A stretch of 64,000 nt of DNA from Runella sp. MFBS21. GTDB taxonomy: Bacteria > Bacteroidota > Bacteroidia > Cytophagales > Spirosomataceae. Within the stretch, counting starts at the first letter, position 1, and each line of letters begins with the position of its first letter. The notes beneath the pieces are model-generated. The model saw only the letters and a list, made by a program, of their open reading frames with translations. It made no database searches and had not been told where the DNA came from. This document shows positions 1-64,000 of this stretch, in pieces. The position numbers and the translations under genes are program-made. Location of the stretch: assembly GCF_029433105.1 (NCBI RefSeq), contig NZ_JARNTW010000017.1, positions 62,001-126,000 on the forward strand, read 5' to 3'.

Positions 1-446
1 ACTGCTACGCCCAGTAAAACGATTTGGCCACCTGTACTTTGGAGCATACTCGAAAAAGTGCCGTGGGTATCGTTGGTAAACAAATCGCGATAAATGGGCG
101 GAATGAGTGCCCCGAAAGCTGAACAAAACCCCAAAACAATCGCCATCCCAAGCGACATCCCTAAATAACGCATGGTAAGTCCAAATGTAAGCCCGCCAAT
201 TCCCCACAATACTCCCAACACATATACCCAAAATAGAATATTACTATCAGTATTTTGAATAATATCCATGAAATGAGGAACGGTCAAAAAAGCGGCTAAA
301 AAAGGAGCTAACAGCCAAGAAAATATACCTCCTACAATCCAATAGCTTTCCCACGACCACTCACGGACTTTTTTGTAAGGGATATAAAAACTTCCAGAAG
401 CAAAGCCACCTATAAAGTGATAGATGACACCAAATAGTACCTGCAT
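1..446 (-). CDS. L-rhamnose/H+ symporter-like permease RhaT (partial, N-terminal part)
   Basis: The visible 148 residues form the N-terminal part of a RhaT-type sugar:proton symporter of the drug/metabolite transporter superfamily. The gene runs off the left edge. It begins at the ATG whose complement is at 444-446, the first start after an in-frame stop. The hydrophobic segments hold family-like stretches, including GGFASGSFYIPYKKVREWSW near the N-terminus and LWGIGGLTFGLTMRYLGMSL around residues 80-100. It would import a sugar (rhamnose in characterised members) across the inner membrane. It follows an NCS1 permease and a small membrane protein on the same strand, with about 97 bp before it. 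The substrate is inferred from family only, because no rhamnose catabolic gene is in view. Confidence 0.8.
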   Translation of the reverse strand, partial: MQVLFGVIYHFIGGFASGSFYIPYKKVREWSWESYWIVGGIFSWLLAPFLAAFLTVPHFMDIIQNTDSNILFWVYVLGVLWGIGGLTFGLTMRYLGMSLGMAIVLGFCSAFGALIPPIYRDLFTNDTHGTFSSMLQSTGGQIVLLGVA

Positions 447-543
447 TTGTGAAAAGGTTAAAAAAGTTTTGGGACGAAAGATAAGAGTTGATAGCTCTCG
501 CTTTTACCCTGTACTCACCTGTTTCACGATGCAGGTATTATCC

Positions 544-708
544 CTAGCGTTTAATGAGCTTGGTAGCTGCCACAAACCACACAATCATTCCTATGGTCAT
601 ATAGTTTTTGTTTTCACTAGAAGAAAGGGAGCCATTAAATACCATAATGGCCGGGATGATAGTAAGTCCTAGACCTAGAGCACCCAATAGATACCAGAGA
701 AGTTTCAT
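544..708 (-). CDS. small two-helix membrane protein, function unknown
   Basis: A 54-residue protein starting MKLLWYLLGALGLGLTIIPA and ending ATKLIKR. It has two hydrophobic stretches (about residues 3-22 and 36-48) separated by a short Ser/Asn/Lys-rich loop. It starts only 6 bp after the permease stop codon on the same strand, so it is probably translated from the same mRNA. Its spacing, clean membrane topology and lack of a competing reading frame support a real gene. I do not recognise a family. A role as a small accessory subunit of the adjoining permease is possible but unproven. Confidence 0.6.
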   Translation of the reverse strand: MKLLWYLLGALGLGLTIIPAIMVFNGSLSSSENKNYMTIGMIVWFVAATKLIKR

Positions 709-714
709 GATATT

Positions 715-2094
715 TTATTTCAAAACTTTGCTTAAACCTAAATACAATCCAGTAGCTACAAACCAGCCGGGCAAGCCTAAAAAGAAGATTTCGATACCCA
801 CCAGCAAGTTTAAAGCCAAACAAAAAACCAAGGTCAAAATCCAAGTAAGACCCGCGGCCCAATTGACGGATAATTTTTCTTTTTCAGCTTTTTCAACTTT
901 TAAGTTGAGTTTGGGTAAGAGATATACATCCGCAAAAATCACGGCTCCCATAGGCATAAGCAATAATCCATACAAGGCTACAAAATCAAGTAGCTTCATA
1001 ACAAGCGCTGGAAACAAAGCGGCAATAGTGGTGATGAGACCCACTACAAGCGTAACTTTCCAAGTTTTCCATTGAGGAGAAAGGGATTGTAATGCCAAAC
1101 CGGCTCGATAAATCGTGGGATTGGCGGTAGTCCATCCCGCCACAATCACGCACACAATGCCTGCTACACCAGCGGCATAATAAGCAACTGGACCCGGTGC
1201 AAAGGCCAACTTGTCGGTAGCATTGAGTAGAAATATGGAATACAAAATGCCCGAGGCAGTCCAAGCGATATAGTGGCCCAAAAACATACCAGATACGGAG
1301 CCTAAGCCCGCTTTCCAGCTATCGGCATAGCGCAATATACTCATGTCGGCCATTCCGATGTGCATGGCCATATTACAAAACCACGAAAAAAACATGACGT
1401 GCCAAAAAGTAAACTTCGACTGTCCTTCTAAAGGTGTGCCTGTCCATATTTTGGTATTGGCAACGTCCCAAAAATCACCCAAAGAATGAACCCCTAATTC
1501 AGGTAAAACCGCTACTGCGGCTGCTACAAATACTAAAAACATCCAAGGGGCGGCTAAGTTGGCTACGTAAGAGATGAGATTATAACCTAGCATTGCCACT
1601 AGGGTAGTTACCAGACCTATCACTAAAACGATGATTACCCATGTGGCGCTGTTGGGATAAAAATCGGTGAGTTTGGGAAGAGGCAAATCAAACGGAATCC
1701 CTACTGCCGTAGCAGAAACCGCAATCATTGAACCTGCCAAAAAACAAAACATGAGTCCATTGACCACATTGTAGGTTTTGGTGAGGGTAGGGCCACAGAT
1801 TTTTTCTAATTTATAATAAAGCGTAATACGCTCTCTAACCGCAATAGGCGCGCACAACAAAGCCCAACTCAAAACCGCCAAAATATTGCCTACCAGAAGC
1901 CCTCCGAGCAAGTCGCCCGTACTCACGCCATGCGCCACAAACAACGGGCCAATTACAAATTCAGTACCAGCGGTATGCTCGCCTGCGTAGAGTCCAAAAA
2001 AACTAGTCCATTTTTTGATAGCTTTGGGCGGGATAGGTTCGCGCTCAAACTCTTCAACGGAGTTGAGCTGCTCGGTAAGTTCGGTTAGCTTCAT
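715..2094 (-). CDS. NCS1-family (purine/cytosine permease-like) transporter
   Basis: A 459-residue polytopic inner-membrane protein with about 12 hydrophobic segments, typical in length for the nucleobase:cation symporter-1 family. The cytoplasmic N-terminus (LNSVEEFEREPIPPKAIKKW) leads into a first helix with GLYAGEHTAGTEFVIGP, and a conserved-looking FFSWFCNMAMHIGMADMSIL occurs near residue 240. Known members import cytosine, purines, allantoin, hydantoins or thiamine-like compounds with H+ or Na+. It is the first gene of a leftward set with a 54-residue membrane protein and a RhaT-like symporter. The exact substrate cannot be told from sequence, and no purine catabolism gene lies in the window. 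Confidence 0.8.
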   Translation of the reverse strand: MKLTELTEQLNSVEEFEREPIPPKAIKKWTSFFGLYAGEHTAGTEFVIGPLFVAHGVSTGDLLGGLLVGNILAVLSWALLCAPIAVRERITLYYKLEKICGPTLTKTYNVVNGLMFCFLAGSMIAVSATAVGIPFDLPLPKLTDFYPNSATWVIIVLVIGLVTTLVAMLGYNLISYVANLAAPWMFLVFVAAAVAVLPELGVHSLGDFWDVANTKIWTGTPLEGQSKFTFWHVMFFSWFCNMAMHIGMADMSILRYADSWKAGLGSVSGMFLGHYIAWTASGILYSIFLLNATDKLAFAPGPVAYYAAGVAGIVCVIVAGWTTANPTIYRAGLALQSLSPQWKTWKVTLVVGLITTIAALFPALVMKLLDFVALYGLLLMPMGAVIFADVYLLPKLNLKVEKAEKEKLSVNWAAGLTWILTLVFCLALNLLVGIEIFFLGLPGWFVATGLYLGLSKVLK

Positions 2095-2365
2095 ATTAGG
2101 TTATAGGATTATTATTCTTCGAAAGATAAATTTTCCATTTTTCTACCATGACCCGTACTCTCCTGCTTCCTCAGTTTGCCTCTACCATGATATAATGTTG
2201 GATAGTGCTATTTATACCATTTTCAAATTATTGAATTAACATTGGACTTCTATTCTGAAACCATTTCCTAAAGAGTATAAAAACTTGATTTTGTGTTTTT
2301 CTAAATATTGTTTTTAGTAATTTTTCACGATTTTATTTCTAAACTTAATTTCTATCACAAACCCA
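2095..2365. other. divergent intergenic region
   Basis: AT-rich spacer between the leftward permease operon and the rightward oxidoreductase gene. It must carry both promoters. I find no convincing TTG-N19-TAnnTTTG pair and no RNA gene. Confidence 0.5.
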
Positions 2366-3799
2366 ATGAAAACCAATGAAACTTCGTCTTTAGGACGTCG
2401 CAAATTCTTGAAAGGGAGTACTTTAGCGGCGGCAAGCTTTATGATTGTACCTCGACATGTATTAGGCAAAGGGTTTGTAGCACCGAGCGATAAGCTCAAT
2501 ATTGCTGCCATAGGATGTGGAGGAAAGGCAGATGTAAATATTACGTTGGCATACAATAATGGCTCGGACAACATCGTGGCGCTTTGCGACGTGGACGACC
2601 GTCAGTCTAAAAAGTTTAGAGAGAAATTTCCTTCAGCACCTTATTACAAAGACTACCGCAAGATGTTGGAGAAAGAAGCCAAAAACATTGATGCGGTCAT
2701 CGTAACTACCCCCGACCACATGCACTACGTCATTGCCAATGCGGCGATGCAGCTAGGCAAGCATATTTATCTTGAAAAGCCCCTTACACACGATATTTGG
2801 GAAGCAAGGATGCTGACCCAATTGGCTCAAGAAAAAAAATTGGTAACCCAAATGGGCAACCAAGGCTCAAGCGGTAAAGGAACTCGCCAAACCGAAGCTA
2901 TTGTCCAATCGGGTATGATTGGGGAAGTTCATACGGTAGAGGTTTGGACCGACCGCCCCGTATGGCCACAAGGCGTAAAATCTCCCAAAGATAAAAACGA
3001 AACCATGCCGATTCCGGCGGAGGTAGATTGGGATTTGTGGCTAGGAACCGCGCCCTACCGCGAATACCACGAAGCGTATATGCCTTTTCGGTGGCGCGGA
3101 TATTGGGATTTTGGGACAGGTGCTTTGGGCGATATGGGGTGTCATTTTATGGATGTGCCTTTCCGTACGCTCAAACTCGGCTACCCTACTTCAGTAGAAT
3201 GTTCGGCAAGCTCCGTATATGGCGATTTTTTCAAGGAATCATTCTTTCAGGATATTGGGCCACAAGCTACGGCGGTGCACCTCAAATTTCCGCATCCCAG
3301 TTCCAAAAAATTAGGCGAATTGAGTCTTTCATGGTATGATGGTGGTATCAAACCAAAGCTCCCCGAGGGCTGTGATTACGAAAAAGTATTTGCCGACAAC
3401 AACGGTGGCGTGCTTTTTGTAGGAACCAAAGGCGTATTGGCTTGTGAGCTTTTTGGCAATAATCCCAAACTTTTTGTGAAAGGGCAATTACAGAATGTAA
3501 AGTTTCCTGCTCCTACTCGTCCCCTAGTAGAAGGAGACACTGCGGGGCATCAACAGCAATGGGTTAAAGCTTGTAAAGCGGGTTTTGGCACTTATACGAG
3601 TTCGTCGTTTGCGGAATCAGGTCCTTTGACCGAAATAGTTTTGATGGGCAATTTGGCCGTCCGTAGCTACTTGCATCGCGAAAATGGCAAATTCACGGGC
3701 CGCAAACGCCTTTTGTGGGATGGGCAAAATATGAAAATTACGAACTTCGACGCAGCCAATGCTTTTGTAAAACGTCAGTATCGAGAAGGTTGGACATAA
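2366..3799 (+). CDS. Tat-exported Gfo/Idh/MocA family oxidoreductase
   Basis: A 477-residue NAD(P)-dependent oxidoreductase-fold protein. The N-terminus has a twin-arginine signal (LGRRKFLKGSTLAAASF), so it is probably exported folded with its cofactor. The Rossmann domain follows (IAAIGCGGKADVN near residue 47, then VALCDVDDRQ), and the catalytic-type EKP motif is in HIYLEKPLTHD near residue 140. The C-terminal half is the usual beta-sheet substrate domain. Bacteroidota carry many secreted paralogues, often acting on sugars, but the substrate here is unknown. It stands alone between a divergent permease operon and a convergent MFS gene. Confidence 0.85.
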   Translation: MKTNETSSLGRRKFLKGSTLAAASFMIVPRHVLGKGFVAPSDKLNIAAIGCGGKADVNITLAYNNGSDNIVALCDVDDRQSKKFREKFPSAPYYKDYRKMLEKEAKNIDAVIVTTPDHMHYVIANAAMQLGKHIYLEKPLTHDIWEARMLTQLAQEKKLVTQMGNQGSSGKGTRQTEAIVQSGMIGEVHTVEVWTDRPVWPQGVKSPKDKNETMPIPAEVDWDLWLGTAPYREYHEAYMPFRWRGYWDFGTGALGDMGCHFMDVPFRTLKLGYPTSVECSASSVYGDFFKESFFQDIGPQATAVHLKFPHPSSKKLGELSLSWYDGGIKPKLPEGCDYEKVFADNNGGVLFVGTKGVLACELFGNNPKLFVKGQLQNVKFPAPTRPLVEGDTAGHQQQWVKACKAGFGTYTSSSFAESGPLTEIVLMGNLAVRSYLHRENGKFTGRKRLLWDGQNMKITNFDAANAFVKRQYREGWT

Positions 3800-3809
3800 C
3801 AGTGAGTAG

Positions 3810-3851
3810 CCCCCTCAAATCGAGCCAATCAACGTGTGCTATTTGAGGGGG
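3810..3851. terminator. intergenic hairpin between convergent genes
   Basis: An 11-bp perfect inverted repeat (CCCCCTCAAAT / ATTTGAGGGGG) with a 20-nt loop sits between the oxidoreductase stop and the convergent MFS gene. It lacks a clear T-run, so efficiency is uncertain. Confidence 0.5.
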
Positions 3852-3866
3852 AATGGATTTGATTGG

Positions 3867-5102
3867 TCAACATTCCAGCACTTCACTTTTTTCGATTGGC
3901 GGGGTAATCTTATCCACAGGTTTGACGGTTTTGGCAATAAAAATGCTGAAAAATATAAACAACATCGCACCGTATCCGACCCAATCATAATGAAGGAGTT
4001 TTCCATCGGGCATTTTTTGAATGATAAGTCCGGCCAGATATACTGCTACTGATTGCATCAACAACTGTAAAGAGGTATTGATAGCCATAAAACTGCCACG
4101 TTGCTGAGGCAACACTACAGAGGAGGTCATGGCTTGAGTGGGAATGAGACGGCCATTTGAAAAAACAAAAAAGATAGCGGCTGTTCCCAAAACAGAAAAG
4201 AGACGATTGGAGGTGGAATTGGTAATGAGCCACATCGGAATCATAGATAGTAAAGCAAAAATCACAAATACGGGGTATTTGCCTTGACGGTCGGCCAATT
4301 TGCCCACCAAAGGAGCCGTAAAAAGGGTAAGCCCTCCACCGACGGCGTATATTAGATACAGTTTGTTTTCGCTAAAATGGGCATTGGCGGTCAAGAAGGG
4401 AGCAATAAACGGAATGATACTAAAATGCCCTAACATGATAGTGGCCGTCAGCCACAGCGCACGTAGCTGATTGGTGTCTGACAAAATATTGGTAATGGCC
4501 GCAAAAGGAGGGGTTTTTAGTTGAGACGGATTTTGTAAGTGTCCGTCGAGGCGAGGAACATACCGCCAAATCAATCCAATAACTGCGATACCCACAATCC
4601 CCACAAACCAAAATGGCGCGTGCCAGCTAAATTCGGAAGCTAAATAAAGTCCCAACGGAACCCCTACAACCGACGCCACCGAAAAAGCAGTCATAACTAC
4701 ACCCATGGCACTTGCACGACGCTCATATTCAAACACATCACTCACTGCCGACATCACTTGAGCACCTAGTACGCCACCAAAAACCCCCGCAAAAGTGCGG
4801 GCCGCCATGAGTAACCCAAAAGTAGGTGCCATAGCACACGCCAACGTGCCTACTACAAAACCTGTATAAGCGATGAGCATGATTTGCTTGCGCGGAAACT
4901 TGTCGGCAATGAAAGCCACAAAAAAGCCAGAGAGACCCGCACTAAAACTGTATGCCGACACCAAAAGTCCAAACTCTTGAGGCGAAATATCGAAATGTCG
5001 CATCAATTGTGGCCCAAGGGGCATCATAATCATAAAATCCATGATATGCGTGAAATTCAAACACGCCAAGACGAAGAGAAGTAATTTTTCTTTTTGAGAC
5101 AT
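3867..5102 (-). CDS. MFS transporter (DHA1-type drug/arabinose-efflux-like)
   Basis: A 411-residue major facilitator protein with about 12 transmembrane segments. The N-half shows the usual loop motif variant (FIADKFPRKQIML, residues about 65-77) after HIMDFMIMMPLGPQL in the first helix region. The second half has GKLADRQGKYPVFVIF, the equivalent motif. I chose MSQKEK as start, because the alternative start 13 codons upstream lies inside the terminator hairpin of the preceding gene. Such proteins usually export drugs or small metabolites, and the substrate is unknown. The gene follows a thioredoxin-fold protein gene on the same strand but is separated from it by a terminator. Confidence 0.85.
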   Translation of the reverse strand: MSQKEKLLLFVLACLNFTHIMDFMIMMPLGPQLMRHFDISPQEFGLLVSAYSFSAGLSGFFVAFIADKFPRKQIMLIAYTGFVVGTLACAMAPTFGLLMAARTFAGVFGGVLGAQVMSAVSDVFEYERRASAMGVVMTAFSVASVVGVPLGLYLASEFSWHAPFWFVGIVGIAVIGLIWRYVPRLDGHLQNPSQLKTPPFAAITNILSDTNQLRALWLTATIMLGHFSIIPFIAPFLTANAHFSENKLYLIYAVGGGLTLFTAPLVGKLADRQGKYPVFVIFALLSMIPMWLITNSTSNRLFSVLGTAAIFFVFSNGRLIPTQAMTSSVVLPQQRGSFMAINTSLQLLMQSVAVYLAGLIIQKMPDGKLLHYDWVGYGAMLFIFFSIFIAKTVKPVDKITPPIEKSEVLEC

Positions 5103-5125
5103 TGAGGCTGTTAATAAAAATAAAC

Positions 5126-5164
5126 AAAGACTCCTACCCAAAGCAGATAGGACAGGAGTCTTTT
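5126..5164 (-). terminator. terminator of the TlpA-like gene
   Basis: A 10-bp stem AAAGACTCCT / AGGAGTCTTT. Read on the minus strand it is followed by TGTTTATTTTT, just after the stop of the thioredoxin-fold gene. Confidence 0.8.
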
Positions 5165-5171
5165 AATCAGA

Positions 5172-6395
5172 TTACTCACTTAAAAGTTTGTTGATAAGCG
5201 CATTGAAATCTTCAATAAACTCATCGTAATATTTGCCAGTACCCGGTCCCGAAAACCCAGTGTGGATTTCGCGGACACGCCCTTTTTTGTCAATAAAAAT
5301 CGTAGTAGGATAGCCTGAAATATTGTTGAGGGCAGGCAAGGCTTTACCAGCATTGGCATCTACTATGCCCGCCAAAAGTAACGGGTAAGGCACACCAAAA
5401 CGTTTGCCCATAAAATCAATTTTGGGGCCTGAGACTTTCAGATCACCAGAGCGTTCAAACATAAGCCCGATGATTTCGACTCCTCGCGAAGCATTTTTCT
5501 TGTACCAAGGTACCATAAATCGCGTTTCGTCCATGCAGTTGGGACACCATGTCCCTGAAATTTGTAATACTACTACTTTTCCTTTGTAGCGGTCATCTTT
5601 GAGAGAAATGAGATTGCCTTTGGTATCAGGAAATGAAAAATCTAGGGTTTCATAGCCTGGTTTTAAGTAGGTAAGCGCCGTAGGAGAAGGCAAAGCCGCG
5701 CTTGGGTCGAGCGTAGCCGTAAAAGGCTGATAACCTGAAATACCCGACCACAATCCACCTTTGATTTGACCATTGGGTAAAATGGCTGCTCTAAACAAAA
5801 AGGCGTGCGAACCATCATAGCATGACATGAAAAGGCTATCGCCTATGATGTCGCCTGCCAAATAACGGTAATCGCCAGTAGGAGTCAAGAAAGTCCCAGC
5901 CAGCTTGCTGCCTTTTTGGTCTAAAATACCAACCGCAAAAGAAGAATCTTTACGTTCGGGACGCTGAAAATAAGTGGCGTATTTGCCAGATATATTTTTG
6001 GTAGTAGCTTGGGGTGTCTTGGCAAACCAATACACATTACCCTTCTCTGCTTTGAAAGGCAATACAGATACCCATTTACCATTTCGGTTTTTCTTCCATG
6101 AACCCTTCATTTGATTGCCGCTTACTTTGGCTACCAAGTCGGAGTCAAAAATCAACATCGGAATGTGTAGAGAATCGCCTTCCATGTAGGCCTCATCCAT
6201 GGCAAGCCGTTCGGCACCATTGATGACCACGACTTCATATTTGCCGTTGGTTTTGGGAGTTATTTCAAGCCCAAAAGGTAAATCATGGTTTCCTCTTTGG
6301 AGGGCAGCACGCCAAGTGCTTTTGGGTAGAGAGGTTTGTGCTACTGCACTATAGAAGTAGCTGAGTGCAAGGAGAGTGGCAAAAAACTGTTTCAT
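5172..6395 (-). CDS. secreted TlpA/AhpC-TSA family thiol-disulfide oxidoreductase
   Basis: A 407-residue protein with a signal peptide (MKQFFATLLALSYFYSAVAQ, cleavage near residue 20). Residues 20-240 are a beta-rich N-terminal domain common in Bacteroidota TlpA-like proteins. The C-terminal thioredoxin fold follows, with the redox motif CPNC at C284/C287 (GTWCPNCMDE) and the cis-Pro region ISGYPTTIFIDKKG near residue 365. It probably acts in the periplasm, reducing or isomerising disulfides or protecting against peroxides. It is monocistronic, with a terminator right after it and a 273-bp spacer before it. Confidence 0.85.
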   Translation of the reverse strand: MKQFFATLLALSYFYSAVAQTSLPKSTWRAALQRGNHDLPFGLEITPKTNGKYEVVVINGAERLAMDEAYMEGDSLHIPMLIFDSDLVAKVSGNQMKGSWKKNRNGKWVSVLPFKAEKGNVYWFAKTPQATTKNISGKYATYFQRPERKDSSFAVGILDQKGSKLAGTFLTPTGDYRYLAGDIIGDSLFMSCYDGSHAFLFRAAILPNGQIKGGLWSGISGYQPFTATLDPSAALPSPTALTYLKPGYETLDFSFPDTKGNLISLKDDRYKGKVVVLQISGTWCPNCMDETRFMVPWYKKNASRGVEIIGLMFERSGDLKVSGPKIDFMGKRFGVPYPLLLAGIVDANAGKALPALNNISGYPTTIFIDKKGRVREIHTGFSGPGTGKYYDEFIEDFNALINKLLSE

Positions 6396-6631
6396 TTAGT
6401 TTGTTAAAATGGGTTGTTATTTCAGAACAACCTTTTTTTTAGAAAAGTTGACTATATCCCATTTTATTCAATACATAGGTATTCTTCTCTTCTTTTTTAG
6501 ATGAGAAGGCACCAAATTTTAATTAAGATTATAAAGTGGATAGTCGTCGCAGTCTTTTACCCGTGGGAGGTAGGCAGCGTTTATAAAATCTAGCGAGGGC
6601 TTACCTTTGAAATGAAGTAGTACCTAAAAAA
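6396..6631. other. intergenic spacer with a 5'-UTR hairpin
   Basis: It holds the upstream region of the TlpA-like gene. A short hairpin GGTTGTT / AACAACC at 6412-6432, flanked by eight T on the plus strand, lies just upstream of that gene's start and would be in its leader. I see no ORF or RNA gene. Confidence 0.4.
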
Positions 6632-6660
6632 ACAGGAGAAAGACTGGGCCTTTCTCCTGT
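6632..6660 (-). terminator. terminator after the carbonic anhydrase gene
   Basis: An 11-bp stem ACAGGAGAAAG / CTTTCTCCTGT with a 7-nt loop. On the minus strand it is followed by a run of T, placed 8 nt after the carbonic anhydrase stop. Confidence 0.85.
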
Positions 6661-6668
6661 GAGTGTTT

Positions 6669-7337
6669 TTAACCCTTGCTATAATGAAGGGCTAATTCTT
6701 CCTCTTCTTGTAAATCATATCGGTAGATAGATTCCACAGGAGAGTTGGGAGGGATTTCCATGATAGAATTGATAAGACCCGTATGAAGGTCAAACACCCA
6801 TCCATGTAAATGAGGGTAATTACGTTTTTTCCAAGCCCTTTGTATGATAGTTGTTTTGGCCAAGTTCATTGTTTGCTCCATTACATTGAGCTCTACTAGC
6901 TTGTTAAATCTATCATTAAATTCTGGAACGCTCTCAAGTTCTTCTTCGTGTTTGGCATACACATCTTTGATATTACGCAGCCACTTGTTGATAAGCCCGT
7001 AGTCTTTATTGGTCATCGCAGCTTTTACGCCGCCGCACCCATAGTGACCGACTACCAATACATGTTTTACTTCTAATACCTCTACAGCATACTGTAATAC
7101 GCTCAACATATTGATGTCGGTGTGAAGAATAAGATTGGCTACATTACGGTGCACAAAGATTTCGCCTGGAGCGGTGCCTGTTACTTCATTGGCAGGCACA
7201 CGACTATCAGCGCAGCCAATCCATAGAAATTCGGGTTTTTGATCGGCGGCTAGTTCGTCAAAATAAGTTTCGTTAACTCTTAATTTATCGGAAGCCCAAG
7301 CTTTATTAGCTAAAAGGAGTTTTTGATATGATTGCAT
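6669..7337 (-). CDS. can: beta-class carbonic anhydrase
   Basis: A 222-residue beta-carbonic anhydrase that interconverts CO2 and bicarbonate in the cytoplasm. The zinc ligands are visible: C42 and D44 with R46 in [12 protein letters not shown], then H98 and C101 in [14 protein letters not shown] start at MQSYQK, which overlaps the end of the upstream SulP gene by 32 bp. A longer reading 22 codons upstream would lie even deeper inside it and adds nothing family-like. The overlap with a SulP anion transporter, itself preceded by another SulP gene, makes a sulP-sulP-can operon. By analogy with SulP-carbonic anhydrase pairs elsewhere, the set probably handles bicarbonate. Confidence 0.93.
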
Positions 7338-8871
7338 TTTTGAAAGAATATTTATGTGGTGAAATTCCTTTAAATTCAACTTGAATGCCTCGATAGAAGG
7401 CATCTTTTTTAAAATCTTCTAAGAGTCGGAAAATATCATGGTCGATAAATTCGGCTCTTGTACCATCAATGTAGACCGAATCCCCTTTTTCAAAAGAATC
7501 TAAGAGGCTTTTGAGATAAGCTTTATTCATAAAAGTGACATCTTTCATGAATAGAATCAAGATGTTCTGTTGGTCACGAGCTACACTGATTGCATAGCGA
7601 TTGTTAGTAACAATAATGGAAACTATCCCCGTCAGCAATCCCAATACAATTCCTAAGAGCAAGTCGGAGAAAATAATCCCAACAATCGTTACAAAAAATG
7701 GTAAAAACTGTGGAAGACTTTTGAGGTCTAGTTGGGGAAGCTCTTGGGAAGTTGCTAGCTTGTATCCTATTAGTAACAACAAAGCGGCTAAACAGGCCAA
7801 AGGAATAAAATTGAGTAATTGCGGAATGGTAATGACGGCAATCAACATCAATATCCCTTGAATAAAAGCTGATAGGCGCGTTTTGCTCCCACTGTATATG
7901 TTGACAGAAGTACGAAGAGTCACCAAGGTCAGCGGTAGTCCTCCAATAAGCCCCGATACCATATTGCCTATCCCTTGCGCTTTGAGTTCTTGGCTTGGCG
8001 ATGAAATACGGCGCTGAGGGTCGAGCTTGTCGGCTACTTCAAGACTTAAAAGAGACTCAATACTTGCTACAAGTGTAAGCGTAAAAGCCGCCAAGTAAAC
8101 TTTGGGGTTGGAAAGAGCTTCCCAAGCTGGAAAATGAAAAGCACTAGAAGCATCTTCAAGGCTTAAAATAAGAGGTACTTTTACTAAGTGACTGCTCTCA
8201 CTTAAGTAAAACGACGGAATCCATAATTTGAAAACTTGGTTCATCAAGACTCCCGTAAGTACTACCAACAGGCTGATAGGAAATATCTTGAAAAATCGAA
8301 AGTCTTTTTTCGAAAAATATTCCCAAGTTATCATCAAAGCTAAGCAGGTGATGCTAATGGCAATAGCTCCAGGGTGAGGGTGACTGATAGCCTCGATAAT
8401 TTCAGAAAAGGTATTGTGATGATTGAGTTGTAAAAAATCAAATTCTCCTTCTACATCGGCATCCCAGCCTAGAGCATGGGGGATTTGTTTGAGGATAATC
8501 ACAATGCCAATCGCTACCAACATACCGTTGATGACACTCGACGGTACAAAACTACTGAGTCTTCCTGCTTTGAGCCATCCTAGTAGGTATTGTAGTGCAC
8601 CCGCCAATACTACTGCCGCAAGGAAGTGAGAAAAACTCCCCAGTACCGCAATACTATCTAATACGATGATAGTAAGCCCCGCCGCAGGACCACTCACACT
8701 TACCTCAGACCCAGAGAATAAAGTAACCACAATTCCCCCCACAATTCCTGCCAAAAGCCCCGAAAACAAAGGTGCCCCTGATGCCAAGGCAATGCCGAGG
8801 CATAAAGGGAGGGTCACCAAAAAAACCGATAAACCTGCTGAAAAATCTTTATTAAAATGCTTTAGAGTCAT
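7306..8871 (-). CDS. SulP family anion permease (likely bicarbonate or sulfate), first copy
   Basis: A 521-residue SulP/SLC26 transporter. The signature near the N-terminus is [20 protein letters not shown]. About ten further hydrophobic segments follow, including [15 protein letters not shown], and residues 290-345 carry the conserved [22 protein letters not shown]-terminal STAS domain (about residues 440-510, [20 protein letters not shown]) is present. SulP proteins move sulfate, bicarbonate or dicarboxylates. Here the 3' end overlaps a beta-carbonic anhydrase gene, which favours bicarbonate (inference). It lies 36 bp after a second SulP gene on the same strand. Confidence 0.9.
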
Positions 8872-8907
8872 TGGCTAAAAAAATGAAAAGTGTGATCCTT
8901 GGTCTTC

Positions 8908-10461
8908 TCAGTGAGCTGCTAGTCCTTTAAACTCTGGAATATTTCGTAGCTCAAGGCTGATTCCTCTCAAAAGGGCAGTTTCTTTGAAATTGTGGATGAT
9001 TTCAAGCACATCCAAATCAATGTTGTGAGATTTACTACCATCAATGACGACATTAGAATTTTCTGGAAGTTTGTCTAAAGTCAGTGTAATAACCCCCTTA
9101 TTAATAAACGTCACATCTTCTACCAACTGAATCGTGATTTTTTCGTTTTCTTGATGCTCCTCTTTCATCAGTAAGTACGCACGGCGGTAGTTGTTGCGCA
9201 AGATGAAAAAGATAGAAATCGCGATTCCGATAATAATTCCTTTGAGCAAATCAGTGAACAAAATAGCAACAATCGTTACCACAAAAGGAATGAACTGCTC
9301 CCAGCCTAAATCATACATGGATTTAAACAAAGATAGTTTGGCAAGTTTGTAGCCTACAATTAGTAAGACCGCAGCTAAGCAAGCTAGGGGAATTTGATTG
9401 AGCAAGTTTGCAAATCCAACTACACTGATAAACAAGAAAAGCCCGTGAATGATAGCTGATTTCTTGGTCTTTCCTCCTGAGTTGATGTTGGCCGAACTAC
9501 GTACTATAACAGCCGTAAGAGGCAATCCTCCAATCAATCCTGATATTATATTACCAAGGCCTTGTGCCTTCAATTCACGATTTGTAGGGGTGTTACGTTT
9601 ATAAGGGTCGAGCTTGTCGGCGGCTTCTACGCTGAGTAAGGATTCCAAACTTGCTACGATTGCAATCGTAATCGCCACCACATAAACTTGATAATTGGCA
9701 AGACCCGAAAAATCGGGAAGGGTAAACTGTCCCACAAACTCTTGGAGCGAATTAGCCACGGGTAGCTTTACCAAATGGTCGTTGGCAAGGGCCATTTTAG
9801 GAAAAGAAACTTTAAAAATTTGGTTTAATACAATCCCTAAAATCACCACAATAAGTGCTCCTGGTACAAACTTGAAAAAGGCGTATCTTTTCAAAAAAGG
9901 CTTGTCCCATAAAATCAAAATCAAAAGCGAGATACTTGATATGATAATGGCTCCAGGGTGCAGAAAGTTGAGGGCATTGAGGATTTCTGAAAAAGTATTT
10001 TGACCATCTACCTGTAGAAAAACGAAATCACCTTCGCTGTCTTTATCATAGCCCAAAGCGTGAGGGATTTGTTTAAAAACCAAGATAAGCCCAATTGCCG
10101 CTAGCATTCCTTTGATGACACTTGACGGGAAATAGTGCCCTATAATACCAGCCTTCAAATACCCTAAAATAACCTGTAAGATACCAGCCAATACCACGGC
10201 GGCCAAAAAAACTTCGTAGGAGCCCAGTTGTTGGATAGAGTTAAGGACAATTACTGTGAGGCCAGCAGCAGGTCCACTAACACTTAGAGGGGAGCCGCTT
10301 GCCAATGCCACCACGATTCCGCCCACTATCCCAGTAATAATCCCTGAAAAAAGTGGGGCTCCAGAGGCTAATGCAATCCCTAAACAGAGAGGCAATGCCA
10401 CCAAAAATACCACTAATCCTGCCGGTAAATCATGTTTTAAATCTTTAAGTAGGTCCTTCAT
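8908..10461 (-). CDS. SulP family anion permease, second copy
   Basis: A 517-residue SulP/SLC26 permease clearly paralogous to its downstream neighbour. It shares [55 protein letters not shown] and a C-terminal STAS domain (VIDGSKSHNIDLDVLEIIHN, about residues 455-475). It is the first gene of the inferred sulP-sulP-can operon, with 226 bp before it for a promoter. The substrate (bicarbonate rather than sulfate) is inferred from linkage to carbonic anhydrase. No sulfate-assimilation gene is nearby. Confidence 0.9.
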   Translation of the reverse strand: MKDLLKDLKHDLPAGLVVFLVALPLCLGIALASGAPLFSGIITGIVGGIVVALASGSPLSVSGPAAGLTVIVLNSIQQLGSYEVFLAAVVLAGILQVILGYLKAGIIGHYFPSSVIKGMLAAIGLILVFKQIPHALGYDKDSEGDFVFLQVDGQNTFSEILNALNFLHPGAIIISSISLLILILWDKPFLKRYAFFKFVPGALIVVILGIVLNQIFKVSFPKMALANDHLVKLPVANSLQEFVGQFTLPDFSGLANYQVYVVAITIAIVASLESLLSVEAADKLDPYKRNTPTNRELKAQGLGNIISGLIGGLPLTAVIVRSSANINSGGKTKKSAIIHGLFLFISVVGFANLLNQIPLACLAAVLLIVGYKLAKLSLFKSMYDLGWEQFIPFVVTIVAILFTDLLKGIIIGIAISIFFILRNNYRRAYLLMKEEHQENEKITIQLVEDVTFINKGVITLTLDKLPENSNVVIDGSKSHNIDLDVLEIIHNFKETALLRGISLELRNIPEFKGLAAH

Positions 10462-10687
10462 TTTTGTAGGTCTGAAATATGAAAATCTATACTAAGGGGG
10501 AGATATGAGAGTAAAAGTATGTTTAAGACCACCATACATAAGCTGTATTCAGAAAGGAGAACAATCTATAAGGTGATTGTCATTAAATCCTATTGAGATA
10601 CAATAGTTGAAGTGGTTTTAAAGCAATAATTGAAATAAAGCAGTCTATAGAGAAAAGGATGCTTTTATTTCTGTAAATCAAAAATCT

Positions 10688-11026
10688 TTAGGATTGCTCA
10701 GGAGGAGGAATACAAATAGAACTAAATGGCTCGGGGTTGAGCACTAAATAAGTGAAGTTGCTGAAAATTTCCGCTAAAGCATATACTTTGAAAATATCAT
10801 TCAGTAGAAATACAATCTCATCGTCCCATTCGCTATCTTCTTCGTTGGTCTCTTCACTGGTTTCTTCGTCGGTAGGGAAGTCGCAATCTGAAGTAGGGCA
10901 GGAGCTTTTTGTTTGATTTTCGGTAGAGAGTACCTTCTTACCTCCGCTTGCCAGAGGTTTAAGCGTTGTCATTAACCCTATCAGGAGACTAAAAAATAGC
11001 AATATGACGATTTTGGCGTAATGCAT
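10688..11026 (-). CDS. small secreted or membrane-anchored acidic protein, unknown
   Basis: A 112-residue protein that I start at MHYAKIVILLFFSLLIGL, which gives a clear signal or anchor segment. The mature part is very acidic, with a Glu/Asp/Thr-rich stretch (DEETSEETNEEDSEWDDEI) after a short Cys-containing segment CPTSDC. The C-terminus has a hydrophobic patch and ends PFSSICIPPPEQS. I do not recognise a family. It is on the same strand as and upstream of the two tandem SulP genes, with 226 bp between. Co-regulation is possible, but there is no evidence of function. Confidence 0.65.
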   Translation of the reverse strand: MHYAKIVILLFFSLLIGLMTTLKPLASGGKKVLSTENQTKSSCPTSDCDFPTDEETSEETNEEDSEWDDEIVFLLNDIFKVYALAEIFSNFTYLVLNPEPFSSICIPPPEQS

Positions 11027-11176
11027 TGATTGGTCTGACGTGACTTTAAGAATCAACTACAACTTTTAGTAATATGCAAAAATGATACTATATTTTCTAA
11101 TTCCCAACAAATTTTTTATTGCAAAACCTTAAATAGTCAGCACAATGCTTGGGGGAAGAAGAGGTAGGAAATAGAC

Positions 11177-11914
11177 TTATATCGTTTTTAGTTCTTTTTC
11201 GATGGCCGCTTTTGAGCTTTCTACTATCTCTTCGAGCGTTTTCCCTTTGGGTTCAATGGCAGGAAGCACTACCCACGATAATCTCTCAAAACTGCTAAGG
11301 GGAAAAATACCTTTGGGGTTTAGTTTAGCGGTATTTTTGATGGCGATAGGCACTACCAATGCACTTGGAGCTCTTTTAATAAGCACTCCTACACCACCTG
11401 TGGCAAAGGTTTTGAGTTCACCCGTACGAGAGCGAGTTCCTTCAGGAAAGATGGCTGCCGAAAACTTTGTTTCCTCAATTAGCTTTCCTAGTCTAGCAAT
11501 CTCCATGATAGCTTGTTTACCATCTTTGCGGTCGATGAGGGCAGCACCACTTTTGCGGAGATTATAAGAAATACTCGGAATCCCTTTTGATAGCTCTATT
11601 TTGGAGACGAAAAGGGGATAGTTTTTACGTAAATACCAAATCATTCCTACAATATCAAACATACTCTGGTGATTGGCAATAAAAATAATAGGGCGGTCGG
11701 TAGGAAGTGGAGCTTTAGAAACAAATTGGAGGCGAGTGCCCACTATCCATAAGCCGTGCAAGAGAGAGCCATTGAGCAGGTGAACGGATTTTTGATGAAT
11801 TTTACGACTAAAAAAATTGAAACAAATCACCTGAATCAAGTGAAATACTAACAACGTAAGCCCAAAGTATAGCAAGTATATGGCACTAAGAATGTAATCC
11901 AGAATTTTTTTCAT
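11177..11914 (-). CDS. plsC: 1-acyl-sn-glycerol-3-phosphate acyltransferase
   Basis: A 245-residue PlsC-type acyltransferase that would convert lysophosphatidic acid to phosphatidic acid at the inner membrane. An N-terminal hydrophobic region (residues 5-35) precedes the catalytic motif NHQSMFDI (H and D of the HX4D box, near residue 83). The glycerophosphate-binding motif FPEGTRSR follows near residue 158, and a late VPIAIKNT motif is also present. Length is normal. It diverges from an acyl-ACP desaturase gene, so the two together serve membrane lipid synthesis. The family also contains related O-acyltransferases, so the exact acceptor is assigned by similarity only. Confidence 0.88.
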   Translation of the reverse strand: MKKILDYILSAIYLLYFGLTLLVFHLIQVICFNFFSRKIHQKSVHLLNGSLLHGLWIVGTRLQFVSKAPLPTDRPIIFIANHQSMFDIVGMIWYLRKNYPLFVSKIELSKGIPSISYNLRKSGAALIDRKDGKQAIMEIARLGKLIEETKFSAAIFPEGTRSRTGELKTFATGGVGVLIKRAPSALVVPIAIKNTAKLNPKGIFPLSSFERLSWVVLPAIEPKGKTLEEIVESSKAAIEKELKTI

Positions 11915-12048
11915 GTAATTGTGGCAAAAAATCTTTTCGGGTCAAAATTAATCAAACATTCCTAAAACACCTTAGCAATCATTTTTTTTGAAATTATGCG
12001 TACCTTCGGCAAAATTTCGTTATATTCTATTTAACCGATTGATATTTT

Positions 12049-13029
12049 ATGCAACTTCCTTCCACCCGTATAGAGGTTATGAAGTTCATTGGTCAGAAGA
12101 TTGATTCAATCTTTGATGAATTTCTCAAACCCATCGAAAATATTTGGCAACCTGCTGACTTTTTGCCAGATGCCACTAGCGAAAATTTTTTGGATGATGT
12201 CAAACTCCTCCAAGAAGCCGCCCGCGAGCTACCCTATGATTATATGGCTGTGTTGGTGGGAGATGCTATTACTGAAGAAGCATTGCCTACCTACGAATCT
12301 TGGTTGATGACCGTAGAAGGAGTAAATCAGCAAGACCCTAATCAAGGCTGGACAAAGTGGGTGCGCGCTTGGACTGCCGAAGAAAACCGTCATGGCGATT
12401 TGTTGAACAAATACCTCTACTTGTCGGGGCGCATCAATATGCGTGCTATGGAGGTATCGACTCAGTACCTTATTGCGGATGGATTTGATATCCAAACAGG
12501 TACAGACCCTTATCGCAATTTTGTTTATACGTCTTTTCAAGAGCTTGCTACCAATATTTCGCATCGGCGTACGGCTACGTTGGCCAAGCAATATGGCAAT
12601 GCGCTTTTATCCAAAATGTGTGGGGTGATTGCAGCCGATGAGATGCGTCATGCCAAGGCTTATAAAGCTTTTGTAGAGCGTATTTTTGAGGTAGATCCTT
12701 CAGAGATGATGCTCGCTTTTGAAGATATGATGCGTAAAAAGATTGTAATGCCTGCTCATTTTTTGCGTGAAACGGGTGTAAAATTGAGCGAAACATTTAG
12801 TCATTATTCAGATGCTGCGCAACGAATCGGAGTATATACTACGTATGATTATATCGAAATCATGGAGTCGTTGTTGGAAGAGTGGAAAATCGATAAAATA
12901 AGTGGGCTCAATGAAGCGGGAGAGCGTGCTAGAGATTATATGATGGCACTTCCGGCTCGTTTGAGAAGAGTCGCCGAGCGTACCAAAATTCCAGATTTGA
13001 ATTACAATTTTAGTTGGATTGCTACCTAA
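12049..13029 (+). CDS. acyl-ACP desaturase (ferritin-like diiron, FA_desaturase_2)
   Basis: A 326-residue soluble stearoyl-ACP delta-9 desaturase homologue that introduces a cis double bond into acyl-ACP using O2 and reduced ferredoxin. The diiron ligands are visible: E76, the EENRH box (E112 and H115), E165 in SFQELA, and the second box DEMRH (E198, H201). The start at MQLPSTRIEV is preceded by an AT-rich leader, with a possible -7 box TACCTTCG at 12001-12008. It diverges from a plsC gene and probably tunes membrane fluidity. It converges on a SulP gene across a very strong terminator hairpin. Confidence 0.9.
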   Translation: MQLPSTRIEVMKFIGQKIDSIFDEFLKPIENIWQPADFLPDATSENFLDDVKLLQEAARELPYDYMAVLVGDAITEEALPTYESWLMTVEGVNQQDPNQGWTKWVRAWTAEENRHGDLLNKYLYLSGRINMRAMEVSTQYLIADGFDIQTGTDPYRNFVYTSFQELATNISHRRTATLAKQYGNALLSKMCGVIAADEMRHAKAYKAFVERIFEVDPSEMMLAFEDMMRKKIVMPAHFLRETGVKLSETFSHYSDAAQRIGVYTTYDYIEIMESLLEEWKIDKISGLNEAGERARDYMMALPARLRRVAERTKIPDLNYNFSWIAT

Positions 13030-13056
13030 AAGTAGGTTTGCTATCCCGTTTATACA

Positions 13057-13107
13057 TTCCAAAGCACAAAAAAAGCAGTGATTCACTGCTTTTTTTGTGC
13101 TTTGGAA
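13057..13107. terminator. bidirectional terminator, 24-bp perfect stem
   Basis: An inverted repeat with a 24-bp uninterrupted stem and a 3-nt loop (centre at 13081-13083) lies between the convergent desaturase and SulP genes. It includes an A7/T7 tract in the stem, so it can serve either strand. Confidence 0.9.
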
Positions 13108-13120
13108 ACTTTTAAAAACT

Positions 13121-14743
13121 TTAAGCTATTTCTACTCTACTTTTACGAAGGTGCTTTGGCAAACGTCGTGCGGCCAAAGGATGCTCCGAAAGTGCCTCGT
13201 GTTTATCTAAACCTCGGAAAGTCAATACACCTCCTGCAGCTTCAAAATCTTTTCTAAAGTTGTTGAGATTGTCGGCTACTGTATGATCTACGTAAGTTGC
13301 TTTTGAGAAATCAATCACCAATGAACTACCCGCAGGAACTTGAGCGATAATCTTTTTGAGTTTAAGGTAATTGGCAAAAACGGCGGCATTGTTTACATTC
13401 AACTGATACACTCCTACTTCTTTTTCGGTAAGATCAAAACGTGACTTTAAAATGTCGCTGATTTTGACTCCAAAAGCTATTTGAATGATGAACTTGGTAA
13501 TAATACCGGCGGCAATCCCTACCAATAAATCGGTAGCTAAGGTAGTAATAATAGTAATAAGGAAGATAGTAAGCTGCTCTTTACCAATGTGGTAGATGTG
13601 CGCAAACTCCCGAGGAGAAGCCAACCGAAACCCTACAAAAATTAACATGGCTGCTAATGAGGCTACTGGCACCATTTTGATGACAGGTACAAGCAATACA
13701 ACAAACAAAAGTAAAAAAACACCGTGGAAGAAATTGGCCCATCGGCTTTTGGCGCCATTGTTGATATTGGCCGAGCTACGTGCTACTTCCGAAATCATAG
13801 GTAAGCCTCCCAACAATCCCGCAATAACGTTACCGATTCCTACGGCTGTAATATCCTGACTTAAGTTTGACTTGCGTTTTTCGGGATCAATCAAATCGAT
13901 GGCACGGCCAGTGAGAAGTGACTCTAAACTTCCGATGAGGACAAACATCAAAAGGTATTTCAAAAATATCGGTAATAGGGTAGAATCTGTAAGCCCCGCA
14001 AAATCGGCGTTGAAGCTAAAAGAAAAATCGCCTGGATTAACGAGTGGCTTAAGATTTTTGTAAGAAGGTTCAGTCAAGTGAAAATACTGTCCTAGCAACA
14101 CACCCACTACCAATACAATCAAAGCAGGGGGGACTTTTTTGAGGGCTTTAATATTAAGATACTGCCATCCAAACATAATAAAAAGACTTACACCGCCAAT
14201 AATCGCAATATGATACTCCATATGTGCGAGACTGTGAGGAACCATTTCGAGCAGTTCGAGGGGCTCTTTGCCCTTCATTTCGGCAGGTGCTGTACCTACG
14301 GCTAGGTGGAGCTGCTTCGACATAATAATGATTCCAATCGCGGCTAACATGCCATGAACGGCAGAAAGCGGAACGAAATCTACAAACTTGGCTACTTTTA
14401 ATAACCCTAATAGAACTTGTATTAGCCCAGCGACTACGATTACGCCCAGCGCAAGTTTCCAGCCGTGCTCCATGTCTCCTTTGCCTAGCTCATCTACAGC
14501 TCCTGCTACAATCACTATCAACCCTGCTGCGGGGCCTTTGATGGTGAGTTCCGAGCCAGCAAAAAAAGCAACCACCATACCTCCAACGATAGCGGTCATT
14601 ACGCCCATAATAGGAGGGAAGTTACTAGCTCCTGCAATGCCTAAGCACAGCGGGAGAGCAATCAAAGAAACTAAGAAGCCAGAGAGGAGGTCGGTGCTCC
14701 AATGGTGCGATAAGCTACTAAAAATACTTTGCTTTGATCTCAT
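13121..14743 (-). CDS. SulP family anion permease, third copy, next to a two-component system
   Basis: A 540-residue SulP/SLC26 permease that I start at MRSKQSIF. It has [40 protein letters not shown] and ITAVGIGNVIAGLLGGLPMI. A C-terminal STAS domain (SSLVIDFSKATYVDHTVADN, about residues 455-475) is followed by a basic tail RRLPKHLRKSRVE. It is more divergent than the tandem pair at 7.3-10.5 kb. It lies 87 bp downstream of a histidine kinase gene on the same strand. That gap holds five 11-bp-phased TTAA half-sites and a possible -7 box, so expression is probably set by the adjoining response regulator. The substrate may be bicarbonate or sulfate. Confidence 0.9.
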   Translation of the reverse strand: MRSKQSIFSSLSHHWSTDLLSGFLVSLIALPLCLGIAGASNFPPIMGVMTAIVGGMVVAFFAGSELTIKGPAAGLIVIVAGAVDELGKGDMEHGWKLALGVIVVAGLIQVLLGLLKVAKFVDFVPLSAVHGMLAAIGIIIMSKQLHLAVGTAPAEMKGKEPLELLEMVPHSLAHMEYHIAIIGGVSLFIMFGWQYLNIKALKKVPPALIVLVVGVLLGQYFHLTEPSYKNLKPLVNPGDFSFSFNADFAGLTDSTLLPIFLKYLLMFVLIGSLESLLTGRAIDLIDPEKRKSNLSQDITAVGIGNVIAGLLGGLPMISEVARSSANINNGAKSRWANFFHGVFLLLFVVLLVPVIKMVPVASLAAMLIFVGFRLASPREFAHIYHIGKEQLTIFLITIITTLATDLLVGIAAGIITKFIIQIAFGVKISDILKSRFDLTEKEVGVYQLNVNNAAVFANYLKLKKIIAQVPAGSSLVIDFSKATYVDHTVADNLNNFRKDFEAAGGVLTFRGLDKHEALSEHPLAARRLPKHLRKSRVEIA

Positions 14744-14764
14744 AACAACAATTGTGTAGAAGTA

Positions 14765-14772
14765 GAAATTTA
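14765..14772 (-). promoter_or_regulatory. candidate -7 box for the third SulP gene
   Basis: On the minus strand this reads TAAATTTC, one base from the Bacteroidota -7 consensus TAnnTTTG, 21 nt upstream of the SulP start codon. The expected -33 position (about 14791-14794) falls inside the phased TTAA array and lacks a TTG, as is common at activator-dependent promoters. Confidence 0.35.
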
Positions 14773-14785
14773 ACAGCACAAAAGT

Positions 14786-14835
14786 GTTAAGAGCCCATTA
14801 AACCCTCATTAAGGGCAGATTAAAAGGAAATTAAA
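14786..14835 (-). promoter_or_regulatory. five 11-bp-phased TTTAAY half-sites, probable OmpR/PhoB-type operator
   Basis: On the plus strand (G/A)TTAA begins at 14786, 14797, 14808, 14819 and 14830, exactly 11 bp apart each time. Read in the direction of the SulP gene the sites are TTTAAT, TTTAAT, CTTAAT, TTTAAT and CTTAAC with 5-bp spacers. Direct repeats at 11-bp spacing are how OmpR/PhoB-family response regulators bind. A regulator of that family is encoded just upstream in the same gene set. The array overlaps the kinase stop codon and ends close to the expected -33 position of the SulP promoter. Confidence 0.6.
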
Positions 14836-16195
14836 ATGGAATCGTAACCACAAACTGACTCCCCAATCCTATTTGCGAAAAAACCCAAATCCGACCGTTG
14901 TGAAGTTCGATGATACGTCGAGTAAGAGCAAGCCCCACTCCATAGCCTTTGACATACTGAGTGGAGTTGGCGCGATAAAAAGGCTCGAAGATATGAGGTA
15001 AATCGGCTTCCGAAATACCAACGCCTCGGTCGCTAAATGAAATCCTGATATGATCTTCTTGGGCGCGAAGTGTCAAACTAACGTGATGGTCAGGAGAATA
15101 TTTACAGCCATTTTCCATAAGGTTTAGGAAGGCTGTTTGTAGAAGAGCCGAATCTCCTTTGATTTGTAGCAAAGCTTCTTCTTCTGGAAATTCCTCAAAT
15201 TCAATCTGAATATCATAATCTGGACAGTGATGTATCAAAATATCGCGTGTTTGCCAAAGAAGATCATCTACTCTAAGTTCTGAAAAATGATTCTGTGAGA
15301 CTTCATCATTGAGGCGAGCCAATTCTAAGAGCCCATTTACCAAGTCGCGCATTTTTTTTACTTCGTCGATCGTTTCCTTTATGGTCTCTTGGTATTCTTC
15401 AATCGTACGTTTTTGGAGTAGTGATACTTCCAGCTGCCCCATCATGATAGCCAAAGGGGTACGTAGTTCGTGGGAAGCATGAGAGACAAAACTTTTTTGG
15501 GAACTAAAAGCATCTTCCAGACGACTCAAGAGATCATTGAATGTCGCCGCCAGTTGGGCAAGTTCATCGTTTTGTCGCCCTATTTTAAGGCGTTCGTGGA
15601 TATTACGGGCGGAGATATTTTTTACTTGTTCGATGATATCCGAGACAGGCCGTAGGGCATCGCTCGAAAACAACCAGCCCGCTAGTACTACCATTAGTAA
15701 ACTTACGGCCCAGCCAGTGATAAGGATAGTTCGGAGACGTTCGAGAATACTAATGCCGTACTTATCTATAGCATAAGCTACTACCACCAAGACTTGCTTT
15801 TTCTGGTCGATGTACCTTACTCCTACGATTTCTTTGTCGCCATCTCTTAGACTTACATCCTTACCTTGCCTTACTTGATTCAAAAAATTAGCATTGATAT
15901 GATAAGGTTCTTCGCCACTATCATACACCACGTGATTGTGGGCATCATACACCGTAATCTCCTCTTTGTACATCGTGGTGAGGTCATTGCGGCTAATATC
16001 GTGTAATAGCTCTTCGGTGATGCCCCCTACATCTTCAAAAAGACGAACTGTAGTGAGCGCCTTGTCACGAAGGCGTTTTTTAAACTCCTGTTCTCGGTAC
16101 TGATTGTATAAATAATAGACTGAAAAAGAAAATACCAGCATAATTGACGCGACCAAAAGAGCGAAAAGCAAAGTAAGGCGGACGCGGATATTCAT
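14831..16195 (-). CDS. membrane sensor histidine kinase (HAMP-HisKA-HATPase)
   Basis: A 454-residue sensor kinase with two membrane segments (about residues 8-29 and 157-176) enclosing a periplasmic sensing region of roughly 125 residues. A HAMP linker follows (residues about 178-230), then the HisKA domain with the phospho-acceptor H242 in SHASHELRTPLA. The ATPase domain has the N box at N362 (LMENGCKYS), G1 DRGVGI near 389-394 and G2 GYGVGLAL near 418. The response regulator gene ends 21 bp upstream on the same strand, so they are a cognate pair. A SulP transporter gene follows. The signal is unknown, and an inorganic anion or envelope cue is a guess from linkage. Confidence 0.93.
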   Translation of the reverse strand: MNIRVRLTLLFALLVASIMLVFSFSVYYLYNQYREQEFKKRLRDKALTTVRLFEDVGGITEELLHDISRNDLTTMYKEEITVYDAHNHVVYDSGEEPYHINANFLNQVRQGKDVSLRDGDKEIVGVRYIDQKKQVLVVVAYAIDKYGISILERLRTILITGWAVSLLMVVLAGWLFSSDALRPVSDIIEQVKNISARNIHERLKIGRQNDELAQLAATFNDLLSRLEDAFSSQKSFVSHASHELRTPLAIMMGQLEVSLLQKRTIEEYQETIKETIDEVKKMRDLVNGLLELARLNDEVSQNHFSELRVDDLLWQTRDILIHHCPDYDIQIEFEEFPEEEALLQIKGDSALLQTAFLNLMENGCKYSPDHHVSLTLRAQEDHIRISFSDRGVGISEADLPHIFEPFYRANSTQYVKGYGVGLALTRRIIELHNGRIWVFSQIGLGSQFVVTIPF

Positions 16196-16216
16196 CTCAG
16201 GAGTAAGAAGTTTAAC

Positions 16217-16894
16217 CTAAAATTCTTTCATAATATAACCCATGCCTACTACCGTATGGATAAGCTTATGTTCAAATTCTTTATCTATTTTTTTTCGAAG
16301 AAAATTCACATATACATCTATGGTATTAGTACCAGTATCAAAGTGAATATCCCAGACTTTTTCGGCAATGTCTACCCTTGATACGACTCTCCCTTTATTA
16401 CGAATAAAATATTCAAGAAGACCGAATTCTTTGGCTGTAAGCTCAATTCGATTTCCCCCACGCCGGGCAATACGTTCGTTGAGGTCTAGTTCTAAATCCG
16501 CGATTTTTAGGACGTTACTGGTCGGTCCACTTTCCGAATTACGTTTTTGTAAGGCTCTTAGCCTGATAATTAATTCCTGGAATTCAAAGGGTTTTACAAG
16601 ATAATCATCCGCTCCTGCATCGAAGCCTGAGATTTTATCATTGAGCGTGCCAAGAGCCGTAAGCATGAGTATAGGAGTGCGGAGATTTTCGCGACGCAGA
16701 AGATTCGCCAATTCAAAACCATTGATTTTGGGGAGGTTTACATCCAACACAATTACATCGTAAGAATTAGATAAAGCCAAGCTGCTGCCCATTTGTCCAT
16801 CAAAAGCCACATCTACTTCCCAAGATTGTTCTTCGAGACCTTTTTTGACAAACGCCGCTAATTTGGGTTCGTCTTCAACAATTAAAACTTTCAT
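16217..16894 (-). CDS. OmpR-family response regulator
   Basis: A 225-residue response regulator. The receiver domain has D8, phospho-acceptor D51 (VIVLDVNLP), T79 and K101 (YLVKPFEF), all in the canonical places. The C-terminal winged helix (about residues 130-223) ends in the typical NTIDVYVNFLRKKID and VVGMGYIM. It is the first gene of the regulator-kinase-SulP set and probably binds the 11-bp-phased TTAA repeats at 14786-14835, and possibly 16978-16994. Autoregulation is likely but not shown. Confidence 0.94.
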   Translation of the reverse strand: MKVLIVEDEPKLAAFVKKGLEEQSWEVDVAFDGQMGSSLALSNSYDVIVLDVNLPKINGFELANLLRRENLRTPILMLTALGTLNDKISGFDAGADDYLVKPFEFQELIIRLRALQKRNSESGPTSNVLKIADLELDLNERIARRGGNRIELTAKEFGLLEYFIRNKGRVVSRVDIAEKVWDIHFDTGTNTIDVYVNFLRKKIDKEFEHKLIHTVVGMGYIMKEF

Positions 16895-16977
16895 ATCCAG
16901 TCGAATAGCTAAGTGTAGGAGCGATTTGGCTTCAATTTTAAAAATAAGAATTTTTTCAGAAAAATTTGCCTGAGAAT

Positions 16978-16994
16978 TTTAACTAGGTTTTAAT
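16978..16994 (+). promoter_or_regulatory. two TTTAAY half-sites, 11 bp apart, upstream of the esterase gene
   Basis: TTTAAC at 16978-16983 and TTTAAT at 16989-16994 match the half-site, spacing and transcription-relative orientation of the five-site array in front of the third SulP gene. They lie about 83 bp upstream of the esterase ATG, and the response regulator gene is divergent. With only two sites in AT-rich DNA, chance is a real alternative. Confidence 0.35.
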
Positions 16995-17076
16995 AGATAA
17001 GCTTTTCGTCGAGGCTATGTTATCACTTGGAACGAACTATGCGTGTGGATATGTTTGTGAAAAAACATACAATTAT

Positions 17077-17952
17077 ATGAAAACATTTAACACCATTTTC
17101 TTATTGTTTTTTTGTAGTGTGATTTTTGCACAAAACGGCACTCTCAAAGAAAGCCTAAGTGTCAAAAGTAAGCTCATGGGAAAAGATATAAAGTATAGTA
17201 TATATCTTCCCGCCGATTATGAAAAAAATAATCGGAGCTATCCTGTTTTGTATCTCCTTCATGGATATACTGACGACGAAACAGGCTGGACTCAGTTTGG
17301 CGAAGCGCATATTATTGCCGACAAAGCCATTAATGCTGGCGAAGCTCCACCGATGATTATTGTAATGCCTGATGCGGGAGTGACATGGTACCAGAATTCC
17401 CATGATAACAAAATACGATATGAAGATTTTATGGTACAAGAACTAATCCCATATATTGATGCCACTTATCGTACACGATCTAAGCGTGAGTTTAGGGCGG
17501 TCGCGGGGCTTTCAATGGGAGGACTTGGTACCTTACTGATGGCTACCAAACACCCCGATATGTTTGTGGCGGCGGCTCCATTGAGCGCAGCTGTATGGAC
17601 CGACGAGGAGTTTACGTCGAGCAGGGACCAGGCAAGTTGGGATAATGCATTTGGGGAATTATATGGAAAAGGTCTGGCTGGGAAAGACCGATTAACGGCG
17701 CATTATTATAAAAATGCCCCCATTAAAATTGTGGAAACTGGGAATGCTGATGATTTGAAAAAAGTAAAATATTATATTGATTGTGGAGATGATGACTTTC
17801 TTATCAAAGGCAATATGGCACTTCATGCGATGATGATTGATAAAAAAATCCCTCATGAATTTAGAGTACGTGATGGCGGGCATACTTGGTCGTATTGGCG
17901 TACTGCTTTGCCCGAAGTATTGAAATTTGTGGGGCAGAGTTTCCACCGATAA
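17077..17952 (+). CDS. secreted esterase (esterase D / CE1-like alpha/beta hydrolase)
   Basis: A 291-residue exported alpha/beta hydrolase. I start at MKTFNTIF, which gives a signal peptide ending near FFCSVIFAQ; the upstream extension is not signal-like. The fold shows SYPVLYLLHGYTDDETGW (oxyanion-side HG) and the nucleophile Ser in VAGLSMGGLGTL, near residue 150. An Asp in DCGDDDFL and a late His in RDGGHTWSYWR complete the triad. Relatives include feruloyl and acetyl esterases and S-formylglutathione hydrolase-like enzymes. It converges on a SusD gene, which fits a role in glycan de-esterification, but that link is only contextual. Possible regulator half-sites stand upstream. Confidence 0.85.
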   Translation: MKTFNTIFLLFFCSVIFAQNGTLKESLSVKSKLMGKDIKYSIYLPADYEKNNRSYPVLYLLHGYTDDETGWTQFGEAHIIADKAINAGEAPPMIIVMPDAGVTWYQNSHDNKIRYEDFMVQELIPYIDATYRTRSKREFRAVAGLSMGGLGTLLMATKHPDMFVAAAPLSAAVWTDEEFTSSRDQASWDNAFGELYGKGLAGKDRLTAHYYKNAPIKIVETGNADDLKKVKYYIDCGDDDFLIKGNMALHAMMIDKKIPHEFRVRDGGHTWSYWRTALPEVLKFVGQSFHR

Positions 17953-17957
17953 CAATA

Positions 17958-17990
17958 AACGCTGGCGACCTTTTGAAAGTCGCCAGCGTT
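17958..17990. terminator. bidirectional terminator
   Basis: A 12-bp perfect stem AACGCTGGCGAC / GTCGCCAGCGTT with a 9-nt loop lies between the convergent esterase and SusD genes. Confidence 0.85.
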
Positions 17991-18012
17991 ATCAATCATA
18001 AATTCTCAAAAA

Positions 18013-19698
18013 TTAATAGCTAGGGTTTTGAACCAAATAGCCTGGCAAATTGGAAGCGCCATCAATAGCCGTTTGAGGAATAGGGAAAATCCTTTTGTTA
18101 CGGTCTGTACTTGATTTTTCGGTCCATTTATCTTCATATTTTCCAAAACGAATCATATCAGTACGACGGATCATTTCCCAATAAAACTCAAATCCTCGTT
18201 CGCGATAGAGTAAATCTAAGCTCATGGTTGTAAGTGGAGGAGGGGGAGTCGTAATATTGCGAGCCGCTCTAACCGTATTGACATCTGCAAGGGCACTTGC
18301 TGCATCGTTGCTTTTGCGGAGCTTGGCTTCAGCGCGCATCAAATACACATCTGCCAAGCGTACAATGACAATGTCGGCCTCGCCAAAATTCCGACCACTC
18401 ACCGATTTTTTGCTAAACTCATATTTTTCGACACGGTATCCTGTATTGTAATTGCTACCTTCTACCGTAAAGTCTACTTTTTCAGTAAAATCAACTGCAA
18501 GGGTAGGTTTGTTACGAGTATCGTGGAAAAGTTTGGCAACTTTCATTTTTCCATCAGCACATTTCAAGAATACGCCATTGCGACGAATCAAGCCATATTG
18601 CTGACCACGCAATATCCCACGGTTGATATTGAAGTTTTCGGCAGCCACGCACGAATCTGCTGGGTTGGAATAGATAGATAGATTTTGTTTGTAGAATCTT
18701 GGGTCTACGGAAGGGTCTTGAGGAGCATAAGCATTGACCCAAGTACGATAATAATCGGGTGTAATCGCTGGTCCGTCAGTGCCATTGGCGTTTGTGTAAG
18801 CAGGAAGCGGAAATTGGTCACCAGAAAGTGAAAAATACGCCATACGGTTATGCCCATTGAGATCGGCACGTTGATCCACAGCAAAAACCAATTCTTTATT
18901 GGTATGGTTGTCGTCATTAAAAATAGAGAAATAATCTCTAGAAAGTTGATATTGGCCAGAGCTAATGATTTTGTCGCAGTACTCTACCACTTTATCCATA
19001 TCTTCAGGTTTGAAAGTCAACTGCGCGGCGTAAGGGTCGCGATAAAAAGCGGCATTGAGGTACAGACGTGCCAATAGCCCCCATGCTGCACCTTTCGACA
19101 AGCGCCCCGGGCCTACAGTGGCATCAAGGTTAGGTTCGACGGCTAGGAGTTCATTCTTGATATATTCTACGGCTTCGTTTCCGCGAATTACTTTTGAAGT
19201 CTCACCTAAATTTTCTTTTACAAACACCACACCAAACAAGTCTAATGTAAGCAGCGAATAGTATGCTCTCATCCCTCGTGCCTCTGCTAAGAAAGTTTTG
19301 GAAGAAGGATCGTTGAGAGTAGGCAAGGAGTTGATTGCGGTAATCGCCCGCGACATACCTTGCAAAATCAGATTCCAAGTGTTTCTTAAATTAGGGTCAG
19401 TGCTGGTATAAGTATGCATGTGCATGGCCAAGTAGATACCATTGTCGCCCCAGTCGGTACCACCTCTGTATGGAAGGATAGCCTCGTCAGTGGAGATTTC
19501 TTGAAGGGCAAAGTAATTGGTATGTTGGAAAAGGTTAGGAAGTAGCGCATATACAGGAGCGATGATTCCTTCGGCGGCTTGTTTGTCAGAAAGGCCTGTG
19601 GCAGAGGTTTCGTCCAGCACAATCTCCTCTAAATTGGTACAGCTATTGACCGTAAATAAGCTCAATACGGCCAAAAATACATATATCTTCTTTTTCAT
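18013..19698 (-). CDS. SusD/RagB family nutrient-binding lipoprotein, locus 1
   Basis: A 561-residue SusD homologue that sits on the outer face of the outer membrane and captures substrate for its SusC partner. A lipoprotein signal ends at the Cys in LFTVNSC (about residue 20). The helical TPR-like core includes LAEARGMRAYYSLLTLDLFG and AAWGLLARLYLNAAFYRDP. The C-terminal part has the family-like DLLYRERGFEFYWEMIRRTD and ends PGYLVQNPSY. It follows a SusC gene by 11 bp on the same strand, the standard susC-susD order. Glycan or peptide specificity cannot be read from the sequence. Confidence 0.92.
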   Translation of the reverse strand: MKKKIYVFLAVLSLFTVNSCTNLEEIVLDETSATGLSDKQAAEGIIAPVYALLPNLFQHTNYFALQEISTDEAILPYRGGTDWGDNGIYLAMHMHTYTSTDPNLRNTWNLILQGMSRAITAINSLPTLNDPSSKTFLAEARGMRAYYSLLTLDLFGVVFVKENLGETSKVIRGNEAVEYIKNELLAVEPNLDATVGPGRLSKGAAWGLLARLYLNAAFYRDPYAAQLTFKPEDMDKVVEYCDKIISSGQYQLSRDYFSIFNDDNHTNKELVFAVDQRADLNGHNRMAYFSLSGDQFPLPAYTNANGTDGPAITPDYYRTWVNAYAPQDPSVDPRFYKQNLSIYSNPADSCVAAENFNINRGILRGQQYGLIRRNGVFLKCADGKMKVAKLFHDTRNKPTLAVDFTEKVDFTVEGSNYNTGYRVEKYEFSKKSVSGRNFGEADIVIVRLADVYLMRAEAKLRKSNDAASALADVNTVRAARNITTPPPPLTTMSLDLLYRERGFEFYWEMIRRTDMIRFGKYEDKWTEKSSTDRNKRIFPIPQTAIDGASNLPGYLVQNPSY

Positions 19699-19709
19699 AA
19701 ATTCAAAAT

Positions 19710-22700
19710 TTAAAATGTAACATTCAAACCAAAAATGAATGATTTGGCTTTAGGGTAGCTCAGATAATCAATCCCGTATGAAGAGATACCATTGATGGTA
19801 CGGTCAGTATTGACCTCTGGGTCATAACCGTCATATTTGGTAATGACGAAGAGGTTTTGACCAGTCACCGAAAGTCTAATACCTTGTACCCATTTATTAA
19901 TACCCAGCGCTTTGGTGTTAAGATTGTATCCTAAAGCGAGGTTATTAAGTCTAAAAAATGCACCGTCTTTCAAATAACGTGTCGAAACGGGTGCAGCATT
20001 GTTGACTGATTCGTTGGCATAAGCAATGGCTTCAGGGGTGGTGTTGATGCCTTTCGACAACCTCAATTTATAGAAGTTTGAGTTGGCAGTATTGTCATAG
20101 ATTTTGTTTCCAGAAACACCATTAAAATTGGCTACTAAATCAAATCCTTTGTAAGCAATGCTTCCGTTGATATTAAACTGCTTGGTAGGAAGGGCGCTAC
20201 CCGCAGCTACCCGGTCTTTGTCCGTAACGATCCCATCACCGTCGGCATCCAGATAAGTACTAATACCTTTGTCGTCAAATCCAGTAAATTCCTTCAAATA
20301 AAATGTACCAATAGGCTGGTCGTTGAGGTAGCCATTGATGGTAGCAGAGGTCAGTCCCGAACCAGAAGCCGATCCAGACGGAATCACTGAATAAGGAGAA
20401 TTCTTGACACGATTATGAATGAACGTAATATTACCTCCTAAATCGAAACGAAGGCCATTTGAACTAGTATACCGATAATTGAGATCTAATTCTACACCAC
20501 GATTGGTGATGGTCATGTCTTTGACGTTGGTCCAGAAAGTACCCGCCGGCTGTACGGGGTCAGCAGGAATTACCTCCAATAAGATATTGTTTGATACTTT
20601 GTTGAAGAAATCTACGGTTCCTGAAAGTGCGCCATTGAACAACCCAAAATCAAGTCCTAAGTCTGTTTGGGTAGATACTTCCCATTGAATATCGGGGTTG
20701 GCCAAACGAGAGTAAGAAGTGCCTGGAGGATACGACCCCGTAGCATATAAAGGATAGCTCGTGGTACCCGATACCTGAGAAGTAAACAAAGCTTGGGTGA
20801 TTTTAGAAGGAATTTCTTGATTTCCTGTCTTACCCCAACCTGCCCGCAGTTTCAGTTCACTAAATGGCGACGATTTCATAAACGACTCTTCCGAAATCCG
20901 CCACCCCAAAGAGAAAGAAGGGAAGACTCCGTATTTGTTGTTAGATCCAAATTTGGATGAACCATCCGCTCTTACAGTGGCAGTCATCAAGTATCGGTCT
21001 TTGTATTGATAATTGACGCGTGAGAAAAAAGACTGAAGCTCATTGATAAGGGCATATCCACCGGGTTTGTTGTTGGCAAGCGTAAGTTCTTGTCCTAAAC
21101 CAGGGTTATAAATTGGCTCAATACTCGAAATCGGAAACTTATTGATACTATTGTTTCGACCTTGGATAAAAATCTTTTGGTACGAATGACCCACCAATGC
21201 CGACAGACTATGGTCGGTTTTGTTAAGGGTATAAGTCAAGTAGTTTTCGATAAGTTTGTTGTTGTTGTAAGTATAGAAGGTTTCGAGGCGGCCATCTTGT
21301 AGAGGCACGGCATTGGGCAATGATTGCAAATCACGTACCGAGTTGGAGTTGTCGATACCAAAATTGAGTTTATATACTAGCCCATCGATGATTTTGAAAG
21401 AAGGTGAAATACTTCCAATCACACGGTTGATTTTGGTAATGTCTTTTTCCAACTTTAGGGTAATGAGCGGGTTTACACCACTTGCATATTGGAAAGGATT
21501 GCCATTGGCATCATAAGCAGGGTAAGTAGGATTAGCCGAAATCGCTCCTCCTAGCATACTCCCAATAGGCGGGCGCTCATTGATGGTATAAGTAGCATTC
21601 AAATTTACATCCACAGTAAGGCGATCATCTAAAAGTTTTTGAGTAACGTTTATACGTCCTGTATAGCGGTTGAGTTGATTGTTTTTTAAGATACCTTCTT
21701 GATTTTGGAGCCCTAAAGAAGCATAGTATGAAAGCTTGTCGGCACCTCCTCCAAAAGAAAGGTTGTGATTCTGCGTATAGGCAGTGCGAGTTACTTCTTT
21801 TTGCCAATCAGTGTTGCCTTTCAAATCTTCCAAAACACCCCCTACTTTAGGGACTTGTTGGCGATACTCGTCTGCACTAAATATATCCAATGCACGTGCC
21901 AAAGTAGATACCCCTACATTAGAAGAGAAGTTGAGATTTGAAAAGCCCGCTTTGCCTTTTTTTGTGGTAATCAATACCACACCATTGGCCCCGCGCGACC
22001 CATAAATGGCAGTGGCTGAGGCGTCTTTGAGTACATCAATCGACTCAATATCTTGAGGATTCAAGAAGTTGAGGGGATTGGTCGCACCACCCGTACTGGA
22101 GTTGTCGAGTGCCATTCCGTCCAATACAAACAGTGGAGTACTGCCAGTACGTACCCCTCCAGGCCCTCTGATAGTGATACCTTGGGCACCACCCGGTTCG
22201 CCGCTGGCAGAGGTGACGTTGACGCCGGCTACTTTTCCTTGCAACAATTGCTCGGGAGAGTTGATAATACCTTTGTTGAAATCAGTACTTTTAATGGACT
22301 TGACCGAACCTGTCATGTCTTTTTTGGTAGCACTACCATAGCCAATGACTACTACTTGGGCCAAATCAGAAGCGCTTGATTTGATAGAGAGATCAATTGT
22401 GGTGCGGCCTCCTACCGTAATTTCCTGTTTTTCATAGCCAATAAAACCAAAAACCAATACGGCATTGTCGTCATTGACCACAATTGAATAATTGCCATTA
22501 ACGTCGGTGTTGGTTCCGCGTTGTGTTCCTTTGACTACTACATTACAGCCCACAAGTGGCTCATTAGTAGCTGCATCAGTGACACGCCCCTTAACAGTCT
22601 TTTCGGTAGTTTTGACGGATGCATAACTAACCGCTGGTAAAATCCCGATTGCCACCACCAAAAATGACCAAACAAGCCATTTAGGTGGCATTAAATTGTA

Positions 22701-22712
22701 AAAAGTTTTCAT
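19710..22712 (-). CDS. SusC/RagA family TonB-linked outer-membrane transporter, locus 1
   Basis: A 1000-residue TonB-dependent outer-membrane porin of the SusC class. The N-terminal membrane segment/signal (LVWSFLVVAIGILPAVSYA) precedes a carboxypeptidase-regulatory-like domain (GRVTDAATNEPLVGCNVVVK). The TonB box region and plug follow (VVVIGYGSATKKDMTGSVKS), with the class-typical IDVLKDASATAIYGSRGANG near residue 225. The rest is the 22-strand barrel, ending in FIFGLNVTF with the expected terminal aromatic residue. It is co-transcribed with the SusD gene 11 bp downstream. No ECF sigma/anti-sigma pair is adjacent. The imported substrate is unknown. Confidence 0.93.
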   Translation of the reverse strand: MKTFYNLMPPKWLVWSFLVVAIGILPAVSYASVKTTEKTVKGRVTDAATNEPLVGCNVVVKGTQRGTNTDVNGNYSIVVNDDNAVLVFGFIGYEKQEITVGGRTTIDLSIKSSASDLAQVVVIGYGSATKKDMTGSVKSIKSTDFNKGIINSPEQLLQGKVAGVNVTSASGEPGGAQGITIRGPGGVRTGSTPLFVLDGMALDNSSTGGATNPLNFLNPQDIESIDVLKDASATAIYGSRGANGVVLITTKKGKAGFSNLNFSSNVGVSTLARALDIFSADEYRQQVPKVGGVLEDLKGNTDWQKEVTRTAYTQNHNLSFGGGADKLSYYASLGLQNQEGILKNNQLNRYTGRINVTQKLLDDRLTVDVNLNATYTINERPPIGSMLGGAISANPTYPAYDANGNPFQYASGVNPLITLKLEKDITKINRVIGSISPSFKIIDGLVYKLNFGIDNSNSVRDLQSLPNAVPLQDGRLETFYTYNNNKLIENYLTYTLNKTDHSLSALVGHSYQKIFIQGRNNSINKFPISSIEPIYNPGLGQELTLANNKPGGYALINELQSFFSRVNYQYKDRYLMTATVRADGSSKFGSNNKYGVFPSFSLGWRISEESFMKSSPFSELKLRAGWGKTGNQEIPSKITQALFTSQVSGTTSYPLYATGSYPPGTSYSRLANPDIQWEVSTQTDLGLDFGLFNGALSGTVDFFNKVSNNILLEVIPADPVQPAGTFWTNVKDMTITNRGVELDLNYRYTSSNGLRFDLGGNITFIHNRVKNSPYSVIPSGSASGSGLTSATINGYLNDQPIGTFYLKEFTGFDDKGISTYLDADGDGIVTDKDRVAAGSALPTKQFNINGSIAYKGFDLVANFNGVSGNKIYDNTANSNFYKLRLSKGINTTPEAIAYANESVNNAAPVSTRYLKDGAFFRLNNLALGYNLNTKALGINKWVQGIRLSVTGQNLFVITKYDGYDPEVNTDRTINGISSYGIDYLSYPKAKSFIFGLNVTF

Positions 22713-23266
22713 AGATTAGAATTTGAAAGTTTCTAAAAACAGCCCCACAAAGGTCTAGCTAAGTCTTTAACAAATTGTTAAGCAGACATTATCTATCTGT
22801 GATGTTTGGCATCAACACAATTGTTTGAAATAAAGTGCTTTGATTTTTTTTAAAAGTAAAAGGAGGATTGATAAAGTGCTGATTATTAATAAAATCAAAA
22901 CTGAAAAACGGAAGAGATAAGTAGTTGTTTTTTCATATAATGTTAGAAGCGATTATGGGTTGGTAAAAAATAAGTCCGAAAACTTTATGCAATAGTATAA
23001 TTGAATTTTTTAAATAAAAAATATAGCTCACTTGAAAGTATATGCAAACGTTTGAAATAATAATACCATACTCTCTTAAGCTGCTTGAGGTTTGTGTACC
23101 TAAAATAAGATTGAGAATAGATTGGGGTGATATGGTAAGAATGAAAGAGAAAAAAAATGTGGTTTTTTTGTAATATATGAAGTAAAATTATTCCTTTGTC
23201 TTGCTTTATGGTACTGCTACAGCATGTTGAGTCCCGTAGCGCTCACTTAATTTATCTAATCTACAT
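22713..23266. promoter_or_regulatory. 554-bp divergent SusC promoter region with several symmetric sites
   Basis: This AT-rich region separates two divergent susCD operons. It holds a 15-bp perfect palindrome TTAACAAATTGTTAA (22767-22781), 55 bp upstream of the locus-1 SusC start. A direct repeat ATAAAGTGCT occurs at 22830-22839 and 22871-22880, 41 bp apart. The palindrome CAAACGTTTG (23045-23054) resembles LacI-family operators. I see no coding sequence and no tRNA. None of these sites can be assigned to a regulator from this window. Confidence 0.45.
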
Positions 23267-26200
23267 ATGAAAAAACACTTCTACTTAGCCACGCTATTGT
23301 GGCTTTGCACGCTCATGTCTTGGGCGCAAAATCGTCTCACAGGACGTGTGACAGATGCCAATGACAACTCACCTCTTCCTGGTGTAAGTGTACTCTTAAA
23401 AGGTACCAATACAGGGGCTACTACCGACGGAGAAGGTAAGTATGTCTTAAACAATGCTACCTCGGGTAGTGTATTGGTGGTTTCTTACATTGGTTATACT
23501 CCTCAGGAAATTGTGGTGGGAAATCGTTCAAACATTGATGTGGCTCTTAAGGTAGACGTCAAATCACTGTCTGAAGTGGTGGTGACGGGTTATGCTACTC
23601 AACGTAAACAAGATATTACGGGAGCCGTAACAGTTGTCAATGCCAAAGACCTCACTGCCACTCCCGCTGCGAGTGTTACACAAATGCTGCAAGGGCGTGC
23701 CTCGGGGGTAGTAGTCGGAAACGACAACTCTCCTGGTGGTGGTACGATGGTACGTATCAGAGGTTTTGGTTCTATCAACAACAACAGCCCACTGTATGTG
23801 ATTGATGGAGTTCCTACCCAAGGTACTCTCAACCAAATCAACCCCAACGATATTGAGTCGATGCAGGTGCTTAAAGACGCCTCGGCGGCTTCTATATACG
23901 GAGCACGTGCGGCCAACGGGGTGGTAATTATCACTACCAAAAAAGGGAAAACGGGCGAGCCAAGTATTACATTTGACTTTTATACAGGTACTCAAAGACC
24001 GGGTAAGATGCTTGACCTATTGAATACCAAAGAATTAGGGGAGTATTTGTACTTGGCAGATTTAGGAGCTGGAAAAAACCCTTCCGAAACCTCTCCTTCG
24101 GTGCAGTATAAATTTGGAGCCAATGGAGCGCAAACTATTGCTGATTATATCTATCCTAACGTGTATGGTACACTCCCCTCTAACTATACTTACACCAACG
24201 ATATCGCCGATCCTAACTTAGGAAAAACGGCTTTTAATATCACCAAAGCCAACAAAGAAGGTACCGATTGGCAAGATGTAATTTTTGACCCTGCGCCTAT
24301 CGCCAACTTCCAAATCGGCGCAAGTGGCGGTACAAATTCTGGGAAATATGCTATTTCGGCGGGTTATTTCAAACAAGACGGTATTTTGAGATATACCAAA
24401 TATGACCGCTATTCGCTCAGAGCCAACACCGAATTCAAAAAAGGCAGATTTACGGTAGGTGAAAACTTTACTTTTTCTTATGATGAAAGACAAGGTATCA
24501 CCAACAACGACGAGTCAAACCCTATCATGTTTGCGATTCGGGTGCATCCTATTATTCCAGTGTTTGATATTACAGGGGGGCCTGTTGAGCTAGGCGGTAC
24601 CAACCTTTCGCCTTACAATGGATTTGCGGGTAGTAAAGGAACAAACCTCGGAAATGCTCCCAACCCTTTGGCGCGTCTTTATCGTGAAAAAGATAATATT
24701 ACCAGAGGAACCCACGTATTTGGAAATGCTTTTGCAGAAGTAGATATCATCAAAGGTCTTAAAGCGCGTACTAGCCTTGGTCTTGAATATAATCAGTACA
24801 ATCGCTCCGAGTATTTCCACCGTGATATTGAAGCTGCTGAAGCACGAAACGCCAATAGCCTCAACGTTATCAACAACTTTGACCGCTCTTTGACTTGGTT
24901 TAACACCTTAAACTACAATACAACCTTCGGAGATCATACCCTCAATGTGTTGGTAGGAACCGAAGCGGTAACTACATACGCGTTTGGTTTTCAGGCTAGT
25001 AGAAGCAACTTTGCTTACGATGATTTAGAGTATCGTTACTTAGATGCAGGTTCGGCGGCGGGTTTGAGCAATGCAGGTTCGGGTGCTACTCTGAGTTCTC
25101 TTTTCTCTCAATTTGGTAAAATCAACTACTCTTACAAAGATTTCTTGTTGGCCGACTTTACCTTGCGTCGGGATGGTTCGTCGCGCTTCTCGGCAGCCAA
25201 TCGTTATGGGGTGTTCCCAGCGTTTTCGGTGGGTCTTCGTCTGACTGAGTTTGAATTCATGAAACAAGCTCAATTTGTCAACGACTTGAAAATCCGCGCA
25301 GGTTGGGGTAAAACGGGTAACCAACTCATTCCAAACGTGTATAATGCCTATACACTCTATGCTGCTGACCCTCTCAACAATGCCTACGATATCAACGGTA
25401 GTGGTTCGTCAATCGTGGGTGGCTTTGACTTGGTACAGTTTGGAAACCCCAACGGAAAATGGGAAACCAACACTTCTACTAACTTAGGTCTTGATGCGAT
25501 TTTGCTCAACAACAAAATGGAGTTTGTCTTTGACTGGTACAATCGGGTAACTTCTGATATGTTGACCCAAATTGCCATTCCAAGAACAGCGGGTTCTGGT
25601 ACAATTCCTTATACCAACATCGGTGAAGTACGTAACCGTGGTTTTGATATTGGTCTAAACTTCCGTGACAAAAAAGGGGATTTTCGTTATCAAGTTGGGT
25701 TAAGTTTAGGACATTACAAAAATGAAGTGTTGAAACTAAACGATGACCCTAATGCTACCGTGTTTGGCTTTACCACTCGCCTTCCCGCTATTTCGGCTAC
25801 TAAAGCAGGATTGCCAATCGCAAGCTACTACGGGTATTTTGTGGATGGTGTAATCAAAGACCAAGCTGAAGCCGATGCTGCACCTAAGTTTGGTTCCTAC
25901 ACAAGAGAGGGGACATTCAAATTCAGAGATGTCAACGGAGACGGTGTCATTACGGCAGCTGATAGAACTATCATCGGCAATCCTCACCCTGACTTTACAT
26001 ATGGTATCAACCTCAATTTTGGATTCAAAAACTGGGATTTGACAATGTTTGGCCAAGGAGTACAAGGCAACCAAATCTTCAATTATGTAAGATACTGGAC
26101 TGATTTCAACGTGTTTCAAGGCAACCGTTCCAAAGATATGCTTTATAACTCTTGGAGAAAATCAGGTGATGTCGCCAAACTCCCACGCCTCAACTCTGGC

Positions 26201-26500
26201 GATGCCATCAGTCAGCAAGTATCTTCTTATTTCTTAGAAGATGGCTCGTATTTGCGCTTGAAAAACATTCAATTGACCTACACTATTCCGTCTTCTATTC
26301 TGAAAAAAGCGGGCTTGGCCTCTGCCCAAGTATATGTACAAGGTCAGAATGTATTGACCCTTACCAAATACTCAGGACTTGACCCTGACATCAACTTGAG
26401 AAGATCTGGTAACGACAACCAAGATATCCACATGGGTATTGATGAAGGTGCTTACCCTGTTGCTAAATCGTATATCGTGGGCTTGCGCTTTGGATTCTAA
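23267..26500 (+). CDS. SusC/RagA family TonB-linked outer-membrane transporter, locus 2
   Basis: A 1077-residue SusC-class TonB-dependent transporter. The signal peptide (MKKHFYLATLLWLCTLMSWA) is followed by the carboxypeptidase-like domain (GRVTDANDNSPLPGVSVLLK) and the plug (EVVVTGYATQRKQDITGAVT). The marker MQVLKDASAASIYGARAANG lies near residue 210. The barrel includes TLRRDGSSRFSAANRYGVFP and GWGKTGNQLIPN and ends SYIVGLRFGF. It is transcribed away from the locus-1 SusC gene and is followed 28 bp later by its SusD partner. The two SusC proteins are clearly different sequences, so they probably import different substrates. Confidence 0.93.
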   Translation: MKKHFYLATLLWLCTLMSWAQNRLTGRVTDANDNSPLPGVSVLLKGTNTGATTDGEGKYVLNNATSGSVLVVSYIGYTPQEIVVGNRSNIDVALKVDVKSLSEVVVTGYATQRKQDITGAVTVVNAKDLTATPAASVTQMLQGRASGVVVGNDNSPGGGTMVRIRGFGSINNNSPLYVIDGVPTQGTLNQINPNDIESMQVLKDASAASIYGARAANGVVIITTKKGKTGEPSITFDFYTGTQRPGKMLDLLNTKELGEYLYLADLGAGKNPSETSPSVQYKFGANGAQTIADYIYPNVYGTLPSNYTYTNDIADPNLGKTAFNITKANKEGTDWQDVIFDPAPIANFQIGASGGTNSGKYAISAGYFKQDGILRYTKYDRYSLRANTEFKKGRFTVGENFTFSYDERQGITNNDESNPIMFAIRVHPIIPVFDITGGPVELGGTNLSPYNGFAGSKGTNLGNAPNPLARLYREKDNITRGTHVFGNAFAEVDIIKGLKARTSLGLEYNQYNRSEYFHRDIEAAEARNANSLNVINNFDRSLTWFNTLNYNTTFGDHTLNVLVGTEAVTTYAFGFQASRSNFAYDDLEYRYLDAGSAAGLSNAGSGATLSSLFSQFGKINYSYKDFLLADFTLRRDGSSRFSAANRYGVFPAFSVGLRLTEFEFMKQAQFVNDLKIRAGWGKTGNQLIPNVYNAYTLYAADPLNNAYDINGSGSSIVGGFDLVQFGNPNGKWETNTSTNLGLDAILLNNKMEFVFDWYNRVTSDMLTQIAIPRTAGSGTIPYTNIGEVRNRGFDIGLNFRDKKGDFRYQVGLSLGHYKNEVLKLNDDPNATVFGFTTRLPAISATKAGLPIASYYGYFVDGVIKDQAEADAAPKFGSYTREGTFKFRDVNGDGVITAADRTIIGNPHPDFTYGINLNFGFKNWDLTMFGQGVQGNQIFNYVRYWTDFNVFQGNRSKDMLYNSWRKSGDVAKLPRLNSGDAISQQVSSYFLEDGSYLRLKNIQLTYTIPSSILKKAGLASAQVYVQGQNVLTLTKYSGLDPDINLRRSGNDNQDIHMGIDEGAYPVAKSYIVGLRFGF

Positions 26501-26528
26501 CAGTAACACAAACTAATTGAAAATCAAC

Positions 26529-28292
26529 ATGAAAAAAATAGCTTTATTATTAGTTTTGGTAGGGGTGAGCTTTTCTTGCTCCGAAAAATTCTTTGACCTC
26601 AAGCCGCAAGGTCGTGCGTCTTTGGAGCAATTAAGTAACAAAAACGGCGTGAATGCCTTATTGATAGGGGCGTATTCGTTGCTGGATGGAGTAGGGGCAG
26701 GAAACACAGGCCGCCAATCTACTATTTCTAATTATGTATTTGGAGGAATCAGTAGCGATGACGCCGTAAAAGGAACCGATGCTGGTGACCAACCCGAACA
26801 ATCGTTTATTGAACAGTACAACTGGCTTTCTGACAATACTTACTTTTTGGGTAAATGGTGGCATTCGTACGATGGCGTGGCGCGTTGTAATGAAGTAATC
26901 CAACTCGTAAGTGGTGGGGCTGTGAAAGATATGACGGACGCCGAAAAAACGCAAGTATTGGCCGAAGCTCGGTTTTTGAGAGGTCACTATCACTTTGAGG
27001 CCAAAAAAATGTGGAATAAAGTGCCTTTTATCGACGAAAAAATCTACGTTGCTGCTGACCCTAATTCTACTAAGGTACCTAACAGTGAAGATATTTGGCC
27101 TAAAATTGAGGCTGATTTTGACTTCGCCGCCAAAAATCTGCCTGTTACGCAAACCCAAAAAGGAAGAGCTACGCAGTGGGCTGCTAAAACTTACTTAGCC
27201 AAGGCGTTGATTTTTCAGAAAAAATGGAGCGCTGCCAAGACTTTGTTGGAGGATGTATTGAAAAACTCAGGTAAAAAATTGGTAGCCAACTACCACGACA
27301 ATTACAGAACTTCAGGTAATAACAACACCGAGTCTATTTTTGAAGTACAGTTTTCGGTCAATGACGGAACCAATGGTAACAACGGTAATGCGGGCGACAA
27401 CCTCAACTGGCCTTACTCCTCTACCGCACCAGGTCGTGGATGTTGCGGGTTTTATCAGGCATCTCACAATCTCGTCAATGCTTTCAAAACAGAAGATGGT
27501 TTGCCGATGATTGGAACTGCTGCCGACGGAACGCTCGATACTTATAACAAAGTGGATTTGCCCAACGACCAAGGCATCAGTGCAAGTACTGCCTTCACTT
27601 TAGACAAGTCTATTCCTGTAGATCCACGTTTGGACTGGACAGTAGGCCGTAGAGGAGTTAATTTCTTAGATTGGGGGCCCATGCCAGGTTCTACTTGGAT
27701 TCGTGACCAAACTTATGCAGGACCTTTTACTGGAAAAAAATGGATGTATTATTTGGCCGAAGAAAATAGCACTACGCACTCTACAAGCCGCCGTAATGTG
27801 AACAACAACTATCGTTTGTTAAAATTGTCGCACGTTATTTTGTGGTTGGCTGAATGCGAAGTAGAATTAGGGAATCTGGCCGCTGCCGAGGCATATGTAA
27901 ATCAAATTAGAGTGCGTGCCAAAACGGGTTCGGTACAAGATGCTACCGTAAACTACAAAGTAGAACCTTATCCTACTGGTACTTTCGCTACGAAAGGGGC
28001 GGACTTTGGTAGAAACGCCGTTCGGATGGAGCAGCGCCTTGAATTTGCAATGGAGGGTCACCGTTTCTTTGATTTGGTACGTTGGGGGATTGCTGAAAAA
28101 GTACTCAACAAATATGCGGTAGAAGAAGCCGCTGATGGAAAAGAACCTTCTGGTCGTACTTTCAAAAAGCGTGGCTATATGGCTGGGAAAGTTTTTACTA
28201 CTAAAAACAACTATTTTCCTCTACCTCAAGACGAGATTTTGAATAGCCAAAAAGATGGCAAGCCTACCTTAACTCAAAATACGGGCTATTGA
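26529..28292 (+). CDS. SusD/RagB family nutrient-binding lipoprotein, locus 2
   Basis: A 587-residue SusD homologue. I use ATG 26529 (MKKIALLLVLVGVSFSC) because it places the lipobox Cys at residue 17; an in-frame TTG four codons upstream is less likely. The helical core includes LAEARFLRGHYHFEAKKMWN and the C-terminal region has RMEQRLEFAMEGHRFFDLVR, both typical of the family. A Trp- and Gly-rich stretch around residues 300-320 (YSSTAPGRGCCGFYQASHN) is probably part of the binding face. It pairs with the SusC 28 bp upstream and is followed by a terminator. Confidence 0.92.
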   Translation: MKKIALLLVLVGVSFSCSEKFFDLKPQGRASLEQLSNKNGVNALLIGAYSLLDGVGAGNTGRQSTISNYVFGGISSDDAVKGTDAGDQPEQSFIEQYNWLSDNTYFLGKWWHSYDGVARCNEVIQLVSGGAVKDMTDAEKTQVLAEARFLRGHYHFEAKKMWNKVPFIDEKIYVAADPNSTKVPNSEDIWPKIEADFDFAAKNLPVTQTQKGRATQWAAKTYLAKALIFQKKWSAAKTLLEDVLKNSGKKLVANYHDNYRTSGNNNTESIFEVQFSVNDGTNGNNGNAGDNLNWPYSSTAPGRGCCGFYQASHNLVNAFKTEDGLPMIGTAADGTLDTYNKVDLPNDQGISASTAFTLDKSIPVDPRLDWTVGRRGVNFLDWGPMPGSTWIRDQTYAGPFTGKKWMYYLAEENSTTHSTSRRNVNNNYRLLKLSHVILWLAECEVELGNLAAAEAYVNQIRVRAKTGSVQDATVNYKVEPYPTGTFATKGADFGRNAVRMEQRLEFAMEGHRFFDLVRWGIAEKVLNKYAVEEAADGKEPSGRTFKKRGYMAGKVFTTKNNYFPLPQDEILNSQKDGKPTLTQNTGY

Positions 28293-28322
28293 TTTTTATA
28301 ATACCGCTAATTGTGCCAAAAG

Positions 28323-28348
28323 CCTCCACCCAATCGGTGGGGGTTTTT
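28323..28348 (+). terminator. terminator of susCD locus 2
   Basis: CCTCCACC / GGTGGGGG stem (one wobble pair) with a short loop and six T, 30 nt after the SusD stop. Confidence 0.75.
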
Positions 28349-28446
28349 TGTTGGGTTTGAAGTCTGATTAAACCATTAAGTGTTTTGCTTTTCTAAAGAG
28401 TGTTTACAAGTAGCCTATTGTTTTATTTTAAAGCCACAAAAAAGTT

Positions 28447-28674
28447 ATGAAAACAATCAAGAAATTTTTCGGATTTGCATTATTCGGTCTAATGACCTAT
28501 TTGATGTCGGGATGTGTCGTAAGACCTACCGTAGTACGTCCTGCTCCACCTGTTGCAAGAGTAGAAGTAATTCCGCGAAAACCTTCGCCTCGTCATGTGT
28601 GGGTATCAGGGCAGTATCGATGGAGAAGAAACCACTATGTATGGGTACCGGGTCATTATCGAAGAGTAAGGTAG
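28447..28674 (+). CDS. small lipoprotein with WxxGxY-type repeats (YXWGXW-like)
   Basis: A 75-residue protein with a lipoprotein signal (MKTIKKFFGFALFGL to the lipobox LMSGC, Cys about 22). A Pro/Val/Arg-rich spacer follows, then two copies of an aromatic repeat: HVWVSGQYRWRRN and HYVWVPGHYRRVR. This matches the YXWGXW/WXXGXW repeat lipoproteins common in proteobacteria and Bacteroidota, whose function is unknown; it is likely anchored in the outer membrane. It is monocistronic between two terminators. Confidence 0.8.
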   Translation: MKTIKKFFGFALFGLMTYLMSGCVVRPTVVRPAPPVARVEVIPRKPSPRHVWVSGQYRWRRNHYVWVPGHYRRVR

Positions 28675-28696
28675 GAGGCTGATTGATATCGTAAGA

Positions 28697-28739
28697 ACAA
28701 AAACGCCAAAGTGAAATTAATCCACTTTGGCATTTTTGT
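28697..28739. terminator. bidirectional terminator
   Basis: A near-perfect stem ACAAAAACGCCAAAGTG / CACTTTGGCATTTTTGT (17 positions, one mismatch) with a 9-nt loop lies between the small lipoprotein gene and convergent crtB. Confidence 0.88.
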
Positions 28740-28766
28740 ATCATTATGAATAAGAGGTAAGAAAGA

Positions 28767-29603
28767 CTAAATATCTGAAATTCTAAATTGAAGATAGGTT
28801 TTAGCAAGCAGTGCTACCTTTTGCAAATCAGGAACTCGAATGCGTTCTTCTTGGATTCGTGTGGCAGGAGTTTCCTTGATTTTATTAAAAAGCGTAAGAT
28901 AGTACACATACGCCAAATATACTCCCATACGAGCACTTCGGGGGAGTTGCTTGATAGCCAAATAAGCGGCGTCAAAATCAGCTTGTATATCTTTTTCTAT
29001 TTGTCGTTTTGCTTCTTTTGTAAAACTTAAAAAATCTACTCCCGGAAAATATACCCTGCCTCTATCTACAAAGTCACTTTTCAAATCTCTCAAGAAATTT
29101 ACTTTTTGGAAAGCCGCCCCAAGGCTGCGGGCGCCATTTTTGAGGTGATTAAACATTTCTTTGTCCCCTTCACAAAACACCCGAAGGCACATCAGCCCCA
29201 CCACTTCGGCAGAGCCATAGATATATTCATTGTACTTGTCGTCAGTATAATTTTGCTTTTCCAAATCCATGGACATGCTGTGCAAGAAAGCATCAATAAG
29301 CTCATTTTCAATCTGATATTGATTGACTACTATTTGGAAAGAATGCAAAACAGGGTTGAGACTGATACCCGTATGAATCGCTTCGTACGTATCTTTGACG
29401 AATCGTTCAAGAAGAAGTTTTTGGTCAAAATCGTAAAAGGTATCTACGATTTCGTCGGCATACCGTACAAACCCATAAATAGCATAGATAGGAAAATGGA
29501 ATTTCTTATCCAAAGTCTTAATACCCAAAGTAAAGGAAGTGCTGTATCGTTCGGTGATAAGTTTGCTGCACTCAAGATTTGTTTGGTCAAACAACTGCAT
29601 CAT
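28767..29603 (-). CDS. crtB: phytoene synthase
   Basis: A 278-residue squalene/phytoene synthase that joins two geranylgeranyl diphosphates into phytoene. The first Asp-rich motif is YADEIVDTF (about residues 68-76) and the second is LRDLKSDFVDRGRVYFPG (about 172-189), which bind the Mg-diphosphates. Length and the order of motifs fit the bacterial CrtB family. It lies 129 bp downstream of crtI on the same strand, and the pair makes the core carotenoid pathway to lycopene-type products. No cyclase or hydroxylase is in the window, so the end pigment is unknown. A TCAAACGTTTGA palindrome lies upstream. Confidence 0.92.
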   Translation of the reverse strand: MMQLFDQTNLECSKLITERYSTSFTLGIKTLDKKFHFPIYAIYGFVRYADEIVDTFYDFDQKLLLERFVKDTYEAIHTGISLNPVLHSFQIVVNQYQIENELIDAFLHSMSMDLEKQNYTDDKYNEYIYGSAEVVGLMCLRVFCEGDKEMFNHLKNGARSLGAAFQKVNFLRDLKSDFVDRGRVYFPGVDFLSFTKEAKRQIEKDIQADFDAAYLAIKQLPRSARMGVYLAYVYYLTLFNKIKETPATRIQEERIRVPDLQKVALLAKTYLQFRISDI

Positions 29604-29675
29604 GGGTTTTAAATGTCTTTTTTGAGGGTTTAGAAGCTTACTTACAAGCGATTGAACGTTGTATTCGTTAGTTTT

Positions 29676-29687
29676 TCAAACGTTTGA
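29676..29687. promoter_or_regulatory. 12-bp palindrome TCAAACGTTTGA between crtI and crtB
   Basis: A perfect 12-bp palindrome 72 bp before the crtB start. Its 11-mer CAAACGTTTGA also occurs at 23045-23055, in the divergent SusC promoter region. LacI-type regulators favour such CG-centred palindromes. Confidence 0.4.
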
Positions 29688-29732
29688 TAGATAAGCCACT
29701 TACGAGATGGTAATACGCCACGATTCCTGCTT

Positions 29733-31202
29733 TTAGCTAAACTCTTTTGCTACTTCATCGGCTACCACTAGCCCTGAAATAAGAGAAGGAGGTACGCCAG
29801 GCCCGGGAACGGTGAGCTGTCCTGTATAAAACAGATTAGTGACCTTTTTGTTTTTAAGTTTTGGTTTTAAAAAAGCAGTTTGTAATAAAGTATTGGCCAA
29901 ACCATAGGCATTTCCCTTGAAAGCATTGTAATCTGCCCGAAAATCGCTGTGGGCAAAAGTGCGTTTATATACGATATTTGGTCTGATTTTCTCTCCTACA
30001 TATGCTTCAAGACGATTCATGACGAGGTCAAAATAATACTCCCGAGTTGCTTCGTCATCATCCTTTAAATCAGGGGCGACAGGAATCAAAATAAAAAGAT
30101 TTTCGTGCCCTGCTGGTGCTACGGTAGGGTCGGTTTTGGAAGGAGCTGATACATAAAAAAGAGGTTTGCTTGGCCACTGAGGTTGGGTATAAATTTCGTG
30201 AGCGTGCTGTTTAAAATCTTCGTCAAAAAAAAGATTGTGGTGCAAGAGTTTAGGGATTCGCTTATCGACTCCCAAATAATACAACAACGAAGAAGGCGCA
30301 AGGGTACGTTTGTCCCAATATTGGTCTGAATAATTTCGATGTTCTCCCAAAAGTTGCGTATCAACATGATGATAATCTGCTCCTGCTACTACTACATCCG
30401 CTTCAAAAGAGGCATGCTGAGTGATTACTTTTTTTGCTTTTGAGTTAATGATTTCTATTTTCTGTACATTCTGATTGCACACGATTTTGACACCTTTTTC
30501 TTGCGCTAAACTTACCATTCCTTTGACGATTTCGTGCATTCCCCCCATCGGATACCATGTACCGAGCGCAATTTCGGCGTAGTTCATAAGACTATACATA
30601 GCGGGAGTGTTTTCGGGAGTAGCTCCCAAAAACAAAATCGGAAACTCCATCAATTGAAGCAGCTTAGGGTCGGTAAAAAATTTACGGATATGGGTCGCAA
30701 ATGATTGTAGTACATCCATTCGTCCCAAATCATACAGGAGTTTTAGACTTACAAATTCGGAAATGCTGCGGCTGGGTTTCCACACAAACTTATTCATTCC
30801 TACATCGTATTTGTAGGCGGCTTGCTGGAGAAATGCTTCAAGCCTTGCCCCACTGCCTACTTCGATAGTTTCAAAGAGTGCTTTTAGTTTTTCGATACCC
30901 GCTGGAATATCTACTTTCGTATTAGAATCAAAAATGACCGCATAAGAAGGATCTAAGCGGATTAGGTCATAATAATCAGAAGGTTTTTTGTTGAATTTGG
31001 CGAAGTAATTTTCAAATACATCGGGCATCCAATACCAGCTAGGACCCATATCGAATCGAAAGCCATCGACCTCAAAAAGACGAGCACGCCCCCCTACGGT
31101 AGCATTTTTTTCTAAAATAGTGACATCAAAGCCTTTGTCGGCTAGGCTTGTAGCTGTTGCTAGTCCCGCAAATCCAGCACCGATAACAATTATTTTTTTC
31201 AA
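29733..31202 (-). CDS. crtI: phytoene desaturase
   Basis: A 489-residue CrtI-type FAD-dependent desaturase that converts phytoene to a more conjugated carotene. The N-terminal dinucleotide-binding motif GAGFAGLATATSLADKG (residues about 8-24) is followed by GGRARLFEVDGFRFDMGPSW. The C-terminal signature LTVPGPGVPPSLISGLVVAD is present. It is the first gene of a crtI-crtB pair. A 15-bp inverted repeat lies 12 bp before its start codon. The number of desaturation steps cannot be told from sequence. Confidence 0.93.
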   Translation of the reverse strand: MKKIIVIGAGFAGLATATSLADKGFDVTILEKNATVGGRARLFEVDGFRFDMGPSWYWMPDVFENYFAKFNKKPSDYYDLIRLDPSYAVIFDSNTKVDIPAGIEKLKALFETIEVGSGARLEAFLQQAAYKYDVGMNKFVWKPSRSISEFVSLKLLYDLGRMDVLQSFATHIRKFFTDPKLLQLMEFPILFLGATPENTPAMYSLMNYAEIALGTWYPMGGMHEIVKGMVSLAQEKGVKIVCNQNVQKIEIINSKAKKVITQHASFEADVVVAGADYHHVDTQLLGEHRNYSDQYWDKRTLAPSSLLYYLGVDKRIPKLLHHNLFFDEDFKQHAHEIYTQPQWPSKPLFYVSAPSKTDPTVAPAGHENLFILIPVAPDLKDDDEATREYYFDLVMNRLEAYVGEKIRPNIVYKRTFAHSDFRADYNAFKGNAYGLANTLLQTAFLKPKLKNKKVTNLFYTGQLTVPGPGVPPSLISGLVVADEVAKEFS

Positions 31203-31214
31203 GGATGTAAGAGT

Positions 31215-31260
31215 GGTAATTGAGTTAATGGTATTGAGTTTTGATATTAACTCAATTACC
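31215..31260. repeat. 15-bp inverted repeat just upstream of crtI
   Basis: GGTAATTGAGTTAAT (31215-31229) and its exact complement ATTAACTCAATTACC (31246-31260) are separated by 16 nt, between the amidohydrolase stop and the crtI start. The right flank of the first arm also repeats as GGTATTGAGTT. There is no T-run on the minus strand, so it is not an obvious terminator. An operator or a leader hairpin for crtI is possible. Confidence 0.55.
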
Positions 31261-31299
31261 TACCTAACGGTTTTGGAATATACGTGATTTTTTCAAAAG

Positions 31300-32580
31300 T
31301 TATTGTTTATATACAATTCCGTCTTTCATCACAAACACTACATTTTGAAGCGTTTTGATATTTTGAAGGGGATTTTCGTCGGTTGCGATGATATCGGCGT
31401 ATTTTCCTTGAGAGATGCTACCCATATTATTTTGTTCGCCTAAAATCTGCGCAGGTACGATGGTAGCTGCTTTGATAGCTTCCATCGGGGGCATTCCTAC
31501 TTCGGTCATGTATTCAAATTCTTTGGCGTTTTTGCCGTGGGCAAATACCCCTGCATCAGTACCAAAAGCAATTTTAACGCCTGCTTTATATGCTTTTTCA
31601 AATGTTTTTTGAATCAAAGGCCCTGTTTCCAATGCTTTCATTCTTACAAAAGGGTGATAGTAACCGATAATTTTGGCCGAGTCCGCCGCCGAACGTCCTG
31701 CAATAATCGTAGGCACGTAGTAGGTTCCCATTTTTTTGAAAAGCTCAATGGCTTCATCGTCCATATAAGTACCATGCTCTATGGTAGTCACTCCCGCTCT
31801 GATAGCCCGTTTCATACCTTCTGTGCCGTGGGCGTGTGCCGCCACATGAAACCCATAATCTTTGGCGGTTTGTACAATAGCCACGGCTTCATCGTCGGTA
31901 AATTGAGGGGCTTTTCCACTTTTGGCAATACTCAACACACCACCCGTCGCTGTGATTTTGATACAATCGACTCCGTCTTTATAGCGCTGTCTCACAGCTT
32001 TGCGAGCTGCGTCAGGCGAGTCCACTATGCCGTCGGTCACTTTGTCGGGGACGGTATACATTGGGCTGAGTCCATTGGTGGGGTCGCCGTGGCCGCCTGT
32101 GGTAGCGATAGTTTGCCCAGATGTGAAAATCCGAGGGCCACTTACAAGCCCCTTAGTGATGGCATTGCGAAGGGCAATATTTACTCCTGAACCTCCCAAA
32201 TCCCGTACCGCAGTAAAACCTGCCATGAGGTTTGTGAGCGCGTTTTTTTGAGCCTCAAAAGCAATGTCGGCGGGATTGTTGCTCATCCGTTTGAGATATT
32301 GGTCACGACTCATTTCGCTTTCGATATGCACGTGCATATCCGTAAGGCCTGGCAATACGGTTTTTGATTTAAGATCCACGAGCTTGTCGGTAGGTTGAGG
32401 TTTGGTATAACCTTTTTCAACGGCCGTGATTCGATTTTTTTCTACTATGATCGTTACTTGATTTTGGATGTCATTGGCTAGGCCGTCGATTAATTTACCG
32501 CAATGAATCAAAGTTCGTTGGGCGTGCAGCTGACTTAATGTCAACCCACATAAAACCGTGAGAAGGAAAGGTTTTTTCAT
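31300..32580 (-). CDS. secreted amidohydrolase (imidazolonepropionase/prolidase-like)
   Basis: A 426-residue metal-dependent amidohydrolase with a signal peptide (MKKPFLLTVLCGLTLSQLHA). The binuclear-centre residues are visible: HVH in LTDMHVHIESE (about residue 82), a probable carboxylated Lys in CIKITATGG (about 212), His in VAAHAHGTEG, His in TIEHGTYMD, and Asp in AFGTDAGVFAHGK. Relatives hydrolyse Xaa-Pro and Xaa-Arg dipeptides or cyclic amides, so a periplasmic dipeptidase role is plausible. It lies upstream of crtI on the same strand with a 97-bp gap. Confidence 0.87.
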   Translation of the reverse strand: MKKPFLLTVLCGLTLSQLHAQRTLIHCGKLIDGLANDIQNQVTIIVEKNRITAVEKGYTKPQPTDKLVDLKSKTVLPGLTDMHVHIESEMSRDQYLKRMSNNPADIAFEAQKNALTNLMAGFTAVRDLGGSGVNIALRNAITKGLVSGPRIFTSGQTIATTGGHGDPTNGLSPMYTVPDKVTDGIVDSPDAARKAVRQRYKDGVDCIKITATGGVLSIAKSGKAPQFTDDEAVAIVQTAKDYGFHVAAHAHGTEGMKRAIRAGVTTIEHGTYMDDEAIELFKKMGTYYVPTIIAGRSAADSAKIIGYYHPFVRMKALETGPLIQKTFEKAYKAGVKIAFGTDAGVFAHGKNAKEFEYMTEVGMPPMEAIKAATIVPAQILGEQNNMGSISQGKYADIIATDENPLQNIKTLQNVVFVMKDGIVYKQ

Positions 32581-32762
32581 ACGAAAGCTAGGTTTTTGTT
32601 TGAAGATATTTCCTCAAATAAAGCATTTTTTTTCTCAAATTCAGGTACTCATACCCATTGTATTTAATAAAATTATTTTAACTGATATTTAATGGCTCGT
32701 ATGTTGATTTGTATTTAGTTGGCATTCTTTTTTAGGAAGAAAATGAATAAAAATATTGAGCT

Positions 32763-33317
32763 ATGAATAAAAATAAATTAGTGGCCTCTATCTTATTGGC
32801 CTCAGCAGCGGCGACTACCTTTGTAGCGCTTACGTCTTTTCGTTTTTTGCCCAAAGGTGCAGTGCCTGTAAAGCCATTTGATCAGCAGAAATACCTTGGA
32901 AAATGGTATGAAATAGCCCGTTTGGACTATAAATGGGAACGCAATTTGGATAATGTGACAGCCCATTATTCGCTCAAAGACAATGGTGATATCAGGGTAG
33001 AAAACCGTGGCTACAATTTCAAAAAAGAAAAATGGGAGCAAAGCATAGGCAAAGCCAAGCCGGTGGGTGACCCTAAAGAGGCAAAATTGAAAGTATCTTT
33101 CTTTGGACCTTTTTATGCGGGTTATAATGTAATTGCTATTGACGAAAACTATCAGTATGCGCTAGTAGTAGGAGAAAATACCAAATATATGTGGATTCTT
33201 TCGCGTACTACCACTCTTCCTGAGTCAGTGAAGCAGGATTATATTCAGAAAGCTAAGGCCATTGGCTTCCAAACAGAAGACCTAGTGTGGGTGAAGCATG
33301 ACCGCCAAAGTGAATAA
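32763..33317 (+). CDS. lipocalin family protein (Blc-like)
   Basis: A 184-residue lipocalin. An N-terminal hydrophobic segment (LVASILLASAAATTFVALTS) acts as signal or anchor. The first lipocalin motif is YLGKWYEIARLDYKWERNLD (GxW, near residue 45), followed by ITAHYSL-type strands (TAHYSLKDNGDIRVENRGYN). The later strand YALVVGENTKYMWILSRTT carries the third conserved region. No lipobox Cys is present, unlike E. coli Blc. Family members bind lipids or other hydrophobic ligands in the envelope. It is monocistronic. Confidence 0.87.
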   Translation: MNKNKLVASILLASAAATTFVALTSFRFLPKGAVPVKPFDQQKYLGKWYEIARLDYKWERNLDNVTAHYSLKDNGDIRVENRGYNFKKEKWEQSIGKAKPVGDPKEAKLKVSFFGPFYAGYNVIAIDENYQYALVVGENTKYMWILSRTTTLPESVKQDYIQKAKAIGFQTEDLVWVKHDRQSE

Positions 33318-33326
33318 AACAAAAAA

Positions 33327-33351
33327 CTCCCCAACTATTTCAGTTGGGGAG
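33327..33351 (-). terminator. terminator of susCD locus 3
   Basis: A 10-bp stem CTCCCCAACT / AGTTGGGGAG with a 5-nt loop. On the minus strand TTTTTTGTTTT follows. It also lies right after the convergent lipocalin gene. Confidence 0.85.
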
Positions 33352-33381
33352 CAAACTATACTAAAAAAACAAACACAAACA

Positions 33382-34944
33382 CTAGTTAGGATATCCTGGA
33401 TTTTGTGGTTTTAGATTCGGGTTGTTAAGCATTTCTTGTCTTCCCAGGGGCAACAACAAGTGCTTAGCTTCGAGTGCTTTGTTAGAACTTAGATTGATGT
33501 GGCCTACGAAGTTGTCGAATCCATTGGTTTTTTCGTTGTATACTTTACGAAGGCGAACCATATCAAACCAAGTAATTTGCTCATAGCATAGCTCATGCCA
33601 ACGCTCTCTCCAAACCGCTTCGCGGAAGGTGGCTTGAGTGAATGTGCCAAGGGCAGGAGTCGTAAGTTTGGCTCGGTCTCTGATTCGTTTCATCGCATCG
33701 TAGGCAGCTTGATTAGGACCACCCACTTCATTTTGGGCTTCGGCATAGGTAAGGAGTACTTCAGCGTAGCGGATTTGAGGTACGTTTAGGTTGTTTTGGC
33801 GTGTACCTGCGGTGCCAGAAGTACCATTGGCCGTACGATTGAAGTGCTTAAAGATGTAAGGAGCACCTAACTCAAAACGAGCTCCGTTGCCGTTTGTGAA
33901 GTAGGTTGTATAAAAATATCCTTCTTGGTCTTTGGCACGCAAATCACCTGGCTCATATGAGTTATAAAACGCAGGAGTAGGCACTGTACTACCTGTACCT
34001 GAAGGCCCGTTGTAAGTAACGGGTTTGAAGTTAGGGTACATGTTGTCCATTGGATTTCCGGCTACTACAGTATTGTATTGAAGCATGAAAAGGTGCTCAA
34101 CTCTGTTTTTGAGGCTTTCCTGATGTACTTCCTCATACGTAGGAAACAAGTTAATGACACTAGGGTTAGCATTGGCATAGGTGATTACTTCAAGTGCTTT
34201 GCTAGCTGCTAGTTGATAGTGAGAAACTCCTTTACTGAGAGGAAAACCAGCCATTGTCAAATAAACACGAGCTAATTGCGCTTTTACAGCAGCAAGATTG
34301 GCGCGTCCGCTTACATCCATCCATGCCAAGCCTGCATTTTCAGCTTCTGTGAGGTCCGCGACAATCAATTTATAAATCTCCTCCTGAGAGGCACGAGTAG
34401 GCTGGAAGTCAGCGGAACCAGCAGTTTGAGGATCTGTAATCAATGGAATATCTCCCCAAAGTCTTACCGCTGTGAAATAAGCCGAAGCGCGAAGAAAACG
34501 AGCTTCACCTAAGATTTTCTTCTTCTGTGCCTCAGGCATAGGGGTAATCGGCGGAACCTTCGCAATCACTTGGTTGGCTTGAGAAATTACTTTATAAAGC
34601 CCATTCCAGTAGTTTACTACGTGAGCGGTGTTACCATCATGAACCAACCCGTACAAGTTATTGAGGTCAGAGTTTTGGGCGGTTTCAGTAGTAGAAGTAC
34701 CTGTAAGGGCTTCTAACAATTGCCAGTTTGAAGAGAAAATACCCGCACTCTCACCCATAAATCTCAAATCAGCATACACAGAAGCTAAAGCAGCCTCGGC
34801 GTGGTCGGGAATGGTATAAAAGCTATCAGGGGTCAAGTTAGAAGGAGCTTGTTCTTTCAAGAATTCAGTACAACCCGACGGACCCAACAAAACAGCACTT
34901 AACAACGCTGCCTTGCCTACATTCTTTATGATATTTAATTTCAT
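33382..34944 (-). CDS. SusD/RagB family nutrient-binding lipoprotein, locus 3
   Basis: A 520-residue SusD homologue with a lipoprotein signal (GKAALLSAVLLGPSGC, Cys about 25). Family-like segments are ILGEARFLRASAYFTAVRLW and FREAVWRERWHELCYEQITW, then FDMVRLRKVYNEK. The C-terminus ends NPNLKPQNPGYPN, as typical. It follows the locus-3 SusC gene by 30 bp. The neighbouring secreted CocE-type hydrolase and GHL10 lipoprotein are divergent from the pair and could act on the same nutrient, but the substrate is not evident. Confidence 0.92.
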   Translation of the reverse strand: MKLNIIKNVGKAALLSAVLLGPSGCTEFLKEQAPSNLTPDSFYTIPDHAEAALASVYADLRFMGESAGIFSSNWQLLEALTGTSTTETAQNSDLNNLYGLVHDGNTAHVVNYWNGLYKVISQANQVIAKVPPITPMPEAQKKKILGEARFLRASAYFTAVRLWGDIPLITDPQTAGSADFQPTRASQEEIYKLIVADLTEAENAGLAWMDVSGRANLAAVKAQLARVYLTMAGFPLSKGVSHYQLAASKALEVITYANANPSVINLFPTYEEVHQESLKNRVEHLFMLQYNTVVAGNPMDNMYPNFKPVTYNGPSGTGSTVPTPAFYNSYEPGDLRAKDQEGYFYTTYFTNGNGARFELGAPYIFKHFNRTANGTSGTAGTRQNNLNVPQIRYAEVLLTYAEAQNEVGGPNQAAYDAMKRIRDRAKLTTPALGTFTQATFREAVWRERWHELCYEQITWFDMVRLRKVYNEKTNGFDNFVGHINLSSNKALEAKHLLLPLGRQEMLNNPNLKPQNPGYPN

Positions 34945-34974
34945 TTCAAATTTCGTTTTGAATTAAGTAATTAA

Positions 34975-37900
34975 TTAGAACCCAACCTGAATACCTAGCA
35001 TGTAAGTGGTAGGTTTAGGATAGTTGTGCCAAATCATACCTTGTGAGAAAGCGCTGTTGCCGTCTCCCTGATTGGTAGGCGTAACTTCCGGATCACCAAC
35101 AATTTTGTCTTTTACCAACAAGAAGAAGTTTTGAGCAGTAGCATAAACTCTAAGACGGCTCAATTTCAATTTGCTTGTTACTTGGTTGGGGAAAGTATAA
35201 CCCAACAATAAGTTTCTACCGCGAAGGAAGGAACCGTCTTTAATCCACCATGAATCTACGTTGGTTACGTATCCTGCACGTGTATCACGAATCTCCGCAA
35301 TCATCGTATTTTGGTTTTGTGGAGTCCATGCATTCAATACTGATGTATAGCTATTGGCCAAGGCTTGGCGGTCTTCGCTTGGGTGAAGGTTCATCAACAT
35401 GACATCGTTTCCGTACGAGAACTGAAGCTCAAGAGTAAGGTCGAAGCTGCGATAACGGAGGGTGTTTGACATGGCTCCCCAGAATTTAGGGCTACCGTTT
35501 CCGATGATGCTACGATCTGCATCTGTGATAGCTTTATCGCCATTTACGTCAAGGTACTTGATGTCACCAGGAAGAATCGTCAAGCCGTTACGGTAGCTAG
35601 TAAATTTAGCGGCTTCTTCGCGTTCAGCTTCGCTCCATACGCCCAAACGAGTAAGCCCCCAGAAAGAACCTACCGGTTCGCCAATACGGATAATATTGGT
35701 AGGGTTGGTGAAGTTAGGACCACCTACGTTGAAGATATCCGAAGGAGTTGCCAATGAAAGTACTTTGTTGCGGTTAAATGAAATGTTGAATGTAGTATTC
35801 CATTGGAAGCCGCCACGGTCAATGTTTATTGTATTTAAACCAAACTCAAACCCTTTGTTTTCCATCGAACCAATGTTTTTGCGGATGGTAGCGTAGCCAC
35901 TTGTACGTGGTACAGGAGCATCCAAAAGCATGTCGGTTGTTTTGCGGTAGTAGTAGTCAGCTTCGATTGAAACCCTTCCTTTGAAGAGTGAAATTTCAGC
36001 ACCTACATCGGCTTGAGCTGTTTTTTCCCAACGCAAATCGGGGTTAGCCAAACGCGAAATACCCGTACCTGATACGCGTGCATCGTTGTAAATAGTAGCA
36101 TAGTTAGAGCTCAAAAGTGACAATGAAGAGTATGCCGGAATTTCGGAGTTACCAGTCAGACCAAAGCTAGTGCGTAATTTCAAGTTGGAGATTACGGAGT
36201 TGTCTTTCATGAATTCTTCTTCAGATACACGCCAAGCCAATGCTCCTGAGGGGAAAAACGCAAATTTGTGGTTTTCTCCAAACTTAGATGAGCCGTCGGC
36301 ACGTCCCGTCACAGTAAGTAAGTACTTGTTAGACAAGGTATAGTTGATACGTCCAAAGTAGGAGTTAAAGGCAAAACGAGACGCACCTGAACCCACGCTA
36401 GGGTTGGTAGCCCCTGCACCGAGGTTGTTAAAGCCAAAGTAGTCAGTAGCAAAGTTGTTGATACTTGCACTCATACTAAAAGCATTTGTTTCTTGCCAAG
36501 AAATCCCCAAAAGAGCAGTCAAAGAATGCTTGTCGCCAATTTGTTTGTTGTAAGTCAAATAGTTTTCCAACGACCAGAAGCTCTCTTTACGGTTGCTTGT
36601 AGAGGCATTACCGTTACCACCGATGTTGAGGGTACGAGTTTGAGATTGGTTATTTTCTTGGGTCTGTACGTTGATACCAAACACTGTCCGCATTTCAAGC
36701 CCTTTTGCAAGGTTAATGTTTGAATACATGCTTCCTATCGTCGTTTGCGTATTTAAGATGTATTTACGACCCATTAAGCGGTGCAATGAGCTCATCGTAC
36801 CTTCTGCATACGGATAGTCGCGGTTGTTGGCGTATGTTCCGTCAGCGTATTGAGTAGGCATGAATGGGAAATCTTCCACGATCTGACGAGCTACTGCATC
36901 TCCTTGATCCACAATGTTTTCACTTTGATTGTTGTAGCTCAAAGTACCTCCTACTTTTAACCATTTTTTGATTTGGTCATCAATCGTAAAACGTCCAGAA
37001 TAACGCTTCATGTACGAAGTTTTGAGGAGGCCTTGGTCGTCACGATAACCCAATGAAAAAGAGTATTGAGTACGTTCGTTACCCCCACTGAAACCTAATT
37101 GGTGGTTTTGAGAAAGTTTATGTTGTGAGGTTTCTTTGAACCAATCTGTGTCGTATAAAGGATTGCCATTAGCATCAAAAATACGAGGGTCTGTACGGCG
37201 AAGTTTGGGGTTTAAGTAGGCCCATTTTCCAGCCGCCCAACCTACGGGGTCATACTTGGCCATGTTTGCCCATGCCAAATCTTCCACAGCAAGGTATTGT
37301 TTGGCATTGAGTACTTCAGGGCGGTTTGGACCGATGGTATTTACGCTAAAGTCGGCGTTGTAAGTGACCGTTCCTTCTCCAGCTTTCCCTTTTTTGGTAG
37401 TTACCAAGATTACACCATTGGCACCCCTAGCTCCATAAATAGCCGTAGAAGAAGCATCTTTCAATACTTCTACCGACACGATGTCGTTGGGGTTGATATA
37501 GTCAATGGCTGACGAAAATTGGTTTTGATTACCCTGAGGCAGCATCACCCCATCCACTACATAAAGAGGATTGTTAGAAGAGTTGATAGAGCTAAAGCCA
37601 CGTACCCGAATCGTAGTACGACCGCCTGGACGGCCAGAGTTGGTGTTTACTTGCACCCCTGGCATACGACCTGCAAGCGCTTGGGTGAGCGAAGGGGCAG
37701 GACGTTCGAGTAGTTGATCTGCTTTTACCGAACCTACGGCACCTGTTAAATCTGATTTTTTGAGGGTACCATAACCGATAACCACAATCTCTTCTAGCAC
37801 TTTGCTGTCACTTTTAAGAGTAAGGTTGATAGAAGTTTGATTGCCAACGGCAATTTCTTGTGGTTCATAGCCCACAAACGAGAAAATCAAAGTAGCATTT

Positions 37901-38184
37901 GCGTCAGGAACATCAAGTTTGAATTGTCCATTTCCGTCAGTGACGGTACCTTTTTGCGTACCTTTCAATACAATACTTACACCAGGAAGCGGAGAGTTGG
38001 TTTCGTCAATCACTTTTCCTGTTACAGTTTTGTCAACTGATTTTTGATCCACATTAGTGGTGGTGAGTTTGTCGAGTACATCTCGATCAGGAGCGGCTTG
38101 GGAGATGTTGCTGCTCAAAAATGCTAAGATGCCTATCCCCATCATCTTAGCGAGCGAACCATGCGAATGTAATGGTTTGTTCAT
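34975..38184 (-). CDS. SusC/RagA family TonB-linked outer-membrane transporter, locus 3
   Basis: A 1069-residue SusC-class transporter. The export signal (MGIGILAFLSSNISQAAP) is preceded by a short N-terminal extension. A Ser/Thr/Asp-rich linker and the carboxypeptidase-like domain (GKVIDETNSPLPGVSIVLKG) come next. The plug (EIVVIGYGTLKKSDLTGAVG) and marker VEVLKDASSTAIYGARGANG follow. The barrel has VTGRADGSSKFGENHKFAFF and ends YMLGIQVGF. It is the upstream partner of a SusD gene. An approximately 370-bp AT-rich spacer separates it from the divergent hydrolase gene. Confidence 0.93.
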   Translation of the reverse strand: MNKPLHSHGSLAKMMGIGILAFLSSNISQAAPDRDVLDKLTTTNVDQKSVDKTVTGKVIDETNSPLPGVSIVLKGTQKGTVTDGNGQFKLDVPDANATLIFSFVGYEPQEIAVGNQTSINLTLKSDSKVLEEIVVIGYGTLKKSDLTGAVGSVKADQLLERPAPSLTQALAGRMPGVQVNTNSGRPGGRTTIRVRGFSSINSSNNPLYVVDGVMLPQGNQNQFSSAIDYINPNDIVSVEVLKDASSTAIYGARGANGVILVTTKKGKAGEGTVTYNADFSVNTIGPNRPEVLNAKQYLAVEDLAWANMAKYDPVGWAAGKWAYLNPKLRRTDPRIFDANGNPLYDTDWFKETSQHKLSQNHQLGFSGGNERTQYSFSLGYRDDQGLLKTSYMKRYSGRFTIDDQIKKWLKVGGTLSYNNQSENIVDQGDAVARQIVEDFPFMPTQYADGTYANNRDYPYAEGTMSSLHRLMGRKYILNTQTTIGSMYSNINLAKGLEMRTVFGINVQTQENNQSQTRTLNIGGNGNASTSNRKESFWSLENYLTYNKQIGDKHSLTALLGISWQETNAFSMSASINNFATDYFGFNNLGAGATNPSVGSGASRFAFNSYFGRINYTLSNKYLLTVTGRADGSSKFGENHKFAFFPSGALAWRVSEEEFMKDNSVISNLKLRTSFGLTGNSEIPAYSSLSLLSSNYATIYNDARVSGTGISRLANPDLRWEKTAQADVGAEISLFKGRVSIEADYYYRKTTDMLLDAPVPRTSGYATIRKNIGSMENKGFEFGLNTINIDRGGFQWNTTFNISFNRNKVLSLATPSDIFNVGGPNFTNPTNIIRIGEPVGSFWGLTRLGVWSEAEREEAAKFTSYRNGLTILPGDIKYLDVNGDKAITDADRSIIGNGSPKFWGAMSNTLRYRSFDLTLELQFSYGNDVMLMNLHPSEDRQALANSYTSVLNAWTPQNQNTMIAEIRDTRAGYVTNVDSWWIKDGSFLRGRNLLLGYTFPNQVTSKLKLSRLRVYATAQNFFLLVKDKIVGDPEVTPTNQGDGNSAFSQGMIWHNYPKPTTYMLGIQVGF

Positions 38185-38551
38185 AGAGTGTTGCCATTGC
38201 TATGGCGTTTTAGGTTTGAAAACGACTGTACTAATTAAACAATGCACCCTAAGAAGAGGAGATTTTAAAATAATTACTTTCTTTATTCTAAAAAAAATAT
38301 CCATTATCAAGCTATTAATTGAATTTTTTTAATATTTCATTTATTGTGTAGTGATTGTATAAAAAGGGTAAATCTGCTAATATGTGTATATTTAACACAC
38401 ATTTGTGTCTACAAAAAAGCATAATCCGTCTTGGACAAAAACCATTATAAAAAAATTGTAAAGAGATTCTCTCTCTAAGAACCTTTGGGTGTTTGTATCT
38501 AAATAGGTAGTTTTGGAAAATACCTTGTCTATCCATCCAAACTATTATTTT
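38185..38551. other. divergent intergenic region
   Basis: AT-rich spacer between the locus-3 SusC gene and the CocE-type hydrolase. It must hold both promoters, but I find no clear consensus boxes, operator or RNA gene. Confidence 0.4.
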
Positions 38552-40432
38552 ATGAGAAAGATATTACTCCTATTTGTGATTAGTTTCTTGGGAAAAACTG
38601 CCGTTTTGGCTCAAGAAGATATTCTGAAAAAATTACAAAATATTGCAGTTGTTGACCAAAAAGTGATGATGCCCATGCGAGACGGAGTGCGCTTGGCTAC
38701 CGATATTTTTCGCCCCAAAACCGATAAGCCCGTTCCAGTCATTTTTTCTAAAACTCCTTATAATTTCAACTCTTGGGGTAACGGCGAAATGAATACCCGT
38801 ACTTACCAAGCTGCCTTGGAGGCTGTTTCTAGAGGATATGCGTATGTGGTTCAGAATGAGAGAGGTAGATTTTTTTCAGAAGGTGAATGGGACATTCTTG
38901 GGCCTCCTACTACCGACGGCTACGATGCTTTTTCGTGGCTTACTAAACAAGCATGGTGTAATGGCAAAATTGGTACTATAGGATGCTCCTCTACCGCAGA
39001 ATGGCAGATGGCGGTGGCTGCCCTCGACCACCCTTCTCACGCGGCGATGGTGCCGCAAGGCTTTGGGGCAGGTGTAGGAAAAGTAGGGGAGTTTTGGGAA
39101 CAGGGAAACTGGTACCGAGGGGGTGTACAACAAATGCTTTTTACGGCGTGGCTGTATGGAACTCAAAATGACGCGGTTAGGCCGCAGTTTCCCAAAAATG
39201 CTACTCAAGAAGAATTACAGCGGGTGTCTCGATATTTTGATTTGGCCACTGAAATGCCGCCCGTCGATTGGTCAAAAGGATTGAGACATTTGCCAGTGCA
39301 GGATATTATTAAAAATGTGAACGGACAGAAGGGTGTTTATGAGAAGATGATTGTACGCAAACCCAATGACCCTGAATGGTTTAAAGGGGGCTTATATCAC
39401 GATAATATGCCTTTTGGCGTGCCCAGTTTTTGGTTTGTATCTTGGTATGATGTGTCAAGTGCACCCAATTTGGCACTTTTTAATCATGTCCGAAAAAATG
39501 CTACTGACCCTCAAGTAAGAGATAATCAGTACCTAGTGATTGCGCCTACTTTGCACTGTGCTTACAAGAGAGCGACCGAAAATACCATCGTCGGAGAGCG
39601 AAGTGTAGGGGATGCCCGGCTCAACTATGACGAACAAATTTATGCTTGGTTTGACCATTGGCTCAAAAGTGAGGCTAACGATTTTTTCAAGAAAACACCA
39701 CGCGTACAGTACTATACGATGGGTTCTAACAAGTGGCAGTCGTCAGAAACTTGGCCTCCTGCCGACGTCGAAATGAAAACCTACTATCTCAATAGTGGCG
39801 GAAAAGCCAATAGTCTTTACGGAGATGGTAAGCTTACGCTTCAAGCACCTTCCAAAGAAAACAAAACGGATGAGTTTGCGTATGACCCTAAATTTCCGGT
39901 GCCTTCTTATGGAGGAAATGTGTGCTGTACTGGAAATGCCGTACAAGGCGGTTCTTTTGACCAACATCAGATGGAAACGCGGCACGATATTTTGGTTTAT
40001 ACTACGGAACCCTTTAAAGACGGAGTAGAAATGACAGGACAAATCGAAACCACTTTGTATGTATCTTCGGATGCAAAAGATACCGATTTTACAGTAAAAG
40101 TTATTGATGTGTATCCCGATGGACGTGCTTATAATTTAGATGAAACAATCTTGAGAGCGCGCTATCGTGAAGGCTTTGACAAAGAAGTATGGATGGAAAA
40201 AGGAAAAGTGTATAAACTTAACCTAAGCCCTATGGTGACTTCTAATTACTTTGAACCAGGACATAGCATTCGTATCGAAATATCAAGCAGTAATTTCCCG
40301 CGTTTTGAAAGAAATCTTAATACGGGTGGTAAAAATTATGACGAAAAAGACGGTATCGTAGCGCATAATCAAATCCATCATTCAGCGGCTTATCCTTCTC
40401 AGGTGCGCTTGCCTCTGCTAAAGGCTAAGTAA
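38552..40432 (+). CDS. secreted CocE/NonD (X-Pro dipeptidyl-peptidase-like) hydrolase
   Basis: A 626-residue exported hydrolase. The start at [20 protein letters not shown] gives a good signal peptide. The N-terminal alpha/beta hydrolase part has [18 protein letters not shown] (typical CocE strand) and the likely nucleophile Ser in [20 protein letters not shown], near residue 155. A cap region follows, then the C-terminal jelly-roll with [19 protein letters not shown] and [20 protein letters not shown]. Relatives include X-Pro dipeptidyl peptidases, glutaryl-7-ACA acylases and cocaine esterase, and the substrate is unknown. It is followed by a terminator and a GHL10 lipoprotein gene on the same strand. 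Confidence 0.88.
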
Positions 40433-40492
40433 ATCTGATAGTAGCAGATACCAAGGTAGGTGTAAGTTCCGTTAAAAAAATGATAATTTTGT

Positions 40493-40520
40493 AGAGGCGC
40501 ATACGAAGAGTAGCGCCTCT
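40493..40520 (+). terminator. terminator after the CocE-type gene
   Basis: An 8-bp stem AGAGGCGC / GCGCCTCT with a 12-nt loop and a short T-run, 60 nt past the stop codon and ahead of the next gene on the same strand. Confidence 0.7.
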
Positions 40521-40549
40521 TTTGCCCTAATCCAAACTCAGAATATTTT

Positions 40550-42118
40550 GTGAAAAAACATCTTGCTTGGCTTTGTTTATTGCTCTTTTTGGGATTGGAA
40601 GGTTGTAAAACCTCCAAAAAACCTCGAACATCTCCCCGCGATTTTGGACCGATGGGGGTACGCCGTGAGATGAGAGCTGTATGGATTGCGACTGTCGATA
40701 ACATCGACTGGCCTAGTCGTAAAAATCTTTCTCCTGAAGAACAGCGGGCTGAGTTTGTGCGATTGTTGGACACTCACAAACGAACAGGTATTAATGCGGT
40801 TTTTGTGCAGGTGCGTGCCGCTGCCGATGCCTTCTATGCCAAAAGTGAAGAGCCTTGGTCTGAATGGCTTACGGGCAAGCAAGGCAAAGCCCCCGAGCCT
40901 TTTTATGACCCGATGGAGTTTATGATTGAAGAGTGTCATCGGCGTGGGATGGAGTTTCATGCTTGGCTGAATCTCAATCGCGTGGCTCACCGGGTTAGTA
41001 AAAGTATCGCTTCCAACAACATCGGCAAAGTACATCCTGAGTGGGTCTTTGAATATGATGGCTATCGATTGTTTAATTTTGGCTTACCCGAAGTAAGGGA
41101 TTATATTACCAATGTTACTACCAACATTGTCAAAAATTATGACGTAGATGGTATTCATTTTGACGATTATTTCTATCCTTATACCGTGACGGGGCAAACC
41201 CTTAAAGACGAAGCCGCTTATCAGGAATACGGGCGACGATTTCGCTCAAAAGACGATTGGCGTAGAGACAATATAGATAAACTTATCAAACAAATAAGTG
41301 ATGCTATTACGGCTCAAAAATCCTATGTAAAATTTGGGGTAAGCCCTTTTGGAGTGTGGCGCAACAAACAAGATGACCCTAGCGGTTCGCCTACCCAAGC
41401 TGGGCAAACTTCCTACGACAATCTATATGCTGATACCAAAAAATGGATGAAGGCTGGATGGATAGATTACATGGTTCCGCAGATTTACTTTTCTACCAAG
41501 TTTGACAAAGTACCTTTCAGGACTCTCACGCTTTGGTGGCTAGATCATACTTATGGGCGTCATTTGTACATTGGGCAAGGGGCGTATCGGGTAGGGACGC
41601 AGGATAAAGATAAAACATGGGCCGACTATTCGGAATTGCCTCGACAAATGCGATTTATCAGAGAGTATAAAGAAATCACAGGGAGCGTATTTTATAGCTC
41701 TAAGTCATTGGTTAATAATAAGTTTGGTCATGCAGATTCGCTTCGGCAAAACTTTTATAAAGAAGCCGCTTTTCCTCCTCCTATGCCTTGGAAAGACCGA
41801 CTTCCGCCTTTGGCTCCTCGCCAATTGCAAGCCAAGGATACTCGAAATGGCGTAGATTTGAGATGGATTGCTCCTGCCAAAGCAAGAGACGGGGATGAGG
41901 CGCGTTACTATGCCGTATATCGTTATGCTGACGATGAAGAGCCACGTTTATTAGCCGGTTGTTATGAAGGGCAAACACGCGCCCTTGACCGTACTGCACT
42001 ACGCGGTAAAGTCTATACGTATGCTATCACGGCCTTGGATCGGCTTCACAATGAAAGCGAGGCTGTTTTGACAAGTGTAATAGTAAGAGCTAATATGCAT
42101 GCTAGAAGCAGCAAATAA
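40550..42118 (+). CDS. GHL10 (DUF187) glycoside-hydrolase-like lipoprotein
   Basis: A 522-residue lipoprotein that begins with GTG (MKKHLAWLCLLLFLGLEGC, lipobox Cys 19). The main domain, about residues 42-400, is the TIM-barrel DUF187/GHL10 family (YngK-like), opening with EMRAVWIATVDNIDWPSR. It holds the acidic-rich GIHFDDYFYPY near residue 205, and the Asp pair there is the likely catalytic region. A C-terminal FN3-like segment ends NESEAVLTSVIV. Family members are proposed to cleave glycans such as peptidoglycan-linked or exopolysaccharide material, but the substrate is unproven. It converges on a SAM-hydrolase-fold gene with 3 bp between. Confidence 0.87.
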   Translation: MKKHLAWLCLLLFLGLEGCKTSKKPRTSPRDFGPMGVRREMRAVWIATVDNIDWPSRKNLSPEEQRAEFVRLLDTHKRTGINAVFVQVRAAADAFYAKSEEPWSEWLTGKQGKAPEPFYDPMEFMIEECHRRGMEFHAWLNLNRVAHRVSKSIASNNIGKVHPEWVFEYDGYRLFNFGLPEVRDYITNVTTNIVKNYDVDGIHFDDYFYPYTVTGQTLKDEAAYQEYGRRFRSKDDWRRDNIDKLIKQISDAITAQKSYVKFGVSPFGVWRNKQDDPSGSPTQAGQTSYDNLYADTKKWMKAGWIDYMVPQIYFSTKFDKVPFRTLTLWWLDHTYGRHLYIGQGAYRVGTQDKDKTWADYSELPRQMRFIREYKEITGSVFYSSKSLVNNKFGHADSLRQNFYKEAAFPPPMPWKDRLPPLAPRQLQAKDTRNGVDLRWIAPAKARDGDEARYYAVYRYADDEEPRLLAGCYEGQTRALDRTALRGKVYTYAITALDRLHNESEAVLTSVIVRANMHARSSK

Positions 42119-42121
42119 GCT

Positions 42122-43015
42122 TCATTTGCTGATTTTGATTTTCCAGTCAGGGCCACTTTTGATGCCGTATTTCCCCGCAAAATCTCCCATGTTGATAGCC
42201 AACGAAAATTGAAGAAGACTATTGAGGTAGCAGAGATTTTGCCCTTCGGGTACTTCACCAAAAGTATTGGCAAAGGGTATGTTTTCTTCAAATACCTGCT
42301 GAGAGCCATCCCAAATCGTAACTTTTACTTTTTGACCCGCTTTGATGCCCCATTTTTTGAGTAAATCGGCCGGTATATTGGTCCATACGTTTCCGTATTG
42401 AATATCCAAAATAGGAATATTACCCACGATATTGTTTGCTTCCAACTTGGCTTTTTGATAAGAAATCCGTACCACATCATTCGGCAAACGCTTTCCTACT
42501 TGCCCTAACGTAATAACACCCGCCGCAAGTCTCGCACCCGTATAAGCATATACATCTCGCCCGTGAAAAGTGTACGAAGCTTGCGAATTTTGGCGGCGAT
42601 TGAGGGCTTCGTCTATTTCATGAACTTCCTCAATTCCCAACGACTCCGCAATCAAAGTAAAAGTACCATTATCAGGACCCACAAAATAGTGTCCACTTTT
42701 GGTTTTTACTACCACAGATTTCCGCTCAGTGCCTACTCCCGGGTCAACTACCGACACAAAAACCGAACCTCGTGGCCAATAAGACGCGGTTTGTTCGAGG
42801 CGATAGGCTGCTTCCCAAATATTGTATGCAGGGATTTCGTGGGTAAGGTCAAACAATTTTAAGTCTTGGCTAACACTCATCGAAACGCCTTTCATGGCAG
42901 CTACGGCGCCGTCCTTTAAACCAAAATCTGTTTGAAAAACCACGATTTTGGATTGGGAAAATACTGAAAAACTACTCAGTAAAAAGAATCCGAAGATATA
43001 AATGACTGTTTTCAT
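42122..43015 (-). CDS. exported SAM hydroxide adenosyltransferase-fold protein (DUF62)
   Basis: A 297-residue protein of the DUF62 family, whose characterised members hydrolyse S-adenosylmethionine to adenosine and methionine or act as fluorinases/chlorinases. After the signal-like N-terminus (MKTVIYIFGFFLLSSFSVFS) the core starts VVFQTDFGLKDGAVAAMKG. The Asp-Arg-His triad of the hydrolases appears as D91 and R98 in VVDPGVGTERKS and H151 in YTFHGRDVYAYTGARLAAG. A signal peptide is odd for an enzyme whose known substrate is cytoplasmic. It lies 14 bp after a NamZ gene in the same operon, so an envelope role is possible. Confidence 0.85.
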   Translation of the reverse strand: MKTVIYIFGFFLLSSFSVFSQSKIVVFQTDFGLKDGAVAAMKGVSMSVSQDLKLFDLTHEIPAYNIWEAAYRLEQTASYWPRGSVFVSVVDPGVGTERKSVVVKTKSGHYFVGPDNGTFTLIAESLGIEEVHEIDEALNRRQNSQASYTFHGRDVYAYTGARLAAGVITLGQVGKRLPNDVVRISYQKAKLEANNIVGNIPILDIQYGNVWTNIPADLLKKWGIKAGQKVKVTIWDGSQQVFEENIPFANTFGEVPEGQNLCYLNSLLQFSLAINMGDFAGKYGIKSGPDWKIKISK

Positions 43016-43029
43016 AAGCGTATGTTTTT

Positions 43030-44205
43030 TTAAGTTAGTACGGAAAAAAGGGGAATACTTGCTATGTTTTTTAAGGAGTTAATCCACTCATTCTCTGTTT
43101 GTTTTAAGTATTCGATGATGCTAGGAGTAGCTACTTCTCCATTGACAAAATCAAGTAATAAAGCATCGCCTACCAATATTTCAAGGGCGGTTTTGGTATT
43201 GCCTTTTTCATAGGGACCTTGTCGCCATAAATTGGGGATGTATTCGTTACAAATTCTCAATAAAATCAAACTACTCAGAAGCGAGTGATTGGGTTGAGAA
43301 GAGGCTATGTGTATCTGAAAGCCGCCGGAAAGCTCGTTGGTGTGTTTGTGAAAAGTAGGAATAAACTGCAAAGGCCGTAAAATATAATTGACCCACGGTA
43401 GGTCAGCCGTAAAGTTTTCGAAGTCGTGTTTGATGTTTTTTAAGACATCCCAAGTTAAAGAAGGTGCTCCTACAATTTCAAAAGGCCGTGTAGTGCCTCT
43501 GCCTTCACTCAAAGTAGTGGCTTCAAACAAGCATTGGCCGCTATAAAGGGTGGCTGTTTGAAGGCTAGGAAAATTGGGAGAAGGGAGGATTTGCATAAAA
43601 TATTCGTCGGTCGGGTAGGGTAATAGGTCAAGTGAAAAATCCCCTTGATAATAATGCTTTAGCCAAAGGGCTATTTCACCTAAACTAAGTCCGTGACGAT
43701 GAGGCAAACCTTCATGTCCAATAAATGACGAAAAGGTTTTGGAAATCATACTGCCCTCTACTTGCCTGCCCGCAGGATTGGGGCGGTCAATTACCCAAAT
43801 GTGAGGCGGATGCTGGCAGCAGGTGAGGGTTTCAAACAAATAAGCCAACGTAGTAAGATACGTAAAGTATCGGCAGCCTACGTCTTGAATATCAACAATG
43901 ATAACATCAAGTGATTCTAATAAAGCAGGAGCTGCTTTGAGACTTTGTTCGTCGCGGCCATACAGAGAGATAAAATCAATTCCCTCCCCAAAATGATAGA
44001 CATTAGTATTTTCGAGGGGTTCTTGGTCTTGAAGTTCGGCAAAAAGACCATGTTCGGGTACGAATACAGTTTTAAGAACATTGTTTTTGGCCAAAAGCTC
44101 AATTAAATATTGTTTTTTTTCAAAAACAAAAGCTGTTTGATTACACAAAAGCCCCACGCGTTTTTGAGCCTGAGAAAAAGAGGAAATAAGAGATGTTAAA
44201 TTCAT
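43030..44205 (-). CDS. namZ: exo-beta-N-acetylmuramidase NamZ (DUF1343)
   Basis: A 391-residue DUF1343 protein. The family founder NamZ releases N-acetylmuramic acid from the non-reducing ends of cell-wall disaccharide chains. Typical segments are VGLLCNQTAFV, TVFVPEHGLFAELQDQEP, DVIIVDIQDVGCRYFTYLTT and WVIDRPNPAGRQVEGSMI. Further on come HRHGLSLGEIALWLK and CLFEATTLSEGRGTTRPFEI. No signal peptide is visible at the N-terminus (MNLTSLISSFSQAQKRVG), so it may act in the cytoplasm on imported muropeptides. It leads an operon with the DUF62 protein. An aminosugar-deaminase/GH109 pair lies 4 kb away. Confidence 0.87.
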   Translation of the reverse strand: MNLTSLISSFSQAQKRVGLLCNQTAFVFEKKQYLIELLAKNNVLKTVFVPEHGLFAELQDQEPLENTNVYHFGEGIDFISLYGRDEQSLKAAPALLESLDVIIVDIQDVGCRYFTYLTTLAYLFETLTCCQHPPHIWVIDRPNPAGRQVEGSMISKTFSSFIGHEGLPHRHGLSLGEIALWLKHYYQGDFSLDLLPYPTDEYFMQILPSPNFPSLQTATLYSGQCLFEATTLSEGRGTTRPFEIVGAPSLTWDVLKNIKHDFENFTADLPWVNYILRPLQFIPTFHKHTNELSGGFQIHIASSQPNHSLLSSLILLRICNEYIPNLWRQGPYEKGNTKTALEILVGDALLLDFVNGEVATPSIIEYLKQTENEWINSLKNIASIPLFSVLT

Positions 44206-44363
44206 AAAATTCCAACTACATAATGATGGAGCAAGTTAGTGGATAAGTGGATTTATTAGAAAATAAGACACTAAAAAATGCAGCTTTAAGACAAATCTTG
44301 TGCTTCGATAAAAATTTAGCCATTCGTGTTCTATTTTCGCAAAAAAACAAAGTGATTACTCCA

Positions 44364-45524
44364 ATGCACCAATCCCAAATTATCAACGAACTCGCCGAAA
44401 GCCGCGACAATTACTTCAATGCTGTAAGTCCGCCGATTGTACAGACTAGCAATTTTGTATTTCATGATTTTGCCTCATTACGAGAAGCTTTTGAAGACGA
44501 AATGTCGGCGTATTTGTATTCGAGGGGGCTTAATCCTACCGTCGATATTTTACGAAAAAAATTAGCGGCCTTGGACGAAGCGGAAGATTGTTTGGTACTC
44601 AACAGCGGTGCTTCGGCCATTTTTTGTGCAGTAATGACCAATGTCCAAGCGGGCGACCACATCGTAAGCGTACAAAAACCTTATACGTGGGCATGGAAAC
44701 TGTTTGATAATGTTTTGCCACGCTACAATGTAGCCACAACTTATGTGGATGGGACAAAAATTGAAAATTTTGAAGCCGCGATTCTCCCCAACACCAAGGT
44801 GATTTATTTGGAATCACCCAATACCCTCACTTTCGATTTACAAGATTTGGAAGCGGTGGCAAAATTGGCCAAATCGCACGGAATTGTGACCATTATCGAC
44901 AACAGCTATTGTACCCCTTTGTTTCAAAAGCCTCATCGATTGGGGATTGATATATGCTTGCAGTCGGCTACCAAATACATCGGGGGGCATTCAGACACCG
45001 TTGGAGGCGTACTGACAGGAACCAAAGCGATGATTAAACAAATTTTTGACCGCGAAGCGCATAATACAGGTGCGTTTATCTCGCCCTTCAATGCGTGGCT
45101 TTTGCTGAGGGGCTTGCGGACGCTGTCTGTCAGGCTGAAGGCTATTTCGGAAAGTACGCAAAAAGTGGTCGAATTTTTGAAAAATCATCCCAAGATTGAG
45201 AAAATCTATTTTCCTTTCGATCCTGATTTTGCCCAATACGAATTGGCACAAAAACAAATGTCAGGCGCTTGTGGATTGGTAACGATTGCGTTGAAAGCGC
45301 AGACTTATGCACAAATAGAAACCTTTACCCACAATTTACAACATTTTTTATTGGCAGTAAGTTGGGGAGGTCATGAGTCTTTGATTATGCCTAAGTGTGC
45401 GGGGATGCTCCCCGAAGATTTTGATGCTACCCATCAAGAGCATCGTCTAGTAAGATTGTATATTGGGCTTGAAGAAGCCGATTACCTTATCGAAGATTTG
45501 GCGCAAGCTTTGGAAAAACTATAG
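44364..45524 (+). CDS. trans-sulfuration PLP enzyme (cystathionine gamma-synthase/lyase family)
   Basis: A 386-residue fold-type I PLP enzyme of the Cys/Met metabolism family. I start at MHQSQIINELAESR, since the upstream extension is not family-like. The PLP Lys is K204 in QSATKYIGGHSDTVGG, the pyridine-N Asp is D179 in VTIIDNSYCTPL, and the phosphate-binding turn is NSGASAIFCAVM near residue 80. The tail (SWGGHESLIMPKC) is typical. Members make or break cystathionine, homocysteine or methionine, and the exact reaction is not readable here. It diverges from the namZ gene across 158 bp. Confidence 0.88.
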   Translation: MHQSQIINELAESRDNYFNAVSPPIVQTSNFVFHDFASLREAFEDEMSAYLYSRGLNPTVDILRKKLAALDEAEDCLVLNSGASAIFCAVMTNVQAGDHIVSVQKPYTWAWKLFDNVLPRYNVATTYVDGTKIENFEAAILPNTKVIYLESPNTLTFDLQDLEAVAKLAKSHGIVTIIDNSYCTPLFQKPHRLGIDICLQSATKYIGGHSDTVGGVLTGTKAMIKQIFDREAHNTGAFISPFNAWLLLRGLRTLSVRLKAISESTQKVVEFLKNHPKIEKIYFPFDPDFAQYELAQKQMSGACGLVTIALKAQTYAQIETFTHNLQHFLLAVSWGGHESLIMPKCAGMLPEDFDATHQEHRLVRLYIGLEEADYLIEDLAQALEKL

Positions 45525-45528
45525 CCTA

Positions 45529-45561
45529 AACCCCGGCTGCGCTTTAAGCGCAGCCGGGGTT
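45529..45561. terminator. bidirectional terminator, GC-rich
   Basis: An arm AACCCCGGCTGCGCTT meets its exact complement with only T45545 between, so the working stem is about 14 bp with a small loop. It lies between the convergent PLP-enzyme and esterase genes. Confidence 0.9.
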
Positions 45562-45564
45562 ACT

Positions 45565-46719
45565 TTATTTCAATAGTGCATTTACAGCTTCCACGTCGGT
45601 CGCAGCCTTGGCAGGGCGAGGATGAGTATCATTAAATACTTCCAGTTCTTTACGGTCGAGAAGTGGCGTATGACTTTCGTCGATGCTCCCGTCAGCTTTA
45701 AGAATTTTTGAAATATCAAGTGCGAGATGCTTCGCCAAAAACCGATACATCGCTGCCCGTTTAGAAGGACCATAATCGTGCTTTTCGTCAGGCAAGTGAT
45801 GATTTTCTAAGTTATTGGCTTTTCCATAAAGAGCATATATTTTTTGAATATGCGGGAATTCATCTTGCGGATTGTTTTTGGTCCAATCACCCCCGTCGGA
45901 GACAAGAAGCATCGGGCGAGGAGCAGCTAAGGCTGCAATTTCTACGTTGTTAGTTTGAAAATCTCCTTTTTTATGAACGGGCATTCCACTTTCACAAACA
46001 CAGCCTCCAAAAAAATAAGCCGACACCATCACCACCGGCACCGACACCTTGATGCGCGGGTCAAGTGCAGTAAGCATAAAAGTCTGAGTTCCCCCGCCAG
46101 ACTCCCCCGTGACTCCTACGCGGTTTTTGTCGATGTTGGGTTGGGATAATAAAAAGTCTAAAGCTCTGATACTGTTGATAGTTTGTAATTTAAACGCTTT
46201 AGGGATTTTATGTTCTTTCAGCTGCGAATCGCTGTACCCAACCATGTCATATGCAAACACCACAGCACCCATACGGGCTAAGTTGCCACACCGAAACTGC
46301 ATAGGCTCCAGAAAACGGGCGTTGGGCTCGCGGGTATGTCCGTGAGGGCACAAAATCGCGGCAAAAGGCCCTTTTTGATTCAAAGGTTTGTAAAGATTGC
46401 CCGTTACATAATATCCCTCTATGCTTTCAAATGCCACATTTTCGATAGTATATCCGTCCATTTCGCGCTTACTATGGATAATAGGCTTTGATTTGGGGCG
46501 AGGAGGAAGCTGAGTGAGTTCGCCACCCTCCAAAATACGTTGTTTGATTTGCTGCGCGCGTGTTTCCCAGTCTTTTTTAGAAGTGGGAACATGTTCTGCC
46601 AAAAAACTCCGGCCTTGCTGCTCCGTAAAATACGCTCCTTGACAAAGCTCAGGAGTAGATTGGGCCGAAGCTAAATGGCAAGCCAAGGACACGATTATAA
46701 GGTAACAAAAACGTTTCAT
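45565..46719 (-). CDS. secreted alpha/beta hydrolase (acetylxylan-esterase/dienelactone-hydrolase type)
   Basis: A 384-residue exported hydrolase with a signal peptide (MKRFCYLIIVSLACHLASA). The beta-sheet start is YYVTGNLYKPLNQKGPFAAI, with CPHGHTREPN as the oxyanion segment. The nucleophile Ser lies in GVTGESGGGTQTFML, near residue 213. A late acid in VSDGGDW and a His in DEKHDYGP complete the triad. Relatives deacetylate xylan or other plant glycans or act as general carboxylesterases. The substrate is unknown. It diverges from a toxin-antitoxin pair. Confidence 0.83.
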   Translation of the reverse strand: MKRFCYLIIVSLACHLASAQSTPELCQGAYFTEQQGRSFLAEHVPTSKKDWETRAQQIKQRILEGGELTQLPPRPKSKPIIHSKREMDGYTIENVAFESIEGYYVTGNLYKPLNQKGPFAAILCPHGHTREPNARFLEPMQFRCGNLARMGAVVFAYDMVGYSDSQLKEHKIPKAFKLQTINSIRALDFLLSQPNIDKNRVGVTGESGGGTQTFMLTALDPRIKVSVPVVMVSAYFFGGCVCESGMPVHKKGDFQTNNVEIAALAAPRPMLLVSDGGDWTKNNPQDEFPHIQKIYALYGKANNLENHHLPDEKHDYGPSKRAAMYRFLAKHLALDISKILKADGSIDESHTPLLDRKELEVFNDTHPRPAKAATDVEAVNALLK

Positions 46720-46822
46720 AAGTTATGAGATTTATAGTTTTATAAAGTCAGCCGAGAGGGCAAATTACCTTACAATTTTGCCGCCATTTGTGTATAGCAT
46801 GTATTTTCAGCCTAAAGATTTG

Positions 46823-46830
46823 TATTTTTG
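46823..46830 (+). promoter_or_regulatory. -7 box for the toxin-antitoxin pair
   Basis: TATTTTTG matches the Bacteroidota -7 consensus TAnnTTTG exactly and lies 23 nt before the antitoxin ATG. No well-placed TTG -33 is visible. Confidence 0.45.
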
Positions 46831-46853
46831 AATACTTAAAACGATTTTTTGCC

Positions 46854-47066
46854 ATGTCAGCTATCGCCAATAGAGAACAACAAATCACCAGCCTCATAAA
46901 GAAGTTATCGGCTAATGAGCAAGATGCTTTATTGAAAGCTTTGAAGAAACAACTGCTTTTAGCTAAAGCTGAAAAGTTAGAACATTCAGTCAAAGACAAT
47001 CATATCAATATGAGTGAAATTGTAGAAGAGGTTCGTAAGGCTCGAAAAGCACGTCATGAGAGCTAG
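46854..47066 (+). CDS. antitoxin-like small helical protein of a PIN toxin-antitoxin pair
   Basis: A 70-residue, strongly helical and charged protein that I start at MSAIANREQQITSL; the longer upstream reading is hydrophobic and unlike it. It overlaps the PIN-domain toxin gene by 11 bp, the classic antitoxin-first layout. No DNA-binding fold (AbrB, RHH, Phd) is recognisable by eye. It carries a leucine-rich segment DALLKALKKQLLLAKAEKLE and a basic tail VRKARKARHES. The antitoxin role is inferred from position and size. Confidence 0.75.
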   Translation: MSAIANREQQITSLIKKLSANEQDALLKALKKQLLLAKAEKLEHSVKDNHINMSEIVEEVRKARKARHES

Positions 47067-47475
47067 AGTGGTTGTGTTGGATACCAATATTTGGATAAGT
47101 TATTTTATCAAAGCAAAATTCAGTGAATTAGTAGATTTAATCATTGACAACGATTTGTTAGTGTATTCTTCCGATGCTTTGATAGAGGAATTAACAGAAG
47201 TTTTAGGACGTAACAAATTTTCTAAATATCTGACTTTGCCTATCAGCGATTATATAGAGTTTCATCAAGAATTAGTCACTATTGTCAAGCCTAAAATTAA
47301 GTATACTTCTAGTCCTGACCCTAAGGATAACTTTTTATTCGATTTAACTATTCAACATAAAGCTCGTTATTTAGTGACGGGAGATAGAAAGTTATTGGCT
47401 CTGGGTAAGGTAGAAAATGTCGAGATAATTTCGCTAACTGCTTTTAAAACGCTTGTTTCCTTACGCAATTCTTAA
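47056..47475 (+). CDS. PIN-domain toxin (COG1569 family), probable RNase
   Basis: A 139-residue PIN-domain protein, a predicted Mg-dependent ribonuclease. The acidic site is intact: D9 in VVLDTNIWISY, E44/E45 in DALIEELTEVLG, D88 and D91 in PDPKDNFLFDL, and D110 in VTGDRKLLAL. It belongs to the type II toxin-antitoxin class and overlaps its antitoxin gene by 11 bp. It ends only 13 bp before a GH109 gene on the same strand, with no terminator between, so the downstream amino-sugar genes may be co-transcribed. Toxicity is inferred from the family. Confidence 0.88.
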   Translation: MRARVVVLDTNIWISYFIKAKFSELVDLIIDNDLLVYSSDALIEELTEVLGRNKFSKYLTLPISDYIEFHQELVTIVKPKIKYTSSPDPKDNFLFDLTIQHKARYLVTGDRKLLALGKVENVEIISLTAFKTLVSLRNS

Positions 47476-47488
47476 CCGTCAAAAAAAT

Positions 47489-48931
47489 ATGAAAGAAATA
47501 AACGAAGAACGTCGCGACTTTTTGAAATGGACTGGTTTGATGGGCGTAGGAGTGATGGCAGGAGGAATGTCGCAATCTTGTGCTACCGCACAGGTCCCTT
47601 CTCAGTTGGGATATATTCAGCAACAAGCCCAGCACTCATCTCCCCAAAAGTTTAATATGAGTGGGTACGGTGCTCCTAAAATCGATACCGTCCGTATTGG
47701 ATATATTGGCTTAGGAAACCGAGGTACGGGGGCTATTAATCGGATTGTGTATCTTGAAAATGTGGAAGTAAAAGCCCTTTGTGATATAAGAATCGAAAAA
47801 GCCCAAGCTGCCAAAAAACTGATGGAAGGTACTACCCATTCTCCTGAGGTATATGGTGGTAAAGAAGATGATTGGAAACGTCTCTGTCAGCGAAACGACA
47901 TAGATTTGGTATATATCTGTACTCCTTGGAATCTTCACGCACCTATGGCACTCTATGCGATGGAACAAGGTAAGCACGTAGCAGTCGAAATCCCCGCCGC
48001 TACGACAGTAGAAGACTGTTGGAAATTGGTCAAAACCTCCGAACGTACGCGCAAACATTGTATGATGCTCGAAAATTGTTGCTATGATTTCTTCGAACTC
48101 TTGACCCTTAATATGGCCCGTCAAGGTTTTTTTGGGGAAATTGTCCACGTAGAAGGTGCGTATATTCACGATATTTTTGATTCATTGTACGATAAATCAA
48201 AACGATATGATTTGTGGCGATTAAAAGAAAATCAACGCAATGGGAATTTATACCCCACACATGGCTTGGGTCCCGTATGCCAAGTACTCGACATCAACCG
48301 TGGCGATAAGATGGATTATCTGGTAGCTATGTCGAGCAATGATTTCATGCTTGCTCCCAAAATCAAAGAACTTGCCACCAAAGACGATTATTTTGGGCAG
48401 TTTGCCCAGAAGAGCTTTAGAGGCAATATGAACACCACTACGATTCGTACCCAAAAAGGGAAAACAATTATGCTTCAGCACGATGTAACCTCGCCACGGC
48501 CTTACAGTCGTATCCACTTGGTGAGTGGTACCAAAGCCACGGCTCTCAAATACCCTTTACCGGGGCGTATTTCGTCGGGACATGAGTGGGCTACAGAAGA
48601 AGAGTTTAAAAAATTAGAAGAAAAATATCAGCCCCAGATTGTGAAAAAAATTGGAGAACTTGCCAAAAAAGTAGGAGGCCACGGTGGAATGGACTTTTTG
48701 ATGGATTGGCGATTGATAGACTGTCTTCGCAATGGCTTACCGCTCGACCAAGACGTATATGACGCTGCGTCGTGGAGTGTGATAGCACCTCTAAGCGAAT
48801 GGTCAGTGGCAAATCGCTCCAATTCGATTGATATTCCTGATTTTACGGGAGGGGCTTGGAAAACCAATCATCCTGTAGATATATCTTTGGAAAAAGGAGG
48901 CAATACAGGCGTAAAAAAACGTTCGGCATAA
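47489..48931 (+). CDS. GH109-like NAD-dependent N-acetylgalactosaminidase (Gfo/Idh/MocA fold)
   Basis: A 480-residue Tat-exported protein (RRDFLKWTGLMGVGVMAGGM, with a possible lipidated Cys in SQSCATA). The Rossmann motif is IGYIGLGNRGTGAINRI near residue 73. The GH109-typical segment CTPWNLHAPMALYAMEQGKH is followed by VAVEIPAATTVEDCW and CMMLENCCYDFFELL. GH109 enzymes such as NagA use NAD to cleave alpha-N-acetylgalactosaminides. A NagB-type deaminase gene follows by 14 bp, which fits an amino-sugar pathway. Substrate assignment is by family. Confidence 0.83.
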   Translation: MKEINEERRDFLKWTGLMGVGVMAGGMSQSCATAQVPSQLGYIQQQAQHSSPQKFNMSGYGAPKIDTVRIGYIGLGNRGTGAINRIVYLENVEVKALCDIRIEKAQAAKKLMEGTTHSPEVYGGKEDDWKRLCQRNDIDLVYICTPWNLHAPMALYAMEQGKHVAVEIPAATTVEDCWKLVKTSERTRKHCMMLENCCYDFFELLTLNMARQGFFGEIVHVEGAYIHDIFDSLYDKSKRYDLWRLKENQRNGNLYPTHGLGPVCQVLDINRGDKMDYLVAMSSNDFMLAPKIKELATKDDYFGQFAQKSFRGNMNTTTIRTQKGKTIMLQHDVTSPRPYSRIHLVSGTKATALKYPLPGRISSGHEWATEEEFKKLEEKYQPQIVKKIGELAKKVGGHGGMDFLMDWRLIDCLRNGLPLDQDVYDAASWSVIAPLSEWSVANRSNSIDIPDFTGGAWKTNHPVDISLEKGGNTGVKKRSA

Positions 48932-48945
48932 GTAAAAACAAATAT

Positions 48946-49689
48946 ATGAATACCACGATTTTAGAATCAAGCGCGGCTTTAGGTGAAAAGGGCGGAAATA
49001 TTGCCGCTCACATCATCCGAGAGGCGATTGCTACAAAAGGACAGGCTAACGTGATTTTGGCCACAGGCACGAGCCAATTTGAGACCCTTCAAACATTGAT
49101 TGCCAGCGAAGGAATCGATTGGTCGAAGATGGTGATGTTTCACCTTGATGAATACATCGGTCTCCCCGTGTCGCATCCCGCTAGTTTTAGGAAGTATCTT
49201 TTAGAACGATTTTTGGCCAAAGTTCCCCCGTTAAAAGCCAGTTATTTGATTGATGGCGAAGGAGATGCAAGTGCCGAATGCGAGCGTTTGGGAAATCTTA
49301 TCAGTCAACATCCCATTGACGTGGCTCTGGTGGGAATTGGAGAAAATGGCCACTTGGCGTTCAACGATCCCCCGGCCGATTTTGATACAGAGCAGCCGTA
49401 TATCGTGGTGGATTTGGACGAGCAATGCCGTACGCAACAAATGAATGAGGGGTGGTTTGCGACCATGAACGATGTTCCTCGACAAGCCATTAGTATGTCG
49501 GTCAGACAAATCATGAAATCCGCAAATATTATTTGTTCGGTGCCTGAACTTCGTAAGGCCAAAGCCGTAAAAGACTGCTTAGAAAATGAGATAAGTAATC
49601 TATTTCCGGCGAGTATATTGCGACAGCATGCTCAGTGTGAGCTACTCTTAGAACCCGAATCGGCGAGCTTACTTACCATTATGAAATAA
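48946..49689 (+). CDS. nagB: glucosamine-6-phosphate deaminase family protein
   Basis: A 247-residue NagB-family isomerase/deaminase that would convert glucosamine-6-P (or galactosamine-6-P) to a ketose-6-P and ammonia in the cytoplasm. I start at MNTTILESS. The phosphate-binding loop ATGTSQ is at 39-44, the catalytic Asp/Glu pair is in FHLDEY (D68, E69), and the signature GIGENGHLAFNDPP (131-143, H136) is present. Being next to a GH109 N-acetylgalactosaminidase makes a GalN-6-P (AgaI-like) role possible. It ends the operon, with a terminator after it. Confidence 0.88.
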   Translation: MNTTILESSAALGEKGGNIAAHIIREAIATKGQANVILATGTSQFETLQTLIASEGIDWSKMVMFHLDEYIGLPVSHPASFRKYLLERFLAKVPPLKASYLIDGEGDASAECERLGNLISQHPIDVALVGIGENGHLAFNDPPADFDTEQPYIVVDLDEQCRTQQMNEGWFATMNDVPRQAISMSVRQIMKSANIICSVPELRKAKAVKDCLENEISNLFPASILRQHAQCELLLEPESASLLTIMK

Positions 49690-49706
49690 AACTCAAAAGC
49701 ATTCAT

Positions 49707-49741
49707 AAAAAAAGACCACCTAATCTAAGTGGTCTTTTTTT
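49707..49741 (+). terminator. terminator after nagB
   Basis: AAAAAAAGACCAC / GTGGTCTTTTTTT, a 13-bp stem with a 9-nt loop and a seven-T tail, 18 nt after the stop. Confidence 0.92.
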
Positions 49742-49795
49742 GCATAACTCTACACTTAACAAACAAACTTAACTATAAGTTTTTCTAAAGGAATT

Positions 49796-49827
49796 TTCCA
49801 AGTTTGCCTCTGTCGACAAACTTGGAA
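49796..49827 (-). terminator. hairpin after dabB
   Basis: An 11-bp perfect stem TTCCAAGTTTG / CAAACTTGGAA with a 10-nt loop, 15 nt after the dabB stop on the minus strand. The T-run is poor, so it is a probable but not certain terminator. Confidence 0.55.
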
Positions 49828-49841
49828 GGTTCAATAATTAT

Positions 49842-51710
49842 TTATGAGGAACGATAGGCGGTTTCATAAATAGATTTTACATGAGGCCCAAGGAAAACCC
49901 TCGCGTAGATTCGGATGATGGCAATACCATCAATGATAAAACTAAGCGAAGTAAAGAAGGCTAATGTAACTTGATTTTCGTGTATATGGCTGAAAATCAA
50001 GTCTTCTCCGATGAAAGTGGGTGTAATGGGAAAGCCCGACACTCCCAAACATGCCAACAAAAAAATCAAGGCAAGTTTGGGATGCTTGTATGAATGTCCA
50101 TGAAATTGATCTAGATTAATATTGCCTTCCAGAGATTTGAGCTTCAAAAGTCCAAAATAACCCACTACTCCTGCTACTACGATTCCGCTCAAATAAAGCA
50201 GCGTTTGATTAAACTTAAAGTGTTCATTAAAAGAAATAGAAAGTGCAATCCAGAAGTGATTCATGATAACAAGCAACCAGCTCATGGGGGTATTGTGCCT
50301 TTCGGTAAATGACTTTAATACCATTATCAATCCTAAAAGCGAAAAGAAAATGGGTAAATAAGCATGAACGTTTTGAGGAATGGAATTTTCAAAATACAAA
50401 CAAATCAATCCTAGTATATAAGCCGGAATAAAGAAAAACAAGGTGCGATTGACAGTCAAAAAATTCAGTTTATTGCCAGCCCATTTTAGCGGATTCCAAA
50501 GCGATTGGTACATCAATGAGTCTAGGTTCCATTCTTTGATGCTCAACATATACAGCGTGTACTGAAGTTTTTTTGGAAAGAAACGCTCGATTGAAGACTC
50601 GCGAGGGGAAAAATTATAGAACTGCTCGTGAATAAGATAACTTACTACCGAAGGCGAAACCAACAATTGATAGGTACGTAAGAAAGCATTTCCAGCAAAA
50701 TGAAGCATAGCCAAACCTTCAAAACCACTAGCTACTTCTATAAAAATCAATCCGATTTGGGCAATAGAAGCATAGGCTATTTGGCTCTTGACCGATGACT
50801 GCACACGAGCGATACCAGTGGCAATAAAAGTAGTAGATAAGCCCAATAGCGCAATCAGGATACGTACTGAAAGCTGATGTTCCCAAAAAGGATAGGTACG
50901 TAACAACAAGAAAACACCCAAATGCACCGAAAGCGAACCATAAAAAATTGCACTAGAAGGCGTGGGACCTTCCATGGCTCTAGGCAACCATGATGAAAAA
51001 GGAAGTTGTGCCGACTTGGCAGCTGCCGACATCAGAATCATCACTGAAATAAAAATCCCAATCCAACTATGGCTTTGAAGATGTTCGTGCACAAGCTCAT
51101 AATTGCTCAATTTCAAAAAAGTAATGTTTTCATGAAATAGATGATGACTCATCCACATTGCTAAAATCAATCCTACATCACCAATCCGATACACCGAAAA
51201 TACTTTCACCGCATTTTTGACAGGTAGATAACGGTCTCTGTAAAAGGCGATTAATAGAAAGGAAGAGATGCCTAAGATTTCCCAACCAATGAAAAGAGTT
51301 TCGAGATTGCCCGAAAGAATGGCAATGTTGTATCCTAAATAAAAGAAAAGAATAGTATTGAAAAATCGTTTGTAGCCATTTTCACGATGCAAGTAAGCAC
51401 GGCTATAAATAGTCACTAGAAAGGTGAGAAAAGACCCTACAAACAAATAAGTAGCGGCAATAGCATCAAAGCAGAAGTCGATAAAAAATTCGTAGCCTGT
51501 CGATTTGAAAAGTACAATGTCTTTGATGTTGAGGGTAGGATACCCTTGCAGTATCCAAAAACCAATAAATGTCACCGTACACAGTAAATGAAGCCCCACC
51601 GTTCCAAAGGCCGTTTTTGACATAATGCCTTCTTTATGAGCCGGAACAAACAGACTTAAAACAAAACCCACAATGGGCAAAACAATGAAAATATGCAAGA
51701 ACGCCGTCAT
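49842..51710 (-). CDS. dabB: DabB, membrane subunit of a DAB inorganic-carbon pump
   Basis: A 622-residue integral membrane protein of the NADH-quinone oxidoreductase subunit L/Mrp antiporter superfamily. The conserved Glu is in FIGWEILGISSFLLIAFYRD, and the classical KSAQLPFSSWLPRAMEGPTP lies near residue 240. No other Complex I gene is present. It lies 9 bp downstream of a DabA gene, and this pairing defines DAB pumps. DabB is thought to pass cations inward to power the DabA-catalysed, one-way hydration of CO2 to bicarbonate. Pump direction and the driving ion are known only from homologues. Confidence 0.87.
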   Translation of the reverse strand: MTAFLHIFIVLPIVGFVLSLFVPAHKEGIMSKTAFGTVGLHLLCTVTFIGFWILQGYPTLNIKDIVLFKSTGYEFFIDFCFDAIAATYLFVGSFLTFLVTIYSRAYLHRENGYKRFFNTILFFYLGYNIAILSGNLETLFIGWEILGISSFLLIAFYRDRYLPVKNAVKVFSVYRIGDVGLILAMWMSHHLFHENITFLKLSNYELVHEHLQSHSWIGIFISVMILMSAAAKSAQLPFSSWLPRAMEGPTPSSAIFYGSLSVHLGVFLLLRTYPFWEHQLSVRILIALLGLSTTFIATGIARVQSSVKSQIAYASIAQIGLIFIEVASGFEGLAMLHFAGNAFLRTYQLLVSPSVVSYLIHEQFYNFSPRESSIERFFPKKLQYTLYMLSIKEWNLDSLMYQSLWNPLKWAGNKLNFLTVNRTLFFFIPAYILGLICLYFENSIPQNVHAYLPIFFSLLGLIMVLKSFTERHNTPMSWLLVIMNHFWIALSISFNEHFKFNQTLLYLSGIVVAGVVGYFGLLKLKSLEGNINLDQFHGHSYKHPKLALIFLLACLGVSGFPITPTFIGEDLIFSHIHENQVTLAFFTSLSFIIDGIAIIRIYARVFLGPHVKSIYETAYRSS

Positions 51711-51719
51711 GGTGCAATC

Positions 51720-54218
51720 TTAAGAAAGTGAATAAACAGGAAGGTTTTCGTGATGAATTTCTAATAAAGGAGATAGGTTTTCTATCGCCTCTAGCTGCGC
51801 TCGAAGAGGAGCATAAGGCACAAATGTACCATCTCTGAAAACCATTAGCTCTTGAGTATCAGGATGAATAGCCACTAGATTTACCCATTCATTGATAAAC
51901 CATTCGTAAGTAGCTGGATTTTTCTGGATAGTATTCAGAACTACTTCAGGATAGTGCTCTACAATCATCAACAAACGCACAGGGTCGTGAATCTCAATCA
52001 TCTGACTTGGTAAGCCCGGACGTAGGTCTCCGTCAATGCCATTGGCTACTCCAAAAAGTCCCATCACATTGTGAGGGAGTTTGGTGCCTGCCCCGAGTTT
52101 TTGATTGTCCACTCTTGAGAAATAATATTCTAAGTTGATACCTCCGCATACAGGTGCAGCGGCATTGAGGATATTGAGCAGATATTTGCCTTCAGGGTCT
52201 ACCTGAAAATCAAAGGAGTTCATGAAAGCGCGTCGATCCAAAAACAAGCCCTTCGACAAAGAGCGACGTCCTATAATACAGAGTGCATTAGTGGCGTGGT
52301 TGAGTTCGGGGCGTGGCTCAAACAATGATACGGAGCGTAGCCGTATTTTTTCATGGATTTTTTCGGGACTCAACGACGTATCGATTGATTCAAACCTTCT
52401 TGACCTCTCTTTAGCGTTGAAATCCAAGGCTCTTTCAAAAGTAGCCTCGTTTTTGATATGATATTCTTTATTTTTATGAGAGAGGGAATCTTCGTCAAAA
52501 AACATGATTTCATCGCGAGTAGTATCATGTAAACCTCCCACAAATTGGGTTTCTGAAGGAATTACAATACCCTTAGCGGCCAAAATAGCCCTTACTTGGG
52601 GGTGATTGGCCATGAATGAAAGCACGCGCGAATTGACTGATCCTGCCCGACCTGCGCACGCTCCACAGTCATAAGCCGCATAATGAGGATTGTTGACACT
52701 GCTCGACCCATGCCCTACTACATATACTATCGGTGCAAAATCTTTGACCAAACCTATGCTTTTGAGGACGTTTTCTACCCGAATCGCCATTTCTTCGATA
52801 GTAAAACCAATCTGAAGGCCATTTTCTTGGTGGTCGGTGTGTTTGTTTTCAATGGTCAATTTTGAAAACTTATCCATGTGTTTGAAGGAGGACGCCGTTG
52901 CCGGGCTCATTGAGGGCCTGAATACGTTAGCAAAAAGTTTGGCGGCCGACCAAAAACCAATGGTTTGCGAAATCAACCATCCGCCATAAAAAGAGTGAGA
53001 ATGCTTCGTAAAGTGAATGTCTTTTTGTCGCCGATTTTTGATACCTACTTCTTTGATGAGGTATTTGGGAGTGACGGGCGCAGGGCACACTTTGGTATAA
53101 AACTTTCCGTCTTGAGGTTGATAAAAAAACTCTACTCCAAAAAAACCAGGCGTGCCAAACGTCTCACAAGTAGGGTCAAATTCCTCTAAATAACGCCGTA
53201 GGGAGCATTCGCGGTCGTCGATACAAAACATCGCCTGAAAGCTTTTCTTTGGAGATTGCAGCTTTTGTTTTTTAGGCGTTTTTAAACCTGCCAATACTTG
53301 ATCATAATAATTCCACTCAAAAGCTTCTTGCCACAGTGTAAGCACTTCATGTAATTCTCTATGGTGTACCTTGGCAAAAAGCGGGGTAGGAGGATGATGG
53401 ACTTTTTCGCTCAACGGAAGCCAATCTGTACTGCCATGATGAAAATCAAGGGCATCGATTTCGAGCAATAGCTCCACTACAATCAAATCGTGGATTGATA
53501 TTTGGCGAGGGTCGAGCAGGGTTTGAGGCTGGTCTTCAATCGCCGACACCATCCCCGACCATCCTTGGTGGGCAAATTGCTGGTCAAAAAGATAGTCCTG
53601 ATACAAGGCTTCGTCACCAATCAGAATTTTCAATAAGGTTTTGATGTCGCAAGGAGTGTCTAATAGCAATTGTTTGGCGCGTTTGCCTCTAAAAATGCTC
53701 ATTAGGCTATTTTTTTCTAGCTCACGAAGCGATGAAAGAAAACTTTGTTCTTTCACTGGAAAATTCCAAATCGAAATTCCTTGGTCAAGATAGCTACAAA
53801 GAACGCGGAAAAGCAAAGGATGAACCAGCGAATCAAGGTCAACATGATATTGTTTTTTCCAATGAGCTCTTAAGGCACCAATACGTGGTAAGGTGGTATG
53901 AGTGTAGGATTTTGAAAGTAGCTTTTCGAGCCATTCCGTAGCGTGCTTTGAGCCTTTCCGCTCGTAGACTATTCTTTGCAAAACCTCGTCACTGATACGT
54001 TTGGAGGCATAAAAAGAGCGATATTCTTCCAATGAAAGCATTACCTTGTATCCAAATATCTCTGACGCACTATTGAGGGCATCAAAAAATTTGAGATGTT
54101 GGAATGCGTGAAGTGTATTGTGATGGATAAAATCTTTGAGCGGTGCTTGGGCAGGTAAAAAGTGCTTTAATTCGTGAAGCACTTCGTGTTCGTTAAAGTC
54201 TGCATTAAGTGTTTTCAT
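51720..54218 (-). CDS. dabA: DabA, zinc-dependent CO2-hydrating subunit of a DAB pump (UPF0753/DUF2309)
   Basis: An 832-residue cytoplasmic protein that I start at MKTLNADFNEHEVLHELKHF. The beta-carbonic-anhydrase-like zinc site is visible: C332 and D334 in AMFCIDDRECSLRRYLEE, H503 in VVGHGSSSVNNPHY, and C518 in AYDCGACAGRAG. The spacing matches the characterised DabA site. The N-terminal FIHHNTLHAFQHLKFFD is also family-typical. With DabB it makes the DAB energy-coupled carbon-accumulation complex at the inner membrane. No RuBisCO, carboxysome or CbbR gene is in the window, so it probably feeds anaplerotic or biosynthetic carboxylases. Confidence 0.93.
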   Translation of the reverse strand: MKTLNADFNEHEVLHELKHFLPAQAPLKDFIHHNTLHAFQHLKFFDALNSASEIFGYKVMLSLEEYRSFYASKRISDEVLQRIVYERKGSKHATEWLEKLLSKSYTHTTLPRIGALRAHWKKQYHVDLDSLVHPLLFRVLCSYLDQGISIWNFPVKEQSFLSSLRELEKNSLMSIFRGKRAKQLLLDTPCDIKTLLKILIGDEALYQDYLFDQQFAHQGWSGMVSAIEDQPQTLLDPRQISIHDLIVVELLLEIDALDFHHGSTDWLPLSEKVHHPPTPLFAKVHHRELHEVLTLWQEAFEWNYYDQVLAGLKTPKKQKLQSPKKSFQAMFCIDDRECSLRRYLEEFDPTCETFGTPGFFGVEFFYQPQDGKFYTKVCPAPVTPKYLIKEVGIKNRRQKDIHFTKHSHSFYGGWLISQTIGFWSAAKLFANVFRPSMSPATASSFKHMDKFSKLTIENKHTDHQENGLQIGFTIEEMAIRVENVLKSIGLVKDFAPIVYVVGHGSSSVNNPHYAAYDCGACAGRAGSVNSRVLSFMANHPQVRAILAAKGIVIPSETQFVGGLHDTTRDEIMFFDEDSLSHKNKEYHIKNEATFERALDFNAKERSRRFESIDTSLSPEKIHEKIRLRSVSLFEPRPELNHATNALCIIGRRSLSKGLFLDRRAFMNSFDFQVDPEGKYLLNILNAAAPVCGGINLEYYFSRVDNQKLGAGTKLPHNVMGLFGVANGIDGDLRPGLPSQMIEIHDPVRLLMIVEHYPEVVLNTIQKNPATYEWFINEWVNLVAIHPDTQELMVFRDGTFVPYAPLRAQLEAIENLSPLLEIHHENLPVYSLS

Positions 54219-54587
54219 GTGTGTACTATACGGTGTTATACAGAAAGCTGACGCTCGTTGGAGTAATGGCGCGAAGTAAATTTGCGTCGTTTTTTTTTGA
54301 TAAGTCAAAGCTAATCAATGCTACAATTGGAAAGATTAATTAGTGATTAAAATACAAATTGATTGTATGCACGTTTTTTGAGTAAGACGCTGATTAGTAT
54401 AAGGTGATGTATCGTTTTTTGGTAATTAAGTTGTTGTTTTACAGTGTATTGTGTTTGTTTTTCTAGTTAAAGTTTTTGAGCCGATAAGGTAATAGAATAA
54501 GGTTTATGTTCTTTTTTTAATCCTATTTTAATCTTCAAAAGGTTCTTGAAAAGAGGCTTAGTTCTTCAAAAAATGGACGAAACCTCT
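54219..54587. other. divergent intergenic region upstream of dabA
   Basis: AT-rich, with no credible coding sequence or RNA gene. It should hold the dabA promoter on the minus strand, but I cannot pick a clear -33/-7 pair. Confidence 0.4.
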
Positions 54588-54616
54588 TTGGCTTCTATTT
54601 TTTGTTAGTAGATTTC
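54588..54616 (+). promoter_or_regulatory. candidate promoter of the unknown secreted protein gene
   Basis: TTG at 54588-54590, an 18-bp spacer and TAGATTTC at 54609-54616 (one base off the -7 consensus), about 100 nt before the start codon. Confidence 0.35.
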
Positions 54617-54715
54617 GCATCAATAAACTGCCAATTGAGACGTTGGTGTGAATACGTGGGAAGGGGTCATAGCCCCAAAAAGAAAGTGTTTTATTTAAAA
54701 AGATAGATTTAGTTA

Positions 54716-55249
54716 ATGAAAAATTTTCTCTTAGTAATAAGTATCTTGGCCATAATACCAGCCTCATTATATGCGCAGCAACAGCCTACATTGAAAGACA
54801 CGACCTTATATAAAGCCTTTTCTACCTCTCATCTACAACCGGTCATTATTGGTGCCAATGGTCGATATTATTATGGCGGTCAGCGTCTTCGAAATCAGTA
54901 TTCGTTGGAGATTCCCTTTGGAGAATTGGATGACCCTGAAGTAAATCGATACTTCAAAAATGCACGTGTCATTCGTACCGTAGGCTCAGTGCTATCGGCT
55001 TTGCCGGGTATTTATTTCTTGATTTCGTCGCGGGTGGCAGGGCAGACTATCACGCGGCAAGCCTTTTGGATTTCTTATGTGGGGGGAGTGGCTATTTCTC
55101 TTACTTCAGGATACATTTCAAGTGCTCAATTGCGCAAGGCCGTTAAGAGCTACAATAGCCGATTGGGAGCGCCAAAATGGGGGCTTTCGGTAGAGACAAT
55201 GCCAAACAACGCTATCGCCTTGGGGGTAGGATGGCGCAAAAGTTTTTAG
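54716..55249 (+). CDS. secreted protein with two membrane segments, unknown
   Basis: A 177-residue protein with a signal peptide (MKNFLLVISILAIIPASLYA). After a polar stretch (GANGRYYYGGQRLRNQYSLE) come two hydrophobic segments, about residues 80-103 (VIRTVGSVLSALPGIYFLIS) and 112-132. A basic C-terminal part ends IALGVGWRKSF. I do not recognise the family. It resembles small exported Bacteroidota proteins of unknown function. It converges on a DMT transporter gene with a 10-bp gap, so neither gene has an obvious terminator. Confidence 0.65.
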   Translation: MKNFLLVISILAIIPASLYAQQQPTLKDTTLYKAFSTSHLQPVIIGANGRYYYGGQRLRNQYSLEIPFGELDDPEVNRYFKNARVIRTVGSVLSALPGIYFLISSRVAGQTITRQAFWISYVGGVAISLTSGYISSAQLRKAVKSYNSRLGAPKWGLSVETMPNNAIALGVGWRKSF

Positions 55250-55259
55250 AATCAAAAAT

Positions 55260-56126
55260 TTAGGCAAATTTCTTTCGTTGGGCTACATATAGGCCGCTGA
55301 TTACCAGACCTGTTCCTACAAAAGTGTGCCAAGACAACGGCTCTTGGAGTAATAAGTGAGAATAAGTAAAACCAAAAATGGGGCATAAAAACAGCCAAAG
55401 AGAGGCTTTGACGGCATCTTGACGGAGTAAGTAAAACCACAATTGGAGCGAAATCACTGACACTGGTACAATCAGCCACCCCGCCGAAGCCCAAAATTGA
55501 ATATCCAAATGCGAGTGCTCCCAATCGGCAAAATAAAGCGTAAAAGGTAGAAGCATAAATCCGCCAAGTAACACCTGCCAGCCATTGATAGCGACATTTG
55601 ATAGTTTCCACTCTACCCGTGCATAATACACACTTGCTGCCGAGACCGATACAATACCGCCCATTAAGATGGCCAATCCCTTTAGGCTTGCGTGGCTGTT
55701 TTGGAGTAAAGGCCAGGTAGCGAGTGCTGCTCCCGACAGCCCTAAGACCACTCCGAAGGCTTCATCCCACCGCAGACTACGCTGAAGCCAGATAGCTGAT
55801 AGTACAATCACAAATAAAGGGCCTGTAGCAGTAGAAAGGCTACCTATACCCGCTGATACCTCGCGCATAGAAAGCACAAAAGCACTGAGATAAATGGTGG
55901 TGTTTAATAATGAAAAAATAAAAAGCTGTTTCCATTCTTTTCCTTGTGGCAAGTGACTTTTAGGGCGTGCGAGGGTATAAGCAAATCCTAGCATCAATAC
56001 ACCTGCTACCAAAAACCTTACATTAGCCAAAATAAGCGGATCAGCAGAACGAATCCCAAATTTGGTGGCTACGGACGCGGAAGCCCACAGCATAGCAAAA
56101 AAAATCCCAATAATTATATTTTTCAC
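55260..56126 (-). CDS. DMT-superfamily EamA transporter
   Basis: A 288-residue inner-membrane protein with about ten transmembrane segments in two EamA repeats. The first repeat opens IFFAMLWASASVATKFGIRS and holds EVSAGIGSLSTATGPLFVIV. The second ends FTYSHLLLQEPLSWHTFVGT. Such proteins export amino acids or other metabolites, and the substrate is unknown. It starts 8 bp after the TPR lipoprotein gene on the same strand, so the two are probably one operon. Confidence 0.87.
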   Translation of the reverse strand: MKNIIIGIFFAMLWASASVATKFGIRSADPLILANVRFLVAGVLMLGFAYTLARPKSHLPQGKEWKQLFIFSLLNTTIYLSAFVLSMREVSAGIGSLSTATGPLFVIVLSAIWLQRSLRWDEAFGVVLGLSGAALATWPLLQNSHASLKGLAILMGGIVSVSAASVYYARVEWKLSNVAINGWQVLLGGFMLLPFTLYFADWEHSHLDIQFWASAGWLIVPVSVISLQLWFYLLRQDAVKASLWLFLCPIFGFTYSHLLLQEPLSWHTFVGTGLVISGLYVAQRKKFA

Positions 56127-56134
56127 TTTTAATA

Positions 56135-57205
56135 TTATCGACAGTGTGTATTCACTTTTTCGGCAGATAGCTCATCACCCAATGCTGCCCCTTGTTTCCA
56201 TATTTTACAAGCCTTATCGGTTTGCTGATTGAGGAGTAGTGCTTCTCCTAGCCATAAATGTATCTGGTCGGTGGCAGGACTTAAATCATAAGCTTTTTGC
56301 AGGGATACGAGTGCGTCTTTAGGTTGATTGTTTTTAAGAAGATATAGCCCCCAATTTCGATGAGCGTAGCTGTTTTGTGGAGCTTTGGCCAAGGCTTGAC
56401 TGATGAGCTTTTGTGCGTCGTTAGTTTTGTTTTGAAGTAGTAAAATGTATCCTTTATTGTTGAGATAAATAGGGTTGACGGGGTCAAAATCCAAAGCGCG
56501 ATTGATGTATTTTTCGGCTTCTCCTAGCTGACGATTGCGGGCTTGGATGAGTGCCATGTTGTTGTACGCTAATTGCTGCTGAGGATCAAGTTTAAGGGCT
56601 TTTTCAAAATCAATTTGAGCCGCTTTAAAATCCTTTCGTTCAAAATTGACCACCCCGCGATTGACCAAGGCTTGCACATTGTTTGGGCGTAAACTAATCG
56701 CACGGTCATATTCGGCTACTGATTGGTCGTAGTAGCCTTGTTCAAACTTCAAATCTCCCCATTTAAGATAATAGTTTGATGAATCTTGGTAGATTTTGCG
56801 GATTTTTTCGAGGTCATTAACTGCCAAATTAAGCTCGCGTTTGTCAATCCAAATCTCTACGCGATTGAAATAAGCTTGGTAAAATTCTTTATCAAGCTCA
56901 ATAGCCTTATTAAAATCCTCCAAAGCTTTATCGCCTTCACCTAATTTGAGATAAGCAATGCCCCTATTACTATGCACATCTGCAAAATCAGACTTTTTTT
57001 CGAGTGCTTCGTCGTAGTATCTGATGGCATTTACGTAGTCTTTTTCGGCTAATTTGAGATTACCTTTAAGAAAAAACTGCGCCGCTTCACTTTCGTCTTG
57101 GCTCGAGCATCCCGCAAAAATGAGTAATGATGCCAAGATAAACCCCGCAAAAAACGTCTTTATAAAAAAGTGGAAAGAAGAGAAGGTGGAAGAAATGAGT
57201 GTCAT
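56135..57205 (-). CDS. TPR-repeat lipoprotein
   Basis: A 356-residue lipoprotein that I start at MTLISSTFSS. A long signal region ends at the lipobox Cys in LLIFAGCSSQ (about residue 33). The rest is about eight or nine tetratricopeptide repeats, e.g. YVNAIRYYDEALEKKSDFAD, AVAEYDRAISLRPNNVQALV and NPIYLNNKGYILLLQNKTND. TPR arrays scaffold protein-protein contacts, and this one probably sits in the periplasmic face of the envelope. Partner unknown. It leads into an EamA transporter gene 8 bp downstream. Confidence 0.83.
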   Translation of the reverse strand: MTLISSTFSSFHFFIKTFFAGFILASLLIFAGCSSQDESEAAQFFLKGNLKLAEKDYVNAIRYYDEALEKKSDFADVHSNRGIAYLKLGEGDKALEDFNKAIELDKEFYQAYFNRVEIWIDKRELNLAVNDLEKIRKIYQDSSNYYLKWGDLKFEQGYYDQSVAEYDRAISLRPNNVQALVNRGVVNFERKDFKAAQIDFEKALKLDPQQQLAYNNMALIQARNRQLGEAEKYINRALDFDPVNPIYLNNKGYILLLQNKTNDAQKLISQALAKAPQNSYAHRNWGLYLLKNNQPKDALVSLQKAYDLSPATDQIHLWLGEALLLNQQTDKACKIWKQGAALGDELSAEKVNTHCR

Positions 57206-57483
57206 ACTTAATAAACTTTTGTGGCACAAAGATAATGCCTTCTTACGAGGTTTTTATAGGATAGATATATTTTGATTTGATGTGTAATCTTAAAAAAATC
57301 ATATTCTTTTTTTGCTTCAAAATGCCTTGGTTTTAAAAGGGCGAATATGTCGCTGTTTGAGGGGTTTGTCTGTTGTTAATCAGGATGTTGTGATTTTTAT
57401 ATTGCGATGTTTTTAGGAACTTTTAAAGATTTGTTTTTGTTGTTTTAATGTATTTTTCCTTTGTTAAAATAATACAAAAAGCC

Positions 57484-58491
57484 ATGATAAACAGCCCTGA
57501 AAATCACCTCACCAAAGCCGACGAGCAATGGCGAAAGTCAATTCCTGCGCAAGTTTTTTTGAACCATTTTCGTGGAATTGATTATCACATTCGTCATGCC
57601 ATGCCGTTGTCGGAAGTCCGGCACCTAGAATCTTTGAAGCGTTTTCGCCCCAAGCAGGAAGAGGCGCGTGTAGAAACAACCAAAAAATGGCTTCTCAATG
57701 CTTGGAATGCCGAATATACACTTCATAGTACGGCCGCAAATCCTGACGAAAATTACCAAAAATATGCCCTGCATTGGACTTTTCCGCAGGCTTATTATAG
57801 CGTGTTGTACAGTGTAAAAGCATTCTTGGCGATTCAAGGAATCAATGTACCTGCGGAGGCACTTGTCCGTCAAATTATCAATGGCTATGTAGTCAAAGGA
57901 TGGTATCCCACACCAATAGGTTTTTATGCTGATGGGCCTTATGAAAATTATTCATTTCATCGTATTGAAGACCAAGATGAGCAGGCTTTGCTACAACCCC
58001 TTGAAACACCTAAGCAAGCAGAAGCGCATATAATTCAGTTTTTGAAAACAACCCGTAACCAACGGGCTCGTATTTCTCGTCAGCGTCTTCAGGCCAATCC
58101 TGCCAAAGCCCTCCGAACCAAGTCGGGTAAAGTACTATCTAAGTTTGGGGCGCGTCATTGGGAAGAAGTCGCCAAAGGTATGGGAGCTACTACTTACTTT
58201 GATATGATGGCACGTTTGAAAATATCCGCCAACCAACGTGAGTTGGAGCGATTTGTAGAAGCGGATGTTAATGTTGTACAATTTCATCAGTCTTTGCTCA
58301 ATATTGTCAAATACCTCAATTTTGTACATGAATGCTATATTGTCAAAGCCCTAGGAGTAGAAAGATACACTCAATGGATTGATGAATTGCCGTCTTATCT
58401 GCGAGATGGATTCGTAAAAAAACGACTCCAACAAGGCATTCGGCCCGTGTTGGAGTCGCTGATGACAAAGCAAACTGCTCAAATATCCTAA
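57484..58491 (+). CDS. unknown 335-residue protein with HEPN-like helical segment
   Basis: A 335-residue soluble protein that I start at MINSPENHLTKADEQ. I do not recognise a characterised family. It is mostly helical and rich in charged and aromatic residues. The segment HWTFPQAYYSVLYSVKAFLA near residue 95 resembles the core helix of HEPN/nucleotidyltransferase-associated proteins, but no R-phi-x3-H motif is obvious. The stretch RARISRQRLQANPAKALRTK is very basic and could bind nucleic acid. No signal peptide is present. It is monocistronic and ends 2 bp before a terminator hairpin shared with the convergent AAA+ gene. Confidence 0.65.
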   Translation: MINSPENHLTKADEQWRKSIPAQVFLNHFRGIDYHIRHAMPLSEVRHLESLKRFRPKQEEARVETTKKWLLNAWNAEYTLHSTAANPDENYQKYALHWTFPQAYYSVLYSVKAFLAIQGINVPAEALVRQIINGYVVKGWYPTPIGFYADGPYENYSFHRIEDQDEQALLQPLETPKQAEAHIIQFLKTTRNQRARISRQRLQANPAKALRTKSGKVLSKFGARHWEEVAKGMGATTYFDMMARLKISANQRELERFVEADVNVVQFHQSLLNIVKYLNFVHECYIVKALGVERYTQWIDELPSYLRDGFVKKRLQQGIRPVLESLMTKQTAQIS

Positions 58492-58493
58492 AT

Positions 58494-58527
58494 CATTTTG
58501 CCTGCGATTGTATTTGCGGGCAAAATG
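58494..58527. terminator. bidirectional terminator
   Basis: CATTTTGCCTGC / GCGGGCAAAATG, a 12-bp stem with one wobble pair, between the convergent unknown gene and AAA+ ATPase gene. Confidence 0.75.
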
Positions 58528-58532
58528 CTATC

Positions 58533-60056
58533 TTAAAAAATATCATCGTCGTCGTCATCGCCTTCTTCGTCGGGCCCCGAAAACATACTGCTAAGGAGGT
58601 CTTTGAAGTGAGTACCACGGTCAATGGCTTGCTTGCCAATGAGCGAATATTCGGCCATGCCATGAAGGGCAAATTCCATTAAAAACAATTTCTCTTCACG
58701 GCTCAACCCTCGCTGAAACTCATCCACTACATCATCGAGCCCTTCGATGGTACGGAGGCGTGCTTCGTATTCGCGGTTGGTGAGGTCACTCAAAATATCC
58801 ATTTCATTTTCACCAAACCAATCTTGTACTTTTTGGAAAGGATTTTTGGCACCTTTTCTTTTCTTAAGTGATTCGGGATTGGGAAAATAATTCAGAAACT
58901 GCGTCCGAATGGCCTTTCCAATGAGATTTTGAGCTACGATGACAGGACCCTCTACTTCGCCTTCATATACAAGCTCTACCTTACCACAAATCGCCGGTAC
59001 TACGCCATACAAGTCCGAAATTCTGACATAGGTTTCTTTTTCACCATTGAGCAATACGCGCCTTTCGGCAGTAGAGAGTAGATTTTCGTAAGCGGCAATT
59101 GTCAAACGCGCCGACACCCCACTTTTAGAGTCTACGTATTCGCTTTCGCGCGCTTCAAAGGCAATCTGTTCAATCAAATCTTTGATGATTTCGTTGGTTT
59201 TGACCATGCCTTTTTGCTCCGTCTTGACAATTGCTTCTTGTGTTGTGATTTTCTTCCCGGTTTCAAGGTCTTTGGGGTAGTGCGTCACAATTTGACTATC
59301 AATGCGGTCTTTCAATGGGGTGACAATACTGCCACGATTGGTATAATCTTCTGGATTGGCGGTGAACACAAACTGAATGTCAAGAGGTAATCGTAGCTTG
59401 AAACCGCGAATCTGAATGTCGCCTTCTTGTAATATATTGAACAATGAAACCTGAATACGTGCCTGTAAATCAGGGAGTTCGTTGATGACAAAAATGCCAC
59501 GGTGAGAGCGAGGAATCAGCCCAAAGTGAATAACGCGCTCGTCGGAGTAAGGCAACTTGAGGGTGGCGGCTTTGATAGGGTCTACATCTCCGATAAGGTC
59601 GGCCACCGAAACGTCAGGCGTTGCCAATTTTTCGGAATAACGCTCATCACGATGTACCCAAGCCACAGGGGTTTGGTCGCCTTTTTCCGTCACTAAGTCC
59701 CGGGCAAAACGAGACAATGGTTGCATGGGGTCATCGTTGAGGTCGGAGCCTTCTACTATGGGCATATATTCGTCAAGTAGATTGACCATGAGGCGTGCAA
59801 TACGTGTTTTGGCCTGCCCACGCAATCCCAACAAATTGATATGATGCATAGACAAGATCGCTCGTTCTACTTCGGGAATAACGGTGTCTTCATATCCCCA
59901 AATACCTGGAAAAACCGATTCTTTGGCTCTAAGTTTTTCTATAAGATTGTCTCTAAGTTCTTGTTTAATCGACTTGGGCTGATAGCCTGCCGCCTTTAAT
60001 TCTCCAAGCGTGTGGATTTGTAACAGTTGTTTTGACTTCAAATCTCGATAAGCCAT
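58533..60056 (-). CDS. magnesium-chelatase-like (ChlI/MoxR-type) AAA+ ATPase
   Basis: A 507-residue AAA+ protein of the ChlI/MoxR group. Walker A is GLRGQAKTR (77-85) with K83 and T84. The Walker B-like segment is GIFVINELPDL, with N192 where most AAA+ proteins have Asp and E193 retained. The sensor region is VFTANPEDYTNRGSI. The C-terminus is a helical lid with an acidic tail (residues about 497-507). No chlorophyll, cobalamin or von Willebrand-domain partner gene is adjacent, so it is probably a general chaperone-like ATPase rather than a chelatase subunit. Confidence 0.83.
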   Translation of the reverse strand: MAYRDLKSKQLLQIHTLGELKAAGYQPKSIKQELRDNLIEKLRAKESVFPGIWGYEDTVIPEVERAILSMHHINLLGLRGQAKTRIARLMVNLLDEYMPIVEGSDLNDDPMQPLSRFARDLVTEKGDQTPVAWVHRDERYSEKLATPDVSVADLIGDVDPIKAATLKLPYSDERVIHFGLIPRSHRGIFVINELPDLQARIQVSLFNILQEGDIQIRGFKLRLPLDIQFVFTANPEDYTNRGSIVTPLKDRIDSQIVTHYPKDLETGKKITTQEAIVKTEQKGMVKTNEIIKDLIEQIAFEARESEYVDSKSGVSARLTIAAYENLLSTAERRVLLNGEKETYVRISDLYGVVPAICGKVELVYEGEVEGPVIVAQNLIGKAIRTQFLNYFPNPESLKKRKGAKNPFQKVQDWFGENEMDILSDLTNREYEARLRTIEGLDDVVDEFQRGLSREEKLFLMEFALHGMAEYSLIGKQAIDRGTHFKDLLSSMFSGPDEEGDDDDDDIF

Positions 60057-60155
60057 ATTGTAAGAATTGGTTTGTTTGGGTATCTACATTAACAGCCCTA
60101 AAGTGGGAATAGTTTGGCAACTTTATCAAAGTTTTAGAACTTTGGCAAACTTGAT

Positions 60156-60185
60156 TTGTATACTATCTCATTTTCGCGATATTTG
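60156..60185 (+). promoter_or_regulatory. candidate promoter of the HdrC-like gene
   Basis: TTG at 60156-60158 and GATATTTG at 60178-60185, with a 19-bp spacer. The -7 box is one base off consensus. It lies 41 nt before the ATG. Confidence 0.4.
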
Positions 60186-60226
60186 CTAATAGTATGCTTG
60201 CAGAATACAAAACCCAATAAACCAAT

Positions 60227-61558
60227 ATGCACTTGATTCAACAACTTTTATTTGCCGTGGCGTTGGGAATTACGGCATGGCTGATGGCCAAAAGAGTGGG
60301 TGTTATAAAAAAAACGATTCAACTAGGCAAAGCTGAAGACCGTACCGACCACCCTGAACAGCGCCTTAGTACTATGCTACGCGTGGCTTTTGGTCAGAAA
60401 AAAATGTTTGATAAGCCGGTGGTGGGCATCATGCACTTTGTAATTTATGCAGGCTTTTTGCTCATCAATATAGAAGTATTGGAGATTGTCTTAGACGGTC
60501 TTTTTGGAACTCATCGTTTGTTTGTACCTTACTTGGGGAGTTTTTATACGGTACTCATCAATTTTTTTGAATTTTTGGCCTTTGGGGTGCTTGTAGTGTG
60601 TATCGTATTTTTGATTCGTCGCAATATCCTCAAAGTAGCACGCTTGCAGCCTAGTCGCCACCGTGAGCTTAATGGATGGCCTGCTTTGGATGCCAATAGT
60701 ATTTTGCTCATCGAAAGTGTGCTCATGATTGCGATTTTGAGCATGAATGCCGCCGATAGTATTTTACAAAAACGGGGAGTAGAGCATTACTATCCTGCGG
60801 GGGATTTTTTGTTTAGTAGTTTACTACAACCTATTTTTTCTGGAATATCAGACGGAGCGCTGATAGCCTTGGAGCGAGGAGCATGGTGGGCACACATTTT
60901 GGGAATATTTGCATTTGCAATTTATGTCACTTATTCCAAGCATTTACATATCTTTTTGGCATTTCCCAATACCTATTTTGCCAATCTCACCCCCAAAGGA
61001 GAAATGCACAATATGCCTGAGGTCACGAAAGAAGTTAAGATTATGCTAGGATTAGAACAAGCCGACAACAATGAAGTACCAGCAGAAATTGGCCGCTTTG
61101 GCGCAAAAGACGTCACGGATTTGAGTTGGAAAAATCTCATGGATGCCTATTCATGTACCGAATGTGGGCGCTGTACGTCGGCTTGTCCGGCCAATATTAC
61201 TGGAAAAGCCTTATCGCCTCGTAAAATTATGATGGATACTCGTGATAGATTAGAAGATATTGGGAAAAATATGCAGGCCAATGGAGGAGAGTTTAAGGAA
61301 GATGGTAAGAGTCTACTTGGTGATTACATCAAAGAAGAAGAGATATTGGCGTGTACTACTTGCAACGCTTGTGTGCAAGAATGTCCAGTTTTGATTAATC
61401 CTTTGGATATTATTTTGCAATTGCGTCGTTACAAAATAATGGAAGAAGCCCAAGCCCCTGCTTCTTGGAATATGATGTTTGGCAACCTTGAAAACAACCA
61501 AGCTCCTTGGAAGTTTTCGCCCAGCGACCGTTTCAATTGGGCGGATAATATCAAATAA
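60227..61558 (+). CDS. HdrC/NarI-like membrane iron-sulfur electron-transfer protein
   Basis: A 443-residue protein with five or six transmembrane segments in the first 250 residues, an arrangement like NarI/DsrM haem-b domains. A C-terminal domain with two [4Fe-4S] motifs follows: C310/C313/C316/C320 (CTECGRCTSACP) and C376/C379/C382/C386 (CTTCNACVQECP). Such proteins carry electrons from the quinone pool to a soluble partner. Bacteroidota usually have a CCG-domain HdrB-like gene directly after this one. Here a GNAT gene follows instead, so the partner is elsewhere or missing. Electron donor and acceptor are unknown. Confidence 0.85.
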   Translation: MHLIQQLLFAVALGITAWLMAKRVGVIKKTIQLGKAEDRTDHPEQRLSTMLRVAFGQKKMFDKPVVGIMHFVIYAGFLLINIEVLEIVLDGLFGTHRLFVPYLGSFYTVLINFFEFLAFGVLVVCIVFLIRRNILKVARLQPSRHRELNGWPALDANSILLIESVLMIAILSMNAADSILQKRGVEHYYPAGDFLFSSLLQPIFSGISDGALIALERGAWWAHILGIFAFAIYVTYSKHLHIFLAFPNTYFANLTPKGEMHNMPEVTKEVKIMLGLEQADNNEVPAEIGRFGAKDVTDLSWKNLMDAYSCTECGRCTSACPANITGKALSPRKIMMDTRDRLEDIGKNMQANGGEFKEDGKSLLGDYIKEEEILACTTCNACVQECPVLINPLDIILQLRRYKIMEEAQAPASWNMMFGNLENNQAPWKFSPSDRFNWADNIK

Positions 61559-61663
61559 TGATGTCGTTTAGGAAGCTAAGCCGGCAAATAAAGTAGCATT
61601 AGATAAGTTTTGAAGTGGTATAATGTTCAGGATAAAAATTTTTACTTTTCAAAAAACGCTAAA

Positions 61664-61957
61664 ATGAATCATCAGATTATCAATAATACCGAGGAAAATC
61701 GATTTGAAACTTGGCTAGGTGAAACCGCTGCTTTTGTAGAATACGGCCAGCACGACGACGAACTCATCACTTTTTATCATACCGAAGTTCCGAAAGAATT
61801 TGAAGGGCAGGGGATAGGCTCTATTTTAGCAAAGCATGTACTGGATTATGCCCAAACGCATCATTTGAAAGTGCGGCCTTTGTGTCCGTTTATTAAAGCC
61901 TATATTCAGAGGCATCCTGAGTATGAGCCTCTCGTATATCACAAAGAAGGTCATTAA
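61664..61957 (+). CDS. GNAT-family N-acetyltransferase (YjdJ-like, COG2388)
   Basis: A 97-residue protein that I start at MNHQIINNTEENRFE. It is the short GNAT fold with the acetyl-CoA loop in EFEGQGIGSILAKHVLDYA (about residues 46-64) and the late CPFIKAYIQRHPEYEPLV segment typical of COG2388. Substrate unknown. It is 105 bp downstream of the HdrC-like gene on the same strand, and its stop codon lies within the arm of a terminator hairpin. Confidence 0.85.
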   Translation: MNHQIINNTEENRFETWLGETAAFVEYGQHDDELITFYHTEVPKEFEGQGIGSILAKHVLDYAQTHHLKVRPLCPFIKAYIQRHPEYEPLVYHKEGH

Positions 61958-61996
61958 AAACAAAAACGGGACGTTAAGCGCCCCGTTTTTGTTTTT
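61956..61996. terminator. bidirectional terminator
   Basis: A 15-bp perfect stem AAAAACAAAAACGGG / CCCGTTTTTGTTTTT with an 11-nt loop, between the convergent GNAT and glf genes. Confidence 0.9.
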
Positions 61997-62004
61997 CGTG
62001 ATAT

Positions 62005-63105
62005 TTATTCTCCAAAATGTTTGCGAACTTTTACAAGGGCAGAACCAATCACTTGGTGCATATCATAATAGCGATATTCGGCCAATCTCCCCCCAAAAAT
62101 CACCTTGGTTTCAGCTTCGGCTAGTTTGCGATATTCACGCAAGAGGCGATCATTTTTGTCGTCATTTACGGGATAATAAGGTTCTTGACCAGGAGTCCAT
62201 TCCTGTGGATACTCATGAGTGATGACTGTTTTTTCTTGGGTTCCAAACTCAAAATGTTTGTGTTCGATGATACGCGTATAGGCTGTTTCGCCGTCAGTAT
62301 AATTTACTACTGCATTGCCTTGATAATTAGGCGTATTGAGGGTTTGATGTTCAAAGCGAAGGCTGCGATATTCGAGATATCCTAGTTTGAAATCAAAATA
62401 TTCATCCAATTGACCGGTGTAAACGATTTCCTTTGCTAAGGCATCTAGTTGCGCGCGATTTTTGAAATAATCTACTCCTAACCGTACTTCACTACCTTCA
62501 AGTAGAGCTTCATTGAGTTTATTATACCCTCCGATAGGAATTCCCTGATAGCGGTCGTTGAAGTAATTGTTATCAAAAGTAAAACGAACGGGTAGTCTTT
62601 TGATGATGAAGGCAGGTAAATCTACACATTTGCGTCCCCATTGTTTTTCGGTATAGCTTTTGATAAGCTTTTCATAAATATCAGTGCCTACCAAAGAAAT
62701 CGCTTGCTCTTCGAGGTTTTTTGGGTCTTTGATGTTGGCCGCCTCAATTTGTTCTTGAATTTTAGCGCGGGCTTCTTCTGGTGTACGTACTTTCCACATT
62801 TGGTAGAAAGTATTCATATTAAATGGCAAATTGTAAAGTTCGCCATAATAGTTGGCCACTGGCGAATTGGTATAACGATTAAACTCTACAAATGAGTTGA
62901 CATAATCCCAGATTTCTTTGTCGTTGGTGTGGAAAATATGCGCTCCATAATAATGAACGTTGATTCCTTCTACATTTTCGCAGTAGGTATTCCCACCGAT
63001 ATGATTACGACGGTCAATTACCAAGCATTTTTTGCCTCTTTTGGTAGCTTCATGCGCCCAAACATTTCCAAAAAGTCCTGCGCCTACTATTAGATAATCG
63101 TACAT
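62005..63105 (-). CDS. glf: UDP-galactopyranose mutase
   Basis: A 366-residue flavoenzyme that interconverts UDP-galactopyranose and UDP-galactofuranose, the donor for galactofuranose in surface polysaccharides. The FAD-binding motif is VGAGLFGNVWAHEATKRGKK near residue 7, followed by RRNHIGGNTYCE and HYYGAHIFHTNDKEIW. The signature regions FNMNTFYQMWKVRTPEEA and TEKQWGRKCVDLP are present, and the C-terminus has GGRLAEYRYYDMHQVIGSAL. It lies 30 bp after a nucleotide-sugar dehydrogenase on the same strand, so the right edge opens a capsule/O-antigen-type cluster. Confidence 0.95.
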   Translation of the reverse strand: MYDYLIVGAGLFGNVWAHEATKRGKKCLVIDRRNHIGGNTYCENVEGINVHYYGAHIFHTNDKEIWDYVNSFVEFNRYTNSPVANYYGELYNLPFNMNTFYQMWKVRTPEEARAKIQEQIEAANIKDPKNLEEQAISLVGTDIYEKLIKSYTEKQWGRKCVDLPAFIIKRLPVRFTFDNNYFNDRYQGIPIGGYNKLNEALLEGSEVRLGVDYFKNRAQLDALAKEIVYTGQLDEYFDFKLGYLEYRSLRFEHQTLNTPNYQGNAVVNYTDGETAYTRIIEHKHFEFGTQEKTVITHEYPQEWTPGQEPYYPVNDDKNDRLLREYRKLAEAETKVIFGGRLAEYRYYDMHQVIGSALVKVRKHFGE

Positions 63106-63135
63106 GTTTATTGTTTAGTAGTTAAAATCAATATA

Positions 63136-64000
63136 TTATAGTCTCCAGTAAGTTATTTTGTCGTCAGTATTTTGGTACATTCCTTTCAAATCCATGAGAA
63201 TAGGTGCACCATTCATAATAGATTTGAAATAATCGATAGTCAGTTCTTTATAATGCTGATGTCCCACTGATACAATCACGGCGTCGTATTGGTCAGAAGG
63301 GCTATCCATTAAGGTAAGGCCATACTCATGGGCGACTTCATTGGGGGAAGCGTAGGGATCTACTAAATGGACATTAATTGAAAAACTCATCAATTCTTTT
63401 ACCAAATCAGCTACTTTAGAGTTGCGGATGTCCGATACATTTTCTTTGAAAGTTACCCCCATGACTAGTACTTTGGCATTTTGTGGGCTTTTTCCTTTAT
63501 GAATAAGCATTTGTACAAGTCTTTTGGCGATAAAGGCGGGCATACTGTCATTGATGCGACGGCCACTATGGATGACCTGCGGGTCGTATCCAATTTTTTT
63601 TGCTTTGTATAAAAGATAATAAGGATCTACACCTATACAATGTCCCCCTACAAGCCCTGGGTATAGCTTGATAAAATTCCACTTGGTACTTGCTGCATCA
63701 ATTACGTCTTTGGTATCAATTCCCATTTTATCAAAAATAATCGCCAATTCATTCATAAGCGATATGTTGAGGTCTCGTTGGGTATTTTCGATCACTTTTG
63801 CGGCTTCGGCGACTTTGATAGTGGGCGCTTTATAAATACCTGCAGTGATGATTTGGCCATATACTGCTGAAATTTCAGCTAGTGCTTCTGGGTCATTTCC
63901 TGAAACTATTTTCAGGATTTTATCAATAGTATGTTCTTTATCGCCCGGGTTTATACGCTCAGGTGAATAACCTATTTTAAAGTCTACTCCAGCTTTTAGG
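63136..64000 (-). CDS. nucleotide-sugar (UDP-HexNAc/UDP-glucose-type) dehydrogenase, partial
   Basis: The visible 288 residues are the C-terminal part of a UDP-sugar dehydrogenase that makes a uronic acid for surface polysaccharide. The gene continues past the right edge with its N-terminal NAD domain missing from view. The catalytic Cys is in LVGGHCIGVDPYYLLYKAKK. The mid-domain KIGYSPERINPGDKEHTID and the C-terminal VTFKENVSDIRNSKVADL fit the WbpA/WecC/TviB group rather than plain UDP-glucose dehydrogenase, but the exact sugar is uncertain. It precedes glf by 30 bp in the same operon. Confidence 0.9.
   Translation of the reverse strand, partial: LKAGVDFKIGYSPERINPGDKEHTIDKILKIVSGNDPEALAEISAVYGQIITAGIYKAPTIKVAEAAKVIENTQRDLNISLMNELAIIFDKMGIDTKDVIDAASTKWNFIKLYPGLVGGHCIGVDPYYLLYKAKKIGYDPQVIHSGRRINDSMPAFIAKRLVQMLIHKGKSPQNAKVLVMGVTFKENVSDIRNSKVADLVKELMSFSINVHLVDPYASPNEVAHEYGLTLMDSPSDQYDAVIVSVGHQHYKELTIDYFKSIMNGAPILMDLKGMYQNTDDKITYWRL

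Follow-up and report, generated by a model that had tools for sequence, protein, structure and literature searches.

A conserved array of TTAA half-sites in front of a SulP gene of Runella sp. MFBS21, the probable operator of a two-component system probably linked to inorganic-carbon uptake

Background

The pho boxes of PhoB in Escherichia coli are tandem 11-bp direct repeats, two boxes making four half-sites, and they take the place of the -35 element. The array described here, which lies in front of a SulP gene in a 64,000-nucleotide stretch of the genome of Runella sp. MFBS21 (the window), resembles the pho boxes in its tandem 11-bp repeats and four conserved half-sites, but its half-site is a different one and a -33-like TTTG still stands 14 nt downstream. 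The PmrA (BasR) box of Klebsiella and Salmonella is described as head-to-tail CTTAAG or xTTAAT half-sites 5 bp apart (PMC3973317), and it has in common with the Runella array an OmpR/PhoB-type regulator, a TTAA core and an 11-bp step; the solved PmrA/BasR chains are sequence relatives of the window regulator. In contrast to the window array, with its four half-sites at a constant 14 nt from a Bacteroidota-type TTTG, the PmrA box has two half-sites, and the targets are unrelated.

The closest curated families for the regulator and kinase of the window are those of CusRS/CopRS, but the regulator scores 252.7 against its best model, TIGR01387 (cztR_silR_copR, cut-off 279.2), and the kinase 234.2 against TIGR01386 (cztS_silS_copS, cut-off 292.55), and the neighbour is a SulP gene in the window and Dab and carbonic anhydrase genes in its kin. 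RprY of P. gingivalis was considered and set aside, with a score of 127.6 against a cut-off of 370; the available portion of its paper contains neither "motif" nor "consensus".

DAB2 has been presented as a complex that takes up CO2 through vectorial hydration (PMC13144422). The window and its kin share with DAB pumps a Pfam match to DabA, and with BicA-type transporters membership of the SulP family (205.8 for the window SulP against PF00916, gathering score 23.2), but the window SulP is far below the cut-off of the BicA model (133.8 against NCBIfam NF050096, cut-off 880). Membership of the SulP family is not proof of bicarbonate transport, since an E. coli that requires CO2 was rescued by one T. 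pelophila protein of this family (SulP-CS) but not by another (SulP) (PMC12628692). Among the titles and opening lines of abstracts listed in searches of the open-licence literature, none named a two-component regulator of Dab or SulP genes.

Results and Discussion

Genes of the window

The window contains three SulP genes, a carbonic anhydrase gene and dabAB. The genes that enter the argument are the following.

13121..14743, minus strand: SulP gene, 540 aa, presumed target (PF00916)
14831..16195, minus strand: sensor histidine kinase (HAMP, HisKA, HATPase_c)
16217..16894, minus strand: response regulator of the OmpR/PhoB type that presumably binds the array (Response_reg PF00072 and Trans_reg_C PF00486)
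6669..7403, minus strand: beta-carbonic anhydrase, last gene of a SulP-SulP-carbonic anhydrase run (PF00484)
7306..8871, minus strand: SulP1, another SulP gene (family match)
8908..10461, minus strand: SulP2, another SulP gene, with no array in front (family match)
49842..51710, minus strand: DabB-like subunit adjoining DabA (Proton_antipo_M)
51720..54308, minus strand: DabA (PF10070), with only a weakly array-like stretch upstream

The start of the presumed target is most likely the ATG at 14743 rather than the GTG that heads its ORF; the resulting 540 aa fits the lengths of own-genus orthologues. A PF10070 DabA next to a Proton_antipo_M DabB-like protein (49842-54308) identifies a DAB pump. 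A structure model of the kinase (mean pLDDT 73, pTM 0.41) compared with the PDB gave mostly kinase-core matches among those listed, with no hint of the signal, and an Rfam scan of the window returned 0 matches.

The array and its geometry

Response regulator, histidine kinase, array and SulP follow one another on the minus strand, and the elements of the array and its surroundings, all read from the sequence, are these.

14830..14834, minus strand: half-site 1 (canonical, TTAAT), sharing bases with the kinase stop codon
14819..14823, minus strand: half-site 2 (canonical, TTAAT)
14808..14812, minus strand: half-site 3 (canonical, TTAAT)
14797..14801, minus strand: half-site 4 (canonical, TTAAT), with TTTG beginning 14 nt downstream
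14786..14790, minus strand: half-site 5 (extra, TTAAC), within the 14-nt gap between half-site 4 and TTTG
14779..14782, minus strand: TTTG, matching the -33 box of Bacteroidota promoters (PMC7366714)
16979..16993, no strand assigned: pair of TTAA half-sites at an 11-bp step, about 100 bp upstream of the regulator gene, TTAAY pointing away from it

Read on the SulP strand from 14834 down to 14786, the array is TTAAT-N6-TTAAT-N6-TTAAT-N6-TTAAT-N6-TTAAC, followed by ACT and then by TTTG at 14782-14779, which places half-site 5 at 3 nt from TTTG. An earlier note made from the sequence alone had reported five half-sites starting at 14786, 14797, 14808, 14819 and 14830 in exact 11-bp register, and the sequence bears this out. 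Its (G/A)TTAA half-site is correct for the forward strand (GTTAA at 14786-14790, ATTAA at 14797-14801, 14808-14812, 14819-14823 and 14830-14834), and on the strand of SulP the half-site is TTAAY. The same note had the array touching the kinase stop codon, ending near the expected -33 position of SulP and lying downstream of an OmpR/PhoB-family regulator; half-site 1 does cover 14831-14833, TTTG lies at 14779-14782 with its 14-nt offset from half-site 4 recurring in relatives, and the Response_reg and Trans_reg_C protein is encoded on the same strand with its near end about 1.4 kb upstream.

Compared by eye with TAnnTTTG at -7, the window shows only a weak TACACAATTG 20 nt past TTTG, and consensus scans for sigma-70 promoters and terminators gave matches near the shuffle level. 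From TTTG to the ATG of SulP the distance (14743-14782) is 39 nt; in Runella, DabA and four SulP genes have 29-31 nt, as do the HyfB-like genes of Larkinella (L165, L061, L074). If TTTG is the -33 box, distances so short imply that the mRNAs would be leaderless or nearly so; leaderless mRNAs are rare (5.5%) in F. psychrophilum (PMC9723704). The half-site pair upstream of the regulator gene is present in 11/11 own-genus loci fetched and is possibly a site of autoregulation.

Frequency in shuffled sequence and in the genome

In 300 dinucleotide shuffles of the window, in which TTAA is about twice as frequent as in the real sequence, runs of three TTAA at 11 bp averaged 0.07 per window and runs of four or five numbered 0. 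The 7.88-Mb genome holds a single run of five, the window array; runs of four occur twice and runs of three five times. Shorter patterns discriminate poorly: the TTTAAY-N5-TTTAAY pattern that the earlier note proposed for a genome scan showed no enrichment (16 matches versus 31 in the reversed control), and a three-site pattern was enriched only two-fold (12 versus 6 in the reversed control, per strand). The composite of four half-sites, 14 nt and TTTG, with at most three mismatches, occurs at 8 sites in the genome and its reversed pattern at 0. The distinctive feature is the long array, above all in combination with TTTG.

Elsewhere in this genome, a four-site array with TTTG at 14 nt (L051:5813) precedes a gene for a 128-aa lipoprotein-like protein and then a TolC-like gene, recognised by eye. 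At C12:423000-436000 (L052), TTAA arrays lie by a paralogous kinase and in the space between NhaD-like and CaCA-like genes, with TTAAGG, not TTAAY, as the last half-site; regulators akin to that of the window may therefore use a common half-site.

Conservation in front of SulP

Close SulP orthologues, defined by E<=1e-180, numbered 23 in 150 genomes of the family, and four half-sites were found within 500 bp upstream of 20 of them (19 plus G129, locus L174). The array has three properties expected of an OmpR/PhoB-type operator, namely direct repeats of about 11 bp, a nearby regulator with receiver and winged-helix domains, and conservation in front of the same gene. The other three orthologues belong to G040, which has three of the four half-sites; to G058, where SulP has no array of its own and stands behind a HyfB-like gene that has one; and to G026, where SulP stands behind dabA-dabB and neither has an array. 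TTTG is exactly at offset 14 in 16/23. No four-site array was found in the scan of G124 and G134, both of the same genus.

Loss of the repeats from the corresponding gaps of relatives had been named beforehand as evidence against the operator reading; the array is kept wherever the order regulator-kinase-SulP is kept. That order is not general. A kinase search of the 150 family genomes gave 30 loci, all 30 with the regulator orthologue beside the kinase, and SulP was within the 1.5-kb flanks in the window genome and G086 only. In four other genomes of the genus (G031, G050, G063, G103) 48-68 kb separate SulP from the kinase, and in G129 the two are on different contigs; in all five the array is at SulP and the gap behind the kinase has none. 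Where the two genes are apart, the array goes with SulP, not with the kinase.

The five-site array reported by the earlier note is real in the window, but the conserved unit is one of four half-sites. Among fetched arrays before SulP, Dab or HyfB-like genes, half-site 5 is confined to the window and its sister G086 (98-99% identical). In-register fifth sites in G096 and G077 are not before such genes, and runs of five occur in 7 of 81 sites of named genomes among the matches listed.

Wider occurrence and fixed spacing

A scan for four TTAAY half-sites matched 55/150 family genomes with 89 rows, against 9 in the reversed control; merging overlapping registers and second strands by hand left 82 arrays, of which 33 start on the same strand as a kinase orthologue and 0-72 bp from its 3' end. 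Kinases were compared in a set of 71, the best match per genome at E<=2.1e-124, with weaker best matches left out. Spacing was counted in a separate, overlapping set of 82 distinct arrays from 83 rows (L051-L190), chosen regardless of TTTG and excluding the window. In it TTTG is at offset 14 in 52 of the 82 arrays of all kinds (4 arrays at the next most frequent offset). Of 33 arrays before SulP, DabA or HyfB-like genes, likewise chosen regardless of TTTG, 27 have TTTG 14 nt past half-site 4 (5 at the next most frequent offset).

Across the class, the composite is present in 22/395 genomes at 31 places (reversed control 0), with 4 of the 22 genomes in the window's family and 18 outside it. A scan of named genomes gave at least 119 stretches with the composite, of which 80 were examined, yielding 81 sites. 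These sites were picked for TTTG, so that a tally mixing them with unselected arrays would be biased, and they were therefore left out of the spacing count. Judged by title, the stretches among the matches listed are from Bacteroidota or their kin (Ignavibacteria, Kryptonia) except L250, L264 and L302; L250 is a Peptococcaceae MAG and L264 is Herminiimonas, where the motif may reflect chance, contamination or transfer. A related kinase ends within 300 bp upstream at 41/81 sites among the matches listed. On the same basis the downstream gene is SulP at 13 sites, HyfB-like at 3, DabA at 2, a regulator at 1 and TolC-like, a label resting on a motif guessed by eye, at about 13; it has no family assignment at 36/81, and at 13/81 no gene lies that way within reach.

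Probable target genes in relatives

The order kinase-array-SulP recurs in nine named Hymenobacteraceae loci (Pontibacter, Rufibacter, Adhaeribacter and Hymenobacter) among the matches listed, with carbonic anhydrase after SulP in 6/9; L263 ends inside SulP, and L317 and L325 have no such gene. In four own-genus loci (L015-L018) the four-site array at the kinase end precedes DabA, and in four Larkinella loci (g17; G058 in the family scan) it lies slightly further down from the kinase, before a HyfB-like gene.

A four-site array was found within 700 bp upstream in 7/30 DabA loci, three of the 30 holding less than 400 bp upstream; the seven are 5/11 own-genus loci, G058 and G029, the last with its kinase orthologue on another contig. 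Wider stretches added dabA arrays in G068, G002 and G038. In G002 and G038 a single divergent gap holds two arrays, one facing SulP and the other dabA, and in G119 arrays precede two SulP genes, DabA and a HyfB-like gene heading a complex-I-like operon. In the window itself, an array was looked for upstream of the SulP2-SulP1-carbonic anhydrase run and none was found, and the best composite score upstream of dabA is 13/20, with a background mode of 12. The dabA site that matches the window's scores 15/20 in G063, G031, G050 and G103; scores of at least 15 were reached by 7/400 random stretches, one of them the real array.

The array-bearing gene of L059, L069 and L074 was considered as DabB and rejected, Pfam and NCBIfam (L059, L074) placing it nearer to hydrogenase-4 subunit B; matches of 20-27% identity to the window DabB in relatives are accordingly called HyfB-like. 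At L059:4681-12038 this gene lies between dabAB and SulP and heads an operon with NADHdh, Proton_antipo_M, and 49-kDa and 20-kDa type subunits.

Since arrays in relatives precede dabA, the HyfB-like gene, and SulP with carbonic anhydrase behind it, the regulon, which the earlier note had not noticed, is probably one of inorganic-carbon (CO2 or bicarbonate) uptake. What the sequences show directly is the repeats with their conservation and spacing and the families of the genes behind them; the substrate of SulP and the signal of the system are inferred.

A candidate small RNA in Dyadobacter-like genomes

A search of 200 family genomes found an invariant 19-mer, TTGAGTTAGGTGAGTAGTA, once per genome in 28/33 genomes of the Dyadobacter-like group g32, with one further match, containing a mismatch, in G123.

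L375-L402, about position 1501, strand not given: TTGAGTTAGGTGAGTAGTA 19-mer and hairpin (sequence match)

The 19-mer is directly 3' of SulP in 7/28 genomes. In the other 21, a stretch of 82-343 nt without SulP separates it from the end of a kinase upstream, and there four half-sites lie upstream of the 19-mer in 21/21 and TTTG is at 14 nt in 19/21. A terminator-like hairpin and T-run follow, with two-sided changes at 6/11 stem pairs; set A3 comprised 26 of the 28 exact loci, the near-duplicates L379 and L398 being left out. Rfam gave no match on four g32 loci. The 19-mer and hairpin look like a candidate small RNA transcribed from the array promoter.

Proposed mechanism and alternatives

The reading that we consider probable is that the array serves the adjacent two-component system as its operator and activates SulP, that in relatives it acts in trans before SulP, SulP-carbonic anhydrase, dabAB and the HyfB-like gene, and that the system probably turns on inorganic-carbon uptake. 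The phosphorylated OmpR-type regulator would align head-to-tail on the four 11-bp half-sites as two dimers. The edge facing the promoter would then lie 14 nt short of the -33 TTTG box, and the regulator would recruit RNA polymerase there for transcription of SulP; the two dimers and the contact with polymerase at -33 are suggested by analogy with the head-to-tail pair of PmrA. The activator model of the earlier note is favoured by the conserved array before SulP orthologues and by the fixed distance to a -33-like TTTG, as an activator needs. Regulators of the OmpR type are able to repress, and half-site 5 at 14786 is only 3 nt from TTTG, which would suit a regulator that holds SulP off until released. 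We regard this as improbable, for a constant distance separates the four canonical sites from the TTTG downstream of them, the geometry of an activator, and half-site 5 before SulP, Dab and HyfB-like genes is limited to the window and G086. Chance in an A+T-rich gap, for which the unenriched two-half-site pattern speaks, may be practically dismissed in view of the shuffles, the class-wide reversed control and the conservation.

A different regulator and a different purpose are both somewhat better candidates, and both are unlikely. That a paralogous OmpR-type regulator rather than the neighbour binds the array, to our minds the less likely of the two by a little, would agree with a TTAA core common to several kinase subgroups and with the TTAA/11-bp arrays near another kinase of the same genome (C12:430494) with its NhaD-like and CaCA-like genes, but not so readily with the 33/82 arrays at the 3' end of a window-kinase orthologue in the 150 genomes, or with the related kinase directly upstream in 41/81 named-genome sites among the matches listed. 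The other candidate is a metal-stress regulator like CusRS/CopRS, with SulP and the other transporters belonging to a metal or envelope response and no more than an incidental connection with carbon. Besides the best family models, it has in its favour a TTAA array before a CusA-type RND gene beside the orthologous pair in 5/11 g5 loci (L066, L067, L071, L073, L079; L071 is above the CusA/CzcA cut-off and the other four share its start), and in a quick-method kinase tree with 32 tips (31 of 34 kinases and the window) the ten kinases whose array is followed by a TolC-like gene make up a single clade. It has against it that regulator and kinase stay below the curated cut-offs, that the neighbours in Runella, Larkinella and Hymenobacteraceae are SulP, Dab, HyfB-like and carbonic anhydrase genes, and that 14 kinases with carbon-type targets are outside the efflux clade, in Hymenobacteraceae and Spirosomataceae groups. 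Three genomes with a CusA array (G148, G131, G039) and G126 also have an array before SulP (L178, L182-L184), and the carbon-type labels on the tree require at least three label changes. We read this as a single operator type that was retained as its targets changed.

Conclusions

To our knowledge, how non-photosynthetic bacteria sense a shortage of CO2 or bicarbonate is largely an open question. It is possible, as a proposal that we advance tentatively and would not yet count on, that heterotrophic Bacteroidota own a two-component system dedicated to CO2/bicarbonate scarcity, in which a CopR-like regulator would have been put to a new use: acting from a rigid operator of four half-sites 14 nt ahead of the -33 box, it would switch on SulP, DabAB, a HyfB/complex-I-like unit and carbonic anhydrase. 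Dyadobacter-like genomes would also make a small RNA from this promoter, kept where no SulP gene is behind it. The case is a caution against labelling such systems metal sensors from homology alone, and the strict motif offers a handle on activator-dependent promoters in Bacteroidota. With a regulator, an operator of strict geometry and uptake genes all readable from the DNA, the question becomes testable in cultured relatives, for example Runella, Larkinella, Dyadobacter or Pontibacter.
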